Source: an uncultured Bryobacterales bacterium
GTDB taxonomy: Bacteria > Acidobacteriota > Terriglobia > Bryobacterales > UBA6623
Direction: 5' to 3'
Assembly: GCA_951813605.1 (NCBI GenBank)
Contig: OX638379.1
Span: 940,471-1,004,470 of the forward strand
Length of the DNA stretch: 64,000 bases
Shown: positions 1 to 64,000 of the stretch, piece after piece
Layout of the letters: each line of letters starts with the position of its first letter
How positions within the stretch are numbered: position 1 is the first letter of the stretch
Program-made: the position numbers and the translations under genes
Notes under the pieces: generated by a model
Databases searched by the model: none
Seen by the model: only the letters and a program-made list of their open reading frames with translations
What the model was told of the DNA's origin: nothing

Positions 1-1229
1 TCCAATTCATCGATCAGCCTCTGCACTTCCGCCTTGATCTCGAGTCCACTCATGGACCGGTTTGGACGGCGAACGAATACCGTTGCGACCAGCGGCACGG
101 GCAGGACCGGAATCATCGAGGCAATTGCCTCGAGAAGATGGTCCCCGAGCCTCTCTATCGCCTCGATGCGAGCGTCCGCGCCCAATACCCGAAAATCAAT
201 TCCGCGGGTACTGGCATAGGATCGCATTGAAACCGGAGTCCCGAAGTTCACACACGCGTATCCGAATCGGTACCAACGTTGCCTCACCATCAGGCTTAGA
301 TTGTGGCCGACCAATTTCAAGAAGGTGGCAATCACAAATCCCTTGCTACGCTCACTTGCGTTCGGGTCGAGTGTCCGAATCAGCGATCGATCTTCCAAGA
401 CTCGGTCGTAACTGATTCCAACTGGCACGAAAACGAGGTCGCGGTCCCCTTTTGGATCGAACGCGGACACCATGTAGCTGATCAAGCCGAGCTTGAGAGA
501 TTGCAACCGGCCATCACGGCTTAGCCTGCCCTCTGGATACATCGCCTGCACCACTCCGCCTTGGGTCGCCATCTGAACGTAACGTGCCAACACCTTTCGA
601 TAGAGAGTGTTTCGGGAGTTCCGGCGGACGAAATAGGCACCAAGCGACCTTATCAGCGTCTGTAACGGCCAGATCTTGGCCCATTCACCGACGGCATAGC
701 TGAGTGCCGTGCGACTGGCCGCCATGAACGCGACGATCAAGTAGTCCATGTTGCTCCGATGATTCATCACAAACACGACACTAGCGTTGGGCCCGATCTT
801 GCGAAAGCCAGCGTCGTCTGAATAACCCAAACGGATTCGGTATAACAGTTGCGCTATCCGTCGGGCGAAGTAATTGCCTAGTCGGAAATAAGCGTAAGCA
901 TTGAAAGATGGCACGATCTCGCGCGCGTAGCGCTTGACCTGTGCATGTAAGACTTGCCGTGGAATCTCCGAGTGTTCGGCCTGCAATTCGATAGCTTGCA
1001 TCACCTTCGGATCGGACGTCAATCGGTCAATTAGTATTCTTCTTTTGGTCAATTTAAAAGCTGGTATTTGAAATTGCAATCTCGTATTCAATTCATCGAC
1101 GACCCGATTGATTCGCCGTCTGAGAAACCATCTAGTGCTAGGGATCAGCAAGCGGTCGAGCAGAGCCCACATCACGAGTGCTGAGGCCAAATAGAAGAGC
1201 CACATAGGGACTGATATCGTTTCCGTCAT
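1..1229 (-). CDS. plsB: Glycerol-3-phosphate acyltransferase (PlsB-like), C-terminus cut by window edge
   Basis: Reading back from an ATG at 1229, an open frame of 409 codons runs off the left edge without a stop, so the gene is partial at its 3' end. The protein has the acyltransferase blocks of the PlsB/LPLAT family: NHRSNMDY (about 156-163, catalytic His-x4-Asp), GAYFVRR (197-203), YPEGRLSR (231-238) and VPVGIS (268-273). A hydrophobic segment at residues 9-30 could be a membrane anchor. PlsB moves an acyl chain to sn-1 of glycerol-3-phosphate at the inner membrane, the first step of phospholipid synthesis. The family is seen directly; use of glycerol-3-phosphate rather than another acceptor is inferred from the motif spelling. 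It is the only housekeeping-type gene in the window. No good Shine-Dalgarno precedes the ATG. Confidence 0.85.
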   Translation of the reverse strand, partial: MTETISVPMWLFYLASALVMWALLDRLLIPSTRWFLRRRINRVVDELNTRLQFQIPAFKLTKRRILIDRLTSDPKVMQAIELQAEHSEIPRQVLHAQVKRYAREIVPSFNAYAYFRLGNYFARRIAQLLYRIRLGYSDDAGFRKIGPNASVVFVMNHRSNMDYLIVAFMAASRTALSYAVGEWAKIWPLQTLIRSLGAYFVRRNSRNTLYRKVLARYVQMATQGGVVQAMYPEGRLSRDGRLQSLKLGLISYMVSAFDPKGDRDLVFVPVGISYDRVLEDRSLIRTLDPNASERSKGFVIATFLKLVGHNLSLMVRQRWYRFGYACVNFGTPVSMRSYASTRGIDFRVLGADARIEAIERLGDHLLEAIASMIPVLPVPLVATVFVRRPNRSMSGLEIKAEVQRLIDEL

Positions 1230-2152
1230 AGTAGGGCCGTTCTGAGTGAATCCAATGTTCTTGCGGGTTCTTCTAGGTGGTCCCCGTCCGATTTCGATGG
1301 GATCGTACCGAAGTGCGATTCTGCCGTGATCGAATCGCCACAAAGGTTTCTAGGGCGGCTGCCGGTCGGGAAGTCGTCTACTGTCCGCCGGGGCTCTCGA
1401 TACGGATCTAGGTCCATACTCTCCATCACCAGTTCGTCATCTATGGCCGGCACACTCAATCTAGGATTTGGCATGCCCCTGCGTAGCGTCGCATCGACGG
1501 CGTAGTTCTCGTGGACACATGTTCGTTCGGGAGGGGTGGACACCTCCCGGACACTCCTTGAGACGTGACGTTCGCTTGAGGTCCTCTTATAGGCGTCAGC
1601 TGGGGCGGGAAATGCTTTGTCGCCTGATCCCAGGTCTCTTGGAACCGACCTCCCTCCACGGCGATTCCATGTAACAAACCTTCTTTCTACCCAATCCTGG
1701 GCCAGCCTTTCGCGACCTTATTCTGGACCCCAAGGTGCCCTGCGCCAATTACTCCCCCAAGCGTTTTCGCAACTTTGCGAACGACTCCCACCCAGGCTTT
1801 GGAGTTCGTCCCACAGCGCCGCTCCTGCGTGGCGTTGGATTCCGTCACGAACCGGGTAGCCGAGCAGATTGGGGGCGGAGCCTCTTGGAGCCTGCCGATA
1901 GGACCGGATTGCTGCCAAGTGACAAGTTTGCAATAGGGTACCAGTGCGTAGAGCGAAACAGGTCGACTGATGATCCGGCGCCGTCCATCGGGTCCGGCCA
2001 GTGCGGGTGCATTTCGACCAGGAACTGAATTCCGAAGACGAATCCCATGTGTGGCTCTTCGAATCGCGTCTCGCCCAATCCCTCCACGCTTTCTCTTCTC
2101 GCATGGCGAGAAGTGCATGGATGAATTGTCCTTAGAGTATTGAACCCTGGAG
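1230..2152. other. Gene-poor interval, 0.9 kb
   Basis: Between plsB and the 3' end of the toroid-like gene. Several open frames of 80-185 codons overlap on both strands (for example near 1687-2104) but none gives a recognisable protein or a start with a ribosome binding site. They look like G+C-driven open frames or remnants of a decayed gene. Nothing further can be supported. Confidence 0.5.
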
Positions 2153-4009
2153 TTAACCTCCGTCGTCCCAGGGCTGAACAAGCTTTGGCGAACGAGCGTA
2201 GCGTCGCATTGCGAATTCAAGTTGCGCGCCTGCCCCCGGTCCAAGTTCTACTACCACGACACCGGATTCGATTCTCCGCGAGAAATCGTCCATGCGGATC
2301 GCCGTGAACTCGTGCTCGCGGTACCCGCCGGCTTGAACAATCAGCGTTCGCGGCTGGACTGGATCGAGATTGACCAACGTGACCGTCACTGAGTCTGCCG
2401 TCAGCCGCTCCACCAGTGCGGCCACGTCCGGAGGCAGTCCCGCGCGACGGCTTTCGGGATCGAAGTAGCGCAGCCGGGAATGAAGCGCCCACAGCTTGCC
2501 GCTCGAGAAGTAGCCGCCCATGGTTAGCTGAGTCAGGTGATCGGTTGCCACGGGCACGAGATTCAGCAGCCAATCGGCAAGCCTGGTATCGGGGCTCGTC
2601 GGATCGTTGCTGATCAATTCGACGCGCCTGCGAACGTAATCGAAATCTTGTTGCAGGGCGCGGACAGGGTAGTCCGGGTCAGACCCTTCCAAGAAGGCGA
2701 TCCAGCCCTCTTCCTTCGGAATCCGAGCGAGGTCGTCACGATCCATCGACCAGAGGTAGATCTCGGTCAAGCGGTCGAGGAACAAATTTGCCGTGTAATG
2801 GTAGAACTCTGGATCCCCCCCGAACTTGTACCCTCGGGGGTCGCCATACATTTGCGGGAGCATAGTGCGGCCATTGACGACGCGCTTGTGTTCGTAGAGG
2901 ATATCAAGCTGTCTCCGGAGAGCGTCGATGTACTTGGGATTGCCAGTCAGCAGGTATGCGTTCGAGAATCCAGGCCATGCGCCCGTGGCAACCATGTTGC
3001 GATGGGCGATCCGTTGCGTCTCCCCGTCGAAGATCGTGAAGTTCCACCCGTAAGTGCCTTTCCACCACTGACCGCCGTATTCGCCGCCCGGCTCGCCGCC
3101 TAGCCCGACATTCGTCGGGATCATGCCTCCGGTGCTCTCGGTGCGTTCGAGCCAAGCATTGATGTACTCGAGCACCCAATCCCGGTATTTGCTCTGGCCC
3201 GAGAGCATGAAAGCGTTCAAACCCAGCAGCGTGGCGCCCATGTTGAGTGGATGGTCGCCAACGGAATCGAGATACTCGTCGCAATGGGCCAGCATGCGCG
3301 GATACCACGCCTCCAAATCGAGCATGCGCCCGCGGCCGTAAGGGCTATGGAGGATGTGGAATCTCCCCGGAACCGGATCGCCTGCCCAGTCGTAGACCGT
3401 GGCCTTGCGGAGCATCGGGCCTAAGCTGCCTGTCCAGATGCTCTTGATCACTTTTCGGTCTGGATCGTAGTTGGGAGCCTCTGGATCGTGCCCGATGTAC
3501 ATCTCCGCGAATCGGCTCATCCTCTCGCGGAAGACCGGGTCATCAGGATCGGACAGCCCGTAGAGAAGAAATCCTCGCATGCCTTCGCCGGTATGAAACC
3601 AGTCCGATTGGGTGATGAACTCACGGTAGTAGGCACCGTTTTTCGCAAGTTCGGTCAGTTTCGTGCGTAGCTCTCCGTACTGGGCTAGATGGCCCTCAAG
3701 ACCCTTCCTGTAGAGCTCGAGGACGTTGTCATTGCCACCCAGCGCATGCAGCAGAGTCCAGTTGTAATAGGTCTCGATCGCGTCGTCTGGTCCGTCGAGC
3801 GTTCCCCACCGCGGCGTGTGGGGGAGGTAGCCTCGGCTGTCGATGTATTCCTTGGCGAACCGCTCAACGGCCCTCGAATTGGCTTCAAGCAGCGCCCGTT
3901 CCATGAGCGCCCATGCCGGGGGGGACATCGGAGTGTCGATTCGAATGACCGGCATTTCGGTGTGGGCCGAAATTGCGGTCAGCAGGACCAGCCAGATCAT
4001 CCGCAGCAT
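2153..4009 (-). CDS. Secreted (alpha/alpha)-toroid-like protein, function unknown, possibly glycan-active
   Basis: A protein of about 618 residues beginning with a Sec signal peptide (hydrophobic WLVLLTAISA, then mature start near residue 18). The ATG at 4009 was chosen because it sits directly before the signal peptide and 25 nt after the stop of the upstream enolase-family gene; an earlier in-frame start would overlap that gene. The body is rich in aromatic residues and helices (YYNWTLLHALGG, GQWWKGTYGWNF, PEFYHYTANLFLDRL), the look of incomplete (alpha/alpha) toroids found in heparinase-like lyases and some glycosidases. A C-terminal beta-rich section follows at about 540-610. I do not recognise a named family. 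Pairing with an enolase-superfamily enzyme suggests release or processing of a sugar or uronate, which is inference. Confidence 0.75.
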   Translation of the reverse strand: MLRMIWLVLLTAISAHTEMPVIRIDTPMSPPAWALMERALLEANSRAVERFAKEYIDSRGYLPHTPRWGTLDGPDDAIETYYNWTLLHALGGNDNVLELYRKGLEGHLAQYGELRTKLTELAKNGAYYREFITQSDWFHTGEGMRGFLLYGLSDPDDPVFRERMSRFAEMYIGHDPEAPNYDPDRKVIKSIWTGSLGPMLRKATVYDWAGDPVPGRFHILHSPYGRGRMLDLEAWYPRMLAHCDEYLDSVGDHPLNMGATLLGLNAFMLSGQSKYRDWVLEYINAWLERTESTGGMIPTNVGLGGEPGGEYGGQWWKGTYGWNFTIFDGETQRIAHRNMVATGAWPGFSNAYLLTGNPKYIDALRRQLDILYEHKRVVNGRTMLPQMYGDPRGYKFGGDPEFYHYTANLFLDRLTEIYLWSMDRDDLARIPKEEGWIAFLEGSDPDYPVRALQQDFDYVRRRVELISNDPTSPDTRLADWLLNLVPVATDHLTQLTMGGYFSSGKLWALHSRLRYFDPESRRAGLPPDVAALVERLTADSVTVTLVNLDPVQPRTLIVQAGGYREHEFTAIRMDDFSRRIESGVVVVELGPGAGAQLEFAMRRYARSPKLVQPWDDGG

Positions 4010-4034
4010 CGCGCCATGCCCAATCACGCTCCAA

Positions 4035-5180
4035 CTAGCCGATGCGGTACCGGTCGATCGCGTCCATGTCCAGCGAAACGCCGAGACCCGGGCTCGCCGG
4101 CACAGCATAGAAACCGTTCTCCATATTGAACGGCTCGACCATCAGGTCGTCCTCCAGAACGTGCGTGACGCTGATGGTGTAGGCGATGCCCGGGAAAGCC
4201 GCGGCTTGATGCGCTTGGAAAACCTGGTTCACACCGCTTGAGATGCTGTGCTCAACCCAAAGCGGGATTCGGGTCGCCTCTGCCATCAGAGCCCGTTGGA
4301 CGAGTGTCCGGCCCATTGGCTTGCCGACCACGAACGCATCGACAAGACCTTCGCTGATGAATGGCATCGGGTCGGCCGGAATATGCTCTGTGACTTGTAG
4401 GGCGCTCTTGCCTTTCAGCTGCCGATAGGCGTCAATCCGGTCTCGGGAGAAAGGGGATTCGATTGCGAAGTAGTGATGGAACTTGGAGAGTCTCTCTGAG
4501 AAGTGGAGCGTCCGTCCCACCGAACCCCACCATGCGTTGGCGTCAACCCAAACGCGCATGTCCTTGGGAATCACATCGCAGATCGCTTCTGCTTGGGCTA
4601 TGGGATCTTCCCATGGACGTGCCTTGACTTTGTGAACGCGGTAGCCGAGGTCCGCCCCGCGCTTTGCCTCGGCGGCCATGAGTTCCGGCGGGAAGCATTG
4701 GCTCCACCACGTCTGCTGGATGTGGGATTTGGTGCGCGATGCGAAAAGCTTCGCCACCGGAAGTTCGAGTGCCTTCCCGATCAGATCGTAGACTGCGACG
4801 AGAATGCCGCCAAGTCGATCATCGAGCAGATGGTCCCACGGCGTGCTGCCGACCATCGAGTCCAGAATCCTGCGGGCCGCTGCTGCCGGCATGTCGGCGT
4901 CTCCGATGCCGACCAAGCCCGCGTCGCTGAAGAGTCTCACGATGACGGGTTCGTAGTGCGTCTGGAAGCGCCCTTGGCGGAAGAAGCTTCGCTGCCAGGC
5001 CTCCCGAACCCTCTCGTCCATCGGGACCCGGGTCGTGACCAGCTCGTAGCGGGCGATCCTCTGTTTGGCTGAGCCGTGCAAGCGCGTCTTGAGTGCACCG
5101 GCAAGCGCGGCCGCCACGATGCTCCCGTCGCGTAGGAACCTGCGACGACTCAACGCAAGATCCTCATTTCGTCCCTGCAT
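4035..5180 (-). CDS. Tat-exported enolase-superfamily enzyme (mandelate racemase/muconate lactonizing type)
   Basis: About 381 residues. The N-terminus has a twin-arginine signal (SRRRFLRDGS) followed by a hydrophobic stretch, so the enzyme is predicted to be periplasmic. The barrel carries expected superfamily residues: KVK (Lys184/Lys186 from the ATG at 5180), an Asp in WVDANAWW (213), a Glu in AIESP (241) and a Glu in VTEHIP (265), the usual trio of Mg2+ ligands. Members abstract a proton alpha to a carboxylate, commonly dehydrating or racemising sugar acids; the substrate here is not evident. A GTG at 5201 is an alternative start. It lies 25 nt upstream of the toroid-like gene in the same direction and probably shares its transcript. 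Confidence 0.85.
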   Translation of the reverse strand: MQGRNEDLALSRRRFLRDGSIVAAALAGALKTRLHGSAKQRIARYELVTTRVPMDERVREAWQRSFFRQGRFQTHYEPVIVRLFSDAGLVGIGDADMPAAAARRILDSMVGSTPWDHLLDDRLGGILVAVYDLIGKALELPVAKLFASRTKSHIQQTWWSQCFPPELMAAEAKRGADLGYRVHKVKARPWEDPIAQAEAICDVIPKDMRVWVDANAWWGSVGRTLHFSERLSKFHHYFAIESPFSRDRIDAYRQLKGKSALQVTEHIPADPMPFISEGLVDAFVVGKPMGRTLVQRALMAEATRIPLWVEHSISSGVNQVFQAHQAAAFPGIAYTISVTHVLEDDLMVEPFNMENGFYAVPASPGLGVSLDMDAIDRYRIG

Positions 5181-5356
5181 GCAAGTCTCTGTGTGTTCCA
5201 CATTTTGCGCGCAGGCCGAAGCTAGGTGCGAGCCACCCGAAGATTCCGTTCAGCCGATCCATGCGCACCGATGTGCACCTCATTCGCGACCCTTTCGATC
5301 CCCCGCTGCGCGGGGCCTTGTCGGTCGGTGCAGCAGTTGTGTGCATCCCTCAGCCG

Positions 5357-6793
5357 TCAGGCGATGAGATCGTCGACCACGTGTCCGAATACGTCGGACA
5401 ACCTTACCTCGCGACCTCCGAATCGGTAGGTCAGCTTCTCGTGATCAACTCCCAGCACCCTCAGCACGGTCGCCCAAAGGTCGTAGACGCTCATCGAGTT
5501 CTCAGCCACATGGTACCCGTACTCGTCGGTGGCTCCGTAGGTAAACCCGGGCTTCGCTCCGCCCCCGGCGAGCCAGACGCTGAAGCCGAACGGGTTGTGG
5601 TCGCGGCCGTCCTTGCCCTGTCCGAACGGCGTCCGGCCGAACTCGCCCGCCCAGATGACGAGAGTCTCGTCCAGCAGCCCTCGAGATTTTAGGTCTTTGA
5701 GCAGGCCCGCGATCGGCTGGTCTACTTGCATCGCCATGTCGGTATGGCCCTCTTCCAGCTCGCCATGCTGGTCCCAGGGGTTGCCGACCTGGCCGGGCAC
5801 GCTGGGTCGCATGAGGCAGGTCAGTTCGATGAATCGCACCCCGCGTTCCACTAGCCGTCGCGCGAGCAGGCATTCCTTCCCGTAAGCAGCGGTTTCCGGG
5901 TTCGGCGAATCCATTCCGTACAGCTTCTTGGTCGCCTCTGTCTCGCCGCTGAGGTCTAGCAGGTCCGGCACCGCCGACTGCATGAGGTATGCCGTCTCGT
6001 AGTTTCGGATCGCCGCCTCGATTGCCGGCTCCTCGCTTCCAGCAGAAGCGAATCTCTTGTCGAGCGCATGGACCAGGTCGATTTTTTTTCTCTGGAGCGG
6101 ATCGGGGTCCGCCGGTCGGATGTTGTTCAGTGCTTCCTTCTCTTCCGGGTACAGGAACGACGCCTGATGCACCGCCGGGAGGAAGCCGTTGCCGTATATG
6201 CCGACGCCCCCCAACGGAACGCCGCCACTCGCCAGGACCACGAATCCGGGCAAGTTGTCGCTCTCGGAGCCAAGCCCGTAGGTGGTCCAGGCGCCCGCGC
6301 TGGGATGACCGAGGAAGGGGTGTCCAGTGTGTATGAAGTAGTTTGCTTGGGCATGCTCGTTGCCCTTGCTCGTCATGCTGCGGATGACGCAGAGGTCGTC
6401 AGCGCAGGACGCGACATGCGGGAACAATTCGCTGACTTCAATGCCGCTTTCGCCGTATCGCCCGAACTCCCAGGGGCTCGGCATGATGCCGGTGACATCG
6501 TTGAACATTGTCGGTTTCACTTCGACCGGCATCGGCTTGCCGGCCTCTTGTTTCAACCGTGGCTTCGGGTCGAAGGAATCAACGTGCGATACCCCGCCCG
6601 ACATGAAGCAGAAGATCACGCTGCTCGCTTTCGGAGGGAAGTCTAGAATGCGACCGTTCTTGAGCGATTGCCCCGCTGTGCTAGGTATCAGCGAGGACAG
6701 AGCGAGCGAGCCGAAGCCGGTGGAGCAGCTTGACAACATTTCCCGCCGCGAGAGCCGGTTCCGAATCAATGGCAGGTTTGGCACGGAAGTCAC
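5357..6793 (-). CDS. DUF1501 family exported protein (first copy)
   Basis: 478 residues. The preferred start is a GTG at 6793 because it overlaps the TGA of the upstream cytochrome gene as GTGA, a classic translational-coupling overlap. The N-terminus has a twin-arginine-like signal ([10 protein letters not shown]) and a short hydrophobic segment. Family blocks seen: [39 protein letters not shown] and YRFGG near the C-terminus. DUF1501 (Pfam PF07394) belongs to the alkaline-phosphatase-like fold, as do sulfatases, but lacks the C-x-P-x-R motif; its reaction is not established. Its invariable partner here is a PSCyt1/DUF1549/DUF1553 protein, so the two probably form one functional unit outside the cytoplasm. 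Confidence 0.92.
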
Positions 6794-9700
6794 CGAAGGT
6801 AGATGAATTGCTTGAGGTTGAACAGAGACTGGGCGAAGTCCTTCCAAAGGCTCTCGCTTCCCAGCCAGTCCACCTCGGGCAGATCGTGTTCTTCCGCGAA
6901 GGCAGCCAGGGATGTCACGAGCAAATCGAGTTCTTCCGTGTCCGGATTGCGCCCGATCGCGCGCCGGAACATTCGGGCGGCTCGGTCCCTCGGCGAAATG
7001 GCACCGTCCGCCAAGGTTCTATTCGCCCACCGAGCTGCTTGGCCGAACACGAACGGATCGTTCAGCATTGCGAGTGACTGGGCGGGGATGTTGGTGGTGT
7101 CCCTGCGTCCGCGGGTGGTGGACGGCTTAGGAGCGTCGAACACCTCGAGAAACGGATTCTGGGCGTTCCGCTTCACGGCCTGATAGACACTTCGGCGCCT
7201 CGCTCCGTCCAAGGGCCCCTTCGCCCCGCCACCCTCGGTCTTCCCCACGTAATACACATTGATGCTCGGGCCGTACATGGTTGGGTCCAAGTCGCCGGAT
7301 GTCTCCAAGATGGCGTCGCGGATCGATTCGGCTGGCAGGCGTCGAGCGTTCTGGTACTGCAAGAGCCGATTCTCGGGATCGTGGGCCCGCGCCTCAGGGG
7401 AGGATTCAGCGCTCATTTTGTAAGAGTTCGACGAGACGATATGCCGGATCATCTCCTTGATCGACCAGCTGCCTTCGATGAATCGCGCGGCTAGGAAGTC
7501 CAAGAGCTCAGGATGGGAGGGCCTGTCTCCGGTCACACCGAAATTGTCGACAGTGGAGACGATGCCCCGTCCGAATAGGTAGTGCCACAAGCGATTGACG
7601 AGGACCCGAGCAGTCAGTGGGTTCTCCTTGCTAGCGATAGCTTCGGCGAGTTCCAGCCGACCACTGCCCCCAGTGCGGAACGGCTCGCCTCCTAGGAACT
7701 CCAAGTAGCGGCGTTCCACCGGCTCCGCCGGCTTCTGATGGTCGCCTTTGACGAACAGCGGCTGGTTGAAACTTGTACCGGGCAGCACGCCCGGCGCCCG
7801 GCGCGGAATCGGTGCAGCCTTTTCGACTGCCCTGTATTCATTGACGGGGTCCCGCAAGTCCGCCAATTCGTTGAGACTCGACGGCATGAGGCCGGAACGG
7901 ACCAACGAGTCAAGGAAAGCCGTTTGCCTGTCGCCGAGAGCGCCGGCAGCCCACGCTTCGGCCGCTTTGCGGGCTAGGGCATCATAACGTTGCTCCAACT
8001 CCCGCAGCGTGGCTGGGGCCTCGCCCTCGAGCAGGTGCAGCATCGCGTCGTGCGTTGGACGGGGGCTTTCCTCCGTGTCATGGAAAACGACCTCGGAGAT
8101 GCTGAAGTTCGAGCGTCCGTCCTTTCGGGCGATGCGGTCGGGCTCCCGCTTGTTCTCTCGGAACGGCCTGGAACGATCTCCCAGTGTTTGCAGTTCAATA
8201 TGGGCCATCTGCCCTTTGCGATAGGCCGTGTCGAATCGTACCCAACCGGTGCGGTCTCCTGTCAGATCTTTGGCCGGATGGATGCCGCCGCCACCGATGG
8301 GGTAATTCTCGATCACCAGCTTGGCCGAAGCGAAGTTGCCTCCCGACACTCGCAGGCTGATGTAGTCGCTCGCAACCCGGAAGCGGGGCGACCCCAGAAT
8401 GCCGCCGTACTTCTGACTATCCAGTCCGGTGTGGATTCCGGCCGGCAGCAACCCGCTGACGATGCGGTCGCCTTCCGGCTCGACGCGGTACTCGCCAGTG
8501 CGCATCGGTTGGGTCGAAACGCCTGGACCGCTCGGGAACCAGGCTTGCGAGTGGCCGGATTCCGACAGATCCCAAGCGCTGCGGAATGTCGCGCCATTGA
8601 ATTCTCGGGCGTATTCGGACTTTTCCTGCCACTTCAGAACTAGCTCGCGCCATCTTTCGCGGAATCCAAGGTCGATGTCCGGCACGCGAAGTTCTTGCCA
8701 TGCCCGTAGCGGATCGTCCTCCCGCAGATCGTCACCCTTGAGTCTTGCCATGAGGGCCTGGAGTCTTGGATTGGGTTCCTCGCCGCCCTCTGATTCGGTC
8801 TTGGAGCCGGCTCCTTTTCCCAGTTCCGCGTCCGCTTCTGCTAGCAGCGAGGCCAAGGCTCCGTCGTGCTTGGCCCATGCCTCGGCAAGTTTGGATCGGA
8901 TCTGCTGGCGAAGTTGCTCGAGCCGGTCTTTGTCGGCTGCAAGCACCTTCGGCGAGTCGACTGTGACAAGTCCGGGCCTGCTGCTGGCGAGGATTCCGTA
9001 AATTGCATAGAAGTCCTTCTGCGTGATCGGATCGAATTTGTGATCGTGGCAGCGGGCGCACGAGACCGTCAGCCCCTGAAATGCCTTCGAAAGCACGTCG
9101 ATCTGGTTGTCGACGACCTTGACTTGATCATCGAGCGCATCGACGGGAACGTACCCGTACTCCACCATGCGAAGATTTCCCGGGCCGAACATCGACTCGT
9201 TAAGCCCGTCCTTCGAGTTGAGGCGCGGATTCCTCAGTAAGTCGCCGGCTAGGTACTCGCGGAGCATTTGGTTGTATGGCACGTCTTGGTTGAATGCTCG
9301 AATCAGGTAGTCCCGATACCTCCAGGCCATCGGCAACTCGAAATCGCCTTGGCTGCCGTGAGACTCGCAGTACCGGACCCAATCCATCCAGTGCCGGGCC
9401 CAATGTTCCCCGAAGCGTTTCGACTCGATCAGCCGGTCGACAAGATCTTGGTAGGCGGTTGGCGATTCGCTTTCAACGAACGCCTCGACCACCTCGGGTC
9501 GTGGCGGAAGTCCTGTCAAATCGAAGGCCAGCCGTCGAATCAGCCTTCTACGATTCGATTGCGATGCGGGGCGGAAGCCCTCGCCTTCCAACTTGGCGAG
9601 CACGAAGGCGTCGATTTCGTTCGCAACCCACGCTTGGTCCCGAACTTCCGGAGGGTTCGGATTCCGAACTGGGCGGAATGCCCAATGCTTTCGCGCCCCG

Positions 9701-10101
9701 CCCGCAGTAGATTCTCCGTCCGCCACCGTTGAGGGGGACGTTAGCCAAGTCGCCCCGTCCTTGATCCACTTCACGAAGTCGGCGATCTTCGGTTCAGCCA
9801 GCCTGCCTCCGAAAGGCATTTGAAGGCCGTCGTGTCGCAGTGCTCGCACCAGGAGGCTGGCTTCGGGATCGCCGGGCACGATTGCCGGCCCTCTGCCACC
9901 ACCTCGCATGGCCGCCCCCCTAGAATCGAGTCGCAGGCCTCCGTGTTGCGTCTCGGACGCATGGCAGCCCCAGCACTCGTTCGCCAAGATCGGACGCACA
10001 CGCTTTTCGAAGAATTCCGATGCCTCGTCGCCTGCAAGCGACGTCGGACCGAGATGCACGCAGAGCGCGACAATTGCCGCGCGTGGGATCATCGTTCGCA
10101 T
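6790..10101 (-). CDS. PSCyt1-DUF1549-DUF1553 c-type cytochrome protein (first copy)
   Basis: 1103 residues with a signal peptide ending near residue 24. Domain order: planctomycete-type cytochrome c domain (about 28-120) with heme site CWGCH at 43-47; DUF1549/PSCyt2 (about 145-365), which contains a second CxxCH, CARCH at 348-352, followed by DHKFDPI; a beta-rich insert (about 480-660); and DUF1553/PSD1 (about 800-1075) with [20 protein letters not shown]. The family is widespread in Planctomycetota, Verrucomicrobiota and some Acidobacteriota, is exported, and is thought to be redox-active; the substrate is unknown. It overlaps the downstream DUF1501 gene by 4 nt. A TATCAT hexamer ends 11 nt before the start, and a strongly A+T-rich leader lies further upstream. 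Confidence 0.93.
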
Positions 10102-10112
10102 CTAATGCCGCA

Positions 10113-10118
10113 ATGATA
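10113..10118 (-). promoter_or_regulatory. -10-like hexamer TATCAT, leaderless-type start
   Basis: On the minus strand TATCAT ends 11 nt before the ATG at 10101, so transcription would begin within a few bases of the start codon. No TTGACA-like -35 was found at normal spacing. Confidence 0.35.
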
Positions 10119-10149
10119 CACCCAAAGCGTCCGCTGGATTCCCGAATGC

Positions 10150-10164
10150 CTCAACTTGAGTCAA
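10150..10164. promoter_or_regulatory. Overlapping short palindromes upstream of cytochrome gene
   Basis: CTCAA-C-TTGAG (10150-10160) overlaps TTGA-G-TCAA (10156-10164). The pair lies about 50 nt upstream of the start at 10101 and could be an operator. Short palindromes arise by chance, so this is weak. Confidence 0.25.
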
Positions 10165-10580
10165 AGTATCGCCCAGCGGATGGGCACAGTAGAAAAGCCC
10201 GCTGATATGGGATATCGGTAACATTTCTAATCTGAATAGATCGATTGCCAAATGCAATTTCTTGTATGAATTTCAAGGTCTTATACATAATCAATATCAT
10301 GGAATTAGGATCTTGAGTGAATCAGATAATGACACAAAATCTATGTAAATTGAATATGAAACAATGTCTTTGATGTTACAAGAAATATACCCTGTTAGTA
10401 ATGCAGCTAAATTTGACATGTCCGATTGCCCCAAAGGGTTAAGCCTTACGAAACCTTTCATTGATTTGCTGTTGTACCAAGCTGAACGGCGGGTAATCCT
10501 TGCAAGACGCTGGCGACAAGAGCGTCGTCTTGGGTCGGGCCCCGGCGAATTCGCTCAGTTGCGGGTACGTGGTCGATGCC
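10165..10580. other. Intergenic interval with A+T-rich island
   Basis: Between the second DUF1501 stop and the first cytochrome gene. Positions 10201-10380 hold only about 54 G/C in 180 bases by hand count (30%), against clearly G+C-rich flanks. No convincing gene: a 75-codon open frame (10364-10591, plus) ends in a frame antisense to the DUF1501 gene and lacks recognisable sequence. It may be a promoter or regulatory region, or a remnant of foreign DNA. Confidence 0.6.
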
Positions 10581-11999
10581 TCACGCGATGAGGTCATGGA
10601 CCACATGGCCGTGGACGTCGGTAAGCGAGACGTCGCGCCCGCCGAAGCGGTAGGTCAGTCTCTCGTGGTCGAGTCCCACTAGGTGTAGGATCGTGGCGTG
10701 CAGGTCATGGACCGTCATCACGTTCTCTACAGCGTGTACGCCGAGTTCGTCAGTGTTGCCGTATACCAGCCCCTTGCGGACTCCGCCCCCGGCCATCCAA
10801 ATGGTGAACCCGGTTTCGTGGTGATCCCGTCCGTCCCCGTTGCCGGTGTCAGGGGTCCGGCCAAACTCCGTCGCCCAGACCACCAGGGTCTCGTCCAACA
10901 TGCCGCGAGCTTTCAGGTCCTTGAGCAGCGCACCGACGGGCTGGTCGGTGATCCGTGCGTTACCCTCGTGCCCCTTCTTTAGTTCGGTGTGCTGGTCCCA
11001 CGTCCCGTTGTTACCCCCGTAGACTTCCGCGCAGGTTATTTCGACGAAGCGAACGCCCGCCTCAACCAGGCGTCGCGCCCTGAGGCACTGGGTTGCGTAC
11101 AGCCTCGCTTCCTTGTCCTTCGCCTCCAAGCCGTAGTTCCTTTTCGTCTCGGCGGTCTCGCGATCCAAGTCGAGGACATCCGGGAGCAGTGACTGCATGC
11201 GGTAAGCGAGTTCGTAATTCCTGACGGCCGACTCGATGGCGTCGTCTCCTCCTTGGGCCTTAGCCAGGAGACGGTCCTGCTCCGAGACCGCCTCTAGCTT
11301 GACGCGCTGGACTGGATCCAGGTCAGCGGGGGCAAGGTTTTCGATCGGAACCCCTTCGGCAGCAATAGAAGTGGCTTGGTGACTCGCCGGAAGGAACCCG
11401 TTCGAGAAGTTCTCCACGCCGCCGGGGGGAACCGCTCCGCCATCCAACAGCACATAGCCGGGCAGGTCTTTGTTCTCTGTGCCGAGTCCGTACGTGACCC
11501 ACGATCCGAGACTCGGGTAGCCTCCTACGTTGCGCCCCGTGTGCATCTTGATGTTGCTCCGCGGGTGCAGGGGGAAGTCCGACTTCATCGACCGCACGAT
11601 CGTCAGGTCGTCGACGCAAGTCGCAACATGCGGGAACAGCTCGCTAACGAACGCGCCGCATTCTCCGTGCTGCCGGAAACTCCACGGACTGCCAAGCCAC
11701 TTGCGATTGGGACCGGCGGTGTAGTTGTCGAGTCTTGCCCGCATTCCGTCGAGTTCCGCGAGCTTTGGCTTCGGATCGAAGGTGTCCATGTGAGAGACGC
11801 CTCCCGCCATGAACAGGAACACGACATTCTTGGCGGAAGGCGCGTGATGCGGCCTTGCTCCTGTAGCGAGCCCGGCGTACGCTGGATCCGCCATCAGCGC
11901 GGACAGCGCGGTCATTCCGAATCCGGTCGAAAGAGAAGCCAAGAGGTCGCGTCTCGAGCAAGCCAGCCGGCGCTCGCGGTCCTTGAGTTTGCGCATCAT
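10581..11999 (-). CDS. DUF1501 family exported protein (second copy)
   Basis: 472 residues, paralogous to the protein at 5357-6793. The N-terminus has a twin-arginine-like signal (CSRRDLLASLS) and an alanine-rich hydrophobic stretch. Blocks seen: FLFMAGGVSHMDTFDPKPKL, VVWATEFGRTP, GRDHHETGFTIWMAGGG and YRFGGRD. The start lies 10 nt after the stop of the upstream cytochrome gene. A GAGGA ribosome binding site precedes two consecutive ATGs (11999 and 11996), the second with the better spacing. Fold and context are as for the first copy: an alkaline-phosphatase-like fold of unknown reaction, obligately paired with a DUF1553 protein. Confidence 0.92.
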   Translation of the reverse strand: MMRKLKDRERRLACSRRDLLASLSTGFGMTALSALMADPAYAGLATGARPHHAPSAKNVVFLFMAGGVSHMDTFDPKPKLAELDGMRARLDNYTAGPNRKWLGSPWSFRQHGECGAFVSELFPHVATCVDDLTIVRSMKSDFPLHPRSNIKMHTGRNVGGYPSLGSWVTYGLGTENKDLPGYVLLDGGAVPPGGVENFSNGFLPASHQATSIAAEGVPIENLAPADLDPVQRVKLEAVSEQDRLLAKAQGGDDAIESAVRNYELAYRMQSLLPDVLDLDRETAETKRNYGLEAKDKEARLYATQCLRARRLVEAGVRFVEITCAEVYGGNNGTWDQHTELKKGHEGNARITDQPVGALLKDLKARGMLDETLVVWATEFGRTPDTGNGDGRDHHETGFTIWMAGGGVRKGLVYGNTDELGVHAVENVMTVHDLHATILHLVGLDHERLTYRFGGRDVSLTDVHGHVVHDLIA

Positions 12000-12009
12000 G
12001 TGTCCTCGC

Positions 12010-15000
12010 TTATCTGATGTAGATGAACTCCTTCAGGTTGAAAATCGAGTGGGCCATGTCCCGCCAGACCGGCAAGCTGCCCATCAGCTCTTCGGTGGGC
12101 TCGCCGTGCAGGTTCGCGAATTGCTCGGCCAGCGACTCCATCCGTGCTAGCTCGCGGTCCGTCGGCGGCCTTCCTAGCGCGGCACGATACATCGTGCGAA
12201 GCCGGGTACGAACCGATTCGCTCGATTCCTCAATCAGCGCCTGCGCCCAGTAACCCGCCTCTCCTACCACAAACTGGTCGTTCATCATGGTCAAGGCTTG
12301 GCGCGGCACGTTTGTGACATCCCTTCGACCGCGGGCAACCGCCGGGGGAGGGAAGTCCAACGCCTCGAGAAAGGCAGCTCCCTCGTGGCGGGTAACCTTC
12401 AGGTAGATGCTGCGGCGCCCTGTCCCGTCGATCGGCCCAGACAAGAGCTTCCTGTAGGATTTCGGCTTTTCCCTGTAGGGGTGAATGCTCGGGCCGTACA
12501 TCGTGCGGTCGAGCTTGCCCGATACCGCGAGAATGGTATCTCTGATCGACTCGGCTTCAAGACGTCGTGCCGGATAGCGATGGTAGAGCAGGTTCCCGGG
12601 GTCGGCCTCCTGCGCTTTCGGCTTAGCCTCGCTGGACTGTCGAAACGTCCGAGACAGCGCGATGCGCCGAATCGTCTTCTTGATCGACCACCCGTCCGCC
12701 AAGAACTGGCTTGCCAGGTAATCCAGGAGTTCGGGATGGGATGGCCGTTCCCCGAAGCGCCCCAAGTTATCAACGGTGGCGACAAGACCCCGCCCGAAGA
12801 GATAGTGCCAGATTCGGTTCACCATGACCCGTGCAGTCAGCGGGTTGCGGGGACTGGCGATCACTTCGGCCACTTCACGACGCCCGCTTCCGCGAGGGGG
12901 AGTGGGCTTGCCAACGTCTTCAAGCAGGGTAAGGAATCCGCGCGGTACGAGCTCACCGTGATCTTTGGGATCCCCGAAACGGAAAATCGGCGTATCGTGC
13001 CCGCCCTCCATGTCGGACATCCCCTGGATTACCCGCGGAAGGCTGAGCTGGCGCTCGATGGCGCGATAACGGTCAACCAGTCCACGCAGCCGAGGCGTTA
13101 CATACTTGGAATTCGCGATCAAATCGTTGTCCAGAAGCCAACGCAGCCAGCGCACATCATCTTCGGAGGCTGTACCTTCGCTCCAAGATCTGACCGCCTG
13201 CTTCGCTGTGGACGCGTAGCGAGCGGCAACCGCCGCTAGGTCGTCAGGGGGCCCCGACTGAAAAAGGCGCTGGACATGGGCGAGTTCTTCCTCGGGCAAC
13301 TCGTCGCAGTCATGGAGCACGGCCTGCGTGATGCCGAAGTAGGAGCGCGGGTCGGCCATCTGCGCGGTCATGGCTTCTGTCATTCGGTCCGGCCGGTCCG
13401 GCAGGCGGGGATTGTCATGTCTCGTCACCAATTCCGCGTAGATCCGATAGTCGTCGTGCTTGTCGCGCAAGGGGATCTTTATCCAAGCGAGCCGTTCTTG
13501 GTCGAGCACCTGATAGCGCTCGCTCAGCATGCAGTTGTCGAGAACCGTGCGCCAAGCCGCCAGCTTGCCTCCGACAACGCGGAGGCTGATGTACTTCTTG
13601 TCCCGCGGCAGGTACGGTGACCGAAACGCTCCATTGAGCTTCTCCGAAAGCAGGTGCGTGAACACGCCCACGGGAAAAATTCCGGACAGGACCTCGTGGC
13701 CCGTTGGCCCTATCGCAAACGCTCCGCTGGGCGAGACGACGTGTTCGAAGGCGCGACCTTCGGCGTGCCAGCCTGAAAGGCTTCCTCCTTTGAAGTCGGC
13801 GATCTCTTGGAAGTTCTCTTCGTTGAACTCCGCGCGCCATCTCTGATGGCGGCTATACCGATCGGCGAGCGCTGTCCAAACCTCGCTTAGCGATGAACGC
13901 GAAACGCTTTCTGCATCGCGGGCGAGATGCATCCACGGGTACAACGGATCTTCTAGCGCTAAGTCACCGCTCGCGACAAGCTCGCCGACGCGTTCAGCTC
14001 GCTCTGGATCCAGCACGGTTTCTTCCGGCGAAATCGGCGGCTGTTCGTTCTGTCCCCGGAGTGACGCGAGCAAATGGCTGTTGAGATCTCCGGCCTCGGC
14101 AAGCCAGACGGCCGCCAACTCAGACTGGATTCCTCTCTTCAGGTCCATTAGCTGCAACTTCAAGTCATTGTTGGCGTTGTGAGTGTCGATCGTTCGTGTT
14201 ACCAGCCTCGCGCTGTCGAGCACCCCATAGAGACCGTAGTAGTCCGCGGTTGGAATCGGATCCAACTTGTGGTCGTGGCACCGGGCACACGAAATCGTCA
14301 ACCCTTGGAAGGCCTTGCCAAGCGTGTCGATTTGGTCGTCCACGACATCGGTACGAACCTCCCGGAACATTGTGCAGTCGTCATGCCCTTGTTCGCCTAG
14401 CCGGAAGAAAAATGTCCCCGCCAGGGATTCGTTCACGGTTCCTTCGGCCCCGAGCCTCGGCTCTGCGAGCAGGTCTCCCGCGATGTGCTCGCGAATCAGC
14501 TGGTCATAGGGCAAGTCGGCATTGAACGCGCGAATCAGATAGTCGCGGTAAAGCCACGCCCCGTTGTTCTCGTAGTTCCAATCGTTGCCCAGCGTTTCGC
14601 CGAAACGCACGATATCCATCCAATGGCGCGCCCAGCGCTCCCCGTAATGGGGGGACTCGAGAAGGCTGTCCAATGCCCGTTCGTAAGCGTCGGGGGCCGG
14701 GTCATTGACGAAGTCCTGGATCGCGCGGGGCGTCGGAGGGAGGCCGGTCAGCACGAAGCTCAACCGCCTCAGCAAGACCGCCCGGTCAGCGGGACGATTC
14801 GGTTTCAAGGACGCCGGCCGCAGACCGGCTGCGACGAATCGGTCGATAGCGTTTTCCGTCCATCCGGCGAGTTTCCCAGGGGGCAGGGAAGGCTCTTCGA
14901 CAGGCTGGAAAGCCCAGTGCTCCCTGCGCATCGACTCGTAGTGTTGCGAGATTTCCGAAGGGACGTCCGTCGGCTGCTCCGGAGTCCACGGCAACCCCCT

Positions 15001-15378
15001 GCGGACCCACTCCACCAGCGACGCCACATTGGTGTCCGACAGCCTGCTGCCGAGCGGCATCTGGATAGACTCGTGGCGCACCGCCTGAATCATCAGGCTC
15101 CCGTCCGGATCACCCGGGGCTGCCGCCGGCCCTCGGGTGCCTCCCTTGAGCACGGCATCCCTCGAGTCGACGCGCAGTCCCGACATCGCGTTCGACATGC
15201 TGTGGCAGGAACCGCACTGGGTTACGAGGATGGGGCGCACCTCGCGCTCGAAGAACTCCAAGTCTGAGGACGGCCACTGAGGCTCGGCCGCGCGCATTGA
15301 ATCGGCCCCGCCCACCGCTAGGCACGATAGGACGAACATCACGAGGAATCGCGCAGGCTTAAAGGTTGAAGGGATCAT
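12010..15378 (-). CDS. PSCyt1-DUF1549-DUF1553 c-type cytochrome protein (second copy)
   Basis: 1122 residues with an N-terminal signal segment (about 8-30). The cytochrome domain has CGSCH at 55-59. DUF1549 (about 155-375) holds [12 protein letters not shown] with heme-type CARCH at 364-368. A beta-rich insert follows (about 490-690), then DUF1553 (about 815-1095) with [20 protein letters not shown]. Gene order and domain order match the neighbouring operon, so the two are a tandem duplication that has diverged. A sulfatase reading the same way ends 125 nt upstream and may belong to the same transcript. The gap between them carries a perfect 6-bp inverted repeat close to this start codon. Confidence 0.93.
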   Translation of the reverse strand: MIPSTFKPARFLVMFVLSCLAVGGADSMRAAEPQWPSSDLEFFEREVRPILVTQCGSCHSMSNAMSGLRVDSRDAVLKGGTRGPAAAPGDPDGSLMIQAVRHESIQMPLGSRLSDTNVASLVEWVRRGLPWTPEQPTDVPSEISQHYESMRREHWAFQPVEEPSLPPGKLAGWTENAIDRFVAAGLRPASLKPNRPADRAVLLRRLSFVLTGLPPTPRAIQDFVNDPAPDAYERALDSLLESPHYGERWARHWMDIVRFGETLGNDWNYENNGAWLYRDYLIRAFNADLPYDQLIREHIAGDLLAEPRLGAEGTVNESLAGTFFFRLGEQGHDDCTMFREVRTDVVDDQIDTLGKAFQGLTISCARCHDHKLDPIPTADYYGLYGVLDSARLVTRTIDTHNANNDLKLQLMDLKRGIQSELAAVWLAEAGDLNSHLLASLRGQNEQPPISPEETVLDPERAERVGELVASGDLALEDPLYPWMHLARDAESVSRSSLSEVWTALADRYSRHQRWRAEFNEENFQEIADFKGGSLSGWHAEGRAFEHVVSPSGAFAIGPTGHEVLSGIFPVGVFTHLLSEKLNGAFRSPYLPRDKKYISLRVVGGKLAAWRTVLDNCMLSERYQVLDQERLAWIKIPLRDKHDDYRIYAELVTRHDNPRLPDRPDRMTEAMTAQMADPRSYFGITQAVLHDCDELPEEELAHVQRLFQSGPPDDLAAVAARYASTAKQAVRSWSEGTASEDDVRWLRWLLDNDLIANSKYVTPRLRGLVDRYRAIERQLSLPRVIQGMSDMEGGHDTPIFRFGDPKDHGELVPRGFLTLLEDVGKPTPPRGSGRREVAEVIASPRNPLTARVMVNRIWHYLFGRGLVATVDNLGRFGERPSHPELLDYLASQFLADGWSIKKTIRRIALSRTFRQSSEAKPKAQEADPGNLLYHRYPARRLEAESIRDTILAVSGKLDRTMYGPSIHPYREKPKSYRKLLSGPIDGTGRRSIYLKVTRHEGAAFLEALDFPPPAVARGRRDVTNVPRQALTMMNDQFVVGEAGYWAQALIEESSESVRTRLRTMYRAALGRPPTDRELARMESLAEQFANLHGEPTEELMGSLPVWRDMAHSIFNLKEFIYIR

Positions 15379-15392
15379 CCAGGAGCCGTCAT

Positions 15393-15412
15393 GTTCCCGC
15401 CTAAGTGGGAAC
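15393..15412. promoter_or_regulatory. Inverted repeat GTTCCC-N8-GGGAAC, candidate operator
   Basis: A perfect 6-bp inverted repeat with an 8-nt spacer lies 15 nt upstream of the cytochrome start at 15378, in the gap behind the sulfatase stop at 15504. Length and symmetry suit a dimeric repressor site; no regulator gene is in the window. Confidence 0.35.
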
Positions 15413-15503
15413 TCGCCTTTACGTTAGCGCAGGGGCAGGGTTTCAACAAGTCTCCGAGGGACCGCGGGACACAACCCAAGCCTCTCTTGTAATGGTGGCG
15501 CCG

Positions 15504-16931
15504 CTACTGCTTTCGATATGGGATCAAGTGCTTTCCATTGCGGGCCGCACTCCATTGCGCTTCAGTATCAAGCGCGACTCCGGGGTCGCCCTGCGACTGC
15601 ATCCAGCGGCCCAGTTCGGCATCCATTTGATCGCGCACGCCAGAGAGTTCGAGATCGCCGATCAAGTTCCTCATCTGGTAGGGATCGTCCGCAACGTTAT
15701 AGAGCTGCTCCGCGGGCCGGCGCATGAAGCGGTTGATCAGCTCGACGGCCCGGCGGTTGATCGACGTGTCCGTCCATGGGCCCGTCGCCGCCAGCCAAGA
15801 TTCCCAGAACCAATTGGACCGGAAACCGCCCATCATGTGCTTTTCGAAGTAGAGCCGTTCCGGCAGCAGATTCCGGATATAGTGCCAGCGATCATTCACG
15901 ATCGCTCGAATCGGAAAAGGCGGGCCTTCCGGCACGTTGTTGTGCATAAGGTAAACATAATCGCGGTGCTTGGACGCCTGCCCCAAGAGGACGGGCAGGA
16001 AGCTCTTGCCATCGAATTGGGTGCCCTGACCAGCCCCCGAAGCGGCGACGAGCGTGGGCAACACGTCCGCGTACTGGACCAGCGCGTCCGTGCGCACGCC
16101 CGCGCCGACCTTGCCCGGCCAGCGGATGACCAACGCTGTATGAACACCGGTGTTCCAGTTAGTCCACTTGTTCCCAGGAAACGCCGACCCTTGCTCCGAG
16201 GTGAGGATGACAATTGTGTCGTCCGCCCGGCCGCTCTCGTGGAGCACATTCAGCAGCTTGCCGACCTCCCAGTCCCATGTAACGATCTCAGCGAGGTACA
16301 TTGCGAACTGCTCCCGCGTCCGCGGGGTGTCAGCGATATTCGCCGGAAGAACGAGCTTTTCAAGGTTGATTCGCTCGGGATGGCCAGCTGTCCAAGGAGC
16401 GTGCGCCTCGTGGAAAGCAGTGACAAGGAGGAACGGCTGGCCCGGTTCGCGGCTCATGAATTCTTCAATCGCGCCCGTGTCGAACTCTGGATCCGGAGTC
16501 ACCTCGCGCGGGTTTGGTACGCCCGGGACGTTTTCGAACCGAAACGATTCCGCCGGGCTCACGTGCTTCTTTCCAGAAAGGCCGACGCGGTAGCCGAGTG
16601 CGCTCAGGTAGTGGACTACGGACCGAGTTCCGTCTCGGGCAGCCGAGTGATTCCAGCTCGATCCGTTCCGAAACGGGTAGAGGCCCGTGTAGAGCTCCGT
16701 GCGGCACGGATTGCACATTGCAATCGACAGATACGCGCGATCGAAGGTCAAGCCCTGGGCGGCGAGCCGGTCGATGTTTGGGGTCTCGATGTTCGGTCCG
16801 CCGTAAAGCGGCAGATCGTTGTACGTGACATCGTCGGCGATGATTAGCAAGAAATTCGGAGGGCGATCCTGCACCGTGGAGGATACCCCGGGAATCAGCG
16901 TTAGGGCGGAAAGGAAGATGATCGCGCGCAT
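15504..16931 (-). CDS. Type-I sulfatase, C-x-P-C-R variant
   Basis: 475 residues with a Sec signal peptide (about 1-20). The sulfatase fold starts at NFLLIIADD (metal-binding Asp pair at about 33-34). The formylglycine motif is CNPCRTELYTG with Cys73 as the residue converted to formylglycine. The catalytic Lys/His block is GKKHVSP, a spelling closer to N-sulfoglucosamine or heparan-type sulfatases than to GKWHLG enzymes, but the substrate is not proven. It hydrolyses sulfate esters or sulfamates in the periplasm or outside. A TAGGAT hexamer ends 8 nt before the ATG. It probably leads a unit with the DUF1553/DUF1501 pair downstream. Confidence 0.93.
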   Translation of the reverse strand: MRAIIFLSALTLIPGVSSTVQDRPPNFLLIIADDVTYNDLPLYGGPNIETPNIDRLAAQGLTFDRAYLSIAMCNPCRTELYTGLYPFRNGSSWNHSAARDGTRSVVHYLSALGYRVGLSGKKHVSPAESFRFENVPGVPNPREVTPDPEFDTGAIEEFMSREPGQPFLLVTAFHEAHAPWTAGHPERINLEKLVLPANIADTPRTREQFAMYLAEIVTWDWEVGKLLNVLHESGRADDTIVILTSEQGSAFPGNKWTNWNTGVHTALVIRWPGKVGAGVRTDALVQYADVLPTLVAASGAGQGTQFDGKSFLPVLLGQASKHRDYVYLMHNNVPEGPPFPIRAIVNDRWHYIRNLLPERLYFEKHMMGGFRSNWFWESWLAATGPWTDTSINRRAVELINRFMRRPAEQLYNVADDPYQMRNLIGDLELSGVRDQMDAELGRWMQSQGDPGVALDTEAQWSAARNGKHLIPYRKQ

Positions 16932-17463
16932 TACCCAAGATCCTACCGAGGCTCTCAGCCCCCGCCCTTCGCGCCACTCGCTGAATGGAGTTGGCCTATT
17001 GCCGGCAAAGTCGTCGGGGCTGCGATCAGATTCACGAGGAACTGCGCTGCGATAACCGATTGCCGCAGCGGTTCAGGTGCTCATGAATGAAGAGATTGCA
17101 CGATGTCGGAGCGGAATCCGCTACCCTGCCGCCATAGGCATCCGCAAGTCACCGATTGCAATATCCGAGCCGCGGCCATCGCCGGGCCTAGATCAATGTG
17201 GGGCAGGCGACCTAAGAGACGGTGTTGAAAACCCCGGCGGTGGCAGGGAAACCGATCAGGTCCGACCAGTCATGGCCACTGACCTCATGGACATGTTTCA
17301 GAAGCGTTTACCCTACTACTGCGTGAAACGTGAATGCCCCTAACCGCTATGCGCCCGCTGTGGCTTACGAGATTTCGTGGGCCAAGGTTCCCTCTCGCGT
17401 GATGCTAACTCTTGCAAAGTTCCATGCGATCGAGCACTCGCTGAACTCGTTGGAGACGATCTT
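16932..17463. other. Intergenic interval between divergent genes, 0.5 kb
   Basis: Separates the minus-strand sulfatase from the plus-strand ceramidase-like gene, so it must hold both promoters. The only signals noted are TAGGAT just before the sulfatase and GGAG at 17452-17455 before the ceramidase-like gene. No coding sequence recognised. Confidence 0.55.
16940..16945 (-). promoter_or_regulatory. -10-like hexamer TAGGAT, leaderless-type start
   Basis: On the minus strand TAGGAT ends 8 nt before the sulfatase ATG at 16931. It matches TATAAT at four of six positions; no clear -35. Confidence 0.3.
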
Positions 17464-18849
17464 GTGAAGCGGTTCGTGCTCCCCCTGCTCCTTGTTGGCG
17501 CTTCGAGCGCAATCGCCCAGGATTCCGAGACCGGAAGGTGGAAGGTTGGATCTGCCCGCGTGCCCATCACCCCAGAACGGCCGGTCGTGCTGCTGGGTTA
17601 TGGAGAGCGCACTCGTCCTTTTGATTCCGTCGCGCAGGAAATCTATGCAAAGGCTCTGGCACTAGAGGATGGGGCGGGTCACCGAGCGGTCATCGTGACC
17701 GCTGATCTCGTGGGATTCCAGGCGGCGGTTGTCACCGACCTGGTGAGTGCGCGAATTGCGAAAGAGACCAGTCTGGGGCGATCGCAGCTGCTGTTCAACG
17801 CGTCGCACAGCCACACCGCGCCGTTGGTGAGTCTCGATCCTTGGCTCGATGCAAATGTGGTGGCTCATGCACCCTTGTCGTCCGACGATAGGAAGGAAAC
17901 GATTGCATACACGCGCGCGCTCCAGGACAAATTGGTTGCGCTCGTGCGCAACGCAGTCGCAGCGTTGCAGCCGGCACACCTCAGCTGGGGACGGGGCGAG
18001 GTTCCGTTCCCGATGAGTCGACGCTTGCCGCGCGACGGCCGTATAACGATGGCGGACAATCCCGCGCGCTCGGTGGACCGATCGGTCCCAGTGTTGTGCG
18101 CGCGCACGCCCGACGGCGAGCGTCTTGCATTGCTATTCGGCACTGCGTGCCACAACGCCACGCTTACGGGCGCGGACAATCTTGTCTCAGGTGACTTCGC
18201 GGGCTTTGCGCAATCGTATCTGGAAGAGCGATTCCCGGGTGCACAAGCCATGTTCATGAGCGGCTGCGGCGCCGACGCCAATCCCTCCCCACGTGGCTCG
18301 ATGGCTCTGGCCCAAAGGCACGGCGCGAGTCTGGGAAGGGAGGTGGCGCGGATCGTGGAGGAACCCCTCACAACCGTTGATGGGATTCTCAGCACCAAGT
18401 ATGAAATGGTTGAGTTGCCTCTGCAGTCGCTGTCGAAGGCTGACATACAAGGGCGAGCGAAGTTGCCCTCAGCCGAGGCCGTGATGGCACGGCATATGCT
18501 GCGTGTGCTGGCAACAGGACAGACCTTGCCACGAAATTATTCCGCGCCCGTGGCCTTGTGGCAATTTGGGGAGGCGTTCTCGCTAGTAGCCTTGCCCGGC
18601 GAACCCGTGGCGGAGTACGTGCATCTCATTGAGGCGGCGCTGCCGAAGCGTCCCCTCTGGATCGCAGGCTACAACAACGACTGCTTCGGATACCTGCCCA
18701 CCGCGCAAGTAGTCAGCGAAGGCGGCCACGAGAACATCGGCGTCACGCTGTGGATCTGGGGCCAGAACCTTCGTCGGAATGTGGGTTTCTTCGCCCCCTC
18801 CGTAGAGCGTGCCATCGTTCGCTCCGTGGTACGGTTGGCCGGCCGATAG
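17464..18849 (+). CDS. Neutral ceramidase-like hydrolase, secreted
   Basis: 461 residues from a GTG at 17464, chosen because GGAG (17452-17455) lies 8 nt upstream and a Sec signal peptide (VLPLLLVGASSAIA) begins directly. Earlier in-frame starts would add a non-signal leader. The protein matches the N-terminal domain of neutral/alkaline non-lysosomal ceramidase (Pfam PF04734): NASHSHTAP with His115 and His117 and TACHNATL with His230 as probable zinc ligands, and MSGCGADANPS (Ser266) where the family places its catalytic serine. It is shorter than full ceramidases and lacks the C-terminal immunoglobulin-like domain. Family known activity is N-acyl-sphingosine amide hydrolysis; the substrate here may differ. 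Confidence 0.85.
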   Translation: MKRFVLPLLLVGASSAIAQDSETGRWKVGSARVPITPERPVVLLGYGERTRPFDSVAQEIYAKALALEDGAGHRAVIVTADLVGFQAAVVTDLVSARIAKETSLGRSQLLFNASHSHTAPLVSLDPWLDANVVAHAPLSSDDRKETIAYTRALQDKLVALVRNAVAALQPAHLSWGRGEVPFPMSRRLPRDGRITMADNPARSVDRSVPVLCARTPDGERLALLFGTACHNATLTGADNLVSGDFAGFAQSYLEERFPGAQAMFMSGCGADANPSPRGSMALAQRHGASLGREVARIVEEPLTTVDGILSTKYEMVELPLQSLSKADIQGRAKLPSAEAVMARHMLRVLATGQTLPRNYSAPVALWQFGEAFSLVALPGEPVAEYVHLIEAALPKRPLWIAGYNNDCFGYLPTAQVVSEGGHENIGVTLWIWGQNLRRNVGFFAPSVERAIVRSVVRLAGR

Positions 18850-19240
18850 GCAGAAGTTTTCCCGGTCCATTCTTGGTCAACGCCGAATCCTTCGACTACG
18901 TCGGGGAGCAACTGTACGGTGCTCTCTGGACAGCCCCATTCTGGATTCGGCGCAATCGCCCCGCCTGTTTTCGTGCGTAGTTTGCATTGATGACACTGTG
19001 CGGGCCGAACGGAGCAGGCGGAAAGAGTTCGGGGCAGTCCATTCGGTGCCCAAGCACCGCGTGATGCAGCTGCCAACACGTTTCCAACGGGCCGCGAGAA
19101 GGCCGGAACTTACCGGAATCGTCGATTTCCCAAAGGGAATCCGAGTGGCAGCCAATATCGACTTCCTGATGACCGGCCCCGGTCTCTCCCCGCTCTTCGG
19201 GTCGAATCAGTCGGTTCCGCTGCTTGGATACGCTGTTGGT
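18850..19240. other. Intergenic interval, about 390 bp
   Basis: Between the ceramidase-like gene and the next sulfatase on the same strand. An in-frame open stretch continues upstream of the sulfatase but encodes no signal or domain, so the sulfatase start is placed at 19241. TACGCT lies 6 nt before that ATG and could be a poor -10. Nothing else recognised. Confidence 0.5.
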
Positions 19241-20584
19241 ATGTCGCGACTTGCTTTCGTTGCCTTGTTGATCGTCGCCGCTTGTACCTCGCCACCTCTC
19301 GCTGATGACCCTCCCCCGAACTTCGTGATCATCATGGCCGACGACTTGGGCTACGGGGATCTTTCCACTTTTGGCGGCTGGATCGAAGTTCCCAACCTAG
19401 ACCGAATGGCCGAGGAAGGGCTAGTGTTCACGGACTTCCACTCGAACGGCGCGGTATGCAGCCCAACACGAGCCGCTTTGATGACAGGACGCTACCAGCA
19501 GAGGGCCGGCGTGCCCATCGTGATTTTCGCTCCCGAGGATCGCCCGACCCATGTCGATGGCCTCCAGGATATCGAGTTCACGTTCGCCGAGATGCTCGCG
19601 GAGCGGGGGTACGCCACCGGCATCTTCGGAAAATGGCACCTCGGGTATTACCCCCAATACAACCCGGTAAGGCACGGGTTTGACGAGTTCAAGGGATATG
19701 TCAGCGGCAATGTGGACTTCTTCTCCCATGTCGATGGCGCGGGACGCTTCGATTGGTGGCACGGAGCGGAGAAGTCCGACGAGCCGGGCTATGTGACCAA
19801 GCTCATCAACCGGCACGCGGTACAGTTCATCGAGGATCACAGAGACGAGCCCTTCTGTCTCTATGTACCGCACGAAGCTCCGCACTATCCCTATCAGGGA
19901 CCAGGCGACGATCCGACAGGCTTTCGAGTGGTGGGTGGCTTCTCCGGCCGCTTGCGGCTCTCTGACGACGATCTTAAGGCGAAATATCGCGAGATGGTCG
20001 TCTCAATGGACGATGGTGTCGGGGCCATCGTCGACGCTCTGCACCGTTGGGGACTCGCCGAGCGAACGCTTGTATTCTTCCTCTCAGACAACGGGGCGAC
20101 CCCTGATGGGAGCAACGGACCATTGCGCGGATTCAAGGGATCGGTCTGGGAAGGTGGGCATCGCACCCCGGCCATTGCCTGGCGTCCCGGAACGATCGAA
20201 ACAGGCAGCGAGACAGCTCAGCTGGCCGCCACGATGGACCTCTGGCCGACTCTTGCCGAACTGGCCGGATTACCGATTCCCGTCGACAGGCCTCTGGACG
20301 GAACCAGCCTGGTACCAGTCCTCGGGGGAAGGGATCTGGAACGAGGGCCGATGTTCTGGAGTTTCATGGACGGCTTGGCAATGCGCGACGAGAATTGGAA
20401 GCTTGTCCTGGGCGAGGACGGCGACGATCAGCCCAGGCTATTCGACCTAACCACTGACATCGGAGAGGGAAACGACCTTTCGGAGCAAGAACCGGAACGT
20501 ACGGCTCGGATGTCAGAAAGCGCGACAAAATGGCTACAGGAAGTCACCGCCGACGCTACCCTGCAACCCTCCGCCACCCCCTGA
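19241..20584 (+). CDS. Type-I sulfatase lipoprotein, C-S-P-T-R
   Basis: 447 residues. The ATG at 19241 directly precedes a lipoprotein signal (LLIVAAC, lipobox Cys15), so the enzyme is probably membrane-anchored. Metal-site Asp pair in IIMADDLGYGD; formylglycine motif CSPTRAALMTGRY (Cys73); GKWHLG at about 128-133. The C-terminal part has the DNGATPDGSNGPLRGFKGSVWEGGHRTP stretch typical of arylsulfatase A-like enzymes. It cleaves a sulfate ester of unknown carbohydrate. It reads in the same direction as the ceramidase-like gene behind it and the sulfatase ahead, each separated by more than 350 nt, so probably transcribed alone. Confidence 0.93.
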   Translation: MSRLAFVALLIVAACTSPPLADDPPPNFVIIMADDLGYGDLSTFGGWIEVPNLDRMAEEGLVFTDFHSNGAVCSPTRAALMTGRYQQRAGVPIVIFAPEDRPTHVDGLQDIEFTFAEMLAERGYATGIFGKWHLGYYPQYNPVRHGFDEFKGYVSGNVDFFSHVDGAGRFDWWHGAEKSDEPGYVTKLINRHAVQFIEDHRDEPFCLYVPHEAPHYPYQGPGDDPTGFRVVGGFSGRLRLSDDDLKAKYREMVVSMDDGVGAIVDALHRWGLAERTLVFFLSDNGATPDGSNGPLRGFKGSVWEGGHRTPAIAWRPGTIETGSETAQLAATMDLWPTLAELAGLPIPVDRPLDGTSLVPVLGGRDLERGPMFWSFMDGLAMRDENWKLVLGEDGDDQPRLFDLTTDIGEGNDLSEQEPERTARMSESATKWLQEVTADATLQPSATP

Positions 20585-20944
20585 AGCGGCTATTCGCTCC
20601 GATTCGCGGGCGACCAACGCCTCGGTCTGTTGCGCAGAGCGTCGATGCGGGCGGTCAGCAGCTCGACACTTCGTCAACCCGAGACACCGGTTTCTCGACA
20701 GCGGATCCGGAACCCATCCATAAACGGCCCTCTCACGCTGGTACTTTGTTCCGACGCATCGTAGGCGTTGAACGCTCGATTGTCGAGGGACGACCATTTC
20801 GACTGCGTCTTTTGGCGCAGCCTGTATCCTCCGCGATGATTCGGACAGCTGTCTCTTGGCGCGGCCGAAGCCAGGTCGAAAAGGTCGCCGGGCAGGTGAA
20901 TGAAGCACCAACCTGTCTGGTACGCTGTTGATCCCAGATTCGCG
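20585..20944. other. Intergenic interval, 360 bp
   Basis: Between two plus-strand sulfatases. Short open frames on the minus strand are not recognisable. No hairpin or clear promoter found; TACGCT at 20921-20926 resembles the hexamer before the previous sulfatase. Confidence 0.5.
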
Positions 20945-22378
20945 ATGACTAGGCCCTCGCGCAGACAATTCTTGCACCATTCTGCGATGGCCGTGCCCGG
21001 ATTGGCCGCCATCGGCTGCGGGTCTGTCAATCGACTGGGAGCCCGACCGCCGAACATCATCGTTCTCGTCACCGACGATCAACGCTGGGACATGCTGGGG
21101 GCTGCCGGGAACCGGATCATTCGAACGCCGCACATGGACCGACTCGCCCGCGAGGGCGTTCAGTTCGAGAACCACTTCGTAACCACCTCGCTTTGCGCCC
21201 CGTCCAGGACCTCCATCTTTACTGGGCTCTATGCAAGCTGCCACGGAACTCACGGTTTCGCCACTGCCATGTCGGACGAACTGCACGCTCGCAGTTACCC
21301 GGTTCGTCTCCGCGAGGCCGGATACCGCACCGGATTTGTGGGCAAGTACGGAGTCGGGCGCACGCTACCGGAAGACAAATTCGACTATTTCGACGGATTT
21401 TCGGGGCAGGGGCAGTACGTTCACGAAATCGGCGGAGAGAAACGTCACCTCACTCGGATGATTGGCGACAAGGCACTGGATTTTCTGGCGACCTGCGACC
21501 TGGATCAGCCGTTTTGCCTCTCGGTCAGCTTCAAGGCCCCGCACGTCCAGGACCGGGTGCCGCCATTCTTTATCAACGACCCCGAATACGACCGGCTCTA
21601 CGAAGATGCGGAGATTCCGCCGTTCAAGAAGCTCGATCCGCGGTATTTCGACGAACTCCCGGAGTTCCTCAAGGAGGAATACGAAGGCCGGATCCGGCAG
21701 CAGCGCCGATTCTCGACCCGCGACACATGGCAGGAGGCAATGAAGCGGTACTACCGGCTCATTACAGGGGTGGACGTGCAAATCGGCCGCATGCTCGACT
21801 GGCTCGACGAGAGAGGCATCGGCGGCGACACCGTGATCGTTTTCACATCGGACAATGGATTCTTCCTAGGCGAGCGGGGATGGGCCGGAAAGTATTTCAT
21901 CCACGAGGAGTCGATTCGTGCGCCGTTGGTCGTTTGGGACCCGCGCACGCCCAAGAGAATGGGACGGCGTCGGAGCGAGATGACGCTGAATCTTGACATC
22001 GCGCCCACCATTCTCGAGCTGGCCGGACTTTCCATTGATCCATCCACGAACGGTCGCAGTCTCGTTCCGTTACTCGATGGCGAATCGCCGCCTTGGCGCA
22101 CGGACTGGTACTACGAGTTCTTGTGGCAGCGAGAGGGAATCCCGATTCCGCGGACCGAGGGCGTGCGCACGGAACGCTGGAAATACAACCTTTATCTCGA
22201 TGGCCAGCCCGGCTATGAGGAACTGTACGACCTTCACGCGGACCCGGAAGAGGAGTCGAATCTCGTCTCTTCGGCTGACCATGAAGATCGGTTGAGGCAG
22301 CTTCGCGCCCGGCACCGGGCGTGGAAGCAAAGCCTGGAAGCGTGGCGGCCTGACGCCGTTTGGAGTGATCCGGCCTAG
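20945..22378 (+). CDS. Type-I sulfatase, Tat-exported, C-A-P-S-R with G-K-Y-G-V-G
   Basis: 477 residues from ATG 20945, which opens a twin-arginine signal (PSRRQFLHHS) ending in AAIGC25, so possibly a Tat lipoprotein. Fold landmarks: VTDDQRWD for the metal site, CAPSRTSIFTG with Cys84 as formylglycine precursor, and GKYGVG where many sulfatases have GKWHLG, so the usual His is absent. The C-terminal FLWQREGIPIPRTEGVRTERWKY region is shared with the sulfatase at 54462-55886, which is its closest relative in the window. Its 3' end converges on the next sulfatase, 22 nt away. Substrate unknown; the missing His points to a distinct subfamily. Confidence 0.92.
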   Translation: MTRPSRRQFLHHSAMAVPGLAAIGCGSVNRLGARPPNIIVLVTDDQRWDMLGAAGNRIIRTPHMDRLAREGVQFENHFVTTSLCAPSRTSIFTGLYASCHGTHGFATAMSDELHARSYPVRLREAGYRTGFVGKYGVGRTLPEDKFDYFDGFSGQGQYVHEIGGEKRHLTRMIGDKALDFLATCDLDQPFCLSVSFKAPHVQDRVPPFFINDPEYDRLYEDAEIPPFKKLDPRYFDELPEFLKEEYEGRIRQQRRFSTRDTWQEAMKRYYRLITGVDVQIGRMLDWLDERGIGGDTVIVFTSDNGFFLGERGWAGKYFIHEESIRAPLVVWDPRTPKRMGRRRSEMTLNLDIAPTILELAGLSIDPSTNGRSLVPLLDGESPPWRTDWYYEFLWQREGIPIPRTEGVRTERWKYNLYLDGQPGYEELYDLHADPEEESNLVSSADHEDRLRQLRARHRAWKQSLEAWRPDAVWSDPA

Positions 22379-22400
22379 AGCGATTGGTCTTGCAGTCGGT

Positions 22401-23885
22401 TCATCGCTGATCCGGCGGCAGCCGTCCAGACGGCTTGTCCTCGTCGTAGGCTGGGTTGACGGAGGGCATGTTCGCGTCGACATCCCCTAGCCATGCGTCG
22501 AGACGCTTTTCCAAATTGTCCGCTTTGGTCGCGTTCAATTCCGAAAGGTCGTACCGTTCCCCGGGGTCGTCCCCGAGGTGGAAGAGTTCCGTAGTGCCGT
22601 CTTCATACCACTTGATCAGCTTCCAGTCTCCGTCTCTGATCGCCGCGCTTGGAGCACCGCCTTGGTTTCCGTAGTGCGGGTAATGCCAGAAGAGCGGCTC
22701 CCGAGCGACCTTTTCGTCACGCAGCAGCGGGACCATGCTCGCTCCATCTACGTGTTGGTCCGGTCGAGTCCGCAGCCCCGCGAGTTCGAGAAGCGTAGGG
22801 TAGAAGTCGACACTCGTCACGGGGGTATCGACGACCGCGCCGGGCTTGGTGACACCGGGGGCGCGAATGATCATCGGCTCGCGTATGCCGCCTTCGTACA
22901 TCCATCCCTTACCGCCTCGAAGCGGCAGGTTGGACGTCGGCGACCCTTCCGACGTGCTCAGGCCACCGTTGTCGGACATGAAGACCACAATGGTGCGGTT
23001 TCCAAGGCCGTTGGCTTCAATGGCATTCAGCACGTGGCCGATAGCTGAGTCGAGCGCCTCGACCATGCCTCCGTAGACTGCATGGTCCTGCACTTGGCGG
23101 GCCTCGCGATAACTCTCCCGGATCCACTGCGGACCGGAAAACACGAGCTTCGCAGCTTTGGATGCGTACTTCTCCTCGAGCGCTTTCGTGGTCATGAGCG
23201 GGGTGTGGACGGAATAGAACGAAAGATAGGCTAGGAACGGCCGGTCGCGGTGGTCGGAGATGAATCTGCCCGTTTCGCGAGCCAGTCTCTCGGGAAGAAA
23301 CTCGCCCGCCGGCCCGTCCGACAGATTGGGGTTCTCGTAGGGAGCGAAATAATTGTCGCCACCCCAAGGTCCCCCATGCTCCCATCCGCCCTTGTTGATG
23401 TCGAAGCCCTGGTCCTCGGGCCAGTAGCCCTCGGGGCCGAGGTGCCATTTGCCACCGAAGAATGTGGCGTAGCCACTCTCCTTGAACGCTTCCGCCAATG
23501 TGATTTCTTCCAGAGGCATCCTGTCGGAGTACGGGGACGGCAGCATCATCGTGTTACGCGCCCACTTCTCTGGTTGGTTCCCGCCGCTCGGGCTGATGTA
23601 GTCGGTGACTCGGATCCGAACGGGATACTTTCCTGTCATGATGCTGGCTCGCGTCGGCGAGCAGACCGGGCAGGCAGCGTATGCTTGGCTGAAGCGGGCG
23701 CCGGAGACGGCGAGAGCGTCGATATTGGGCGTTTCGTAAAAGCGGCTTCCGTAACAGCCAAGATCCCGCCAACCAAGATCATCAGCGAGAAAGAACACGA
23801 TGTTGGGCGGAGCGGCAGCAGCGGCGGCGACGAGCCCCCACAACAGGGAGAGGACTGCCATTAGGGTGCGGCGAGAATTGAGCAT
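22401..23885 (-). CDS. Type-I sulfatase, C-S-P-T-R
   Basis: 494 residues with a Sec signal peptide (MAVLSLLWGLVAAAAA). Metal-site FLADDLGWRD; formylglycine motif CSPTRASIMTGKYP (Cys75); GKWHLG present; substrate-side VFMSDNGGLSTSEG. The sequence resembles arylsulfatase A-like enzymes of marine Bacteroidetes and Planctomycetes. It has the best promoter of the window: TTGACA and CAGAAT separated by 19 nt, with the -10 ending 7 nt before the ATG. Its 3' end converges with the preceding sulfatase. Confidence 0.93.
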   Translation of the reverse strand: MLNSRRTLMAVLSLLWGLVAAAAAAPPNIVFFLADDLGWRDLGCYGSRFYETPNIDALAVSGARFSQAYAACPVCSPTRASIMTGKYPVRIRVTDYISPSGGNQPEKWARNTMMLPSPYSDRMPLEEITLAEAFKESGYATFFGGKWHLGPEGYWPEDQGFDINKGGWEHGGPWGGDNYFAPYENPNLSDGPAGEFLPERLARETGRFISDHRDRPFLAYLSFYSVHTPLMTTKALEEKYASKAAKLVFSGPQWIRESYREARQVQDHAVYGGMVEALDSAIGHVLNAIEANGLGNRTIVVFMSDNGGLSTSEGSPTSNLPLRGGKGWMYEGGIREPMIIRAPGVTKPGAVVDTPVTSVDFYPTLLELAGLRTRPDQHVDGASMVPLLRDEKVAREPLFWHYPHYGNQGGAPSAAIRDGDWKLIKWYEDGTTELFHLGDDPGERYDLSELNATKADNLEKRLDAWLGDVDANMPSVNPAYDEDKPSGRLPPDQR

Positions 23886-23892
23886 CTGATCA

Positions 23893-23923
23893 ATTCTGCA
23901 TATCCCGTATCCAGTGTTGTCAA
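23893..23923 (-). promoter_or_regulatory. Promoter TTGACA-N19-CAGAAT, leaderless-type start
   Basis: On the minus strand TTGACA (23918-23923) and CAGAAT (23893-23898) are separated by 19 nt, and CAGAAT ends 7 nt before the sulfatase ATG at 23885. The spacer is longer than the usual 17. Confidence 0.45.
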
Positions 23924-24396
23924 GTGATTGGGATTCCCGACGCGTTCAATCTCAGACTGCGGCCCAGCGGCCGGGCCACGCACGTGCGAGGCCACTTGAC
24001 TCGTGGGGGCGCTCACCCGAGAACCTGTAGGGAACAAGATTCCGCAGCTGATGTGGATGCGATTCGACGGGTAGGACAGCTGGCAGCCGCAAGTGACGCT
24101 TCGGGCCAAGCGCGCCAGAGATGGCAAGCCTGCCGGGAGCTTCCGCTAGCCGCGGGCAGATGCCGGAAACATCGTGAAGGAACGGGTCCAGCGGAAGTGG
24201 TCGGGGATCGATCCGTTCGATATGAACGCGTGGCCGGCGTCGCTGCTACGCACGGCGTTTGACGCAGCAGTGTTGCGCTCTCAAACTCCCTGAAGACTGG
24301 TCCAATCTTCGACTCTATATCACTGAAAATAAACGAGTAACACAAATTCCACCCATTCACTTTGGGGGGCTTAGCTGAAGCACGACGCCACCCCGT

Positions 24397-24402
24397 TACA
24401 AT
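24397..24402 (+). promoter_or_regulatory. -10-like hexamer TACAAT, leaderless-type start
   Basis: TACAAT ends 6 nt before the ATG at 24409. No clear -35. Confidence 0.4.
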
Positions 24403-24408
24403 TACCGT

Positions 24409-25368
24409 ATGAGTCCGGCTACGGCCTCAATCGCGCTATTTTTCCTCGCGACTATCGGCCTTCACGGTCAAGAAATGCCCGAATCGTCAGCTGGCCAGGT
24501 GGGCTTACCGTGTACAGAGAATAGCGTTACGGCTCGTGCCGTCGAGACCACCTCCGACACCGAGGCCTTTGTCCGCTGTGCTTACGACTTCGTCCGGCAG
24601 GTCGGATTTGAAGAGGCGCGGCGTGCATTCCACCAGGACGAGCGATGGAACAGCGGTCCCACTTACGCTTTCGTGACCGGACTCGCCTCGGAGATAGTCG
24701 TCTCTCCCGTCTATCCGGGACGAGAGGGAGGGCATTTCGGCGTTGTCGTGGATCTCTTTAATAGCGACCTCTTCCAAGACTCTGCCCGGATAATTTCCGA
24801 ATTCGGCCAAGGCTGGATCCATTATTCGTTCCTAGATCCCCAGACCGGTCTCGAGGAGCCGAAGAAAGCGTATGTGATCGGGATCGACTGGGAGGGCAGT
24901 CCGGCAATGATCGGGTCCGGGATCTACCGCAGAGACCTGCCCGGATCCTGTCACCGCGAGCAGGTCAACGCCGCTATTTTGAACGCCGATGGCAGCGACG
25001 AGAGACTTGAGGAATTCGTGAGATGTGCGGCGTTGGAGGTCGAGACAAAGGGGTTGTTCGCAACGTCGGTCCTGACATCGGACCCCCGCTGGTAAAGCGG
25101 TTCGGTGTTCGTCTTCGGGCTGAATCCCATGACCGGCGCGGTGGAGTTCAGCCCGTTCGGCGACGCGCTAGCTGGGTTGAATGTCAACGCTCTAGCTGGA
25201 GGGCGAAATCTCGCAGGCGTCGGGCGCGCGTTCGGTGAGACCTATTGGTATTTGAACGCTCCGAACCCGGCGACGGGTGTGCCGGGGCGCATGGTCGTAT
25301 TCGTCAAGTTGGTCACCGCGCAGGGAGTACCGTTACTATTCGGCTCGGGGTATTTTCCTAACGATTAG
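24409..25368 (+). pseudogene. Secreted tandem Cache-like domain protein, interrupted by one in-frame TAA
   Basis: A signal peptide (SIALFFLATIGLHG) is followed by two tandem repeats resembling extracellular single-Cache domains. Repeat A runs to about residue 190, with EAFVRCAYDFV, DERWNSG, GWIHY, DPQTG and IGSGIY. Repeat B starts EEFVRCAALEV and has DPRW, then a stop, then SGSVFVFGLNPMTG and FGSGYFPND. The stop at 25093-25095 is in the same frame: repeat A reads TGG AAC AGC GGT and repeat B reads TGG TAA AGC GGT. Downstream the frame stays open for 90 codons to 25368. A single nonsense change, a sequencing error or stop readthrough would each explain it. If the stop is real, the product is a 228-residue truncated protein. 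Function: Cache folds often bind small ligands; role unknown. Confidence 0.75.
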
Positions 25369-25704
25369 GCCAGTCCGATCTGGCGTTGATCAAGTGCCAC
25401 GCCGACCGGCTGGCTTGGGCCTTCTACCGGTGATCGACTCCGCTCGTCTGGCAAATCATTGCTGGGAGCCGGCTCGAAGGAGCGGGTGGCGGATCCAGTT
25501 CCGACGAGCCGCGAAGGTTGTGGCAGTAGATGATCGTTTGCGGCCTACCCTTGGGAGGAAACGTAGAGACGGGCGGGTCCATCCAAGCCTCGGCCCTTGA
25601 GCGGGACCCCTCTGTAGGCCGTGGTCGGCGCAAGTGGCAAACTACGTCCAGCGCCAGACCGCGCCAGTCGAAGCCCGGCCTAGTTCAAGGTTCGGCCCAA
25701 GAGA
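25369..25704. other. Intergenic interval, 336 bp
   Basis: Between the convergent ends of the Cache-like gene and the NIPSNAP gene. No hairpin with a T-run and no gene recognised. Confidence 0.5.
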
Positions 25705-26697
25705 CTACTCCACCTTTCGATAGCTTTCCCTCAGCCCCGGTCGAAACTTCGGCGGACTTTGGTACATGTAGCCTTGGAGAAACGTCACTGACCGGCTTCG
25801 GGTTGCCGCCTCCTGTGACTCGAGCGCCGAACGGTACGCCTCGTAGTCTCTGCCGTCTCCGCCCATAGCAGCAATGTTGCCGGGCTGGGCAGCCTTCCAG
25901 TGCTCGTAGCCCGCGTAGCGAACCATCATGAACACCTCGTCGTATTCCAAGTTTTCGGGGAAGCCGCTTTCGGGCGGGTACACCGCTTTCCACTGGCCCA
26001 CGATCCGTGCTCCGACCTTCTCGAGATAAGGCCAGACCCCTTCGACACCCACTTGGATGAAGTCGTCCGCTGCTCCTTTTTCGACCCTCCAGCGTTCGAG
26101 CGCGATGATTTCGGGGGCCGGCCAGTTGATGTCGTTACGGACCGGTCGGTGCATTGCTACGGTCGTCGACTCGGTGGGCTCAAAAGACTCGTCCAACGCG
26201 GGCATGTAGTACACCGTCGTCGTGGCAGTCGCTCCCTCCAGGAAGTGCGCTCCGTCGGAACCGGCGGCATAGTGACTGCGGGCTCGCAGCGCTTCCCGGT
26301 TTCGTTGGTAGTCGGGACCGTTGCCACCGAGCAGCAAGTGTCCGCGACGCGTCGCCTTCCAATGCTCGTAGCTGGCGTAGCGCGCGAGCCGGTAACCGTG
26401 ATCGAAGTCCGGGTCCTGCCTGGAGCCGTCCGGATGGATGACTTTCCACTGCCCGACGATTCGGCTGCCGATCTTCTCAAACCATGGCCAGACGCCCTCC
26501 CTGCTTAACCGGAAATAGGCCTCGTGACCGCCCTTGTGGAGTTTCTGATGGCGGAAAACCAGAATCTCCGTTCCGTCTCTGGGCACATCGTTGCGTACCG
26601 GATGGGGAGCTTCGGGATCCTGTCCCAGGGCCCTAAGGGCGATGGCAAGAAAGGCGACTATAGCCGACGCCAAACGTGGTTTCGACAGCGGAGGCAT
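25705..26697 (-). CDS. Secreted protein with two NIPSNAP-like domains
   Basis: 330 residues from ATG 26697, which starts a signal peptide (LASAIVAFLAIALRALG). Two homologous halves follow, each a dimeric alpha/beta-barrel of NIPSNAP type. The first half has EGVWPWFEKIGSRIVGQWK and YASYEHWKATRRG; the second has EGVWPYLEKVGARIVGQWK and YAGYEHWKAAQPG. The repetition implies an internal duplication giving a pseudo-dimer in one chain. Function of exported NIPSNAP proteins is not established. TAGACT lies 10 nt upstream of the ATG. An earlier in-frame start would add 29 residues without signal character. Confidence 0.85.
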   Translation of the reverse strand: MPPLSKPRLASAIVAFLAIALRALGQDPEAPHPVRNDVPRDGTEILVFRHQKLHKGGHEAYFRLSREGVWPWFEKIGSRIVGQWKVIHPDGSRQDPDFDHGYRLARYASYEHWKATRRGHLLLGGNGPDYQRNREALRARSHYAAGSDGAHFLEGATATTTVYYMPALDESFEPTESTTVAMHRPVRNDINWPAPEIIALERWRVEKGAADDFIQVGVEGVWPYLEKVGARIVGQWKAVYPPESGFPENLEYDEVFMMVRYAGYEHWKAAQPGNIAAMGGDGRDYEAYRSALESQEAATRSRSVTFLQGYMYQSPPKFRPGLRESYRKVE

Positions 26698-26707
26698 ACC
26701 GTAGTCC

Positions 26708-26713
26708 AGTCTA
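26708..26713 (-). promoter_or_regulatory. -10-like hexamer TAGACT, leaderless-type start
   Basis: On the minus strand TAGACT ends 10 nt before the ATG at 26697; the same hexamer at the same offset precedes the sulfatase at 51185. Confidence 0.35.
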
Positions 26714-26833
26714 GATGTCGGGTCGCCTTGCGTCTGCAGACCTACCTTGGCTGCAGAGAAAGCGCACCAAACCATTCCCGCCAACTAGAGCGACTTGAAC
26801 ATCGGCTCGCTGTCACCGTTTCGATCCGGTGAA

Positions 26834-27403
26834 TCAGCAGGCGGGCATCGCCGACCTCTGGGAGTACCGCGCGTGAGCCTCCACGATCCCCGCGCTTCGC
26901 AACGAGAATTCACGGAGTCCTAGCCAGACCGAGCGCAAGTAGCCCACGTTGGACAACAGCGAGGCGAGAAACATCGATCCTGGCACGATGCTCGCGCTGA
27001 CTTCCACAAGGACTCGCTCGTGGAACCAGACGATCTCTGCCCGGACCGCTTCGCTCTCCACCTTTCCCAAGGCTTCGTACCATTCGCGGATATGCGTCTC
27101 AACGAGCCCGCCACGCGCTAGCGCTCGACCAAACAAGGCAATCGCGAGAAACCGCGTCAGGCCGATCCTGTGCGAGAACTCAACGATGTCTCTGATGCTT
27201 TCGCGCAACATGGCGCATGCCGGGTCCCGAAATCCGACCTCTCCGCGCCTGGCGAATTCAAACAATTCCTCTTCCAGAACATTGAGTCGGCTTCGCAAAG
27301 CGTCGGCCCAATACTCTCGGCAAACCTTGGCGACTAGCAGGGCGGCTGCCGTGGACATCAGCGCAGCTTGCAGATTGAGGGCAGTTCCTTGGTCTAGTGT
27401 CAT
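26834..27403 (-). CDS. Conserved hypothetical protein, helical
   Basis: 189 residues, predicted almost wholly helical. A moderately hydrophobic N-terminal stretch (ALMSTAAALLVAKV, about 14-27) and a second one (IVPGSMFLASLLSNVGYL, about 138-155) suggest membrane association. The middle FRDPACAMLRESIRDIVEFSHRIG segment resembles a conserved motif of small uncharacterised bacterial membrane proteins, but I cannot name the family. It stands alone; a candidate promoter with TTGACA lies about 120 nt upstream and a strong purine-rich AAGGAGG at 27487-27493 is too far from the ATG to serve it. Confidence 0.65.
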   Translation of the reverse strand: MTLDQGTALNLQAALMSTAAALLVAKVCREYWADALRSRLNVLEEELFEFARRGEVGFRDPACAMLRESIRDIVEFSHRIGLTRFLAIALFGRALARGGLVETHIREWYEALGKVESEAVRAEIVWFHERVLVEVSASIVPGSMFLASLLSNVGYLRSVWLGLREFSLRSAGIVEAHARYSQRSAMPAC

Positions 27404-28256
27404 GAATCCTTCGGATGGCTCTCTACTTGGGCAAGGGCTGGCTGCGCGCTTTCAACGTTCGCTGTCAGGCCGCACAGTCCAGCAACCCTCCTTAAGCATC
27501 GGCACTCCAAGGGGTGCTGTCAAGGTTTTATTAAGGTTTTTTCGTATTTTATTTCTTATATTCTCTCGATGCATGTACAAATGAACGCTTAGCTTTCAAT
27601 GGTTCCTTCAGGCTGACCTTCTGCATCGGAGTTGGCGGGTGCCCGTCTCACGGCCTAGGCCCCATGTCCGGCACTCCCGTTCTCGCTTCAATCGTGAATT
27701 GTGCCACTTAATTTCGTGGTGTGTGGACCCTGCTCGGTGCAACCAAATGATTGGGCGCGGCAGTTGGCGGTCCTTGGCCGTGACTCCGTCCAGGCCGCGT
27801 GCTCGCCCCTACTCGCGGGGCAGTTGCGAGTGGGACAAAGGACGTTTGGAGACCGTCAGGAAGAATTGCAAGCCAATGCCGCAGCGAAACTAGGCACGCG
27901 GTTCACGACGATGTGAATCCAGTCCGGCTCCGTAATGCGAAAGTGTGACTCTGCCCATCGCCCAGCGGGCCCCTGCATCTCGGGCCGCGTGCTTTCGCGA
28001 TGACCTACGTTGCCTTCTTTGGCAAAGCGGAGGTCTGAGTCCACCGAGGGGGCGGGCCGCTTCTCTAACGTTGCTGGACAGGAAGCGCGCGTCCTTGAAT
28101 TCTTTCTCCCTGCGTACACTGTTCATGCTCGACTCGCCGAAGCGTTGGGTCGGCTAGCTCCGACCGAGTTCCAATTTGGCGAATAACGCCTCGGCCTACG
28201 ATCAATTAGCCCCTTCTTAGACGCCCTCGACCGCAACGTAGCCCTGCTGTTACTGG
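27404..28256. other. Gene-poor interval, 0.85 kb
   Basis: Contains a candidate promoter and hairpin at 27495-27523, an A+T-rich, T-run-rich stretch at about 27520-27590, and short overlapping open frames on both strands at 27700-28130 with no recognisable product. Confidence 0.5.
27495..27523 (-). promoter_or_regulatory. TTGACA with palindromic spacer, candidate regulated promoter
   Basis: On the minus strand a perfect TTGACA (27518-27523) is followed by a 17-nt spacer that is almost entirely an inverted repeat (GCACCCC-TT-GGAGTGC, one G-T pair), then a weak -10 GATGCT (27495-27500). Read on the plus strand the same hairpin is followed by T-rich sequence, so a terminator is the alternative. 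Confidence 0.35.
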
Positions 28257-29042
28257 TTAGTTTCCGTTGCTGCCATCCGCATCGTTGGAGTCGTTGTCGG
28301 CGGAATCACCAGACGCGCTGTCCTTACAGGCCGTGGCGAGTGCTTCGGGGGATGAAAGCTCAGGTGCCGCGTGAATTGCAATCTTGGCCACGGGATACCC
28401 CCAGTCGTAGATCTCCGCTGGGAAGCCCCCGCAACCGTGAATCCCGCTATGCACATGCACATTGCCCTCCGGGCCTTCCACCGCACAGGCTCCCCTGCGA
28501 GCGGGAGAAGGGCACCGCGCGGGAACTTCGGCGCAAAGCTCCGTGTTGCCTTCGGAGCCGGCGTCCCACCCACCCACGTATACCGTGCTGGTGCCGGAAC
28601 ACGGTACTTCGGCTCCCAGAAGAGAAACGAAGCCATCGTTCGTTATCTCCAGCATTGAAGCAGAGGAAATCAGCCGGTGGGCGGCATCGAACCTCACGTT
28701 AACCGTGGCCGTCTTGCCCGGATGGATGAACACTCCCAGCCTGGTCACGCTCAGCACTCCCGGTTCGGCGTTGAACTTGTTAATTAGACCAGTGGTGAGC
28801 CCGTCCTCTGCGAGCGAGGCCAATTCTTGGCTGGCTGGTTGCCCTGGAACGAACAGCGGCGGGGCATCACCCCTGTGCGATATGAAAACTGCGGGAGTGA
28901 GGATCTGCCCCTTGGTCAGATTGGTTACCGCAATAGTTGCTATAGCTGCCTCGGCGGGCTGCACTGCTTGGGCTAACGAATGATTCTGCGCACCCACCAA
29001 AAGGGGTATCACGACCATGCCTAGCGTACCTAAGCGCTTCAT
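28257..29042 (-). CDS. Secreted spondin-N domain protein with Ser/Asp/Asn-rich tail
   Basis: 261 residues with a signal peptide (VVIPLLVGAQNHSLA). The body matches bacterial Spondin_N domains (Pfam PF06468): AVTNLTKGQILTPAVFISH at the start, PGQPASQELASLAEDG, and paired cysteines at about 148, 169, 177, 186 and 205 that could form disulfides outside the cytoplasm. The final 20 residues are almost only S, D, N, A and G. In eukaryotes spondin domains are matrix-adhesion modules; bacterial members are uncharacterised and may mediate adhesion or metal binding. It stands alone. No clear promoter; no good ribosome binding site. Confidence 0.85.
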   Translation of the reverse strand: MKRLGTLGMVVIPLLVGAQNHSLAQAVQPAEAAIATIAVTNLTKGQILTPAVFISHRGDAPPLFVPGQPASQELASLAEDGLTTGLINKFNAEPGVLSVTRLGVFIHPGKTATVNVRFDAAHRLISSASMLEITNDGFVSLLGAEVPCSGTSTVYVGGWDAGSEGNTELCAEVPARCPSPARRGACAVEGPEGNVHVHSGIHGCGGFPAEIYDWGYPVAKIAIHAAPELSSPEALATACKDSASGDSADNDSNDADGSNGN

Positions 29043-29088
29043 TTTGCAAGCCTAACACGTGGATTTCCCGCCGCTCGCGTAGTTAGCC

Positions 29089-29631
29089 CTACGAAGACGG
29101 CCTGCGAGCCTTCACCTCACTGCGGCTTGTGTTTCTTGGCGAGCCCGGGCCCCTCTTCCCCGGGGGCTGTTTCCTTGGGGCCTTGCAGCGGTTTTGCACG
29201 AAGCCAGTTGGTTTCGGGCAGAGGGTTGTCCAAGCCCGGCTAGGTGCCGAGATCGGAAGGGAGTGATCGAGCCTCGCGATTAGCGAGCCGAGGCTCTGCA
29301 GCCCTTGCTCCGTTGGCCGTGCGTTTGCTCCCCGACGAAGGCGCGCGCTCGACCGGATGTGGCGGCAACTTCGCCTCGAGAGCGATTCGAGCCCGCCGTT
29401 CAAGATTAGTTTCCCAGTGGAGCCGTCGTCGAGGTGCGCTTCGCAATGCCAAAGGCCGAACTGGTCCGAGGCGAATCGCAACTTCAAGGGAGGGGCGTTG
29501 TCGCTAGGGACACAGATCGCGAATCGAAACCCTCGGGCGGCTTGTCGATAGCGTCCCGCTGGATATCCCAACCAGGACCGCAATAGGCCCTGCTGTTTCG
29601 GATTGAGGTCGTAGCGCGGTCCCGAGTGCAT
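29089..29631 (-). CDS. Hypothetical protein, weakly supported
   Basis: An open frame of about 180 codons (ATG at 29631 chosen, frame open further up) with G+C-rich third codon positions and protein-like stretches such as GFRFAICVPSDNAPP, DQFGLWHCEAHLDDG and GKLILNGGLESL. The C-terminal third becomes basic and low in complexity, and another open frame overlaps there, so a frameshift is possible. No family recognised and no ribosome binding site seen. It could be a decayed gene. Confidence 0.35.
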   Translation of the reverse strand: MHSGPRYDLNPKQQGLLRSWLGYPAGRYRQAARGFRFAICVPSDNAPPLKLRFASDQFGLWHCEAHLDDGSTGKLILNGGLESLSRRSCRHIRSSARLRRGANARPTEQGLQSLGSLIARLDHSLPISAPSRAWTTLCPKPTGFVQNRCKAPRKQPPGKRGPGSPRNTSRSEVKARRPSS

Positions 29632-29726
29632 CAATGGCGGGTGTCTGCCTAGGTGGGTTTGCGGCCAGCCCTGCAATGACGTCCGACCGCGACAGACTAA
29701 AGGAATGGTCTTCAATCAGGTGGGTC

Positions 29727-29732
29727 TATAAT
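29727..29732 (+). promoter_or_regulatory. -10 hexamer TATAAT, leaderless-type start
   Basis: A perfect TATAAT ends 10 nt before the ATG at 29743, which would put the transcription start within about 4 nt of the start codon. No TTGACA-like -35. Confidence 0.5.
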
Positions 29733-29742
29733 TTCGGCCAGC

Positions 29743-30984
29743 ATGAGTTTCCCCACCCGGCGTTCATTTCTCTCCTCGCTCGCGGCGGCCTCAATTCCCG
29801 CTTGGCTGGCGAGCTATCACCGACTTAGCGCCGCTGACCATCACAAGGTCAAGATCACGGATGTGAAGACTATGGTTCTGCAAGGCCCGCGAACGTACAC
29901 GTTGGTTCGCGTGGACACCGACGCGGGTGTCCACGGTCTAGCCGAAGCCTACGGCTCCCCCGGGCTCGGGGTCAAGGAAGAGATCCACGGCCTTCGTGAA
30001 TCGTTCATCGGCAAGGATCCGCTCCAGATCGATCGCCTCTACACCGGGTATCGCTACACCGACGGTAGTGCGCACGCACAGCAGCGGGCGATGAGCGGCA
30101 TCGAAATGGCCCTCTGGGACTTGGCCGGCAAGCTGCTCGATGTGCCCACCTACAAATTGCTCGGCGGCAAGTTCCGCGACCGGGTTCGCCTCTATGACCA
30201 CTCGCATCCGGACGATTTCTTCGACAAAGCCGTTCTTCGCGACTGGGCGGTACAAGTCAAGGAAAGCCCTTTCGGGATCAACATGCACAAGTTCGGCCCG
30301 TTGCGAAACAGCCCCGGTATCGATCCCGGTCGCGACCCTTCAAACCGCATGCTCTCGAGCGGCGAACTCCGCCGCCTGCGTCAAGGGTTCGAGAACTGCC
30401 GGGAGGCGCTGGGCTTCGAGCATGACATCCTGATCGGCTGTCACTGGGAGTTTGACCTGCGCAGTTCGATCGACATGGCGGTTGCGTTAAAGGACGTCAA
30501 GCCGCGATTCCTGGAAGACCCGCTCCCGGTCGCGTATTCCGAGAGCTGGAAACGATTGGCGGAGATGTCGCCGGTACCCATATGCACGGGGGAGAACTGG
30601 ATGCGTCGCGCCGACGCCTTGCCGTTTGTGATCAATGCAGCAATTGACATCCTTCACCCGGACCTGCGCAACTCGGGCGGGTTTCTCGAGAACAAGCGGA
30701 TGGCCGATCTCGCTGACCTGTACTTCCTGCCCATGGCCAATCACAACACTGGCAGCATCGTCAATGGCATGGCGACCGTCCACTGGGCTTCGACAATTCG
30801 CGACTACTTCGCGTGCGAAACTGTCTTCTTCAATGGCGGCTGGATGGACGACGTCATTGTGCATGACGGGCCTCTGGCGAGCGATGGCTTCGTTGAAGTT
30901 CCAGAAAAGCCAGGTCTCGGAATTGAACTTGATCCCGACGTTGTCAAAGCTCACCTCGCCGATGGCGAGACCTGGTGGGGCTAG
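29743..30984 (+). CDS. Tat-exported enolase-superfamily enzyme (galactonate/mannonate dehydratase-like), one metal ligand altered
   Basis: 413 residues. Twin-arginine signal (PTRRSFLSS) then a capping domain and barrel of the mandelate racemase/muconate lactonizing family. Second and third metal-ligand blocks are normal: FLEDPLP (Glu258) and CTGENW (Glu284); MANHNTGS carries the usual His. The first block reads ILIGCHWEFD, where close relatives usually have DCHW or DFHG, so the ligand Asp is Gly232 (codon GGC, one base from GAC). Relatives dehydrate sugar acids such as galactonate. The change may abolish or alter metal binding. Monocistronic, with a perfect TATAAT just upstream. Confidence 0.87.
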   Translation: MSFPTRRSFLSSLAAASIPAWLASYHRLSAADHHKVKITDVKTMVLQGPRTYTLVRVDTDAGVHGLAEAYGSPGLGVKEEIHGLRESFIGKDPLQIDRLYTGYRYTDGSAHAQQRAMSGIEMALWDLAGKLLDVPTYKLLGGKFRDRVRLYDHSHPDDFFDKAVLRDWAVQVKESPFGINMHKFGPLRNSPGIDPGRDPSNRMLSSGELRRLRQGFENCREALGFEHDILIGCHWEFDLRSSIDMAVALKDVKPRFLEDPLPVAYSESWKRLAEMSPVPICTGENWMRRADALPFVINAAIDILHPDLRNSGGFLENKRMADLADLYFLPMANHNTGSIVNGMATVHWASTIRDYFACETVFFNGGWMDDVIVHDGPLASDGFVEVPEKPGLGIELDPDVVKAHLADGETWWG

Positions 30985-31210
30985 ATCGGCAGGTTGTCCC
31001 GCCACTCCAGTTAGAGCGAGGCGTACCGCCCGGCGACAGCCGGTATCGTCCTCGCTCGGAGTTTGGGGCATGCCGTCCGAAAATACCCGTCACTGCCCCC
31101 GGAACGGCAATTCCAGCTTTTAAGTTCCACTTGACATTGAAGCTGGTAGGACACCCGGCAACGAGGCGGGGACTCGGCGGGTTGCATACCGCATTGGGCG
31201 AGTCAATGCA

Positions 31211-33154
31211 TTACTGATAAAAGGGTTCGCCCTTGAGCCATCTTGGCCCGTATCGAGGTTGAGTGTGGCCGACCTCGAGTGCACCTAGGTCCGGGGCGGT
31301 GCCCGTGAATTGATCGTTGACTGTGGGAATTCTGACCCCGGCGTCGACGGCCTTGCTCCCTGGTTTGAGCCGAAAGTTCAGATCCTTTGCGTGGTACACG
31401 GCGTGGCGCATGGACGGGTCAGGCGGTGCCATCTGTTCGAAGATGTCGAAGTCAACTCCGAGACCGTGCTGTTCCTGCCCGGTCGCTGCCCGGAATTCCT
31501 CCAGCGTTGCGAATATCCGCCAGTCCCCGGAAGTAGGTTCGTAAACCGTCTCGCTTCCTTGGGGAGAGAGCCAACGGTACTGTCTGGCGACTCCCTTGTT
31601 GGGCCGGAACCCGTTGTAGTCCGAGCTGTAGGCCTCGGTCGCGTTCGACCACGTCATTACACCGCGGTCCGGCGTATCGCGTCCTAGGAAAAGGTTGTTG
31701 CGATAGTTCATGTTAGATGACGGATCGCTCGCGACCTGCTCGCCAATGATCGTGTTGTGAAAGGCGAATAGGCCTGCCGCCTTGGCGGAGAACTTGAAGG
31801 CGACGCCGCTGGGGACGTGGTAGAGGAGGTTCCGGATGAAATAGGCCGGCCCGCCGAAGACCGGCTGCGAGCTGTAGCCGCCATGGGCCGCGTTGACGCC
31901 CCGGTTGTTGTAGACACGGATGTTGTGGACGCCGCCATCGGTTTCGATGAAGTCGTCGCCGGACATGTGGACGTCGTTGTTGTGAATGTCGATCGAGGAG
32001 GCGCGCCGGTGGGGATCGGGCTCGGGCGTGCCGTAGGTTGAGATGCCGATGCCGTCGTGGAAATACGCGATGGCATTGTGGGCGATCACGTGGCCGGGTC
32101 CGTAAACCTTGACGGCATAGTAGCTACGCACTGCGTGCGAGCCGTACGGGCCAGCGCTGCGCCAAAGCGGGCCGGTCCACCCGACGAGCAGGTTGCGTTG
32201 CTCGGTTCGGCCCAGAAAAATGTTGTCGGCGATGTAGAAGTCGCTTGATCCGGCATATTCAGTCCATACACCGAAACCGATATCTTCGAAACGGCAGTTC
32301 TTGACGGTGAGGCCGACGGCACCTGTTACGGCCTTGAATCCGGCGAAAATGGCTATGTCGGTGTTGCGAAACGTAAGTCCGTCAAAGATGTGGTGGGCGG
32401 AGGCGCTGACGTCGAACAGGCGGTGGTTGCCGGCTCCGTCGAAAACCACCTCCCCGTCGCCGGCAGCCCGGATCGTTATCGGTTTTTCGGGCGTGGCCTT
32501 GATAGTGAGCCAGTTCGTGCCGTCGAAGGGCGTCATCATCGGATCGACGTAGTTCAGTCTGTCGTTCCGGTAGAGGCCGGCATGAACCACGATGCTGTCG
32601 CCCGGCTTCACAGGGCGCTCCCAGACGACATTCCAGTCCCCAAGGCCGGCACCGTAGTAGGCCTGCAGCAAGCTCGTGAAATGGGGTTCCTGTTTGTCGC
32701 CCTCGTGATCGGGCGGATAGACGTGCAGGGTGTTGCCTCCTTCGTACGGCTGCGGCTCGCTGCGCGTCTTGACCTGGACGATCTGATTGGTGTTGCCTGT
32801 CGCCCCGTCGGGATCGCTGAGCTTGAAACGGCACTCGTATTCGGTGCCGGGATCGAGGTTGAGGATGCTGCCCGCGAAACCATCGGGCACGGTGTACTCG
32901 AGACGTTCCCGCGTGCGGAAGACGCGCTCGCCTCCAATACGAACCAAGGGCAGTGCCTCACGCCAGGAGGAATCGCCTGCCTTGCGGAAGTCGACCGAGA
33001 CCGAAGCGTTGCGATTTTCGTCGCCGGCAATGGACCACTCGAAGCCGAGGTTATGGAGTGTCGGATGTTCGACTGTGAAGCGGCCGGCCTGGGTGGCCTC
33101 CTGAGCGTGGGCGGCGACCGCAAGGAGGCAAAGCAAGGGCAGAAGCGTGCGCAT
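31211..33154 (-). CDS. Secreted right-handed parallel beta-helix protein (polysaccharide lyase/glycosidase-like)
   Basis: 647 residues with a signal peptide (LLPLLCLLAVAAHA). Residues about 25-135 look like a fibronectin-III-type beta-sandwich ending before PYEGGNTLHVYP. A parallel beta-helix spans about 140-560, recognisable from repeating short strands and Asn turns (VKNCRFEDIGFGV, IDIHNNDVHMSG, IRVYNNRGVN, YRNNLFLG). The C-terminus ends FTGTAPDLGALEVG, a closing motif common in such secreted helices. Known beta-helix enzymes cleave pectin, alginate or chondroitin; the substrate here is not readable. TAGAAT lies 8 nt before the ATG. Confidence 0.87.
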   Translation of the reverse strand: MRTLLPLLCLLAVAAHAQEATQAGRFTVEHPTLHNLGFEWSIAGDENRNASVSVDFRKAGDSSWREALPLVRIGGERVFRTRERLEYTVPDGFAGSILNLDPGTEYECRFKLSDPDGATGNTNQIVQVKTRSEPQPYEGGNTLHVYPPDHEGDKQEPHFTSLLQAYYGAGLGDWNVVWERPVKPGDSIVVHAGLYRNDRLNYVDPMMTPFDGTNWLTIKATPEKPITIRAAGDGEVVFDGAGNHRLFDVSASAHHIFDGLTFRNTDIAIFAGFKAVTGAVGLTVKNCRFEDIGFGVWTEYAGSSDFYIADNIFLGRTEQRNLLVGWTGPLWRSAGPYGSHAVRSYYAVKVYGPGHVIAHNAIAYFHDGIGISTYGTPEPDPHRRASSIDIHNNDVHMSGDDFIETDGGVHNIRVYNNRGVNAAHGGYSSQPVFGGPAYFIRNLLYHVPSGVAFKFSAKAAGLFAFHNTIIGEQVASDPSSNMNYRNNLFLGRDTPDRGVMTWSNATEAYSSDYNGFRPNKGVARQYRWLSPQGSETVYEPTSGDWRIFATLEEFRAATGQEQHGLGVDFDIFEQMAPPDPSMRHAVYHAKDLNFRLKPGSKAVDAGVRIPTVNDQFTGTAPDLGALEVGHTQPRYGPRWLKGEPFYQ

Positions 33155-33162
33155 ATGGCACG

Positions 33163-33168
33163 ATTCTA
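33163..33168 (-). promoter_or_regulatory. -10-like hexamer TAGAAT, leaderless-type start
   Basis: On the minus strand TAGAAT ends 8 nt before the beta-helix gene start at 33154. Confidence 0.4.
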
Positions 33169-33373
33169 GGTCAGATATTCGGCGCGCCGCTACGGTTTCC
33201 CACCGGCTGTCGCCGCGTTGTCGAGCCTGTGCCGGCTTCCAGGGACTGAAAGGACCCGTCTCGTCCCTGCTCGCGGCGGAGGCCGACTGATTGCGGAACG
33301 CAGTCCTGCGAGGAATCCGGCAGATGCGGCTTCCCCGTGCTGGCTACGCCTTTGGATCCCTCGCCGCCAGTCA

Positions 33374-34843
33374 TCAGTAGCTGTCGACGCGCTGGCGCAT
33401 CTCTTCGACGAAAGCCGGGTCAAGCAAGGGATCGCCGGTCGTGTGGCGCCAGTCCTGCAAGGCCGCCTGCAATCGTTCCAAGGCCTCGGCGTGGTCCGGT
33501 TCGGCGGCGAGATTCCGGAACTCCCAGGGGTCTTCTTCCAAGTCGTACAGTTCGAACTCCGGGGGGCTTGCGAGGATGTCGAAGGCATGCCGTACCGGCG
33601 TCCCCTCGTAGCGTGCCTCGCGGGAAGCCAAGTACCCCAGGTCGCCGTCGATGGCGATTCTGGGGCTCTCTTTCTCTGCCAGCAGGTTGTGGATCAGCTT
33701 GTACCGGTGGTCGCGAATGGCGCGTCGGGGAAACCATGGCGGCCCGTGCATGTGGAACTCCGCCGCAAGGTACTCGCGCCACCGTGCGTCGGGATCCTCC
33801 AGGACCGGCCGCAGCGACATCCCTTGCATCTCGACAGCGGGGAGCGCTCCAGTCGCGTCTAGGATCGTCGGCAGGATATCGACGGTCGAGGCCATCGCCA
33901 TGCTTCGCACGGGCTTTGAGATTCCGGGCCAGCGTACTAGGAAGGGAACACGCAAGCCGCCCTCGTAAACCGTCGTCTTGCCGCGGTCGAACGGCGGTCC
34001 GTGGTCGCCGGTCAGGATCACCAGCGTGTCACCGGAGTGTCCCTGGCGCTCGAGCGCGCCCAGAAGCAGCCCGACGCCGATATCGACGCGCTGGACTTCG
34101 TTGTAGTAACCGGCAACTCGCTCGCGCTGTTCCGGCGTGTCGATCCTTTGGAACGGGAACACCGTCTTTTCGCTCGGCTCAACCAGAGTTGAGGGAATGC
34201 CCTCGAATCGATCGAGGAAACTCCAGTCCCCGATCACCTCCCGTGTCTGCGGGTCTCGTTCGCGGTAGGCGTGGGGATCGGTGTAGTTCACCATCAAGAA
34301 GAACGGAGTCTCCTCCCCATTGCCAATGAACTCTTCGGCAACCACGGCCATCCCCTTTACGTCGCGGGCATTCACCCTCGAGCGGACATCCCACTGGAAC
34401 TTGTCCTCCGGGTCGACGTGCAACTTGCCGATAAGGCCGGTTCGATAGCCGGCTCTCTTGAGGATGTTCGGAATGGTGGCGTCGTGCAGGTGCGGGTGAA
34501 GACTGAAGTCCGAGGCGTTGGTCAGCCCGAACTGCCCGTTGCTGTGCACGTAGAGGCCAGTAAACATCGCGCTGCGGGAAGGGCTGCACGACGCTTGCGC
34601 CACGTAAGCGATCTCGAACTGGACACCGCTGCCGGCAAGGGCGTCGAGGTTCGGCGTCTTGATGACATTGTCCCCGTACGCGCTCAGTTGCAGCCCGAGA
34701 TCATCGGCCGTGATGAGCAGCACATTGAGCCGAGACGCCATTTCGACTGGCTCGCGCGAGCACGCTATGGATCCAAGCAGCAAGATTGCCAGCGCAATTC
34801 GTCCTGTCGATCCCGTGGTTCCTGAAGACTGTGAATCCTGCAC
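33374..34843 (-). CDS. Type-I sulfatase, C-S-P-S-R, probable lipoprotein
   Basis: 489 residues from a GTG at 34843, chosen because GGGGAG (34851-34856) lies 7 nt upstream and the start opens a signal segment (RIALAILLLGSIAC28, a loose lipobox). A longer in-frame start would overlap the divergent gene's leader. Metal-site LLITADDLG; formylglycine motif CSPSRSAMFTGLY (Cys86); GKLHVDPED in place of GKWHLG, as in heparan/N-sulfoglucosamine-type sulfatases; LTGDHGPPFDRGKTTVYEGG near the catalytic Asp/His. Divergent to the next sulfatase, sharing a 223-nt intergenic region. Confidence 0.93.
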   Translation of the reverse strand: MQDSQSSGTTGSTGRIALAILLLGSIACSREPVEMASRLNVLLITADDLGLQLSAYGDNVIKTPNLDALAGSGVQFEIAYVAQASCSPSRSAMFTGLYVHSNGQFGLTNASDFSLHPHLHDATIPNILKRAGYRTGLIGKLHVDPEDKFQWDVRSRVNARDVKGMAVVAEEFIGNGEETPFFLMVNYTDPHAYRERDPQTREVIGDWSFLDRFEGIPSTLVEPSEKTVFPFQRIDTPEQRERVAGYYNEVQRVDIGVGLLLGALERQGHSGDTLVILTGDHGPPFDRGKTTVYEGGLRVPFLVRWPGISKPVRSMAMASTVDILPTILDATGALPAVEMQGMSLRPVLEDPDARWREYLAAEFHMHGPPWFPRRAIRDHRYKLIHNLLAEKESPRIAIDGDLGYLASREARYEGTPVRHAFDILASPPEFELYDLEEDPWEFRNLAAEPDHAEALERLQAALQDWRHTTGDPLLDPAFVEEMRQRVDSY

Positions 34844-35053
34844 TTCAATACTCCCCTTCAATATCGCTTGAGTGTCTCGCGAGGTCGGGCCGCCACTCCG
34901 CCGGCACCACATGCCTCATGCATGCGAAGTTTCCCGGCGTCGCTTCAATGACTTCCCTTGCAGCATAGGCGAATTTGCCTCGTCCTCCTTGATGCCGAGC
35001 GGACCCGTCGTCCGCGGGAGTGTCCACTCGTCAAGCGCGCCGGCTGTCGCGAC

Positions 35054-35059
35054 TATAAT
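35054..35059 (+). promoter_or_regulatory. -10 hexamer TATAAT, leaderless-type start
   Basis: A perfect TATAAT ends 7 nt before the GTG at 35067, so the transcript would begin at or next to the start codon. It supports choosing this GTG. Confidence 0.5.
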
Positions 35060-35066
35060 CCGGGTC

Positions 35067-36473
35067 GTGCCCCTTGGCTTGATCCTCCTGCTGACGGCGC
35101 TGGCCTGCGGTGCCTCGGCCCAGCCGACCAACATCCTGATCTTCATAGCCGATGATCAGGGCGAGGGAGACCTGTCGATTTACGGGCACCCCACGCTGCG
35201 CACCCCGAATGTTGACCGGCTCGCCCGCGAGGGGATGCGCTTCGACAACGCCTTCCTGACGATCTCTTCGTGCAGCCCTTCGCGGTCCAGCATTCTTACG
35301 GGCCGCTACCCCCACTCGACCGGGGCCGAGGACCTTCATATGCCCTTGCCGGCCGAGCAACGGACGATCGCGCGCCGCCTCCGGGACGAGAGCTACTACA
35401 GCATGTCCGTTGGAAAGTGGCATCTCGGCGAAGCCGAACGGGAGCACTGGGACGTCGTCGTCGACTGCCCCGGCAAGGACACCGCCATCGAGGCTATCAA
35501 GGCGCTCTCGGAGCGTCCTGCGAACCGGCCCTTTTTCTTCTGGGTCGCCTCGAAGGACCCGCATCGTCCGTTCGACGAAGACGCCGTTCCGGACCCCCAC
35601 GACCCGGCTGACGTCGTTGTTCCGCCCTACCTGCCCGACCATCCCCTGATTCGTAAAGACCTCGCGCTTTACTACGACGAGGTAACGCGGTTCGACTCGC
35701 ACGTCGGAAAAGTCATGGCCGAACTGGAACGCCAGGGCATCCTTGACCGGACCCTCATCGCCTACATTTCGGACAATGGGATGCCCTTTCCGCGCGCGAA
35801 GACGACGCTTTACGACTCTGGCATCCGCACGCCACTGATCGTTCGGCTGCCGGGGGCCGTCCCTGCGAGAACCGTCCAGAAAGGCCTGTTCAGCGTGGTG
35901 GACCTTGCTCCCACGCTGCTTGACTTGGTCGGCTTCGGACTCGGCTCGGCCCAAGGCAGGAGCGCGGCCGCAATGCTGCGCAATCCTGAAGCTCCCGGGC
36001 GCGACGCGATCTACGCCGAAGCCAACTGGCATGACTTCGAGCAATTCAGCCGCGCGGTCCGAACGGAACGCTTCCTGCTCATTCGAAACTACTACTGGAA
36101 AAAACCCTTGTGGAACAGCGTCGACTCGATCAACTCCATCACCTGGTCGGGGTACCTACGGATGCAGCGAGCCGGTCGCTTGACGGAGGCCCAACAGTTC
36201 ATCTTGCGCGAGCCTCGCCCGTATGAGGAGTTGTACGACTTGCAGGTCGATCCGATATCGCTCCGGAGCGTTGTGGACGATCCAGCGTACCGGGCTGATC
36301 TGAACACGCTCAGGTCGCTCCTGGACAACTGGCGGGTAGAGACTGGCGATGTCATGCCCGCTCAGCCGCGTCGCGACGGCTGGACTCGCGACGGCGTCCC
36401 TCTGCCGCATAACCACCCGTGGCATGAGCGCTATATCGAAGCGGGTGGCCGTAGCAGCTTCGAGAAGTTCTAG
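35067..36473 (+). CDS. Type-I sulfatase, C-S-P-S-R
   Basis: 468 residues from GTG 35067, which opens a signal peptide (LILLLTALACGASAQ). The frame is open 65 codons further upstream, but that stretch has no signal and would cover the divergent sulfatase's start. Metal-site IFIADDQGEGD; formylglycine motif CSPSRSSILTGRYP (Cys69); GKWHLG; AYISDNGMPFPRAKTTLYDSG. The sequence is of the heparan/N-sulfoglucosamine-like group. With its divergent partner it forms a pair of related sulfatases next to a beta-helix protein and a glycosidase. Confidence 0.92.
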   Translation: MPLGLILLLTALACGASAQPTNILIFIADDQGEGDLSIYGHPTLRTPNVDRLAREGMRFDNAFLTISSCSPSRSSILTGRYPHSTGAEDLHMPLPAEQRTIARRLRDESYYSMSVGKWHLGEAEREHWDVVVDCPGKDTAIEAIKALSERPANRPFFFWVASKDPHRPFDEDAVPDPHDPADVVVPPYLPDHPLIRKDLALYYDEVTRFDSHVGKVMAELERQGILDRTLIAYISDNGMPFPRAKTTLYDSGIRTPLIVRLPGAVPARTVQKGLFSVVDLAPTLLDLVGFGLGSAQGRSAAAMLRNPEAPGRDAIYAEANWHDFEQFSRAVRTERFLLIRNYYWKKPLWNSVDSINSITWSGYLRMQRAGRLTEAQQFILREPRPYEELYDLQVDPISLRSVVDDPAYRADLNTLRSLLDNWRVETGDVMPAQPRRDGWTRDGVPLPHNHPWHERYIEAGGRSSFEKF

Positions 36474-36862
36474 CGTGGCGGAACGCTCCGGAACCGGGCG
36501 AACCTGCGATTCGTGCAGTGCGCCCTGGCCGAATCCCAACCCAGTTTCCGTTGTGCCATCGGCAGCGCCTCGAATGACCCGCCCACGGGACCCTGGACAG
36601 GCCTTGGCGGGAAACGTGGCCCGTGCAAGCAGGCATGATTCCTTGCTCGATGGTGGATCTGAAACCGGCGACTGCAGTGGTATGCTTTGCATGGCTTTTT
36701 TCCGGAGACGGCGAGGGCCGCTTTACTGGCCAAGCCCAGGAGCGGTGCACGCTGATCCCCGCTTCAATCGCGGACGAGGGCAGGGCCTAGAACCAGGCCT
36801 GGCAAACTTGCGGTCCAGCCGCGGACCTGGATCGAAGCCTGATCCGCGAATGGAGGAAAGCA
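36474..36862. other. Intergenic interval, 389 bp
   Basis: Between the sulfatase and the apiosidase-like gene on the same strand. Minus-strand open frames here are not recognisable. The only clear signal is GGAGG at 36852-36856 for the downstream gene. Confidence 0.5.
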
Positions 36863-38464
36863 ATGAGACCTTGCGCTATTGGCTTGGCGGCGCTGCTGCT
36901 GTCATTTTGCGGCCCGACCGGCGAAACTGCTGAAAAGATTGCGCTTTGGGGCCGTTGGGAAGAAGTCTTCACCGCAGCCGGGGAGGCGCCCGAGGACGCC
37001 AGCTTCACGGTCCGTCTCACAGCTCCAAGCGGAGCCGATCGAACGGTCGATGGGTTCTGGGATGGCGCGAGTGTTTGGAAGGTGCGCTTCATGCCGGACG
37101 AGACTGGCAAGTGGAGCTATCGGACCGCCGCCGAACCGCGAGTGGAGGGCCTTGACGGCCAGGAGGGGTCGTTCGATGTCACGGCCGCCGCAGCCCCGCC
37201 CAGCCGCTTCATGAAACATGGTCCGGTCGGCTTGTCTTCCACCGGGCACTATCTCGCGCACGAGGATTCGGAGCCGTTTTTCTGGCTGGCCGACACGGCT
37301 TGGAATGGCGCTTTGAAGTCCACGGAAGAGGCGTGGGACGCTTATCTGGCCGACCGCGTCGCCAAGGGCTTCAGCGCGATTCAGTTCGTAGCGACCCAGT
37401 GGCGCGCGGCCTACGCCAGCGCTGAAGGCGAGGTGGCTTACACGGGCTTCGAGGAAATCAGTATCAACCCCCGCTTTTTCGACCGCATCGACCGGCGCAT
37501 CGACAAGATCAACGAACTGGGGCTACTGGCAGCGCCGGTCTTGCTGTGGACTCTGGGCGAGCCGGAGCGCAACCCCGGCAGGCTCCCGGAGAGCCAGGCC
37601 ATCCGCCTCGCGCGCTATATCGTGGCCCGCTACCAGGCGCACCACGTTGTATGGTTCCTGGCGGGAGACGAGAATTTCTCCGAGGAAAGCGGCGATCGCT
37701 GGCGCAGAATCGGGCGGGGCGTCTTCGGGGGCCGCGAGCACGCGCCCGCCACGATCCACCCGCAGGGCCGCCAGTGGTTCTTCGATGACTTCGCCAACGA
37801 GTCTTGGCTCGACTTGATCATCTACCAGAGCAGTCATGGGGGCGGGCCGATCACTCTCGAATGGCTGCAGTCGGGCCCCCCAGCCCAGAAATGGCAGCAG
37901 GAACCCGTTCGGCCGGTCATCAACTCGGAACCCGGCTACGAAGGCATCTTGGCCTTGGAGAGAGGCGAACCGCATACGGCCGATGACATACGACCGCAGC
38001 TTTGGTGGAGCCTGCTCAATACGCCTGTAGCCGGTGTCAGCTACGGAGCTCACGGTATCTGGAGCTGGGAGTCCGAGCCTTCGGTCGCGCTGAATCACGA
38101 CCGTTTCGGTATCGCGATGCCTTGGAAAGAGGCGATGAACCTGCCCGGAAGCGGGCAGGTTCGGCACGTCGCTGACTTTTTCGGCTCGATCGAATGGTGG
38201 GCCCTTCGCCCTAGGAAGGAACTGATCCTGAATCAGTCCGCCGAAGTCGGAGGGCATATCGGAGCGGCGGCGTCCGAGGATGGCACGCTCGCGGTGATCT
38301 ACCTCCCACGAGGGGGCACGGTTCGCCTCCAGGCGGACCTGCTCGCGCCCGGCTTGAACGCGATCTGGTTCAATCCGAGGACCGGACAAAGCATGCTGAA
38401 CGAACGCGATCTGTTCACCGCGCCAACCAACCAGGACTGGGTGCTCCTGCGGGTGCTCCGTTGA
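36863..38464 (+). CDS. Secreted DUF4038/apiosidase-like glycoside hydrolase
   Basis: 533 residues; GGAGG lies 6 nt before the ATG. Signal peptide (AIGLAALLLSFCGP), then a DUF5060-like beta domain (about 27-108: WGRWEEVF, VWKVRFMPDETGKW), a DUF4038 TIM barrel (about 118-435: FFWLADTAWNG, VVWFLAGDEN, PVINSEPGYEG) and a collagen-binding-like beta domain at the C-terminus (about 440-533). Asp269 or Glu270 and Glu356 are candidate catalytic acids. Characterised relatives (GH140) release apiose or act on complex pectic side chains. Here it probably trims a polysaccharide outside the cell. Confidence 0.87.
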   Translation: MRPCAIGLAALLLSFCGPTGETAEKIALWGRWEEVFTAAGEAPEDASFTVRLTAPSGADRTVDGFWDGASVWKVRFMPDETGKWSYRTAAEPRVEGLDGQEGSFDVTAAAAPPSRFMKHGPVGLSSTGHYLAHEDSEPFFWLADTAWNGALKSTEEAWDAYLADRVAKGFSAIQFVATQWRAAYASAEGEVAYTGFEEISINPRFFDRIDRRIDKINELGLLAAPVLLWTLGEPERNPGRLPESQAIRLARYIVARYQAHHVVWFLAGDENFSEESGDRWRRIGRGVFGGREHAPATIHPQGRQWFFDDFANESWLDLIIYQSSHGGGPITLEWLQSGPPAQKWQQEPVRPVINSEPGYEGILALERGEPHTADDIRPQLWWSLLNTPVAGVSYGAHGIWSWESEPSVALNHDRFGIAMPWKEAMNLPGSGQVRHVADFFGSIEWWALRPRKELILNQSAEVGGHIGAAASEDGTLAVIYLPRGGTVRLQADLLAPGLNAIWFNPRTGQSMLNERDLFTAPTNQDWVLLRVLR

Positions 38465-38667
38465 GACAGGAGTCCAAGTCCCGGTCATAGCCGCACGGGC
38501 CGGCCCGCAAGCTCGTTTTCCGGACCTCTGCCGCGGAGTGCCGCAGCGTTTCATGCCAACGGTCGGACGGCAATGAGCGCTGCTCTGGTCACTGCCTCTT
38601 CAAACCAGCCGAGAGTGCCGCCCCGTTGGTCTCGACTGGCTGTCGGAGCACCGACACCGCCTGAGTC

Positions 38668-40002
38668 TCAACCCAGTGTCCAGGGCATTCGGTATTCGTA
38701 GTGCAGGTAGCGGTTCGCCTCTGCGCTGTTGGTGAATCGTTCGCTCTCCCGGTCCCAGGTCAGGTGCTGGCGGGTCTTGTAGGCGATGTTGGCCACGTTG
38801 GCGGTTGTCGTGGCCCGATGGGCCGATTCGATGTCACAGTTGGGCGTTGCCCGGCTCTTGACGCAGTCCAGGAAGTTCCGGATGTGAAAGCGGGTGTCCG
38901 CGCGCCCCTCGACCTGCCTGGCTTCCATGACGGGCCGGTAGGAATCCCTGTGCGCCGTGCGTTGCTCTTGGCTTCCCTGCAAGGGGCTTCCGCCCGGTGC
39001 AGGCATGGCCGCCTGGCGTTCCGGTATGACCTCCCAGCCGTCGAAGTAGACGTAAACAGTGGCCTCGGTTCCGCGCCATTCGGCGAGAAACGGCCTCGTG
39101 GCGCTGACGGGAGCGGCGTTGCAGCCGAAATCGGAAAGGGTAACAAGCGTCCCGCCCGGAAACTCCCAGAGCGCTTCCATCGTGTCGACGGTCTGGCGAT
39201 TGTCCTTGACGGCGAATTTGCCGCCGACGGCGGTGACGGATAGCGGCGCGTCCCGGCCGAGCCCCCACTGGATCAGATCGAGGAAATGGACGCCGTTGTC
39301 GGTGAGCTGGCCGCCCGAGTAGTCGTAGAACCAGCGGAACTTGTAGCTCAAGCGATTCTCGTTGTACGGGACGGCGGGAGCGGGGCCAAGATAGAGGTCC
39401 CAATCCACGCCGGGCGGCGGTTCAGCGTCAGGGAAGCTACCGATGCCGTGCGGGTACTCGTTGACGGCGCGCGCGGCGCGCGCGACGGTGACATGTCCGA
39501 TCGCACCGGAGCGCACGAAGTCAGCAGCTTCCTCGCAGTAGGGCGCAGAGCGGCGGTGTATGCCCACCTGGACGACGCGTTTGGTGCGGTGGGCGGTCTC
39601 GACCATGCGCCGTCCCTCATGGATGGTTAGCGAGAGCGGTTTCTCCACGTACACATCCTTGCCGGCGTTGCAGGCGTCGATCGTCATCAGGGCGTGCCAA
39701 TGGTCAGGAGTGGCGATCACAATTGCATCAATGTCGGACCTGGCGATGAGGTTGCGATAGTCCCCGAAGAGCGAGGGAGACGTTGCGGCGACCTGCGCGG
39801 CGTTCTCTAGGTAGTCGCGGCGAATGTCGCAGACGGCTACGATTTGCTGGTCGGCGTACTCTTTGGTGGCTCGCAAGAGCGATGTGCCGCGGTTGCCGAC
39901 TCCGATGAAGCCGAGGCGCACACGGTCGTTTGCACCGCGAATACGCTTGTAGGAAAGGGCCGCCAAGGCGGCGGTCTTGGCGAGTGTGCGGCGGGACGTC
40001 AT
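38668..40002 (-). CDS. Tat-exported Gfo/Idh/MocA family oxidoreductase
   Basis: 444 residues from ATG 40002, which opens a twin-arginine-like signal (TSRRTLAKTAALAAL). Nucleotide-binding GFIGVGNRG (about 31-39), then DHWH (100-103) and EKP (120-122) with the catalytic Lys121; C-terminal alpha/beta domain with the FYDYSGGQLTDNGVHFLDL block. The NAD(P) cofactor is presumably loaded before Tat export, as known for glucose-fructose oxidoreductase. Such enzymes oxidise or reduce sugars and inositols. It converges with the apiosidase-like gene and fits the carbohydrate block. Confidence 0.92.
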   Translation of the reverse strand: MTSRRTLAKTAALAALSYKRIRGANDRVRLGFIGVGNRGTSLLRATKEYADQQIVAVCDIRRDYLENAAQVAATSPSLFGDYRNLIARSDIDAIVIATPDHWHALMTIDACNAGKDVYVEKPLSLTIHEGRRMVETAHRTKRVVQVGIHRRSAPYCEEAADFVRSGAIGHVTVARAARAVNEYPHGIGSFPDAEPPPGVDWDLYLGPAPAVPYNENRLSYKFRWFYDYSGGQLTDNGVHFLDLIQWGLGRDAPLSVTAVGGKFAVKDNRQTVDTMEALWEFPGGTLVTLSDFGCNAAPVSATRPFLAEWRGTEATVYVYFDGWEVIPERQAAMPAPGGSPLQGSQEQRTAHRDSYRPVMEARQVEGRADTRFHIRNFLDCVKSRATPNCDIESAHRATTTANVANIAYKTRQHLTWDRESERFTNSAEANRYLHYEYRMPWTLG

Positions 40003-40374
40003 GAACGGAAAACCTGTCTGAATGCATTGATAGCACTTTGCCAACCGGCTTCACCGTCCCGATTGGCGAGCCCTGCGCATCCAAGGGGAACACTCGAGGC
40101 GGCTGTGTGTCACCTCAAGCCATCCGGTTTGCGTAGGTCTCGGTTCGCATATGTCTCTTGACTGCCCGGCTTTGAAGCGGTGCAGTTCGGTTCGTCTTGA
40201 ATCCCCGTCGCCGGCTTGATTGCCTTGGCGCGGGGACGGATGGCGGGAATCAATGGCAGGCGGTACCGAAATGCTAGGCGCAAGTGCCAGGAGGGCGCTA
40301 ACATGATCCCCGAAGGGATGCGGGCCGAACCCCTGTGATCGGTCCGACCCCACCGCACTCGCCGAGGTAAACCT
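40003..40374. other. Intergenic interval between divergent genes, 372 bp
   Basis: Holds promoters for the oxidoreductase and for the propeller/sulfatase operon. GAGG at 40364-40367 precedes the GTG at 40375. On the minus strand TATCAA lies about 24 nt before the oxidoreductase ATG. No gene recognised. Confidence 0.5.
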
Positions 40375-43300
40375 GTGCAGCACCGTACCGTTCCAATTCT
40401 CCTGCTGGCCTCGACCCTGATCGGCTGCAACTTGCTTGAACCCAGAGGCATCGACCGAATCTCCATTCCCGAGGGCTTCGAAATAGAGGTTGCCGCGGGG
40501 CCGCCGCTTGTCGACCGCCCGGTAATCATGGACATGGACGATCTAGGACGCCTTTACATTGCCGAGTCGTCCGGGTCAAATGACGACGTTAGGAAGCAAC
40601 TCGCCGAGCGCCCTCACCGCATCCTCCGCTTGGAAGATGTCGACGGTGACGGTCTCTACGACCAGCGGACTGTGTTCGCAGACAAGATGATGTTTCCCGA
40701 GGGCGTGCTCTGGCACGACGGGTCGGTCTACGTCTCGGCCCCGCCCAGCATCTGGAAGCTCACTGACACGAATGGTGACGGCGTGGCGGACAACCGCGAG
40801 GAATGGTTCGATGCCAAGACTCTCACGAACTGCGCCAATGATCTCCACGGGCCGTACCTGGGCCTCGACGGCTGGATCTACTGGACGAAAGGGGCCTTTG
40901 CGGAACAAACGTACGAACGGCCAGGACGGGAACCCCTTGTCACGCGGGCGGCCCACATCTTCCGCAGGAAGGTCGGCGGCGGTCCTGTCGAACCGGTGCT
41001 GACCGGAGGAATGGACAACCCGGTCGAGGTGGCCTTCACTCCCGAGGGCGAGAGGCTGCTCACCTCGACGTTCTTGATCCATCCCCGGCTCGGCAGGCGG
41101 GACGGCATGGTCCATGCGGTATACGGAGGAGTCTACGGAAAGGCTCATGGTGTCACCGACAGCCATCCGCTGACGGGCGGCTACCTTTCGGTCATGACTC
41201 ACATGGGGGCAGCCGCTCCGGTCGGCCTGGCTCGACTCGAGTCCGCTGGGCTCGGCGAGGACTACCGCGGAAGGTTGTTCGTGACGTCATTCAATCTCCG
41301 GAAGGTCACTTCCCACAAGCTCGTCCCGAAGGGTGCCAGTTTCGAGACGGAGGATGCTGATTTCCTCGTGTCCGAGAGCATGGACTTCCATCCGACCGAC
41401 GTCATGGAAGACGCTGACGGGAGCCTCCTCGTCATTGATACCGGCGCTTGGTACAAGCTGTGCTGCCCGACCGCCCAGTTAACAAAGCCTGACGTGCTTG
41501 GGGCAATCTATCGCATTCGGAGGAAGGGCGTGGCTCCGCCCCCGGACCCGATGGGGAAGAGCATTGACTGGACCGCTACGGATCCGAAGGATTTGACGCA
41601 GCTCCTGGGCGATGCTCGCCCCGCCGTGCGCAAGAAAGCGATTGCGCACTTGGCCGCCGAGTCGGCCGTCGAAGCGCTCCGGGATGCTAGTGCGTCTGAC
41701 GAGAGCCCCGATGTGCGCCGCAACGCCGTCTGGGCTCTCACGAGAATCGACACCATCGGTGCGCGCGATGCCGTTCGTGAAGCCCTCAACGACAAATCTG
41801 GAAGCGTCCGCCAAGCCGCCCTGCACTCGATTGCCGTGCATCGCGACGCCGCAGCAGTTACCGCCGCGGTCGAGCTACTGCGCGATCCATCGGACGCCAT
41901 CAAGCGCGTCGCTGCCGAAGCCTTGGGGCGGATCGGCGACCCGATCGCTGTGGGGCCGCTCCTGGCAGCCTCTGCCCAGACCGAGGACGAGGTCCTGACT
42001 CACTCGCTGATCTACGCGCTCATCGAGATCGCGGACCCGCGCTCGACGCGCAAGGGACTGACGGCCCCATCGGACAGGACCCAGAGGGCTGCGATGATCG
42101 CTCTTGACCAGATGCGCCCCGCTGCACTGGATCGGAGGACGGTGCTGCCACGTCTCAATTCCCCGATGCCGTTGATCTCCGAGTCGGCCAACTGGATCGC
42201 CGGTCGCCATCCGGAATGGGGCGGCCAGCTGGCGGGTTATCTGGATCGGCGATTGCGAGCGTCGGGTGCCGAGGCTTCGGAAGAGCTCGCCGCCCAGCTG
42301 GAACGGTTCTCAGGAAATCCCGATGTGCAGGCGCTGCTCGCTCGCACTGCGCAAGGGAAGGCGTCCGCCACGGCACGAACCGCGGCCTTGACAGCGATGG
42401 CCGCGGCACTCGTAAGCGAGGCCCCCGAGGGCTGGGCGGCGGCGATCGCCGCTGCATTGGCACGGCCGGATACGCTCGAGGCCGCACTGCGGGCGGCTCG
42501 ACGGCTGCCGCGGCCGGAAGAGGGCGAACCATTGCTCGATGCGGCGTTGCTCGATGTGGCGCGCAACCCGAGTGTGGACGAGGCTATCAGGGTCCGAGCT
42601 TTGGATGCGGGGATGGCAGAGGCCGGCGAACTGGAAGCACCGCTCTACGATCTTGCCACGAGCCAGGTTCTGCCTACTGTGGCAGTCGATGCGCGCGCCG
42701 CCGCTGCCAGGGTCCTGGCGCGCGCCTCTCTAGACGAGAGCCAGCTCATGGAATTGGCGGAATTGCTTCCCGAGGTTGGCCCCATGGAGCTTCCGCAGGT
42801 TGTCGAGGCCTTCGGGCAGTCCGACGATCCTGAAATTGGAGAGCGCTTTGCCGAGCGCCTTGCGCAGGCAAAGGGGCTCGCCAATCTGCGTGCCGACATC
42901 GTTGATTCCGCCGGACGCGGCTATTCCCAGGAGGTCCGCGACAGTCTGGACTCCTTGCTTGCGGGCGATGTGGGAGGGCTCGCCGAGCAAGGTGCGAAGC
43001 TCGATGGGCTGCTCGCCGCAATTGGGGAGGGCGACATCGTCCGCGGCCAGGCGGTGTTTAACAGAAGCGAGACCGCGTGCCTGACCTGCCACGCCATCGG
43101 ATACCAGGGCGGAAAGGTCGGTCCTGACCTGACTCGCATAGGCCAGATCCGCAGCAGGAGGGATCTCTTGGAAGCGATCGTGTACCCGAGCGCTAGTTTC
43201 GTGCGCAGCTTTGAGCCGATCGTGGCAGTCACAGAAAGCGAGAGCATTAATGGAGTGCCGCTCGAGGAAAGCGAGACACACCTGCTACTTGCGGTGAACG

Positions 43301-43467
43301 CCGACGACCAAGTGCGGGTCTTGCGATCCGAGATCGAGGAGATCCGTCCCGGGACCGTTTCGGTCATGCCCTCGGGGCTGGACGAGCAGTTGAGCCAAGG
43401 GGAACTCGCCGACCTGCTGGCCTTTCTTGAGGCGACCCAGTGGGGGCCTCCGGGCAGCGGGCGCTAG
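40375..43467 (+). CDS. Beta-propeller / HEAT-repeat / cytochrome c fusion lipoprotein (first)
   Basis: 1030 residues from a GTG with GAGG 7 nt upstream. Lipoprotein signal with a canonical lipobox (STLIGC18). Domains: six-bladed propeller of the TIGR02604 'membrane-bound dehydrogenase' type (about 30-400) with Ca2+-loop-like repeats (VDGDGLYDQ, TNGDGVADN); HEAT-like helical repeats (about 410-850: ARPAVRKKAIAHLA, SPDVRRNAVWALT); C-terminal cytochrome c domain of TIGR02603 type with CLTCH (902-906) and GPDLTRIG. It is probably tethered to a membrane with the heme domain free for electron transfer. Substrate unknown; the propeller suggests carbohydrate or alcohol oxidation. First gene of a three-gene operon. 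Confidence 0.92.
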   Translation: MQHRTVPILLLASTLIGCNLLEPRGIDRISIPEGFEIEVAAGPPLVDRPVIMDMDDLGRLYIAESSGSNDDVRKQLAERPHRILRLEDVDGDGLYDQRTVFADKMMFPEGVLWHDGSVYVSAPPSIWKLTDTNGDGVADNREEWFDAKTLTNCANDLHGPYLGLDGWIYWTKGAFAEQTYERPGREPLVTRAAHIFRRKVGGGPVEPVLTGGMDNPVEVAFTPEGERLLTSTFLIHPRLGRRDGMVHAVYGGVYGKAHGVTDSHPLTGGYLSVMTHMGAAAPVGLARLESAGLGEDYRGRLFVTSFNLRKVTSHKLVPKGASFETEDADFLVSESMDFHPTDVMEDADGSLLVIDTGAWYKLCCPTAQLTKPDVLGAIYRIRRKGVAPPPDPMGKSIDWTATDPKDLTQLLGDARPAVRKKAIAHLAAESAVEALRDASASDESPDVRRNAVWALTRIDTIGARDAVREALNDKSGSVRQAALHSIAVHRDAAAVTAAVELLRDPSDAIKRVAAEALGRIGDPIAVGPLLAASAQTEDEVLTHSLIYALIEIADPRSTRKGLTAPSDRTQRAAMIALDQMRPAALDRRTVLPRLNSPMPLISESANWIAGRHPEWGGQLAGYLDRRLRASGAEASEELAAQLERFSGNPDVQALLARTAQGKASATARTAALTAMAAALVSEAPEGWAAAIAAALARPDTLEAALRAARRLPRPEEGEPLLDAALLDVARNPSVDEAIRVRALDAGMAEAGELEAPLYDLATSQVLPTVAVDARAAAARVLARASLDESQLMELAELLPEVGPMELPQVVEAFGQSDDPEIGERFAERLAQAKGLANLRADIVDSAGRGYSQEVRDSLDSLLAGDVGGLAEQGAKLDGLLAAIGEGDIVRGQAVFNRSETACLTCHAIGYQGGKVGPDLTRIGQIRSRRDLLEAIVYPSASFVRSFEPIVAVTESESINGVPLEESETHLLLAVNADDQVRVLRSEIEEIRPGTVSVMPSGLDEQLSQGELADLLAFLEATQWGPPGSGR

Positions 43468-43490
43468 AATCAGTTTCCTTGGGGGAATTG

Positions 43491-44912
43491 ATGTATCGAA
43501 CCGTCTTGCTTGCCGCGCTGGCAGCCGCAACAATACCCGAAGCTCGCGTCCAAGCGGCCGAAGGGGACCGGCCTAATGTGGTTTTCATCCTCGCGGACGA
43601 TCTGGGCTACGGGGATCTCGGGTCCTACGGGCAGCGGATCATTCAGACACCAAGCTTGGACAGGATGGCCGCCGAGGGGATTCGGTTCACGCAGTTCTAC
43701 GCTGGCGCAACAGTTTGCGCGCCCTCGCGGAGCGTGTTGATGACCGGCCAGCACACGGGGCACACGCACGTGCGCGGCAATGCCTCGGGCCCGGACATGA
43801 CAGCGCAGTCGCTTCGCGATGTCGACGTCACCGTAGCGGAGGTATTTAAGTCGGCCGGATACTCCACCGGGCTATTCGGCAAGTGGGGACTGGGGGAGGT
43901 CGGTCTGGAGGGGCACCCTCTCAAGCAAGGATTCGACGCTTTCTTCGGGTACTTGAATCAGGTCCACGCGCACAATTACTATCCCGAATTCCTTTGGCGC
44001 AACCTGGAGAAGGCACCGTTGCGGAACAAGGTCGAGCGGATGTCGCGCGTGTACGGGGGGTTTCGCGGCGGCTGGGCGACCGAGCGTAACGAATACTCCC
44101 ATGACGTGATCATGAACGAGGCGTTGGACTGGGTCGAGAACCGTGACGAGAGCCCCTTCTTTCTGTATCTGGCGCTCACGATTCCCCACGCGAACAACGA
44201 GGGCACTCGCGGGACTGGCGACGGGGCTGAAGTTCCCGATCACGGGGCGTACGCCGCCGAGGGCTGGCCCGGTCCTGACAAGGGGCAGGCGGCCATGATT
44301 ACACGCATGGACCGCGATGTCGGCGTGCTGCTCGACCGCTTGAAGGAATTGGGAATCGCCGAGAAGACGCTGGTGATGTTCTCTTCCGACAACGGGCCGC
44401 ACAACGAGTCCAATCACGACCTCGTCAGGTTCAATCCCTCCGGGGTTCTGCGGGGCATCAAACGCGACCTGTACGAAGGCGGTATTCGCGTGCCGTTTCT
44501 CGCGTGGTGGCCCGGGACGATCCAGCCTGCGAGGGTCTCGGATCATGTGGGCTACTTCGGGGACCTGATGGCCACATCGGCGGAACTCGCGGGCGTCGAG
44601 ACGCCGGCCAACACGGATTCGGTCAGCTTTGTGCCGGCCTTGCGCGGCCGGCCTGACGAGCAGGAAGCCCACGAATACCTCTATTGGGAGTTCTACGAAA
44701 GCGGGTCGTCCCAAGCGGTGAGGCTACGTCAGTGGAAGGGCGTCCGAAAGCCGATGATGACGGGACGGATCGAACTCTACGACGTATTGCGGGACTTGAG
44801 CGAGAAGTACGATCTGGCCCGTAACCACCCGGATGTCGTTCAAGAGATCGAGGGCATCATGTCGCGCGCGCACGCAGCTCATCCCAACTGGAAGCTGCGC
44901 CCCCCTAGGTAG
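43491..44912 (+). CDS. Type-I sulfatase, C-A-P-S-R, between two cytochrome fusion genes
   Basis: 473 residues. The ATG at 43491 follows GGGGGA and lies 23 nt after the stop of the propeller gene. Signal peptide (TVLLAALAAATIPEARVQA). Metal-site FILADDLGYGD; formylglycine motif CAPSRSVLMTGQHTG (Cys76); GKWGLGEVG, so the usual His of GKWHLG is Gly; FSSDNGPHNESNHD near the catalytic centre. The sequence resembles sulfatases acting on sulfated galactans in marine bacteria, which is only a similarity impression. TAGAAT at 43465-43470 overlaps the upstream stop codon and could give a second promoter inside the operon. Confidence 0.93.
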   Translation: MYRTVLLAALAAATIPEARVQAAEGDRPNVVFILADDLGYGDLGSYGQRIIQTPSLDRMAAEGIRFTQFYAGATVCAPSRSVLMTGQHTGHTHVRGNASGPDMTAQSLRDVDVTVAEVFKSAGYSTGLFGKWGLGEVGLEGHPLKQGFDAFFGYLNQVHAHNYYPEFLWRNLEKAPLRNKVERMSRVYGGFRGGWATERNEYSHDVIMNEALDWVENRDESPFFLYLALTIPHANNEGTRGTGDGAEVPDHGAYAAEGWPGPDKGQAAMITRMDRDVGVLLDRLKELGIAEKTLVMFSSDNGPHNESNHDLVRFNPSGVLRGIKRDLYEGGIRVPFLAWWPGTIQPARVSDHVGYFGDLMATSAELAGVETPANTDSVSFVPALRGRPDEQEAHEYLYWEFYESGSSQAVRLRQWKGVRKPMMTGRIELYDVLRDLSEKYDLARNHPDVVQEIEGIMSRAHAAHPNWKLRPPR

Positions 44913-44922
44913 GGCGGCAACC

Positions 44923-47900
44923 GTGGTTGAACCGCCTGCGGCCCCGCCCCGCGGGCCGATGGTCTCCGCTGCGGTGATTGTCGCGGTCCTAGCAGCCGGC
45001 TCGTGCGCGCGCAGCGCCGGCCCGCCGCACCCGCCGGACGAAGCGTTGCGCACGTTCGAGATCCATCCTGATTTCACGATCGAGCTGTTCGCTTCGGAAC
45101 CCGACATTGCCGATCCCGTCGCAATGGCCTTCGGCCCGAGCGGGCGAATTTGGGTCGTGGAGAATTCGGGCTATCCGCTGGATTCCGCCGGTCGGCGGGG
45201 ACGTGTCAAGCTGCTCAGGGATCTCGACCGGGATGGCCTTCCGGATTCGGTGACCGTTTTCCTGGACGGACTCACGATGCCGACAGGAATCATGCCCTGG
45301 AAGCACGGCGTGATCTTGACCGACCCTCCCGATGTGCTGTTCTTGGCCGACAACGATGGCGACGGGCGGGCGGACGAGCGGGTCCGCCTGCTCAGCGGCT
45401 TCGCCCTGACTAATCCGCAGCACACAGTCTCAAGCCCGGTCTACGGCTTGGACAACTGGATTTACTTAGCGCACGAAGGCGCGATCCAGTCGGTGGTATT
45501 CGCGGACGAGTTCGGCGACAAGGGGACAGAAATTCACTTTCCGGGCCATCCGGACGCGCCCCGCCTGCCGGTCGACAGGCGGTCTGTGCGGTTCCGTCCG
45601 GACAGCCTGGAACTGGAATTTCTCGCCGGCGCTTCGCAATTCGGAATCGCCTTTTCCGAATGGGGCGACGTCTTGACGCACAACAACACTTATCACTCGC
45701 GGCACGAAGTCATACAGGCTAGGTACCTTGATCGCAATCCCTACATGCGAGTTGCAAGGACGGCACAGAACGTCTTCCAAGACCCGAATCCTGCGGCGGT
45801 GCATCCGATCACGGTCAGACCCCGATTCGAGTTGCTGTCGGGGATCGGCCAGATGACTTCCGCGGCAGGCCTCACCCGCTACCTGGGCGGTGCCTTTCCT
45901 GGTTATGGCGATCTCGCATTTGTCGGTGAGTCCGTTCACAACCTCGTCCACGCGGACCGCTGGGAACCTGCAGGGGCAACCTACGTAGCGCGACCGATCT
46001 CGGATGGACGGGAGTTCCTCGCGTCTAGGGACGCGTGGTTCCGCCCGGTGAACTTCACGATCGGCCCCGACGGCGCTCTGTACGTGATCGACTACTACCG
46101 CCTGGTGATCGAGCATCCCGAATGGACATCCACGGACACTGCTGAATCGCATCGTCTGTACGATGGCGACGACCGTGGCCGGATCTGGCGAGTCACTCCG
46201 AAGGACGGGCTGCCGTTCGTCGCTCCAAGCTTGGGCGAGGCGACGTCTTCGGAACTCACCTCGCTCCTGCGATCCTCGAACTATTGGAATCGCATAACGG
46301 CGCAGCGGCTGCTAGTAGAAAGGGGCGATTCGGGATCAATCCCTGCTCTTGAAATCCTAGCCGCGGACGACTCCAGCCCGCTCGGGCGATTGCACGCACT
46401 TTGGGCTCTTGAGGGATTGGGGAAACTAGCGGACGACCTGTTGCTTCAAGCGCTCTCAGCTTCGTCCCTTGGTGTTCGCAAGAACGCGATTCAGATCGCC
46501 GAGCCACGGTTTCGATCCGAACCGAGCCGGTGGCAAAACGCCTTGCTATCTCTGGAGAGGGATCCAGAGGCGCATGTCCGACTCCAGCTGCTCCTGACGC
46601 TCGGCGAAGTTGCGTTGCCTTCCCTGGCGCACGCTCGGGAACGCATGTTGCTGGCGGATCTGGAGGACGAGTGGTTTCACGCGGCTGCGCTGTCTTGGAA
46701 CTCCTCGACTCCGTCCCTTTTGCTAGAGCGCCTGTCGAGCCACCTGGGCCCTGGCAGCCCAGCGGAGCGCCTGCTCGAATCGATTGCCGCTTCGGCGCGT
46801 GGCAGTGGCGATGCGTTTGCAGACATCGTCGCTTGGTTGCCAAGGTGGGAGGGCGCTTGGCGGCATGCCGCTGTGCTTCGCGGCTTGCGACAGGGACTGA
46901 TCGGCATGGCGGTCCAACCGGAGATCTCGAATCGCACCCGAGAGCGACTGCTCGCCCTGGCAGGCTCCACGGACCACGCGGTTCGGCAAGCCGCCTTGAA
47001 CCTATTGGAAATGGTCGGCCTACCAAGGACAGATAGGTTGCAAAGGGCTTTGGAGCAGGCCACTCAGACTGCGCGGGATCTCGGTGCGCCAGCACGTCGC
47101 CGCGCCGGCGCGATTCGGCTACTCTCCCTTTCCGACGGTCAAGACTACTTGGAATTGTTCCGTCTGATGATCCGGCCCGGCGAGTCTGACGCGGTGCAGG
47201 CGGCGGCGGTCTCGGGTCTTATCCGCACCAATGCGGACGGCCTGTCCCTCTTCCTTCTCGACCATTGGGCGGAGCTGCCGAGGGAGTCGAGACTGGTTGC
47301 CGGAGAGGCGATGTCGGCGGACTCGAATCTTGCCACCTCGCTCGTTGGTGCGCTTGAAGATGGATTCATCCAGCCTTGGATGCTTGAATTCCGATCGAAG
47401 CGGCGGCTGATCATGCACCGGGACCCTGATCTGCGCCAGCGAGCCCGCCAAATACTGACCGAATCGGAGCGGGATAGCGAGGAGTTAGTCGAGAGGTACC
47501 GCTCGGCTCTGGTACGTGAGCCAGGCGACGCGGCTAGGGGGAAAGTCGTGTTCGAACGCGACTGCCAGGAGTGCCACCGGCTTGCAGGCGAAGGCAAGGA
47601 AGTCGGGCCAGATCTAGGCACTGTACGGACTCGCCCCGCTCTGAATCTCCTCACCGACATTCTTCTGCCGAGCGAGTCGATTTCCCAGACCTACGAGTCG
47701 TACGTAATCGAATTGACGAACGGGGAACTGATCGAGGGAGTGCTGGGGAATCAAGGGCCTGGCTTCGTCACGTTGCGTCGAGAGGGGGGCGAAGAGGAAG
47801 CCATCGACCGCGCTCGGATCGCGTCGATGCGAGTGGCCCGAATCTCTGCGATGCCGTCCGATTTTGATGGGCGTGTGAGGCCTTCCGAGATGGCGGACTT

Positions 47901-47958
47901 GATCCGATATATTCAGTCGGCCCCAGTTCGGCCAAGTTCCGGGAGTCGATTGCCGTGA
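44923..47958 (+). CDS. Beta-propeller / HEAT-repeat / cytochrome c fusion protein (second)
   Basis: 1011 residues from a GTG at 44923, 10 nt after the sulfatase stop with AGGGCGG just before it; an ATG at 44959 is the alternative. Signal/lipoprotein-like segment (VSAAVIVAVLAAGSC). Propeller of TIGR02604 type (about 40-430; DRDGLPDSVTVF and NDGDGRADERVRLL as possible Ca2+ loops), HEAT-like repeats (about 435-840), and a TIGR02603 cytochrome c domain with CQECH at about 881-885 and VGPDLGTV. Same architecture as the first fusion gene but well diverged, so an old duplication. Ends an operon of propeller-cytochrome, sulfatase, propeller-cytochrome. Confidence 0.92.
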   Translation: MVEPPAAPPRGPMVSAAVIVAVLAAGSCARSAGPPHPPDEALRTFEIHPDFTIELFASEPDIADPVAMAFGPSGRIWVVENSGYPLDSAGRRGRVKLLRDLDRDGLPDSVTVFLDGLTMPTGIMPWKHGVILTDPPDVLFLADNDGDGRADERVRLLSGFALTNPQHTVSSPVYGLDNWIYLAHEGAIQSVVFADEFGDKGTEIHFPGHPDAPRLPVDRRSVRFRPDSLELEFLAGASQFGIAFSEWGDVLTHNNTYHSRHEVIQARYLDRNPYMRVARTAQNVFQDPNPAAVHPITVRPRFELLSGIGQMTSAAGLTRYLGGAFPGYGDLAFVGESVHNLVHADRWEPAGATYVARPISDGREFLASRDAWFRPVNFTIGPDGALYVIDYYRLVIEHPEWTSTDTAESHRLYDGDDRGRIWRVTPKDGLPFVAPSLGEATSSELTSLLRSSNYWNRITAQRLLVERGDSGSIPALEILAADDSSPLGRLHALWALEGLGKLADDLLLQALSASSLGVRKNAIQIAEPRFRSEPSRWQNALLSLERDPEAHVRLQLLLTLGEVALPSLAHARERMLLADLEDEWFHAAALSWNSSTPSLLLERLSSHLGPGSPAERLLESIAASARGSGDAFADIVAWLPRWEGAWRHAAVLRGLRQGLIGMAVQPEISNRTRERLLALAGSTDHAVRQAALNLLEMVGLPRTDRLQRALEQATQTARDLGAPARRRAGAIRLLSLSDGQDYLELFRLMIRPGESDAVQAAAVSGLIRTNADGLSLFLLDHWAELPRESRLVAGEAMSADSNLATSLVGALEDGFIQPWMLEFRSKRRLIMHRDPDLRQRARQILTESERDSEELVERYRSALVREPGDAARGKVVFERDCQECHRLAGEGKEVGPDLGTVRTRPALNLLTDILLPSESISQTYESYVIELTNGELIEGVLGNQGPGFVTLRREGGEEEAIDRARIASMRVARISAMPSDFDGRVRPSEMADLIRYIQSAPVRPSSGSRLP

Positions 47959-47979
47959 TGGTTTCTTGCGGAGACGTTG

Positions 47980-48048
47980 CCGTCGCGACGGTGTGGTTTG
48001 GCGCCGCGCGGCAAGCGGTCAGGGTAAGTCGCCAGCAGGCGCTGCTGG
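47980..48048. other. Cluster of three palindromes between convergent genes
   Basis: The 91-nt gap contains CCGTCGCGACGG (47980-47991), GCCGCGCGGC (48003-48012) and CCAGCA-N5-TGCTGG (48032-48048). None is followed by a T-run. They may act as a bidirectional transcription end or RNA-stabilising hairpins. Confidence 0.35.
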
Positions 48049-48049
48049 G

Positions 48050-49420
48050 TCATGTCGGCCGGACTAGCGGAAACGTGTCATTGGTTTCGGCGGCCCAATC
48101 GGAAGTAAGTCTCCGATGCTCGTTGAGTGTCGACAGGTGGGCCGGATCCGCGGCGAGGTTGTTGGTCTCGCCCGGGTCCACTTCGAGATCGAAGAGTTGT
48201 TCGCGTCCGCTACCTGTGTTGTAGACGATGTACTTGTAACGCTTTGTACGAAGCATGCGTCCGGAGACGCCATCGTCGCGACCGCGTCCGAAAGTGGTTT
48301 CCGAGACGACGTACCGGCGACTCGAGCCGGCGGAGGAGCCTCGAGCGAGGGGTTCCAGCGACTGGCCGCGGACGGGTCCCGCCGGACCTTCGAGTCCGGC
48401 GGCTCCCAGGATCGTGGGCATAAGGTCAATGCCCGTGGAAACCAAGGCGTCAGACGTGGTGCCGGGCCTCGAAGAGAGCGGATGGGCAATCAAGAGTGGG
48501 ACCCGCACCGCCTGTTCGTAGAGCACCTGCTTCTGGTTCCAGTGGTGGCTGCCGACGCCTTCGCCGTGATCGCTGGTCAAAATGATGATCGTGTTGCTGT
48601 CCTGGCCGGAATCGCGGAGGGCGTCAAGCACCTTGGCGATTTCGTGATCGGCTTTTTCGACTAGACGATAGTACCCCCAGAGGTACTGTCTCCATTCCAG
48701 GTCGCTCCATTTGTCGGTCGGGTAGTGAAAGTCGCGATTCTTGGCTTGAATCATGCGGATTGCGGTCGGCTCGCTCTCGGGGATGGCGAAATTTCCGGGC
48801 AGCGCCGGAAGCTCGCCGGGGTCCTCGGGCGTCGGCGGGATCGGGCCCTGCGGGAGGTCCTGTCGACGGGCAAGCTGGCAGACATCGTGCGGGTTCCGGA
48901 AGGAAGTGGTGAGAAAGAACGGTCTGTCAGGCGAGGCATTGAGGAAATCAACTGCGTTTTGCGCGGTGTCGCTATCGCCGTGCGTATCGGCGGCTGTAGT
49001 GTAGCCGGCCTCCTCTAGCGAAGTGCCGACGTGCCACTTTCCGAAATAGGCCGTGTCATAGCCGCCTGATTCCATTAGCTTGCCGAGCATGGGGTACGCG
49101 CCATTCAGCTTTGTGCCGTTGGTCGGAGTCCCGATCTCGTGCGGATAGCGACCGGTTTGAATGCTGGAACGGCAAGGCAGGCAAAGCGGCTGTGTGACGT
49201 AGCTGCGCGTGAAGCGGACGCCGCGGGCGGCGATCCAATCCATCGCAGGCGTCTTGACATGCGGGTTGCCCGTGCAACTCATGGCCTCGTCGGTCTGCTG
49301 ATCGGTCATCACCAGCAGCACGTTCGGACGCTTTGCGAAAGAGCTCTGCGAGCAGCCGAGCAGCGCCATCCCAGCAAGTCCGGACCGCTGGAAGAAGGCG
49401 CGTCTGTCCACGATGCTCAT
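48050..49420 (-). CDS. Type-I sulfatase, C-L-P-C-R, Tat lipoprotein
   Basis: 456 residues from ATG 49420 with GAGG 6 nt upstream. Twin-arginine signal with lipobox (VDRRAFFQRS ... ALLGC23). Metal-site VMTDQQTDE; formylglycine motif CLPCRSSIQTGRYP (Cys80); GKWHVGTS; LTSDHGEGVGSHHWNQK. The TDQQ and HWNQK spellings recall choline-sulfatase or mucin/heparan-type sulfatases. Lies 40 nt behind the sulfatase at 49461-51185 in the same direction, so the two form an operon. A longer start would overlap that gene. Confidence 0.92.
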   Translation of the reverse strand: MSIVDRRAFFQRSGLAGMALLGCSQSSFAKRPNVLLVMTDQQTDEAMSCTGNPHVKTPAMDWIAARGVRFTRSYVTQPLCLPCRSSIQTGRYPHEIGTPTNGTKLNGAYPMLGKLMESGGYDTAYFGKWHVGTSLEEAGYTTAADTHGDSDTAQNAVDFLNASPDRPFFLTTSFRNPHDVCQLARRQDLPQGPIPPTPEDPGELPALPGNFAIPESEPTAIRMIQAKNRDFHYPTDKWSDLEWRQYLWGYYRLVEKADHEIAKVLDALRDSGQDSNTIIILTSDHGEGVGSHHWNQKQVLYEQAVRVPLLIAHPLSSRPGTTSDALVSTGIDLMPTILGAAGLEGPAGPVRGQSLEPLARGSSAGSSRRYVVSETTFGRGRDDGVSGRMLRTKRYKYIVYNTGSGREQLFDLEVDPGETNNLAADPAHLSTLNEHRRLTSDWAAETNDTFPLVRPT

Positions 49421-49460
49421 GTTGACCTCGGCTTCGCCTCGATCCGACCGAATTTCATCA

Positions 49461-51185
49461 TCATTGCCGGCGGACGTCAACGAATGAGGCGCCTCTGACG
49501 ACGCCGCTGTATTGAACCATTGTCTCCAGACGTGCCGGGCCCGCCTCGATCTCTACCGCTTGGAACTCGCACGAATCCTCTCCCGCCGCGACCGACTGCG
49601 AGACGGCGACGCTCCCCACTGTCAACGTGGCTTCCGCTGCGGCCGGCAAGGGTTTTGCAAACCGCAAGGTGAAGTCGTAGCGACCGCCTTCCTCGATCAC
49701 GACCGGCCAGTAGCCTAATGCGTCCTCGTGCGCGCGGTCATCATTGTCCCCGCGCCAGTCGAAGCGAGAGAGGGTCGCCATGGGCTCGTCAGGCGAGCCT
49801 AGGTGAATCCGCCCAGGCGCAAACCCCCGCGTCGACGAAACGTCACGGAACCAGTCCTCGTAGCCCCTTCGCATGTCCGCGACTATCTCCGGATGCTCCT
49901 CGGCGAGGTCGTTCGTCTCGCCAGGATCGACCGACATGTCGTACAGCTCGAACTTCGCCCCTTCGGGCATCGGGTCGGTCGCCTTGCCGAGTGGCTGCAC
50001 GATCTTCCAGCGCTGGCTGCGAGCCGAAGCGTTGCGGTTTAGCTGCGGTCTATCGCCGCGGTGGTTCTGCAGGTAGATCGTCCGATCCGGCCAATCGTCG
50101 GGTGATGTTTCGCCCGAGAGCAATGGCCAAAGACTCACTCCGTCGAATCGCGGGGATGCAGTGTCGACCTCCGAGGCATCAAGCAGCGTCGGCACGACAT
50201 CGATGTGTGCGGCAATGCGGTCAATCTTTCGACCGGCCTCGACGCGTCCTGGCCAGCGGAACAGGAACGGCACTCTCGTGCCGCCGTCATACGCACTGCC
50301 CTTGCGCTCCTTCAGGCCGGCCGTAAACGTCTGCTGGGTGGGGCCGTTGTCGGTCAAGAAGATGACGATTGTCGTGCCCGCTAGACCAAGTTGATCCAGT
50401 TGGTTGAGCAGTCGGTCTAGGTTTTCGTCGAACTGCGTGATCATGCCGTAGACCCTGGCCGTTCTCTCCGGAAGACCCATCTCGCGGTACACCTCGATGT
50501 ACTCTTCGTCAACGTCAAACGGCGAGTGGGGTACGTTCGTCGCCAAGTAGCCGAAAAAAGGCCGCTCGCGGTTTTGCTCAATGAAATCGATCAAGGCGTC
50601 GGTAAAGATGTCGGTGCAGTAGCCCCTGTAGGCTTCGGATGCGCCATTGTGCTCGAGGACGGGGTCCCAGTAGCGGTTTCCGGGCGGACCCGCGGGCTGG
50701 CCGAGTCCGCCACCGCGGTGAACCAGAGCTTCTTGGAAACCTTGGTCCGTCGCACGCAACGGGTAGTTGTCACCCAGATGCCACTTGCCGAAGATCCCTG
50801 TCACGTAACCTTCGGTCGCGAGCAACTCGGCCAGAGTTTCGGCCTCCGGGGCCATTAGTGTCCGGCCTAGGTAGGTATCGACCACGCCGGAGCGGTAGCC
50901 ATGACGCCCCGTCAGCAACGCGGCGCGAGTGGGCGCGCACTTGGGCTCGACATAGAATTGCGTGAACTCCGTGCTCTCCGCGGCTAGGCGGTCGAGCGTC
51001 GGCGTTCTGATATACGGATTGCCGTGGAATCCGACCTGAGCCCATCCTTGATCGTCGGTCATGATCAGGATGATGTTTGGCTTGGATGGCTCCGGCCCCT
51101 TAGTGATTTCGACTAGCCCCAGTGCCAGCAGAGCAATTGCTGCAAGGGTCAGCAGGGCCGAGCTGGCGAAACTTCGCTTCTCCAT
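49461..51185 (-). CDS. Type-I sulfatase with extra C-terminal beta domain, C-A-P-T-R
   Basis: 574 residues, about 100 longer than its neighbours. An uncleaved or Sec signal segment (ALLTLAAIALLALGLVEI). Metal-site IIMTDDQGWAQ; formylglycine motif CAPTRAALLTGRHG (Cys83); GKWHLG; FLTDNGPTQQTFTAGLKERKGSAYDGG. After the normal sulfatase end, residues about 460-574 form a beta-rich module (GGRYDFTLRFAKPLP, ATLTVGSVAVSQSV) that looks like a carbohydrate-binding jelly roll. TAGACT ends 10 nt before the ATG. First gene of a two-sulfatase operon. Confidence 0.93.
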   Translation of the reverse strand: MEKRSFASSALLTLAAIALLALGLVEITKGPEPSKPNIILIMTDDQGWAQVGFHGNPYIRTPTLDRLAAESTEFTQFYVEPKCAPTRAALLTGRHGYRSGVVDTYLGRTLMAPEAETLAELLATEGYVTGIFGKWHLGDNYPLRATDQGFQEALVHRGGGLGQPAGPPGNRYWDPVLEHNGASEAYRGYCTDIFTDALIDFIEQNRERPFFGYLATNVPHSPFDVDEEYIEVYREMGLPERTARVYGMITQFDENLDRLLNQLDQLGLAGTTIVIFLTDNGPTQQTFTAGLKERKGSAYDGGTRVPFLFRWPGRVEAGRKIDRIAAHIDVVPTLLDASEVDTASPRFDGVSLWPLLSGETSPDDWPDRTIYLQNHRGDRPQLNRNASARSQRWKIVQPLGKATDPMPEGAKFELYDMSVDPGETNDLAEEHPEIVADMRRGYEDWFRDVSSTRGFAPGRIHLGSPDEPMATLSRFDWRGDNDDRAHEDALGYWPVVIEEGGRYDFTLRFAKPLPAAAEATLTVGSVAVSQSVAAGEDSCEFQAVEIEAGPARLETMVQYSGVVRGASFVDVRRQ

Positions 51186-51538
51186 CGCTGCTGGGAGTCT
51201 AGCTCATTCCAGTGCTTGCGATCTCGGCTCGGGGCTGCAGTGCCGGTTCCCACGGCATCTCGCCGGGCTCAGCCCGAATTGTTCGAACTGCGCTTCTACA
51301 CGCTGTGTTGCGCCAGGTCTATGAGACGTACCTTGCCGGCCGCGATCCTACGCTCACTGCCGATCTTCCACCTCACTGCTTAGGCCAAGTCCGCTGCCGC
51401 ACCCTGAACCGGTCAGTGCTCTTCGCCCTCGCACAAGGAGCAATCGCGATGACATTTGCGAACTGCGGGCTTTTCTAGGTCAGTGGCCCCGGTCCCGCCG
51501 CACTCCTCTTGCCCGAGATCGTGAGCTAGGCGCCCGAA
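51186..51538. other. Intergenic interval, 353 bp
   Basis: Between the sulfatase start at 51185 and the stop of the repeat protein. No gene or clear hairpin; contains the TAGACT hexamer at 51196-51201. Confidence 0.5.
51196..51201 (-). promoter_or_regulatory. -10-like hexamer TAGACT, leaderless-type start
   Basis: On the minus strand TAGACT ends 10 nt before the sulfatase ATG at 51185. Confidence 0.4.
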
Positions 51539-52417
51539 CTAGCGCGGCAGATGCGCCCGATCAAGAATCGAAGCTGTCTTGCGCAGGGCTCGTTCGATGC
51601 GGTCGAGGTGAAGCGCTCGCACTCGCTGGGAGGTTTGCCTTGCGACAGGGTTTCGGTCCTCGATGTTTGGCTTTGCGACAAATCGATTATTCGCCGCCTG
51701 GCTTTGCAAAATCGCCTCTACTGCTCGGCGATCGGCGGCGGCCTGACGTCTCTTGATCCGTTCGATTTCCAACCGATCCCGGGCTGCCTGCTCCCTCGCG
51801 ATTCTTGCCGACACGCGGCGGTTAATCTCCGTCTGTTCCCGGACAATCCTCTCGACTGTTCGTTCGCTGGCTTCTTCCTGTTGCCTTGCGATCCGTTCGG
51901 CCGCAACGCGGTCCCGAGAGATCTGCTCGCTAGCGATGCGCTCGGCGGCGCTTGCGTCGGCTGATGCCTGCGCCCTTGCAATTCGCTCCGCGCTTGCTTG
52001 CGCTCGCGCGGCCTGCGTTCTTCTACCTCGAGCTGCGTGGTTCGGGGCCGCTCCGCGGGCCGAGTCGGCGATTCCCCTCTGGCGCGCTTTGTCGTCCGCT
52101 ACATATGCATCGACTTCCCGTAAGCTGTCCTCCGCCGGATGTCCATCGAACGCAGCCAGGGCTGGCTCACACCCGCTTGCATAAGCGGCAATACGGGAAG
52201 TGTAACGATGCCGAACGACGCAGCGCACCCGAAAGCCAACCAGCGAGAGAAGAGCCTGCGGGCACTCGGCTCTCCCTTGCTCGGGAGTGGCGGTTTCTGG
52301 GAGAGTCGGCGCGGAACCGATTTCCGGGAAGGCGAGACTGCAGGATTCCCGCGCCCCGCCTGCTAGTCCGAAGGCGGCTCCCATGACGACGATATGGCGG
52401 ATTGTACGAAGAAGCAT
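51539..52417 (-). CDS. Secreted protein with 15-residue tandem repeats, predicted coiled coil
   Basis: 292 residues. Start ATG 52417 has GGGAG 7 nt upstream. Signal peptide (IVVMGAAFGLAGGA), then a Cys-containing region (residues 26-83 with Cys at 26, 52, 66 and 83). Residues 144-248 are seven uninterrupted repeats of exactly 15 residues, consensus E-R-I-A-R-x-Q-x-x-x-x-R-x-x-x; residues 129-143 look like an eighth, decayed copy. Repeat DNA has diverged, so this is not a recent microsatellite. A 15/4 periodicity gives right-handed coiled coils, as described for the YadA stalk. A basic helix closes the chain. Function unknown: stalk, spacer or envelope-spanning rod are possible. No neighbour suggests a partner. 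Confidence 0.75.
   Translation of the reverse strand: MLLRTIRHIVVMGAAFGLAGGARESCSLAFPEIGSAPTLPETATPEQGRAECPQALLSLVGFRVRCVVRHRYTSRIAAYASGCEPALAAFDGHPAEDSLREVDAYVADDKARQRGIADSARGAAPNHAARGRRTQAARAQASAERIARAQASADASAAERIASEQISRDRVAAERIARQQEEASERTVERIVREQTEINRRVSARIAREQAARDRLEIERIKRRQAAADRRAVEAILQSQAANNRFVAKPNIEDRNPVARQTSQRVRALHLDRIERALRKTASILDRAHLPR
51674..51988 (-). repeat. Seven in-frame 45-bp coding repeats
   Basis: Encodes the 15-residue repeats of the coiled-coil protein. Units begin at residues 144, 159, 174, 189, 204, 219 and 234. Conserved positions: Arg2 and Ile3 in the first six units, Gln7 in all seven; the seventh unit is the most altered (EAILQSQ). Confidence 0.85.
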
Positions 52418-52916
52418 GATGAAACTCCCAAATCGAACTGAAGCAGCGTGATTACTTAGACGGCTCAGTTATCAATCTAGTTACAATATTCACACATTAA
52501 CTAATTTACCTAGTGGTGTCGGGTCAAGATCTGATTCTCAGCGCATAACATGTGTCTTGACTGTATTTTGCGAGCGGATTCTGGTGATATCGATTTGCGA
52601 GTTCCGGCTGGGATCAATCCCTGACCTCCGGGCCTCGCGGTTAGTGGGACCCAGTCGAAGTCGAGTGGTTTGCAGCGGCGCGTCAATTGAGACAAGATCA
52701 CATTCCTGGCCTGATTGCGACGCACTCGCGACATCTCATGCCTACGGGTTTTCGCGAACTGCATCGGGACTGGGCGAGCAGGCGTTTGATCAGTAGGCCG
52801 CAATGAATGGCGAAACGCCCCGGGACCGATCTCCTCGGTCAATGGACCGGGGAAGTTCGCTCTGCAGCGGCCGTTTAACGCCAAGGCCGCCGTCTGGCCT
52901 ATAGACTGAAACCGAA
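52418..52916. other. Intergenic interval between divergent genes, 0.5 kb
   Basis: Contains an A+T-rich stretch at about 52450-52515 upstream of the repeat protein and the TAGACT hexamer before the TPR-like gene. No gene recognised. Confidence 0.5.
52902..52907 (+). promoter_or_regulatory. -10-like hexamer TAGACT, leaderless-type start
   Basis: TAGACT (overlapping TATAGA) ends 9 nt before the TTG start at 52917. Confidence 0.4.
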
Positions 52917-53969
52917 TTGACACATCCCTTGTCCAAGATCACTGTTGTACTTGGCTGCTTGCTCGTATGCGGGCAAGCGTTCGGCGACGATACAACGTCC
53001 CAGTTCAGGGCCGGGTCCAAGCTGGCTCAAGAAAAGGTGGTGCTCCTAGAAGAGCAGCTGCAGCGAGACACTCAGAATCTGGCGGTCCGTTGCCAACTTC
53101 TCGGGTACTATGCCGCGTCTGCGCGGCGCCGGGACCGAGCGGCTCGGGATCAGAAGAATAAGCACATTCTATGGCTCATTAGAAACATGCCCGAAGCCAA
53201 TGTGATCCATGACAGGCGCCTAATAATTCCCAGCTACGACAGCCCTGAAGACTATGTGGATGGTAAACGCGCATGGCTGGCGCATATCGAAAAGGAGCCG
53301 AAGAATCTGACGCTGCTGGAGAACGCGGCTAGTTTCCTGTCGCTTGGTGACCGGGAAACCGCTCTCGACTTGCTTCGCCGGGCTCAGTCGCTAGACCTCT
53401 CCAATCCAAAGTGGGCGATGAAGCTTGGAGGGATGCTATTGCGCAAGGCTCGCGGCTATCGCGGTGAGACAGACCCGCTTGTCGCACGTCTGGCGTTGGT
53501 GCAGCTAGAACGAGCGAATGACCGTCCGGGCAGGGATGGGTGGAATGGATATCTCCTGGAGAGCCTTGCCAAGGCGGCTTTGGCCGCCGAGGATCACGAC
53601 AAGGCCCGCAAGTATGCGGGGCTGATGTTGAATGGGAACAGCCCTAGGGAGGTGACTGGAGATCACATCCACCATGGCCACCTTACGCTCGGTAGAGTCG
53701 CGCTGGCTGAGGGTGATGTCGCGCAAGCCAAGAATCGACTACTCATGGCTGGTAAGTCACCGGGGTCGCGCAAGCTGGGCTTCGCCGGCCCGAACATGGC
53801 GCTCGCCAAGGAGTTGCTCGAACGAGGCCACAGGAAGATAGTGCTCAAGTACTTCAAGTCTTGCGCAAAGCTCTGGACCGCGGATCGCGGCAAGGCGAAG
53901 TTGGACGAGTGGTCTGCGCTGGTTGCGGCTGGCAGGATCCCAGATTTCGGAGCGAATCTTGCCTACTGA
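52917..53969 (+). CDS. Secreted TPR-like repeat protein
   Basis: 350 residues from a TTG at 52917; no ATG or GTG lies between it and the signal peptide (ITVVLGCLLVCGQAFG). The body is helical with tetratricopeptide-like pairs: EEQLQRDTQNLAVRCQLLGYY, EPKNLTLLENAASFLSLGDRETALDLLRRAQ, ESLAKAALAAEDHDKARKYAG, LGRVALAEGDVAQAKNRLLMAG. Such domains bind proteins. The C-terminal ALAKELLERGHRKIVLKYF region resembles the tail of other acidobacterial TPR proteins, as far as I can judge. Stands alone. Confidence 0.8.
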   Translation: MTHPLSKITVVLGCLLVCGQAFGDDTTSQFRAGSKLAQEKVVLLEEQLQRDTQNLAVRCQLLGYYAASARRRDRAARDQKNKHILWLIRNMPEANVIHDRRLIIPSYDSPEDYVDGKRAWLAHIEKEPKNLTLLENAASFLSLGDRETALDLLRRAQSLDLSNPKWAMKLGGMLLRKARGYRGETDPLVARLALVQLERANDRPGRDGWNGYLLESLAKAALAAEDHDKARKYAGLMLNGNSPREVTGDHIHHGHLTLGRVALAEGDVAQAKNRLLMAGKSPGSRKLGFAGPNMALAKELLERGHRKIVLKYFKSCAKLWTADRGKAKLDEWSALVAAGRIPDFGANLAY

Positions 53970-54461
53970 GCACAGCTGACGGCCAAATCCGGACACTGTT
54001 CAAGTTCGATCCCCGACTTAGGCGTCGCAGTCCTCTTCGCGCTTAGAGGACGTTTGCGGACTCCAGGCCATACTGGGCGATTGAGGCGCGCTTCACCCCC
54101 TCCTCCGGCAAACTCAGTTGGCCTCTCTTAGGCTGACTTCCAGACTGGCGAGACATACTATTGCCTGGCGGGCCTCGGAGTTGGAGCCGCACCTCCAAAT
54201 TGTGCTCCCGGCGAGCGGCTGCCTCCGCACAAGGAATAGCGCCCAGCCGTGCGTCGTATATGGGCCAGCAACATCCTCGTTTGCCTCAGCTTGCACTGGT
54301 TTATCGCAGTCGCCCGCCTTGCAATGCCGCACGCCGTCGTGCGCTGCAAGCGGGTCTGTTCGCACCATCGACTCCTCCATAAGCAGGATTCCCCCGTTCG
54401 GGCTGCCGACAGAGACTTGCGCGCTACGCGCACGGTCCTGAGTCTGCAACGCTTCCCGGCC
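53970..54461. other. Intergenic interval, 0.5 kb, between convergent genes
   Basis: Open frames of about 110 codons overlap on both strands at 54114-54449, neither recognisable. No T-run hairpin seen. Confidence 0.5.
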
Positions 54462-55886
54462 TCACATTCCTCTTACGTAGGGGCCTCCGACGCTGTCACG
54501 GAGATGGTTGCAGCGGGCTCGCATCGACTCGAGGACGGCCGCGTGCATTGGATCACCGGCAAGATTCGTAACCTCGTGCGGATCGGCCTCTAAGTCGAAT
54601 AGCTGTTCGTAGACTGGGTTCCGCTCGAAATAACGCACGTACTTGAATCGTTCCGCCCGCACTCCCTCGCTCTTTGGTATCGTCTCGCGTTCGTACAGGT
54701 GCTCGTAAAAGAAGTCCTGTCGCCAATCGACGCTTTCGCCTCGCAGCAGGGGCGCAAGGCTCCTTCCGCGCATCTCGGACGGAACCTCGACGCCAGCAAG
54801 GTCAAGCATGGTGACTGGGCAGTCGAAGCTGAGCGCCATCTCCTCGACGGCTGCACCGTGTCGAGACCTGTCGAGACGCGGGTCCGCAATGATCAACGGC
54901 TTGCGGATCGAGCCTTCGTACATCAGCCAAATCCCGGTGAGACCATGCTCGCCGATCATGATGCCGTTGTCGCCGGTGAAGATCACCACCGTGTTTTCGT
55001 CGAGCCCCTGGCGTTCCAGCTCCCCGACGATCCGGCCGACCTGCTCGTCCACGCCCGTGATTAGCCGGTACATGCCTTTCATCATTCGCTGGTACTTCTC
55101 CGGGTTGTCGAATCGCCGGAACCAGCGCTGCCTGCTCATCGAGACTTGTATGAATCCCGGCAAGCGGTGGAAATAGCTGTCGTCTGGAACGGGCGGCGGT
55201 GGAATGACTGCGTTCTCGTAGAGATCCTCGTAGCGACGATCGAATATGTATTGCTCGATATTGTCGTCCTCGGGATGCGGGGCGCTGAAGCTAACGGAGA
55301 GACAGAACGGCGCATTGGCTTCACTCGTCCGGATGAACTCGACGGCGTCGTCCCCATTGATTGTCGATAGGTGTTTGACGGTACCGTCTTGCGCTTCGCG
55401 GTAATAGGGGTTTCGGGTGGAACTCGCGATCCGGCGCCTGTAGAAGTCGAATATCCGTTCCGGGGCGCGACGGTCCACTTCGACGCCAAGCTTGCCCACG
55501 AATCCGGTCCGGTAACCGGCTCGCTTCAGCAGGGCAGGGTAGCTCCGGTCCATGCGCTGCAAGCTCATCGGCGGCATCGTGAAGGTGTAGCGGTGCTCCC
55601 TGCGGAACTCGCCGGTCAGGATGCTCGCGCGCGTCGCAGCACAGATCGACGTCGTGCAAAACGAATTCGAGAACCTCACGCCGCGCGCGGCCAGCTTGTC
55701 GATGTGGGGAGTCTGGATGATGTCGTTCCCTGCGCAGCCAAGCAGATCCCAGCGGTGGTTGTCCGTCATCAGAAAGACGATGTTCGGTGGGCGCGGATCG
55801 CTCTGGCCTCGGCTAACGGCTGAGGCGGTCAGCGCTCCTGTGGAGGCTGCCAAGAATCGACGGCGGTTGAATGAGGTGGACGGCAT
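54462..55886 (-). CDS. Sulfatase-fold enzyme with atypical C-A-A-T-R motif, Tat-exported
   Basis: 474 residues from ATG 55886, which opens a twin-arginine signal (FNRRRFLAAS). Close paralog of the protein at 20945-22378. The activation motif reads CAATRASILTG (Cys82): Ala replaces the usual Pro. The metal site reads MTDNHRWD where the paralog has VTDDQRWD, so the second Asp is Asn43. The GKWHLG block is GKLGVEVD. Anaerobic sulfatase-maturating enzymes are known to accept C-x-A-x-R, so the enzyme may still be active, perhaps through a different maturase than its neighbours. Third gene behind a diheme cytochrome and a PQQ dehydrogenase, 76 nt after the latter. Frame is open further upstream but only as a shadow of the PQQ gene. 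Confidence 0.9.
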   Translation of the reverse strand: MPSTSFNRRRFLAASTGALTASAVSRGQSDPRPPNIVFLMTDNHRWDLLGCAGNDIIQTPHIDKLAARGVRFSNSFCTTSICAATRASILTGEFRREHRYTFTMPPMSLQRMDRSYPALLKRAGYRTGFVGKLGVEVDRRAPERIFDFYRRRIASSTRNPYYREAQDGTVKHLSTINGDDAVEFIRTSEANAPFCLSVSFSAPHPEDDNIEQYIFDRRYEDLYENAVIPPPPVPDDSYFHRLPGFIQVSMSRQRWFRRFDNPEKYQRMMKGMYRLITGVDEQVGRIVGELERQGLDENTVVIFTGDNGIMIGEHGLTGIWLMYEGSIRKPLIIADPRLDRSRHGAAVEEMALSFDCPVTMLDLAGVEVPSEMRGRSLAPLLRGESVDWRQDFFYEHLYERETIPKSEGVRAERFKYVRYFERNPVYEQLFDLEADPHEVTNLAGDPMHAAVLESMRARCNHLRDSVGGPYVRGM

Positions 55887-55962
55887 GATGGGACGTGAAT
55901 CGCCTCCGCCGCAACGATAGCGCAACTGACCCCGCTTGCGGCCGCGACTTGGCCGACCGGCG

Positions 55963-57555
55963 CTAATCGTACAGGCCGAATGCGAAGACCCCGCTCTTCG
56001 TGGTGATTGCCACGTACTGGCGCCCGTCCGCCTCGAAGGTGACCGGTGAAGCCCGAATCGTGCCGCCGGTGTTGAAGTGCCACAAGACGTTTCCTGTCGT
56101 CGCGTCGGCGGCCATGAAGTTGCCGCCGCGGCTCCCGAAGAACACCAGGCCGCCGGCCGTCGACATTGCGCCGGCAAACATCACCTCGCGGTTTTCCACC
56201 CCGTGCAGGGGGATCTCCCAACGGATCTTGCCGTCGCTTATGTCGATTGCCCTCAGAAAGTTCGCCGCACCAGTCTCCAAGTGGTCGATGCTGTGGCCGG
56301 TTCGAAAGTACACCCCGCACGCGTCCCTGGCCATGACGTAAAGCAATCCCGTTCCCGGATGGAATGTGGGCGACTGCCAGTTTGTCCCGCCGTGGATGTC
56401 CGGGCAGGTGAGAGCGCCGGTGGGACTCGGTGTCGCTTCCGGCTTGCGGATCGGCCGGCCTTCGGGAGTCAGTCGGTCCAGCCAGGTTTGCTTGGCGAAG
56501 GACGTTCCGCGGAGGAACTTGCCGCTCTCGCGATCGAGTACGTAGAGGATGGCGTTGCGATTCGCATGGAACAGAAGCTTGCGCCGCTGGCCCTCCCACT
56601 CGGCGTCGACTAGCACCGGGGTCTGATTCGAGTCCCAGTCATGTTCGTCGTGAGGTGTGTACTGAAAGTGCCAGACCAGCTCGCCATCGTCAGGGCGCAA
56701 GGCCAGCAGCGACGCGGTGTAGAGGTTGTCGCCTTCGCGGTTCCGCCCGTCGAAATCCTTCGGGCCCGGGTTCCCTGTCGGCCAGTAGATCAGGTCCAGT
56801 TCAGGATCGTAGGTTCCGCTGGTCCAAGCCGTGCCGCCACCGGCCTTCCACGAGTCATTGTGTGGCCAAGTCTCCGAACCCGTTTCCCCTGGCGCGGGAA
56901 CGGTGTAGAAGCGCCATTCGCGCTTGCCAGTCTCCGCATTGAACGCGTCGAGATAGCCGCGCACCCGTCCCGTATCTCCTCCCCGAATGCCAATCAGCAC
57001 GCGGTTTTTCGCGACGATCGGCGAGCCGGTCGATCCAAAGCACGGCTGGTCCGCAGTAACGGCCGAGCGCCAGAGCATGGCACCGTTACGGCTGTCTAGC
57101 GCAACTATATGGCAGTCGGGCGTGGGCAGGTAGAGGCGGTTTCCAGAAAGGCCGAATCCGCGGCTGGAATTCGGATTCTGGCGTTCCGCGCCTCGCTCGA
57201 ATGGATAGTCGAATCGCCAGATGGAACGACCGGTGGTCGCGTCGATGGCGTACGCCCGCATCCCGCCGGCCGTAAGGTACATGATGCCGTCTCGGACAAT
57301 GGGCGTGGCTTCGCTGCGGGTCTGCTGCGGGCTGTACTGAAACATCCATTTGGGGACTAGCCGAGAAACATTCTCGCGATGGATTTGCCGTAGCGCGGAA
57401 TGGCGTCGCCCGGTGTTGTCACGGTCGTAGCTGAGCCAATTCGCGGGATTCCTGTAGCGCTCTTCCAGCGGTTGCGCCCTTGCAGAGGGTGCCAGTGCGA
57501 TGGCCCCAAGGACTGCCAAGCATGCTAGGGGGCGAAGCGTTCCGATCGCGGGCAT
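55963..57555 (-). CDS. PQQ-dependent dehydrogenase (quinoprotein)
   Basis: 530 residues from ATG 57555, which begins a signal peptide (LACLAVLGAIALAPSARA). An eight-bladed propeller with tryptophan-docking-type repeats (NAETGKREWRF, DRESGKFLRG, DATTGNVLWHF, DATTGRSIWRF). HDEHDWDSNQTP is the characteristic catalytic-Asp region and GGTNWQSPTFHP a PQQ-pocket block. The vicinal Cys-Cys of methanol dehydrogenases is not seen. These enzymes oxidise alcohols or sugars in the periplasm and pass electrons to cytochrome c, here surely the product of the gene 11 nt upstream. The frame is open far upstream, but that part is antisense-like shadow of the cytochrome gene. Confidence 0.92.
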   Translation of the reverse strand: MPAIGTLRPLACLAVLGAIALAPSARAQPLEERYRNPANWLSYDRDNTGRRHSALRQIHRENVSRLVPKWMFQYSPQQTRSEATPIVRDGIMYLTAGGMRAYAIDATTGRSIWRFDYPFERGAERQNPNSSRGFGLSGNRLYLPTPDCHIVALDSRNGAMLWRSAVTADQPCFGSTGSPIVAKNRVLIGIRGGDTGRVRGYLDAFNAETGKREWRFYTVPAPGETGSETWPHNDSWKAGGGTAWTSGTYDPELDLIYWPTGNPGPKDFDGRNREGDNLYTASLLALRPDDGELVWHFQYTPHDEHDWDSNQTPVLVDAEWEGQRRKLLFHANRNAILYVLDRESGKFLRGTSFAKQTWLDRLTPEGRPIRKPEATPSPTGALTCPDIHGGTNWQSPTFHPGTGLLYVMARDACGVYFRTGHSIDHLETGAANFLRAIDISDGKIRWEIPLHGVENREVMFAGAMSTAGGLVFFGSRGGNFMAADATTGNVLWHFNTGGTIRASPVTFEADGRQYVAITTKSGVFAFGLYD

Positions 57556-57566
57556 TTGTAGAGACC

Positions 57567-58418
57567 TCAGTAAACAGAGAACCCACGCACGACAGGGGTG
57601 AATGGATCCCTTTGGCGATCCAAGAACGCTAGCAGGTTTCCCAGATCCTCCGACGCTAGTCTGGTCTTGTAATCGGCAGGCATGCGCGAGCGGGGCGGCA
57701 TGGCGAGAGATTTCAATTCGCTGCGCCGAAGAGACACGATTTCGCCGCCAGCGGTCAGTATCAGGACGTGGAAAGTATCCTCGTTCTTCAGCACGCCCTC
57801 GATCCGTCGTCCGTCCAGCGTCTCGACGACCACCGACTCGAATCCGGGCGCTAGCTCCGCGTCGGGTTCGAGGACATCTTCGCGGATTCTGCCGCTCGCC
57901 TTCTTCACAGCGATCGAGTCCAGTGACGGCCCCAGAAAGCCGCCCGTTCCGTTCACGATGTGGCAAGACGCGCAGCCTGCCTGGCGGAACACCGCACTGC
58001 CCGCCTCGGGATCGCCTTGCAGAGGCGGTTGCTCTCCGGGAAGTGCCAAGCTGCGCAGATAGGAAATTACGTGCCAGATGCGCTCGTCCGGCAGATCCGG
58101 CTGGGGTGGCATGTCGGTGCCGGGGATCCCTTGACGAATCAGTGAGAAGAGGGCTTTTTGCGAGCCGCGCCTCACGCTTCTTGTCCGCACGAGATTCGCG
58201 GCCATCGCGCCCTGAGCCTTCTGGCCGTGGCACACGGCGCAACGTTCGTGAAACAGCTCGTCCCCCGCTTGAACTGCCGCAGGGTCACGGCCGAACGGGT
58301 TCTCCGCCGCAGAACCGGACTCCCCCGCATTCTGGGCCGCTGCCGGTATCAGGGCTGACGCTAGCGCAACAGTTCCGAGCGCCAATCGATTCCTGAATGA
58401 TTGCTTCGACACGTCCAT
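57567..58418 (-). CDS. Secreted diheme cytochrome c
   Basis: 283 residues with a signal peptide (ALGTVALASALIPAAA). First heme domain (about 45-125) with CAVCH at 60-64 and distal Met in TDMPPQP. Second domain (about 135-283) with CASCH at 149-153, and a following beta segment (ESVVVETLDGRRIEGVLKNED) like the TIGR02603 domain of the propeller fusion proteins in this window. It is the probable electron acceptor of the PQQ dehydrogenase directly downstream. First gene of the cytochrome-PQQ-sulfatase operon. Confidence 0.93.
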   Translation of the reverse strand: MDVSKQSFRNRLALGTVALASALIPAAAQNAGESGSAAENPFGRDPAAVQAGDELFHERCAVCHGQKAQGAMAANLVRTRSVRRGSQKALFSLIRQGIPGTDMPPQPDLPDERIWHVISYLRSLALPGEQPPLQGDPEAGSAVFRQAGCASCHIVNGTGGFLGPSLDSIAVKKASGRIREDVLEPDAELAPGFESVVVETLDGRRIEGVLKNEDTFHVLILTAGGEIVSLRRSELKSLAMPPRSRMPADYKTRLASEDLGNLLAFLDRQRDPFTPVVRGFSVY

Positions 58419-58848
58419 GAGCAGCTAGTGCCCTATTAGTATGCGCGATCGGCGCTGAACCGGCTCTCGTCTAACGGCATCGCAACTCGGAGGTAGCAGC
58501 TGTGCACTTCACGCACCTCCAAGCCAGCCGATGCGACCGATATTGCTCTTGACGGATGGCCGGGCCTCGAACGCAAGTCGATAGTGAGCGGCCAGCGCGG
58601 CAGGCGAGCAATTCGCCCCTCGACCTTGCGCTCGGTGTCCAATCTGCTAGTGCACCAATGACGACCACCACTCCCAATCGACGGGTTGATCCGGTGTCTC
58701 GCGGCAGGCTATGGCGCTTTCGAGAGCGGAGAGCAAGGTTCGCCAGATTCGCTTCAGCGTGCCTCTCTCGCGTGCGATCAGCCAAGTCCACCGTAGTTGC
58801 GTCCCCGGCGTGCTGTTAACGCGTCATGCAACTGAGCAACGGACAAAA
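58419..58848. other. Intergenic interval, 430 bp
   Basis: Upstream of the cytochrome operon and downstream of the small secreted protein. TAATAG lies about 14 nt upstream of the cytochrome start on the minus strand. No gene recognised. Confidence 0.5.
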
Positions 58849-59169
58849 TCAATCATTGTCGGCGCGAGCCTTTCTAAACGGTGCGTGCCCGGCACCCGGG
58901 CAGTTCTCCTGCTTAGCGCTCGCAAGGCTGTTGATCGCTTCGAGACCTTTGTGCAGTCGGAGGCCGTCTTGATTGCGGCCCAAGTAAAAGGAAACCTCTA
59001 TGCCCGGGTCATTCCGAGCGACCTGGGTGATCTTTCCACCCAGTTCGTCAACCTTCTCGACCACCCCGGGATCCAGGGCGGCCTCTGGTTCAGAGCCACC
59101 CTCCTGCTGGGCAACTCCTGCCGCAACCATCCCGAAGTACGTGAAGATCGCAATCGTGGCAATCCGCAT
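58849..59169 (-). CDS. Small secreted protein, resembles N-terminal cap of leucine-rich-repeat proteins
   Basis: 106 residues. A perfect AAGGAGG ribosome binding site 5 nt before the ATG supports this as real. Signal peptide (IATIAIFTYFGMVAAGVA). The mature part (VVEKVDELGGKITQVARND, IEVSFYLGRN, LHKGLEAINSL) looks like the opening of secreted leucine-rich-repeat proteins, where strands of L-x-x-L-x-L repeats would follow. Here the sequence ends after about 20 unrelated residues, so the gene may be truncated, or the cap may be a stand-alone protein. No partner gene. Confidence 0.65.
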   Translation of the reverse strand: MRIATIAIFTYFGMVAAGVAQQEGGSEPEAALDPGVVEKVDELGGKITQVARNDPGIEVSFYLGRNQDGLRLHKGLEAINSLASAKQENCPGAGHAPFRKARADND

Positions 59170-59174
59170 GGGAA

Positions 59175-59181
59175 CCTCCTT
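59175..59181 (-). promoter_or_regulatory. Ribosome binding site AAGGAGG
   Basis: Perfect anti-16S match 5 nt before the ATG at 59169; the strongest site in the window and decisive for calling this small gene. Confidence 0.8.
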
Positions 59182-60056
59182 TTCTTCGACCAGGATTGGA
59201 TGTTTTGTTTCGAAGCAGTTCTTTGAAGGCCACGCGGTCGCGAAGCAGGAAGCATTCCCTCGGCGCAGCCTCTTTGCATGTCCAGGGAACCTCGAAGTCG
59301 AGTCCCAGCGGCGTTTTCGAATGTCGTAATTCCCAGCGCCAAAGTCATCGAGCGCAATGTCAATATGTGTCTTGGGCGAAATTCTTACACATTGAGTGCC
59401 CCGGAGCAGAGAACTGAGGTTACTCGGCTGGATCTGACGTCATTCTAGATACGATGGCAGCCGGGAAGTCGCGGGGGGACCGCCGTTCGAACCGTCGGCG
59501 GCCAAAGCCCTGCCTGCCGGTTCCGCACTGATCGCAACGCCGGAACACTGCAAGGCAGGGCAGCCGATCGGGGTGCCTTGGCCTAGGTTCGCGTCCGCAA
59601 CTAGACGCTGATAGGTCCGTTTGGCCCTTGGTACACGGGTATTTCCCGGTCGCACCGTACCGTGGGAAGAGGGATTGCCATCGTGGCAACTAGGGCCTGC
59701 CGTCGAGGATATAGCTCGTGCATGGAACCGAGACCAATGCGAGTTCGCTAACAGCGTGACGTAGACGTGTGCTGCGAGGCGTCTACCAAGGGATTTCATT
59801 GGCGGCTTGCGGCGCGCATCTCTGAAATAAACGCGGCTCTCGACTGTGACGCGGTGCGAACGCGTATTCGGACCTCGGCGGCGCGACTACTCCTGCAACA
59901 AGAAGGCTGGGCAGTGTACGATCTTAGGGAAGCTCCCGCCTCCGATTTCGGTTACGGTTCTAGATTCGGCCGATCGGACTAACTGACAGGGCAGTTGGAT
60001 TAGGCGGGAAGGCTATCTACATCGTCGTCGACGATCCATTCCAAGGAGCCAATTAA
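59182..60056. other. Gene-poor interval upstream of TonB receptor, 0.9 kb
   Basis: Divergent promoter region of the small secreted protein and the receptor gene. Contains a nested stem-loop at 59507-59561 and GGAG at 60045-60048, 8 nt before the receptor ATG. Short open frames are not recognisable. Confidence 0.5.
59507..59561. other. Nested inverted repeat, candidate structured RNA or regulatory site
   Basis: An outer perfect 9-bp stem (GCCCTGCCT 59507-59515 with AGGCAGGGC 59553-59561) encloses an inner 6-bp stem (GTTCCG 59520-59525 with CGGAAC 59541-59546) and a 15-nt loop. No T-run on either side. Confidence 0.4.
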
Positions 60057-63000
60057 ATGACGAAATCATTCTTGCTAGGCCTTGTGGCCTCGCTGTGTCT
60101 TGTCTTGCCCGGCGTGCTCGCTCAAGTAGAGACAGCGCGTATTTCCGGCACGGTCAGTGACGCAACGGGCGCGGTGATACCGGCCGTCGATGTCACTGTG
60201 ACCCACCTCCAGACGAACCGCCAGTTCGTAACCCAGACCAATCAGGAAGGGCGATACGCGGCTCCGAATCTCCAGCTTGGCGATTACGAGGTGGCAGTGG
60301 AAGCCGAGGGATTCAAGCGAATCCTACGGACAGGGATCAACCTCGAGATCCGGGAGGCGGCCGTTGTCGACGTCGTGCTCGAAGTAGGGCAAGTGACGGA
60401 GAGCGTTGCGGTCCTTGCGGACGCCCCGCTGCTGACCACCGTGGAGGCGGCTCAAGGCGAGGTGATCAGCAACAAGCAGATTGTGGACTTTCCGCTCAAC
60501 GGCAGGAGCTACATCAAGCTCGCCCTCCTCTCCACCGGGGCGATGATGACCAACACTGGCCGGCGAGATTCGTTCAGCGCTTCAGGCATGCGTCCCAGCC
60601 AGAACAACGTCATGCTTGACGGCATCGACAACAACAACCTGCAAAGCGCGACTCACGCGCGAAGGTCCGACGCCACTTCGATCTCAATCGATGCGGTCCA
60701 GGAATTCAAGGTGGAGACGAACACCTTCTCGGCAGAATACGGCAAATCAGCCGGCGGCGTAGTCAACGTGGTGATGAAATCCGGCACTAACCAGATTCAC
60801 GGGACCGTGTTTGGGTTTCTGCGCAACGAGGTGTTCGACGCCAAGAACTTTTTCGATGATCCGGACTCGCCTCGCCCGCCGTTCAAGAGGAGCCAATTTG
60901 GGTTCTCGGCCGGTGGACCCATAGCCAAGAACAGAACATTCATCTTCGGGGACTACGAAGGGACCCGGGTGCGCGAGTCGCGCACGGTGAACAACACGAT
61001 TCCAACGATCCTCATGCGGCAAGGGGACTTCACCGAGATCGGAAGTCCGATCTTCGACCCCGACAGCCTCAGCGAGGTGGGCGGCAAGTTTTTCCGCGAC
61101 CCCTTCCCGGGCAACATCATTCCGCTAACGCGGATGGACCCGGTGTCCGCGCAAGCGAAAGATTGGTATCCGGATCCCAAGAACGCTCGGTTGACGCAGA
61201 ACTATCTCTTCAACCCGCCCAGAGAGGAGAATCGGAACCGCGGCGATGTTCGGGTCGACCATGTATTTTCCGGGACCGACAACATTTTCTTTCGATATAG
61301 CCAGGACACGAGATTCATTCCGGCATCGCCGAATCTGCCAATACCGGCAATCGGCGGTGCCGGTAACACAGGTGGAAGTTTTACGCACGCGGGCCAGAAC
61401 ACGGGGCTCGCGTGGAACCACATCTTCACCCCCACGACCCTTACCTCCACGCGACTCGGCTGGAACAACACCGACACGAAGCTAAGCCCCCTCATCGACT
61501 ACAACGCCAACGCTCAGCTGGGCATCGAGGGTGTCGACCAGAGCCAGCCGGGAGCGCCGCGCTTCAACATTTCCGGTGTCACCGCTCTGGGCATCGGGTC
61601 GAACGTTCCGAACGACGCGAACGCTCAGACCCGCCAGCTCAAGAACGACACGACCTTCATCCGGGGCCGCCACACGGTCAAGGTCGGGGCCGACATGATG
61701 TGGCTGCAGAACTATCTCAAGAACCCGAAGGAAAGGCTCGGCCTCTTCTTCTTCAACGGAAACTACACTCGGAACACTGATGGGAACCGAGGCGGGGATC
61801 CCTTCGCTCATTTCCTCACGGGAATCCCGCACCAGAGTCGCGTGGCGCGCGGGGTGTACATGGCGCTGCGAGGACAGTTCCACCAGTTCTATTTGCAAGA
61901 CGAATGGAAGGTCTCCAAGAAGCTGACGGTCAACATGGGGGTCCGTTACCAAGTCTTCTTGCCGTGGGTCGAAAAATCCAGGAACGGGTGGGTGAACTTC
62001 GACATCGAAGCGAATCCCGAGAATCCTCCGCTCGTTCTGGCGGTCGCAGGAGGCAGCCGTCTGGAGCGTTCCCATGTCCAGACGGATCTCGACAACTTCG
62101 GCCCCCGCGTCGGTTTTGCCTACCAGGTCCGCCCCGGCACCGTGATACGGGCCGGTTACGGCGTGTTCCACGGCACCTGGGATCCGCCGGGCGGTGGCAA
62201 GCTGATGCAGAGCAATCCTCCGTTCGAGGTGCGGAACTGGAGCAGCACGGACAACATCCACCCCGACATCCGGTTGCGAACTGGCATCCCCAACTCCCCG
62301 GTCAGCGACAGCTTCGACCCAAGCGCGGCGTCGAACATGTCAGTCACCAACTACCAGAGAGACCGGTCTTGGCCGTATTCGCAGCAATGGAACTTCAACA
62401 TCCAGCAGAGTTTCGGCGGTGACTGGATGCTGGAGGTCGGGTATTTCGCTTCGAAGTCGACGCACGCCGTGCGGAAATACGACATGAACTTCTCGCCCCC
62501 CGGGCCGGGCAATCGGAACAAGAAGCGCCGCTGGAAGTCGATCGTGTGGCCGGGGTCGGACATTGTCATCTCGCCCTTGGCCCAGGTGTTCCGGCATCAA
62601 TTCGACGGGGACGCAAACTTCCACTCGGCCCAGTTCAAGATCAAGAAGCGCTTGTCAAACGGTCTGAACGTGTTGGGATCCTATGCTTACTCCAAGAACA
62701 TCGACGACTTCTGCGCCGAGGGCGGTGGCGGCACGACCGGAGGCTGCGGCGAGCCGCAGGACACAAATAACTTCCGTCTGAACAAGTCGCTGAGCAGCTT
62801 GCACATTCAGAATCAGTTCGTGGGAAGCGTCATCTACGACCTGCCATTCGGCAGGGGACGGCGATGGGGCTCTAGCTGGAACGGCATTCAAGAGGGAGTG
62901 CTTGGCGGCTGGACTCTGGCGAGCATCACCACCCTAAGGAGCGGCCAGCCATTCAGCGCCACAGTTCGAGGGAACCCGGCCAACACGAACACGACCAACC

Positions 63001-63341
63001 GGCCGAACCTGCTCGGGGATCCCAACCTGCCTTCAGGCCAGCGGACGCTGGGTCGGTGGTTCGATACGGACATGCTGGTCCCCAACGAGAGGTATCAATT
63101 CGGCAACGCGGCGCGAAACATCCTGTTCTCGCCCGACCGCAGGAATTGGGACTTCGCTGTCTACAAGCGGTTCGAGCTCACCGAGTCCAAGTCGCTGCAG
63201 TTCCGGTTCGAGGCCTTCAACTTCACCAACACGCCCCCGTTCAACAACCCGAATGCCGAGGTGGGTAATCGCAACTTCGGCCGCATCACCAGTGCCGGAG
63301 GCCCGAGAAACATCCAGTTCGGACTCAAGTTCATTTTCTGA
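60057..63341 (+). CDS. TonB-dependent receptor, Oar-like, with N-terminal carboxypeptidase-regulatory domain
   Basis: 1094 residues. GGAG lies 8 nt before the ATG. Signal peptide (LGLVASLCLVLPGVLA), then a carboxypeptidase-regulatory-like beta-sandwich (about 27-115: ISGTVSDATGAVIPAVDVTVT, GFKRILRTGINL). A plug domain follows (about 120-245: VEAAQGEVISNKQIVDFPLNGRS, LDGIDNN, AEYGKSAGGVVNVVMKSG) and then a large outer-membrane barrel to the C-terminus, which ends in aromatic LKFIF as outer-membrane barrels do. Acidobacteriota typically carry dozens of these. They import or bind large oligomers, commonly glycans. It is the only outer-membrane uptake gene here and the plausible importer for the products of the surrounding hydrolases. 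Confidence 0.95.
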   Translation: MTKSFLLGLVASLCLVLPGVLAQVETARISGTVSDATGAVIPAVDVTVTHLQTNRQFVTQTNQEGRYAAPNLQLGDYEVAVEAEGFKRILRTGINLEIREAAVVDVVLEVGQVTESVAVLADAPLLTTVEAAQGEVISNKQIVDFPLNGRSYIKLALLSTGAMMTNTGRRDSFSASGMRPSQNNVMLDGIDNNNLQSATHARRSDATSISIDAVQEFKVETNTFSAEYGKSAGGVVNVVMKSGTNQIHGTVFGFLRNEVFDAKNFFDDPDSPRPPFKRSQFGFSAGGPIAKNRTFIFGDYEGTRVRESRTVNNTIPTILMRQGDFTEIGSPIFDPDSLSEVGGKFFRDPFPGNIIPLTRMDPVSAQAKDWYPDPKNARLTQNYLFNPPREENRNRGDVRVDHVFSGTDNIFFRYSQDTRFIPASPNLPIPAIGGAGNTGGSFTHAGQNTGLAWNHIFTPTTLTSTRLGWNNTDTKLSPLIDYNANAQLGIEGVDQSQPGAPRFNISGVTALGIGSNVPNDANAQTRQLKNDTTFIRGRHTVKVGADMMWLQNYLKNPKERLGLFFFNGNYTRNTDGNRGGDPFAHFLTGIPHQSRVARGVYMALRGQFHQFYLQDEWKVSKKLTVNMGVRYQVFLPWVEKSRNGWVNFDIEANPENPPLVLAVAGGSRLERSHVQTDLDNFGPRVGFAYQVRPGTVIRAGYGVFHGTWDPPGGGKLMQSNPPFEVRNWSSTDNIHPDIRLRTGIPNSPVSDSFDPSAASNMSVTNYQRDRSWPYSQQWNFNIQQSFGGDWMLEVGYFASKSTHAVRKYDMNFSPPGPGNRNKKRRWKSIVWPGSDIVISPLAQVFRHQFDGDANFHSAQFKIKKRLSNGLNVLGSYAYSKNIDDFCAEGGGGTTGGCGEPQDTNNFRLNKSLSSLHIQNQFVGSVIYDLPFGRGRRWGSSWNGIQEGVLGGWTLASITTLRSGQPFSATVRGNPANTNTTNRPNLLGDPNLPSGQRTLGRWFDTDMLVPNERYQFGNAARNILFSPDRRNWDFAVYKRFELTESKSLQFRFEAFNFTNTPPFNNPNAEVGNRNFGRITSAGGPRNIQFGLKFIF

Positions 63342-64000
63342 CACCACCTTGAACGCGGTCACGGACGCCTCGCGAGCGGGCCGCTTTTCCAAGTCGAAGA
63401 CGCTTGACCGTCAATTCTCGCACCGCCAGTCTTCGTTACAAACAAAGGCTTGGGTATTCGGCGTCCTACTGAGCCGAGTCACGGAATGCGCGCAATGGCT
63501 GGTCCGTGTCCTCCACCACCTTGCTGGCAGGCTTCGCAACGTGTCGAACCCAATAGAGCTTGGTCGTGACCATGCCGCACTGGATGTTCATCTGTCAAAC
63601 TCCGGACGATCCGTTTTGAGACGCCTCAAGGGTTCACCCAATATTCCGCAGTTTTCCGAGGAGTTCTTTGCCCGTTCTCGCAAGATCTGCGAGCGGCACG
63701 CCGCCGGGGTTGCTGCGGAACACCTTCATTTACCGCAGCAAGTCAGGATGTCGCCCACTGAGGTCCGCTGGGCGGACTCGCCAGCACGAAACTCGCTATG
63801 GGCGCAGGCCTGGCGGGCGCAACGCTCGAATCTGCCTGCCCGAGTCCAGATAGCGCCCGCAAGTGGCGGCTTGTCCGATGCCCACGTGGGATGGGATTCA
63901 GATCTCGGTTGGAGCAATGCGCTGTCGACCCAGCCAATCCGCCGCGACAAGGATCGCCTAACTCGGCTCGACGCTGTGTGATAACAGTGTATTGTGGCTC
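63342..64000. other. 3' flank without recognised gene
   Basis: Open frames on both strands up to the window edge encode nothing recognisable. No terminator hairpin with a T-run seen after the receptor stop. Confidence 0.5.

Follow-up and report, generated by a model that had tools for sequence, protein, structure and literature searches.

A 15-residue repeat, predicted to be helical, in an orphan, probably exported protein of a Bryobacterales bacterium

The analyzed window is a stretch of 64,000 nucleotides from the genome of an uncultured Bryobacterales bacterium. It contains a minus-strand open reading frame (52417..51539, 292 amino acids) that hosts an array of 15-residue repeats and lies between a downstream sulfatase gene (49461-51185, with PF00884 and PF16347 domains) and a divergent neighbor (52917-53969, plus strand). 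The features of this ORF are as follows.

51539..52417, minus strand: whole ORF, 292 amino acids, ATG start
52355..52417, minus strand: signal-peptide-like N-terminus, residues 1-21, MLLRTIRHIVVMGAAFGLAGG, with a basic n-region and a hydrophobic core (sequence inspection)
52016..52354, minus strand: residues 22-134, a segment of low confidence with four Cys, merging into a long helix from residue 95 (AlphaFold2)
51677..51991, minus strand: repeat array, seven 15-residue (45-bp) units, residues 143-247 (lag-15 identity, codon positions, AlphaFold2)
51554..51649, minus strand: C-terminal basic helix, residues 257-288, past a short break at 248-256 (AlphaFold2, block pLDDT 73-87)

The preliminary description of this DNA placed seven repeats at 51988..51674 on the minus strand, and these coordinates are exact, corresponding to residues 144-248 of the ORF. 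If the unit is taken to start at Ala143, seven 15-residue units follow each other without a single indel over residues 143-247, namely AERIARAQASADASA, AERIASEQISRDRVA, AERIARQQEEASERT, VERIVREQTEINRRV, SARIAREQAARDRLE, IERIKRRQAAADRRA and VEAILQSQAANNRFV. The motif proposed earlier holds as a consensus but not as a strict string, since exact ERIARxQ occurs in two of the seven units. Only two columns of the unit, Ile4 and Gln8, are invariant (7/7 each). Glu2 and Arg3 (6/7 each) and Arg6 and Arg13 (5/7 each) follow, and position 12 is occupied by Asp in four copies, Asn in two and Ser in one. The array had also been called highly charged; its charge is in fact moderate, with 39% D/E/K/R, 23% Ala and 18% large hydrophobic residues, and because Glu balances Arg the net charge amounts to +5 per 105 residues.

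The periodicity of the array is far above chance. Self-identity reaches 0.415 at lag 15 and 0.363 at lag 30, compared with a best value of 0.29 for any lag from 2 to 40 over 5,000 shuffles, and none of the window's open frames with 100 codons or more is as strongly periodic as the array, the runner-up being the antisense of the same DNA. The repeat is old and has been maintained at the protein level: copies agree at first and second codon positions (identity 0.55 and 0.56) and not at third ones (0.33), and the ORF frame is the only one of six without a stop across all seven units. Codon pairs that differ between copies comprise 78 synonymous and 181 replacement pairs, and the synonymous distance between copies is saturated in most comparisons. 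At the DNA level, Tandem Repeats Finder detected no array down to its lowest threshold (score 30), being blind to it because the third codon positions are randomized; with this result and third positions near random, we rejected a recent DNA duplication. In a six-frame test, the ORF frame had the highest amino acid identity between copies (0.425, a value reached in 5 of 2,000 column shuffles of the DNA copies), and its BLOSUM similarity exceeded all 2,000 column-wise shuffles. The antisense plus-strand frame, with LAIRS-type units, also scores above shuffles, and codon-position variation alone cannot exclude it since it has the same degenerate third positions; it was rejected for its stop within the array and its lower amino acid identity.

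The preliminary description knew of no family match, and our searches bear this out: neither Pfam, NCBIfam, PHROGs nor PDB sequences gave a match below E=0.4. Scans of the protein against viral, phage, plasmid and GTDB genomes, and of the DNA of the interval against plasmids, returned no match. In its own genome, a 30-residue repeat profile matched this ORF and nothing else below E=0.1, and it gave no genuine match among genomes of the order (257) or the phylum (396). The same-genus genomes searched yielded no orthologue, and no credible homologue of the N-terminal residues 22-134 appeared in the genome searches. Genome searches with the full-length protein or with its N-terminal part gave weak matches, at best E 1e-3; these were rejected, and many of them cross stops. 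Among same-genus candidates, we rejected one match to an OmpA-like coiled-coil protein and another antisense to a pentapeptide-repeat protein; in the latter locus (L004, 1438-2502), the antisense frame of the pentapeptide-repeat gene (in genome G004) mimics an Arg/Ala repeat protein and weakly matched the query, showing that antisense frames of repeats do yield false matches. Two repeat-profile matches (G205, E 1.3e-4, and G573, 8.8e-6) were attributed to chance, as their frames run antisense to long genes, which we take to resemble spermidine-synthase-type membrane proteins. As far as sequence comparison reaches, the gene is an orphan, present in one Acidobacteriota genome among more than 600 of the order and phylum. 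In kind it is ordinary, a taxonomically restricted, repeat-bearing envelope protein of a common sort.

The AlphaFold2 model, built from the single sequence with no alignment, contains one unbroken helix over residues 95-247, with block pLDDT of 91-97 for residues 131-240 and 39-61 for residues 1-100. A long helical rod is therefore well supported as a prediction. The pI of the mature chain is 10.7, and residues 248-292 carry a net charge of +6 (pI 11.7). The protein had been described as secreted, a claim based on a by-eye judgment of its signal-peptide-like N-terminus (MLLRTIRHIVVMGAAFGLAGGA...); on this reading of the sequence, it is probably exported.

It had further been suggested that the array forms a right-handed coil with Ile as a core layer. 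A 15-residue period over four turns gives 3.75 residues per turn, which is strongly right-handed when helices form a coiled coil (PMC4786415). The non-heptad helical repeat of this length stands, whereas the coil itself is not demonstrated by our tests and the permutation null was not beaten. The helical hydrophobic moment is greatest at 96-97 degrees per residue and near zero at 100, as a period of 3.75 residues per turn predicts, but the repeat length by itself forces this on any exact 15-mer in a helix. When the 15 columns were permuted with the repeat kept, the 3.75 component was matched or beaten in 15-41% of trials (31% for Kyte-Doolittle, 15% for Eisenberg, 31% for large hydrophobics and 41% with Ala included). 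The 5-residue component (k=3) takes a larger share of the unit's hydrophobic variance than the 3.75 one, and the conserved columns show no clustering on a single helix face (P 0.78, column permutation). Over the helix 95-247, mean Kyte-Doolittle values at core positions are 0.38 for a 3-4-4-4 scheme, 0.05 for heptads and -0.31 for hendecads (column-permutation P 0.15-0.41). In the 3-4-4-4 register that includes the invariant Ile and Gln, which adjoin in the 3.75 stripe, the layers consist of Ala/Val/Ile, Ile, Gln and Asp/Asn/Ser, so that two of four layers, and thus half of the presumed core, are polar. Ile provides one strong layer per ~22 angstrom, that is, every 15 residues, whereas the other layers are Gln, Asp/Asn/Ser and Ala/Val. 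A right-handed coil is accordingly possible but unproven.

We tentatively favor a reading, plausible but somewhat short of probable, in which this is a real, lineage-specific gene for an exported rod, and rods most likely pair along the 15/4 stripe as a spacer or scaffold of the envelope. From its N-terminus, the chain would comprise an export signal, a poorly ordered segment that contains Cys, and a straight helix of ~150 residues made up mostly of the seven 15-residue units and about 23 nm long if each residue adds 1.5 angstrom; a short break and a basic helix would follow. Salt bridges at i,i+4, recurring along the rod as an Arg13-Glu2'-Arg6' ladder, would stiffen it. Two or more rods would then most likely pair via the slowly right-winding stripe of Ile4, Gln8, Asp/Asn12 and Ala/Val1 (3-4-4-4 core positions), and the paired rods may act in the cell envelope as a spacer or scaffold. 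We infer this last role from the combination of an apparent export signal and a rod. Our results establish the repeat, its protein-level constraint, the helix as a prediction and the orphan status; export, pairing and handedness are, like the spacer role, inferred.

The same rod could instead be a monomeric single alpha-helix (SAH) that acts as a spacer through intrahelical Glu-Arg salt bridges, without an oligomer core. Opposite charges are indeed in excess at i,i+4 (17 opposite vs 5 same; 4/2,000 shuffles and 162/5,000 column permutations, P about 0.03) and not at i,i+3 (6 vs 8); the E/R pairs at i,i+4 form the ladder described above, and their enrichment also fits a monomeric charged helix. 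The prediction of one unbroken helix for a single chain and a hydrophobic seam no better than the column-permutation null point the same way. However, SAHs are described as E/R/K-rich and devoid of a hydrophobic seam, and designed helices that were Ala-substituted or Arg-rich tended to self-associate or aggregate (PMC5347031). Like ER/K domains, the array shows Glu-Arg pairing at i,i+4 and a long solitary predicted helix; unlike them, it has less charge, more Ala, Ile and Val, and a strict 15-residue unit, and salt bridges leave the invariance of Ile4 and Gln8 unexplained. Because the charge lies below that in SAH descriptions and the designed helices self-associated or aggregated, this analogy somewhat favors helix association over a monomer, and we regard the monomeric rod as rather unlikely.

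Another alternative is a decayed or non-expressed frame, in which the array was under selection while its gene, possibly an acquired one, still functioned, and the N-terminal part of that gene is now out of frame or unused. The frame-by-frame coding score is about zero or negative over 51186-52916, in contrast to both neighbors, and the genus lacks an orthologue. Ranked among the window's gene blocks, codon usage reaches the 13th percentile for the full-length ORF and the 5th for its N-terminal third. For this third, an alternative same-strand frame scores slightly higher than the ORF (0.014 vs -0.016) though with two stops. Against decay, 292 stop-free codons have a chance of about 2e-4 (own base composition, one frame), the array is free of stops and frameshifts, none of 2,000 draws from a background-codon null reached the within-amino-acid codon usage of the full-length ORF, and GGGAG, a Shine-Dalgarno-like sequence, stands 7 nt upstream of the ATG together with an AT-rich leader. 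A scan of 51150-53000 for sigma-70-like promoters and terminators found none and was uninformative. Taken together, these sequence features suggest that the gene is likely but not certainly live; they fit a gene that is weakly adapted, evolving fast or of recent acquisition, and are also compatible with one starting to decay. We consider a decayed frame unlikely. At ~52110-52390 on the minus strand, the frame that lies one base further on than that of the ORF contains a hydrophobic stretch, WLAFGCAASFGIVTLPVLPLMQAGV, and has slightly better codon usage than the N-terminal third of the ORF, a possible sign that the N-terminal region is not the one translated.

A stronger version of the paired-rod reading, which we think quite improbable, would see in the protein an exported rod of a new class, namely a right-handed 15/4 coil whose core alternates Ile and Ala/Val with conserved polar Gln and Asp/Asn layers, unrelated to autotransporter stalks and confined to one Acidobacteriota lineage. 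If true, it would be an unusual natural 15/4 geometry beyond autotransporter and rotary-ATPase stalks, useful to coiled-coil design and to structure-prediction benchmarks. 

Among known systems, the best compositional counterpart of the array is the A-type ATPase peripheral stalk, rather than YadA. This stalk is right-handed and rich in Ala, Leu, Glu and Arg, and subunit G of the Thermus A-ATPase passes from hendecads into a quindecad repeat, where the right-handed coiling is tighter (PMC6131620). With the E/G coiled coil of rotary ATPases the array shares a long Ala/Glu/Arg-rich helix; unlike the array protein, those stalks are cytoplasmic heterodimers, and neither sequence nor profile comparison matched it to them. 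We also know of no exact tandem units in rotary ATPase peripheral stalks.

An Arg-rich rod that binds polyanions could retain sulfated glycans for nearby exported sulfatases. The basic pI of the mature chain and the nearby PF00884/PF16347 genes would agree with this, and the genome contains about 180 sulfatase-like matches. Precisely because sulfatases are so many in the genome, proximity to one says little. The low net charge of the array also speaks against such binding, as does the distribution of the gene: the downstream sulfatase shares 78% identity with a sulfatase of a Bryobacterales MAG (Acidobacteriota) and has orthologues of 77-80% identity in four same-genus genomes, and the repeat ORF is absent from the 1.5 kb upstream of the four closest orthologues. 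We therefore hold a glycan-retaining role to be very unlikely.

The preliminary description also drew a parallel with the stalk of YadA, a protein that combines ten stalk repeats of 15 residues with a beta-barrel anchor (PMC3539135); of this parallel the repeat length survives and nothing further. The array resembles the stalks of YadA-type trimeric autotransporters in its tandem helical 15-residue units, seven here, and its presumed exposure at the envelope, and differs from them in its Arg/Glu/Ala-rich composition, in the polar residues (Gln, Asp/Asn) of its would-be core register, and in the lack of a head, neck, beta-barrel anchor or sequence match. With E values up to 10 allowed, neither Pfam nor NCBIfam gave a match to a head or to the YadA-type membrane anchor, to which each chain contributes four beta strands, and the AlphaFold2 model has no beta strands and a helical C-terminus. 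Since the anchor is missing, full membership is refuted and the protein is not a YadA-type autotransporter; a YadA-like stalk has next to no probability.

Two further observations concern the neighborhood. Sulfatase-like matches number 170-185 in each of the 11 same-genus genomes, which suggests a sulfatase-rich lineage specialized on sulfated glycans, and the sulfatase areas of the window lie at 48050-51185 and 54462-56177. The divergent neighbor of the repeat ORF appears by eye to be tetratricopeptide-like and exported and has no Pfam match; it has paralogues of 43-48% identity in its own genome and tandem runs of paralogues in the same-genus genome G004 (C2:1027362-1032499 and C4:43648-50627).
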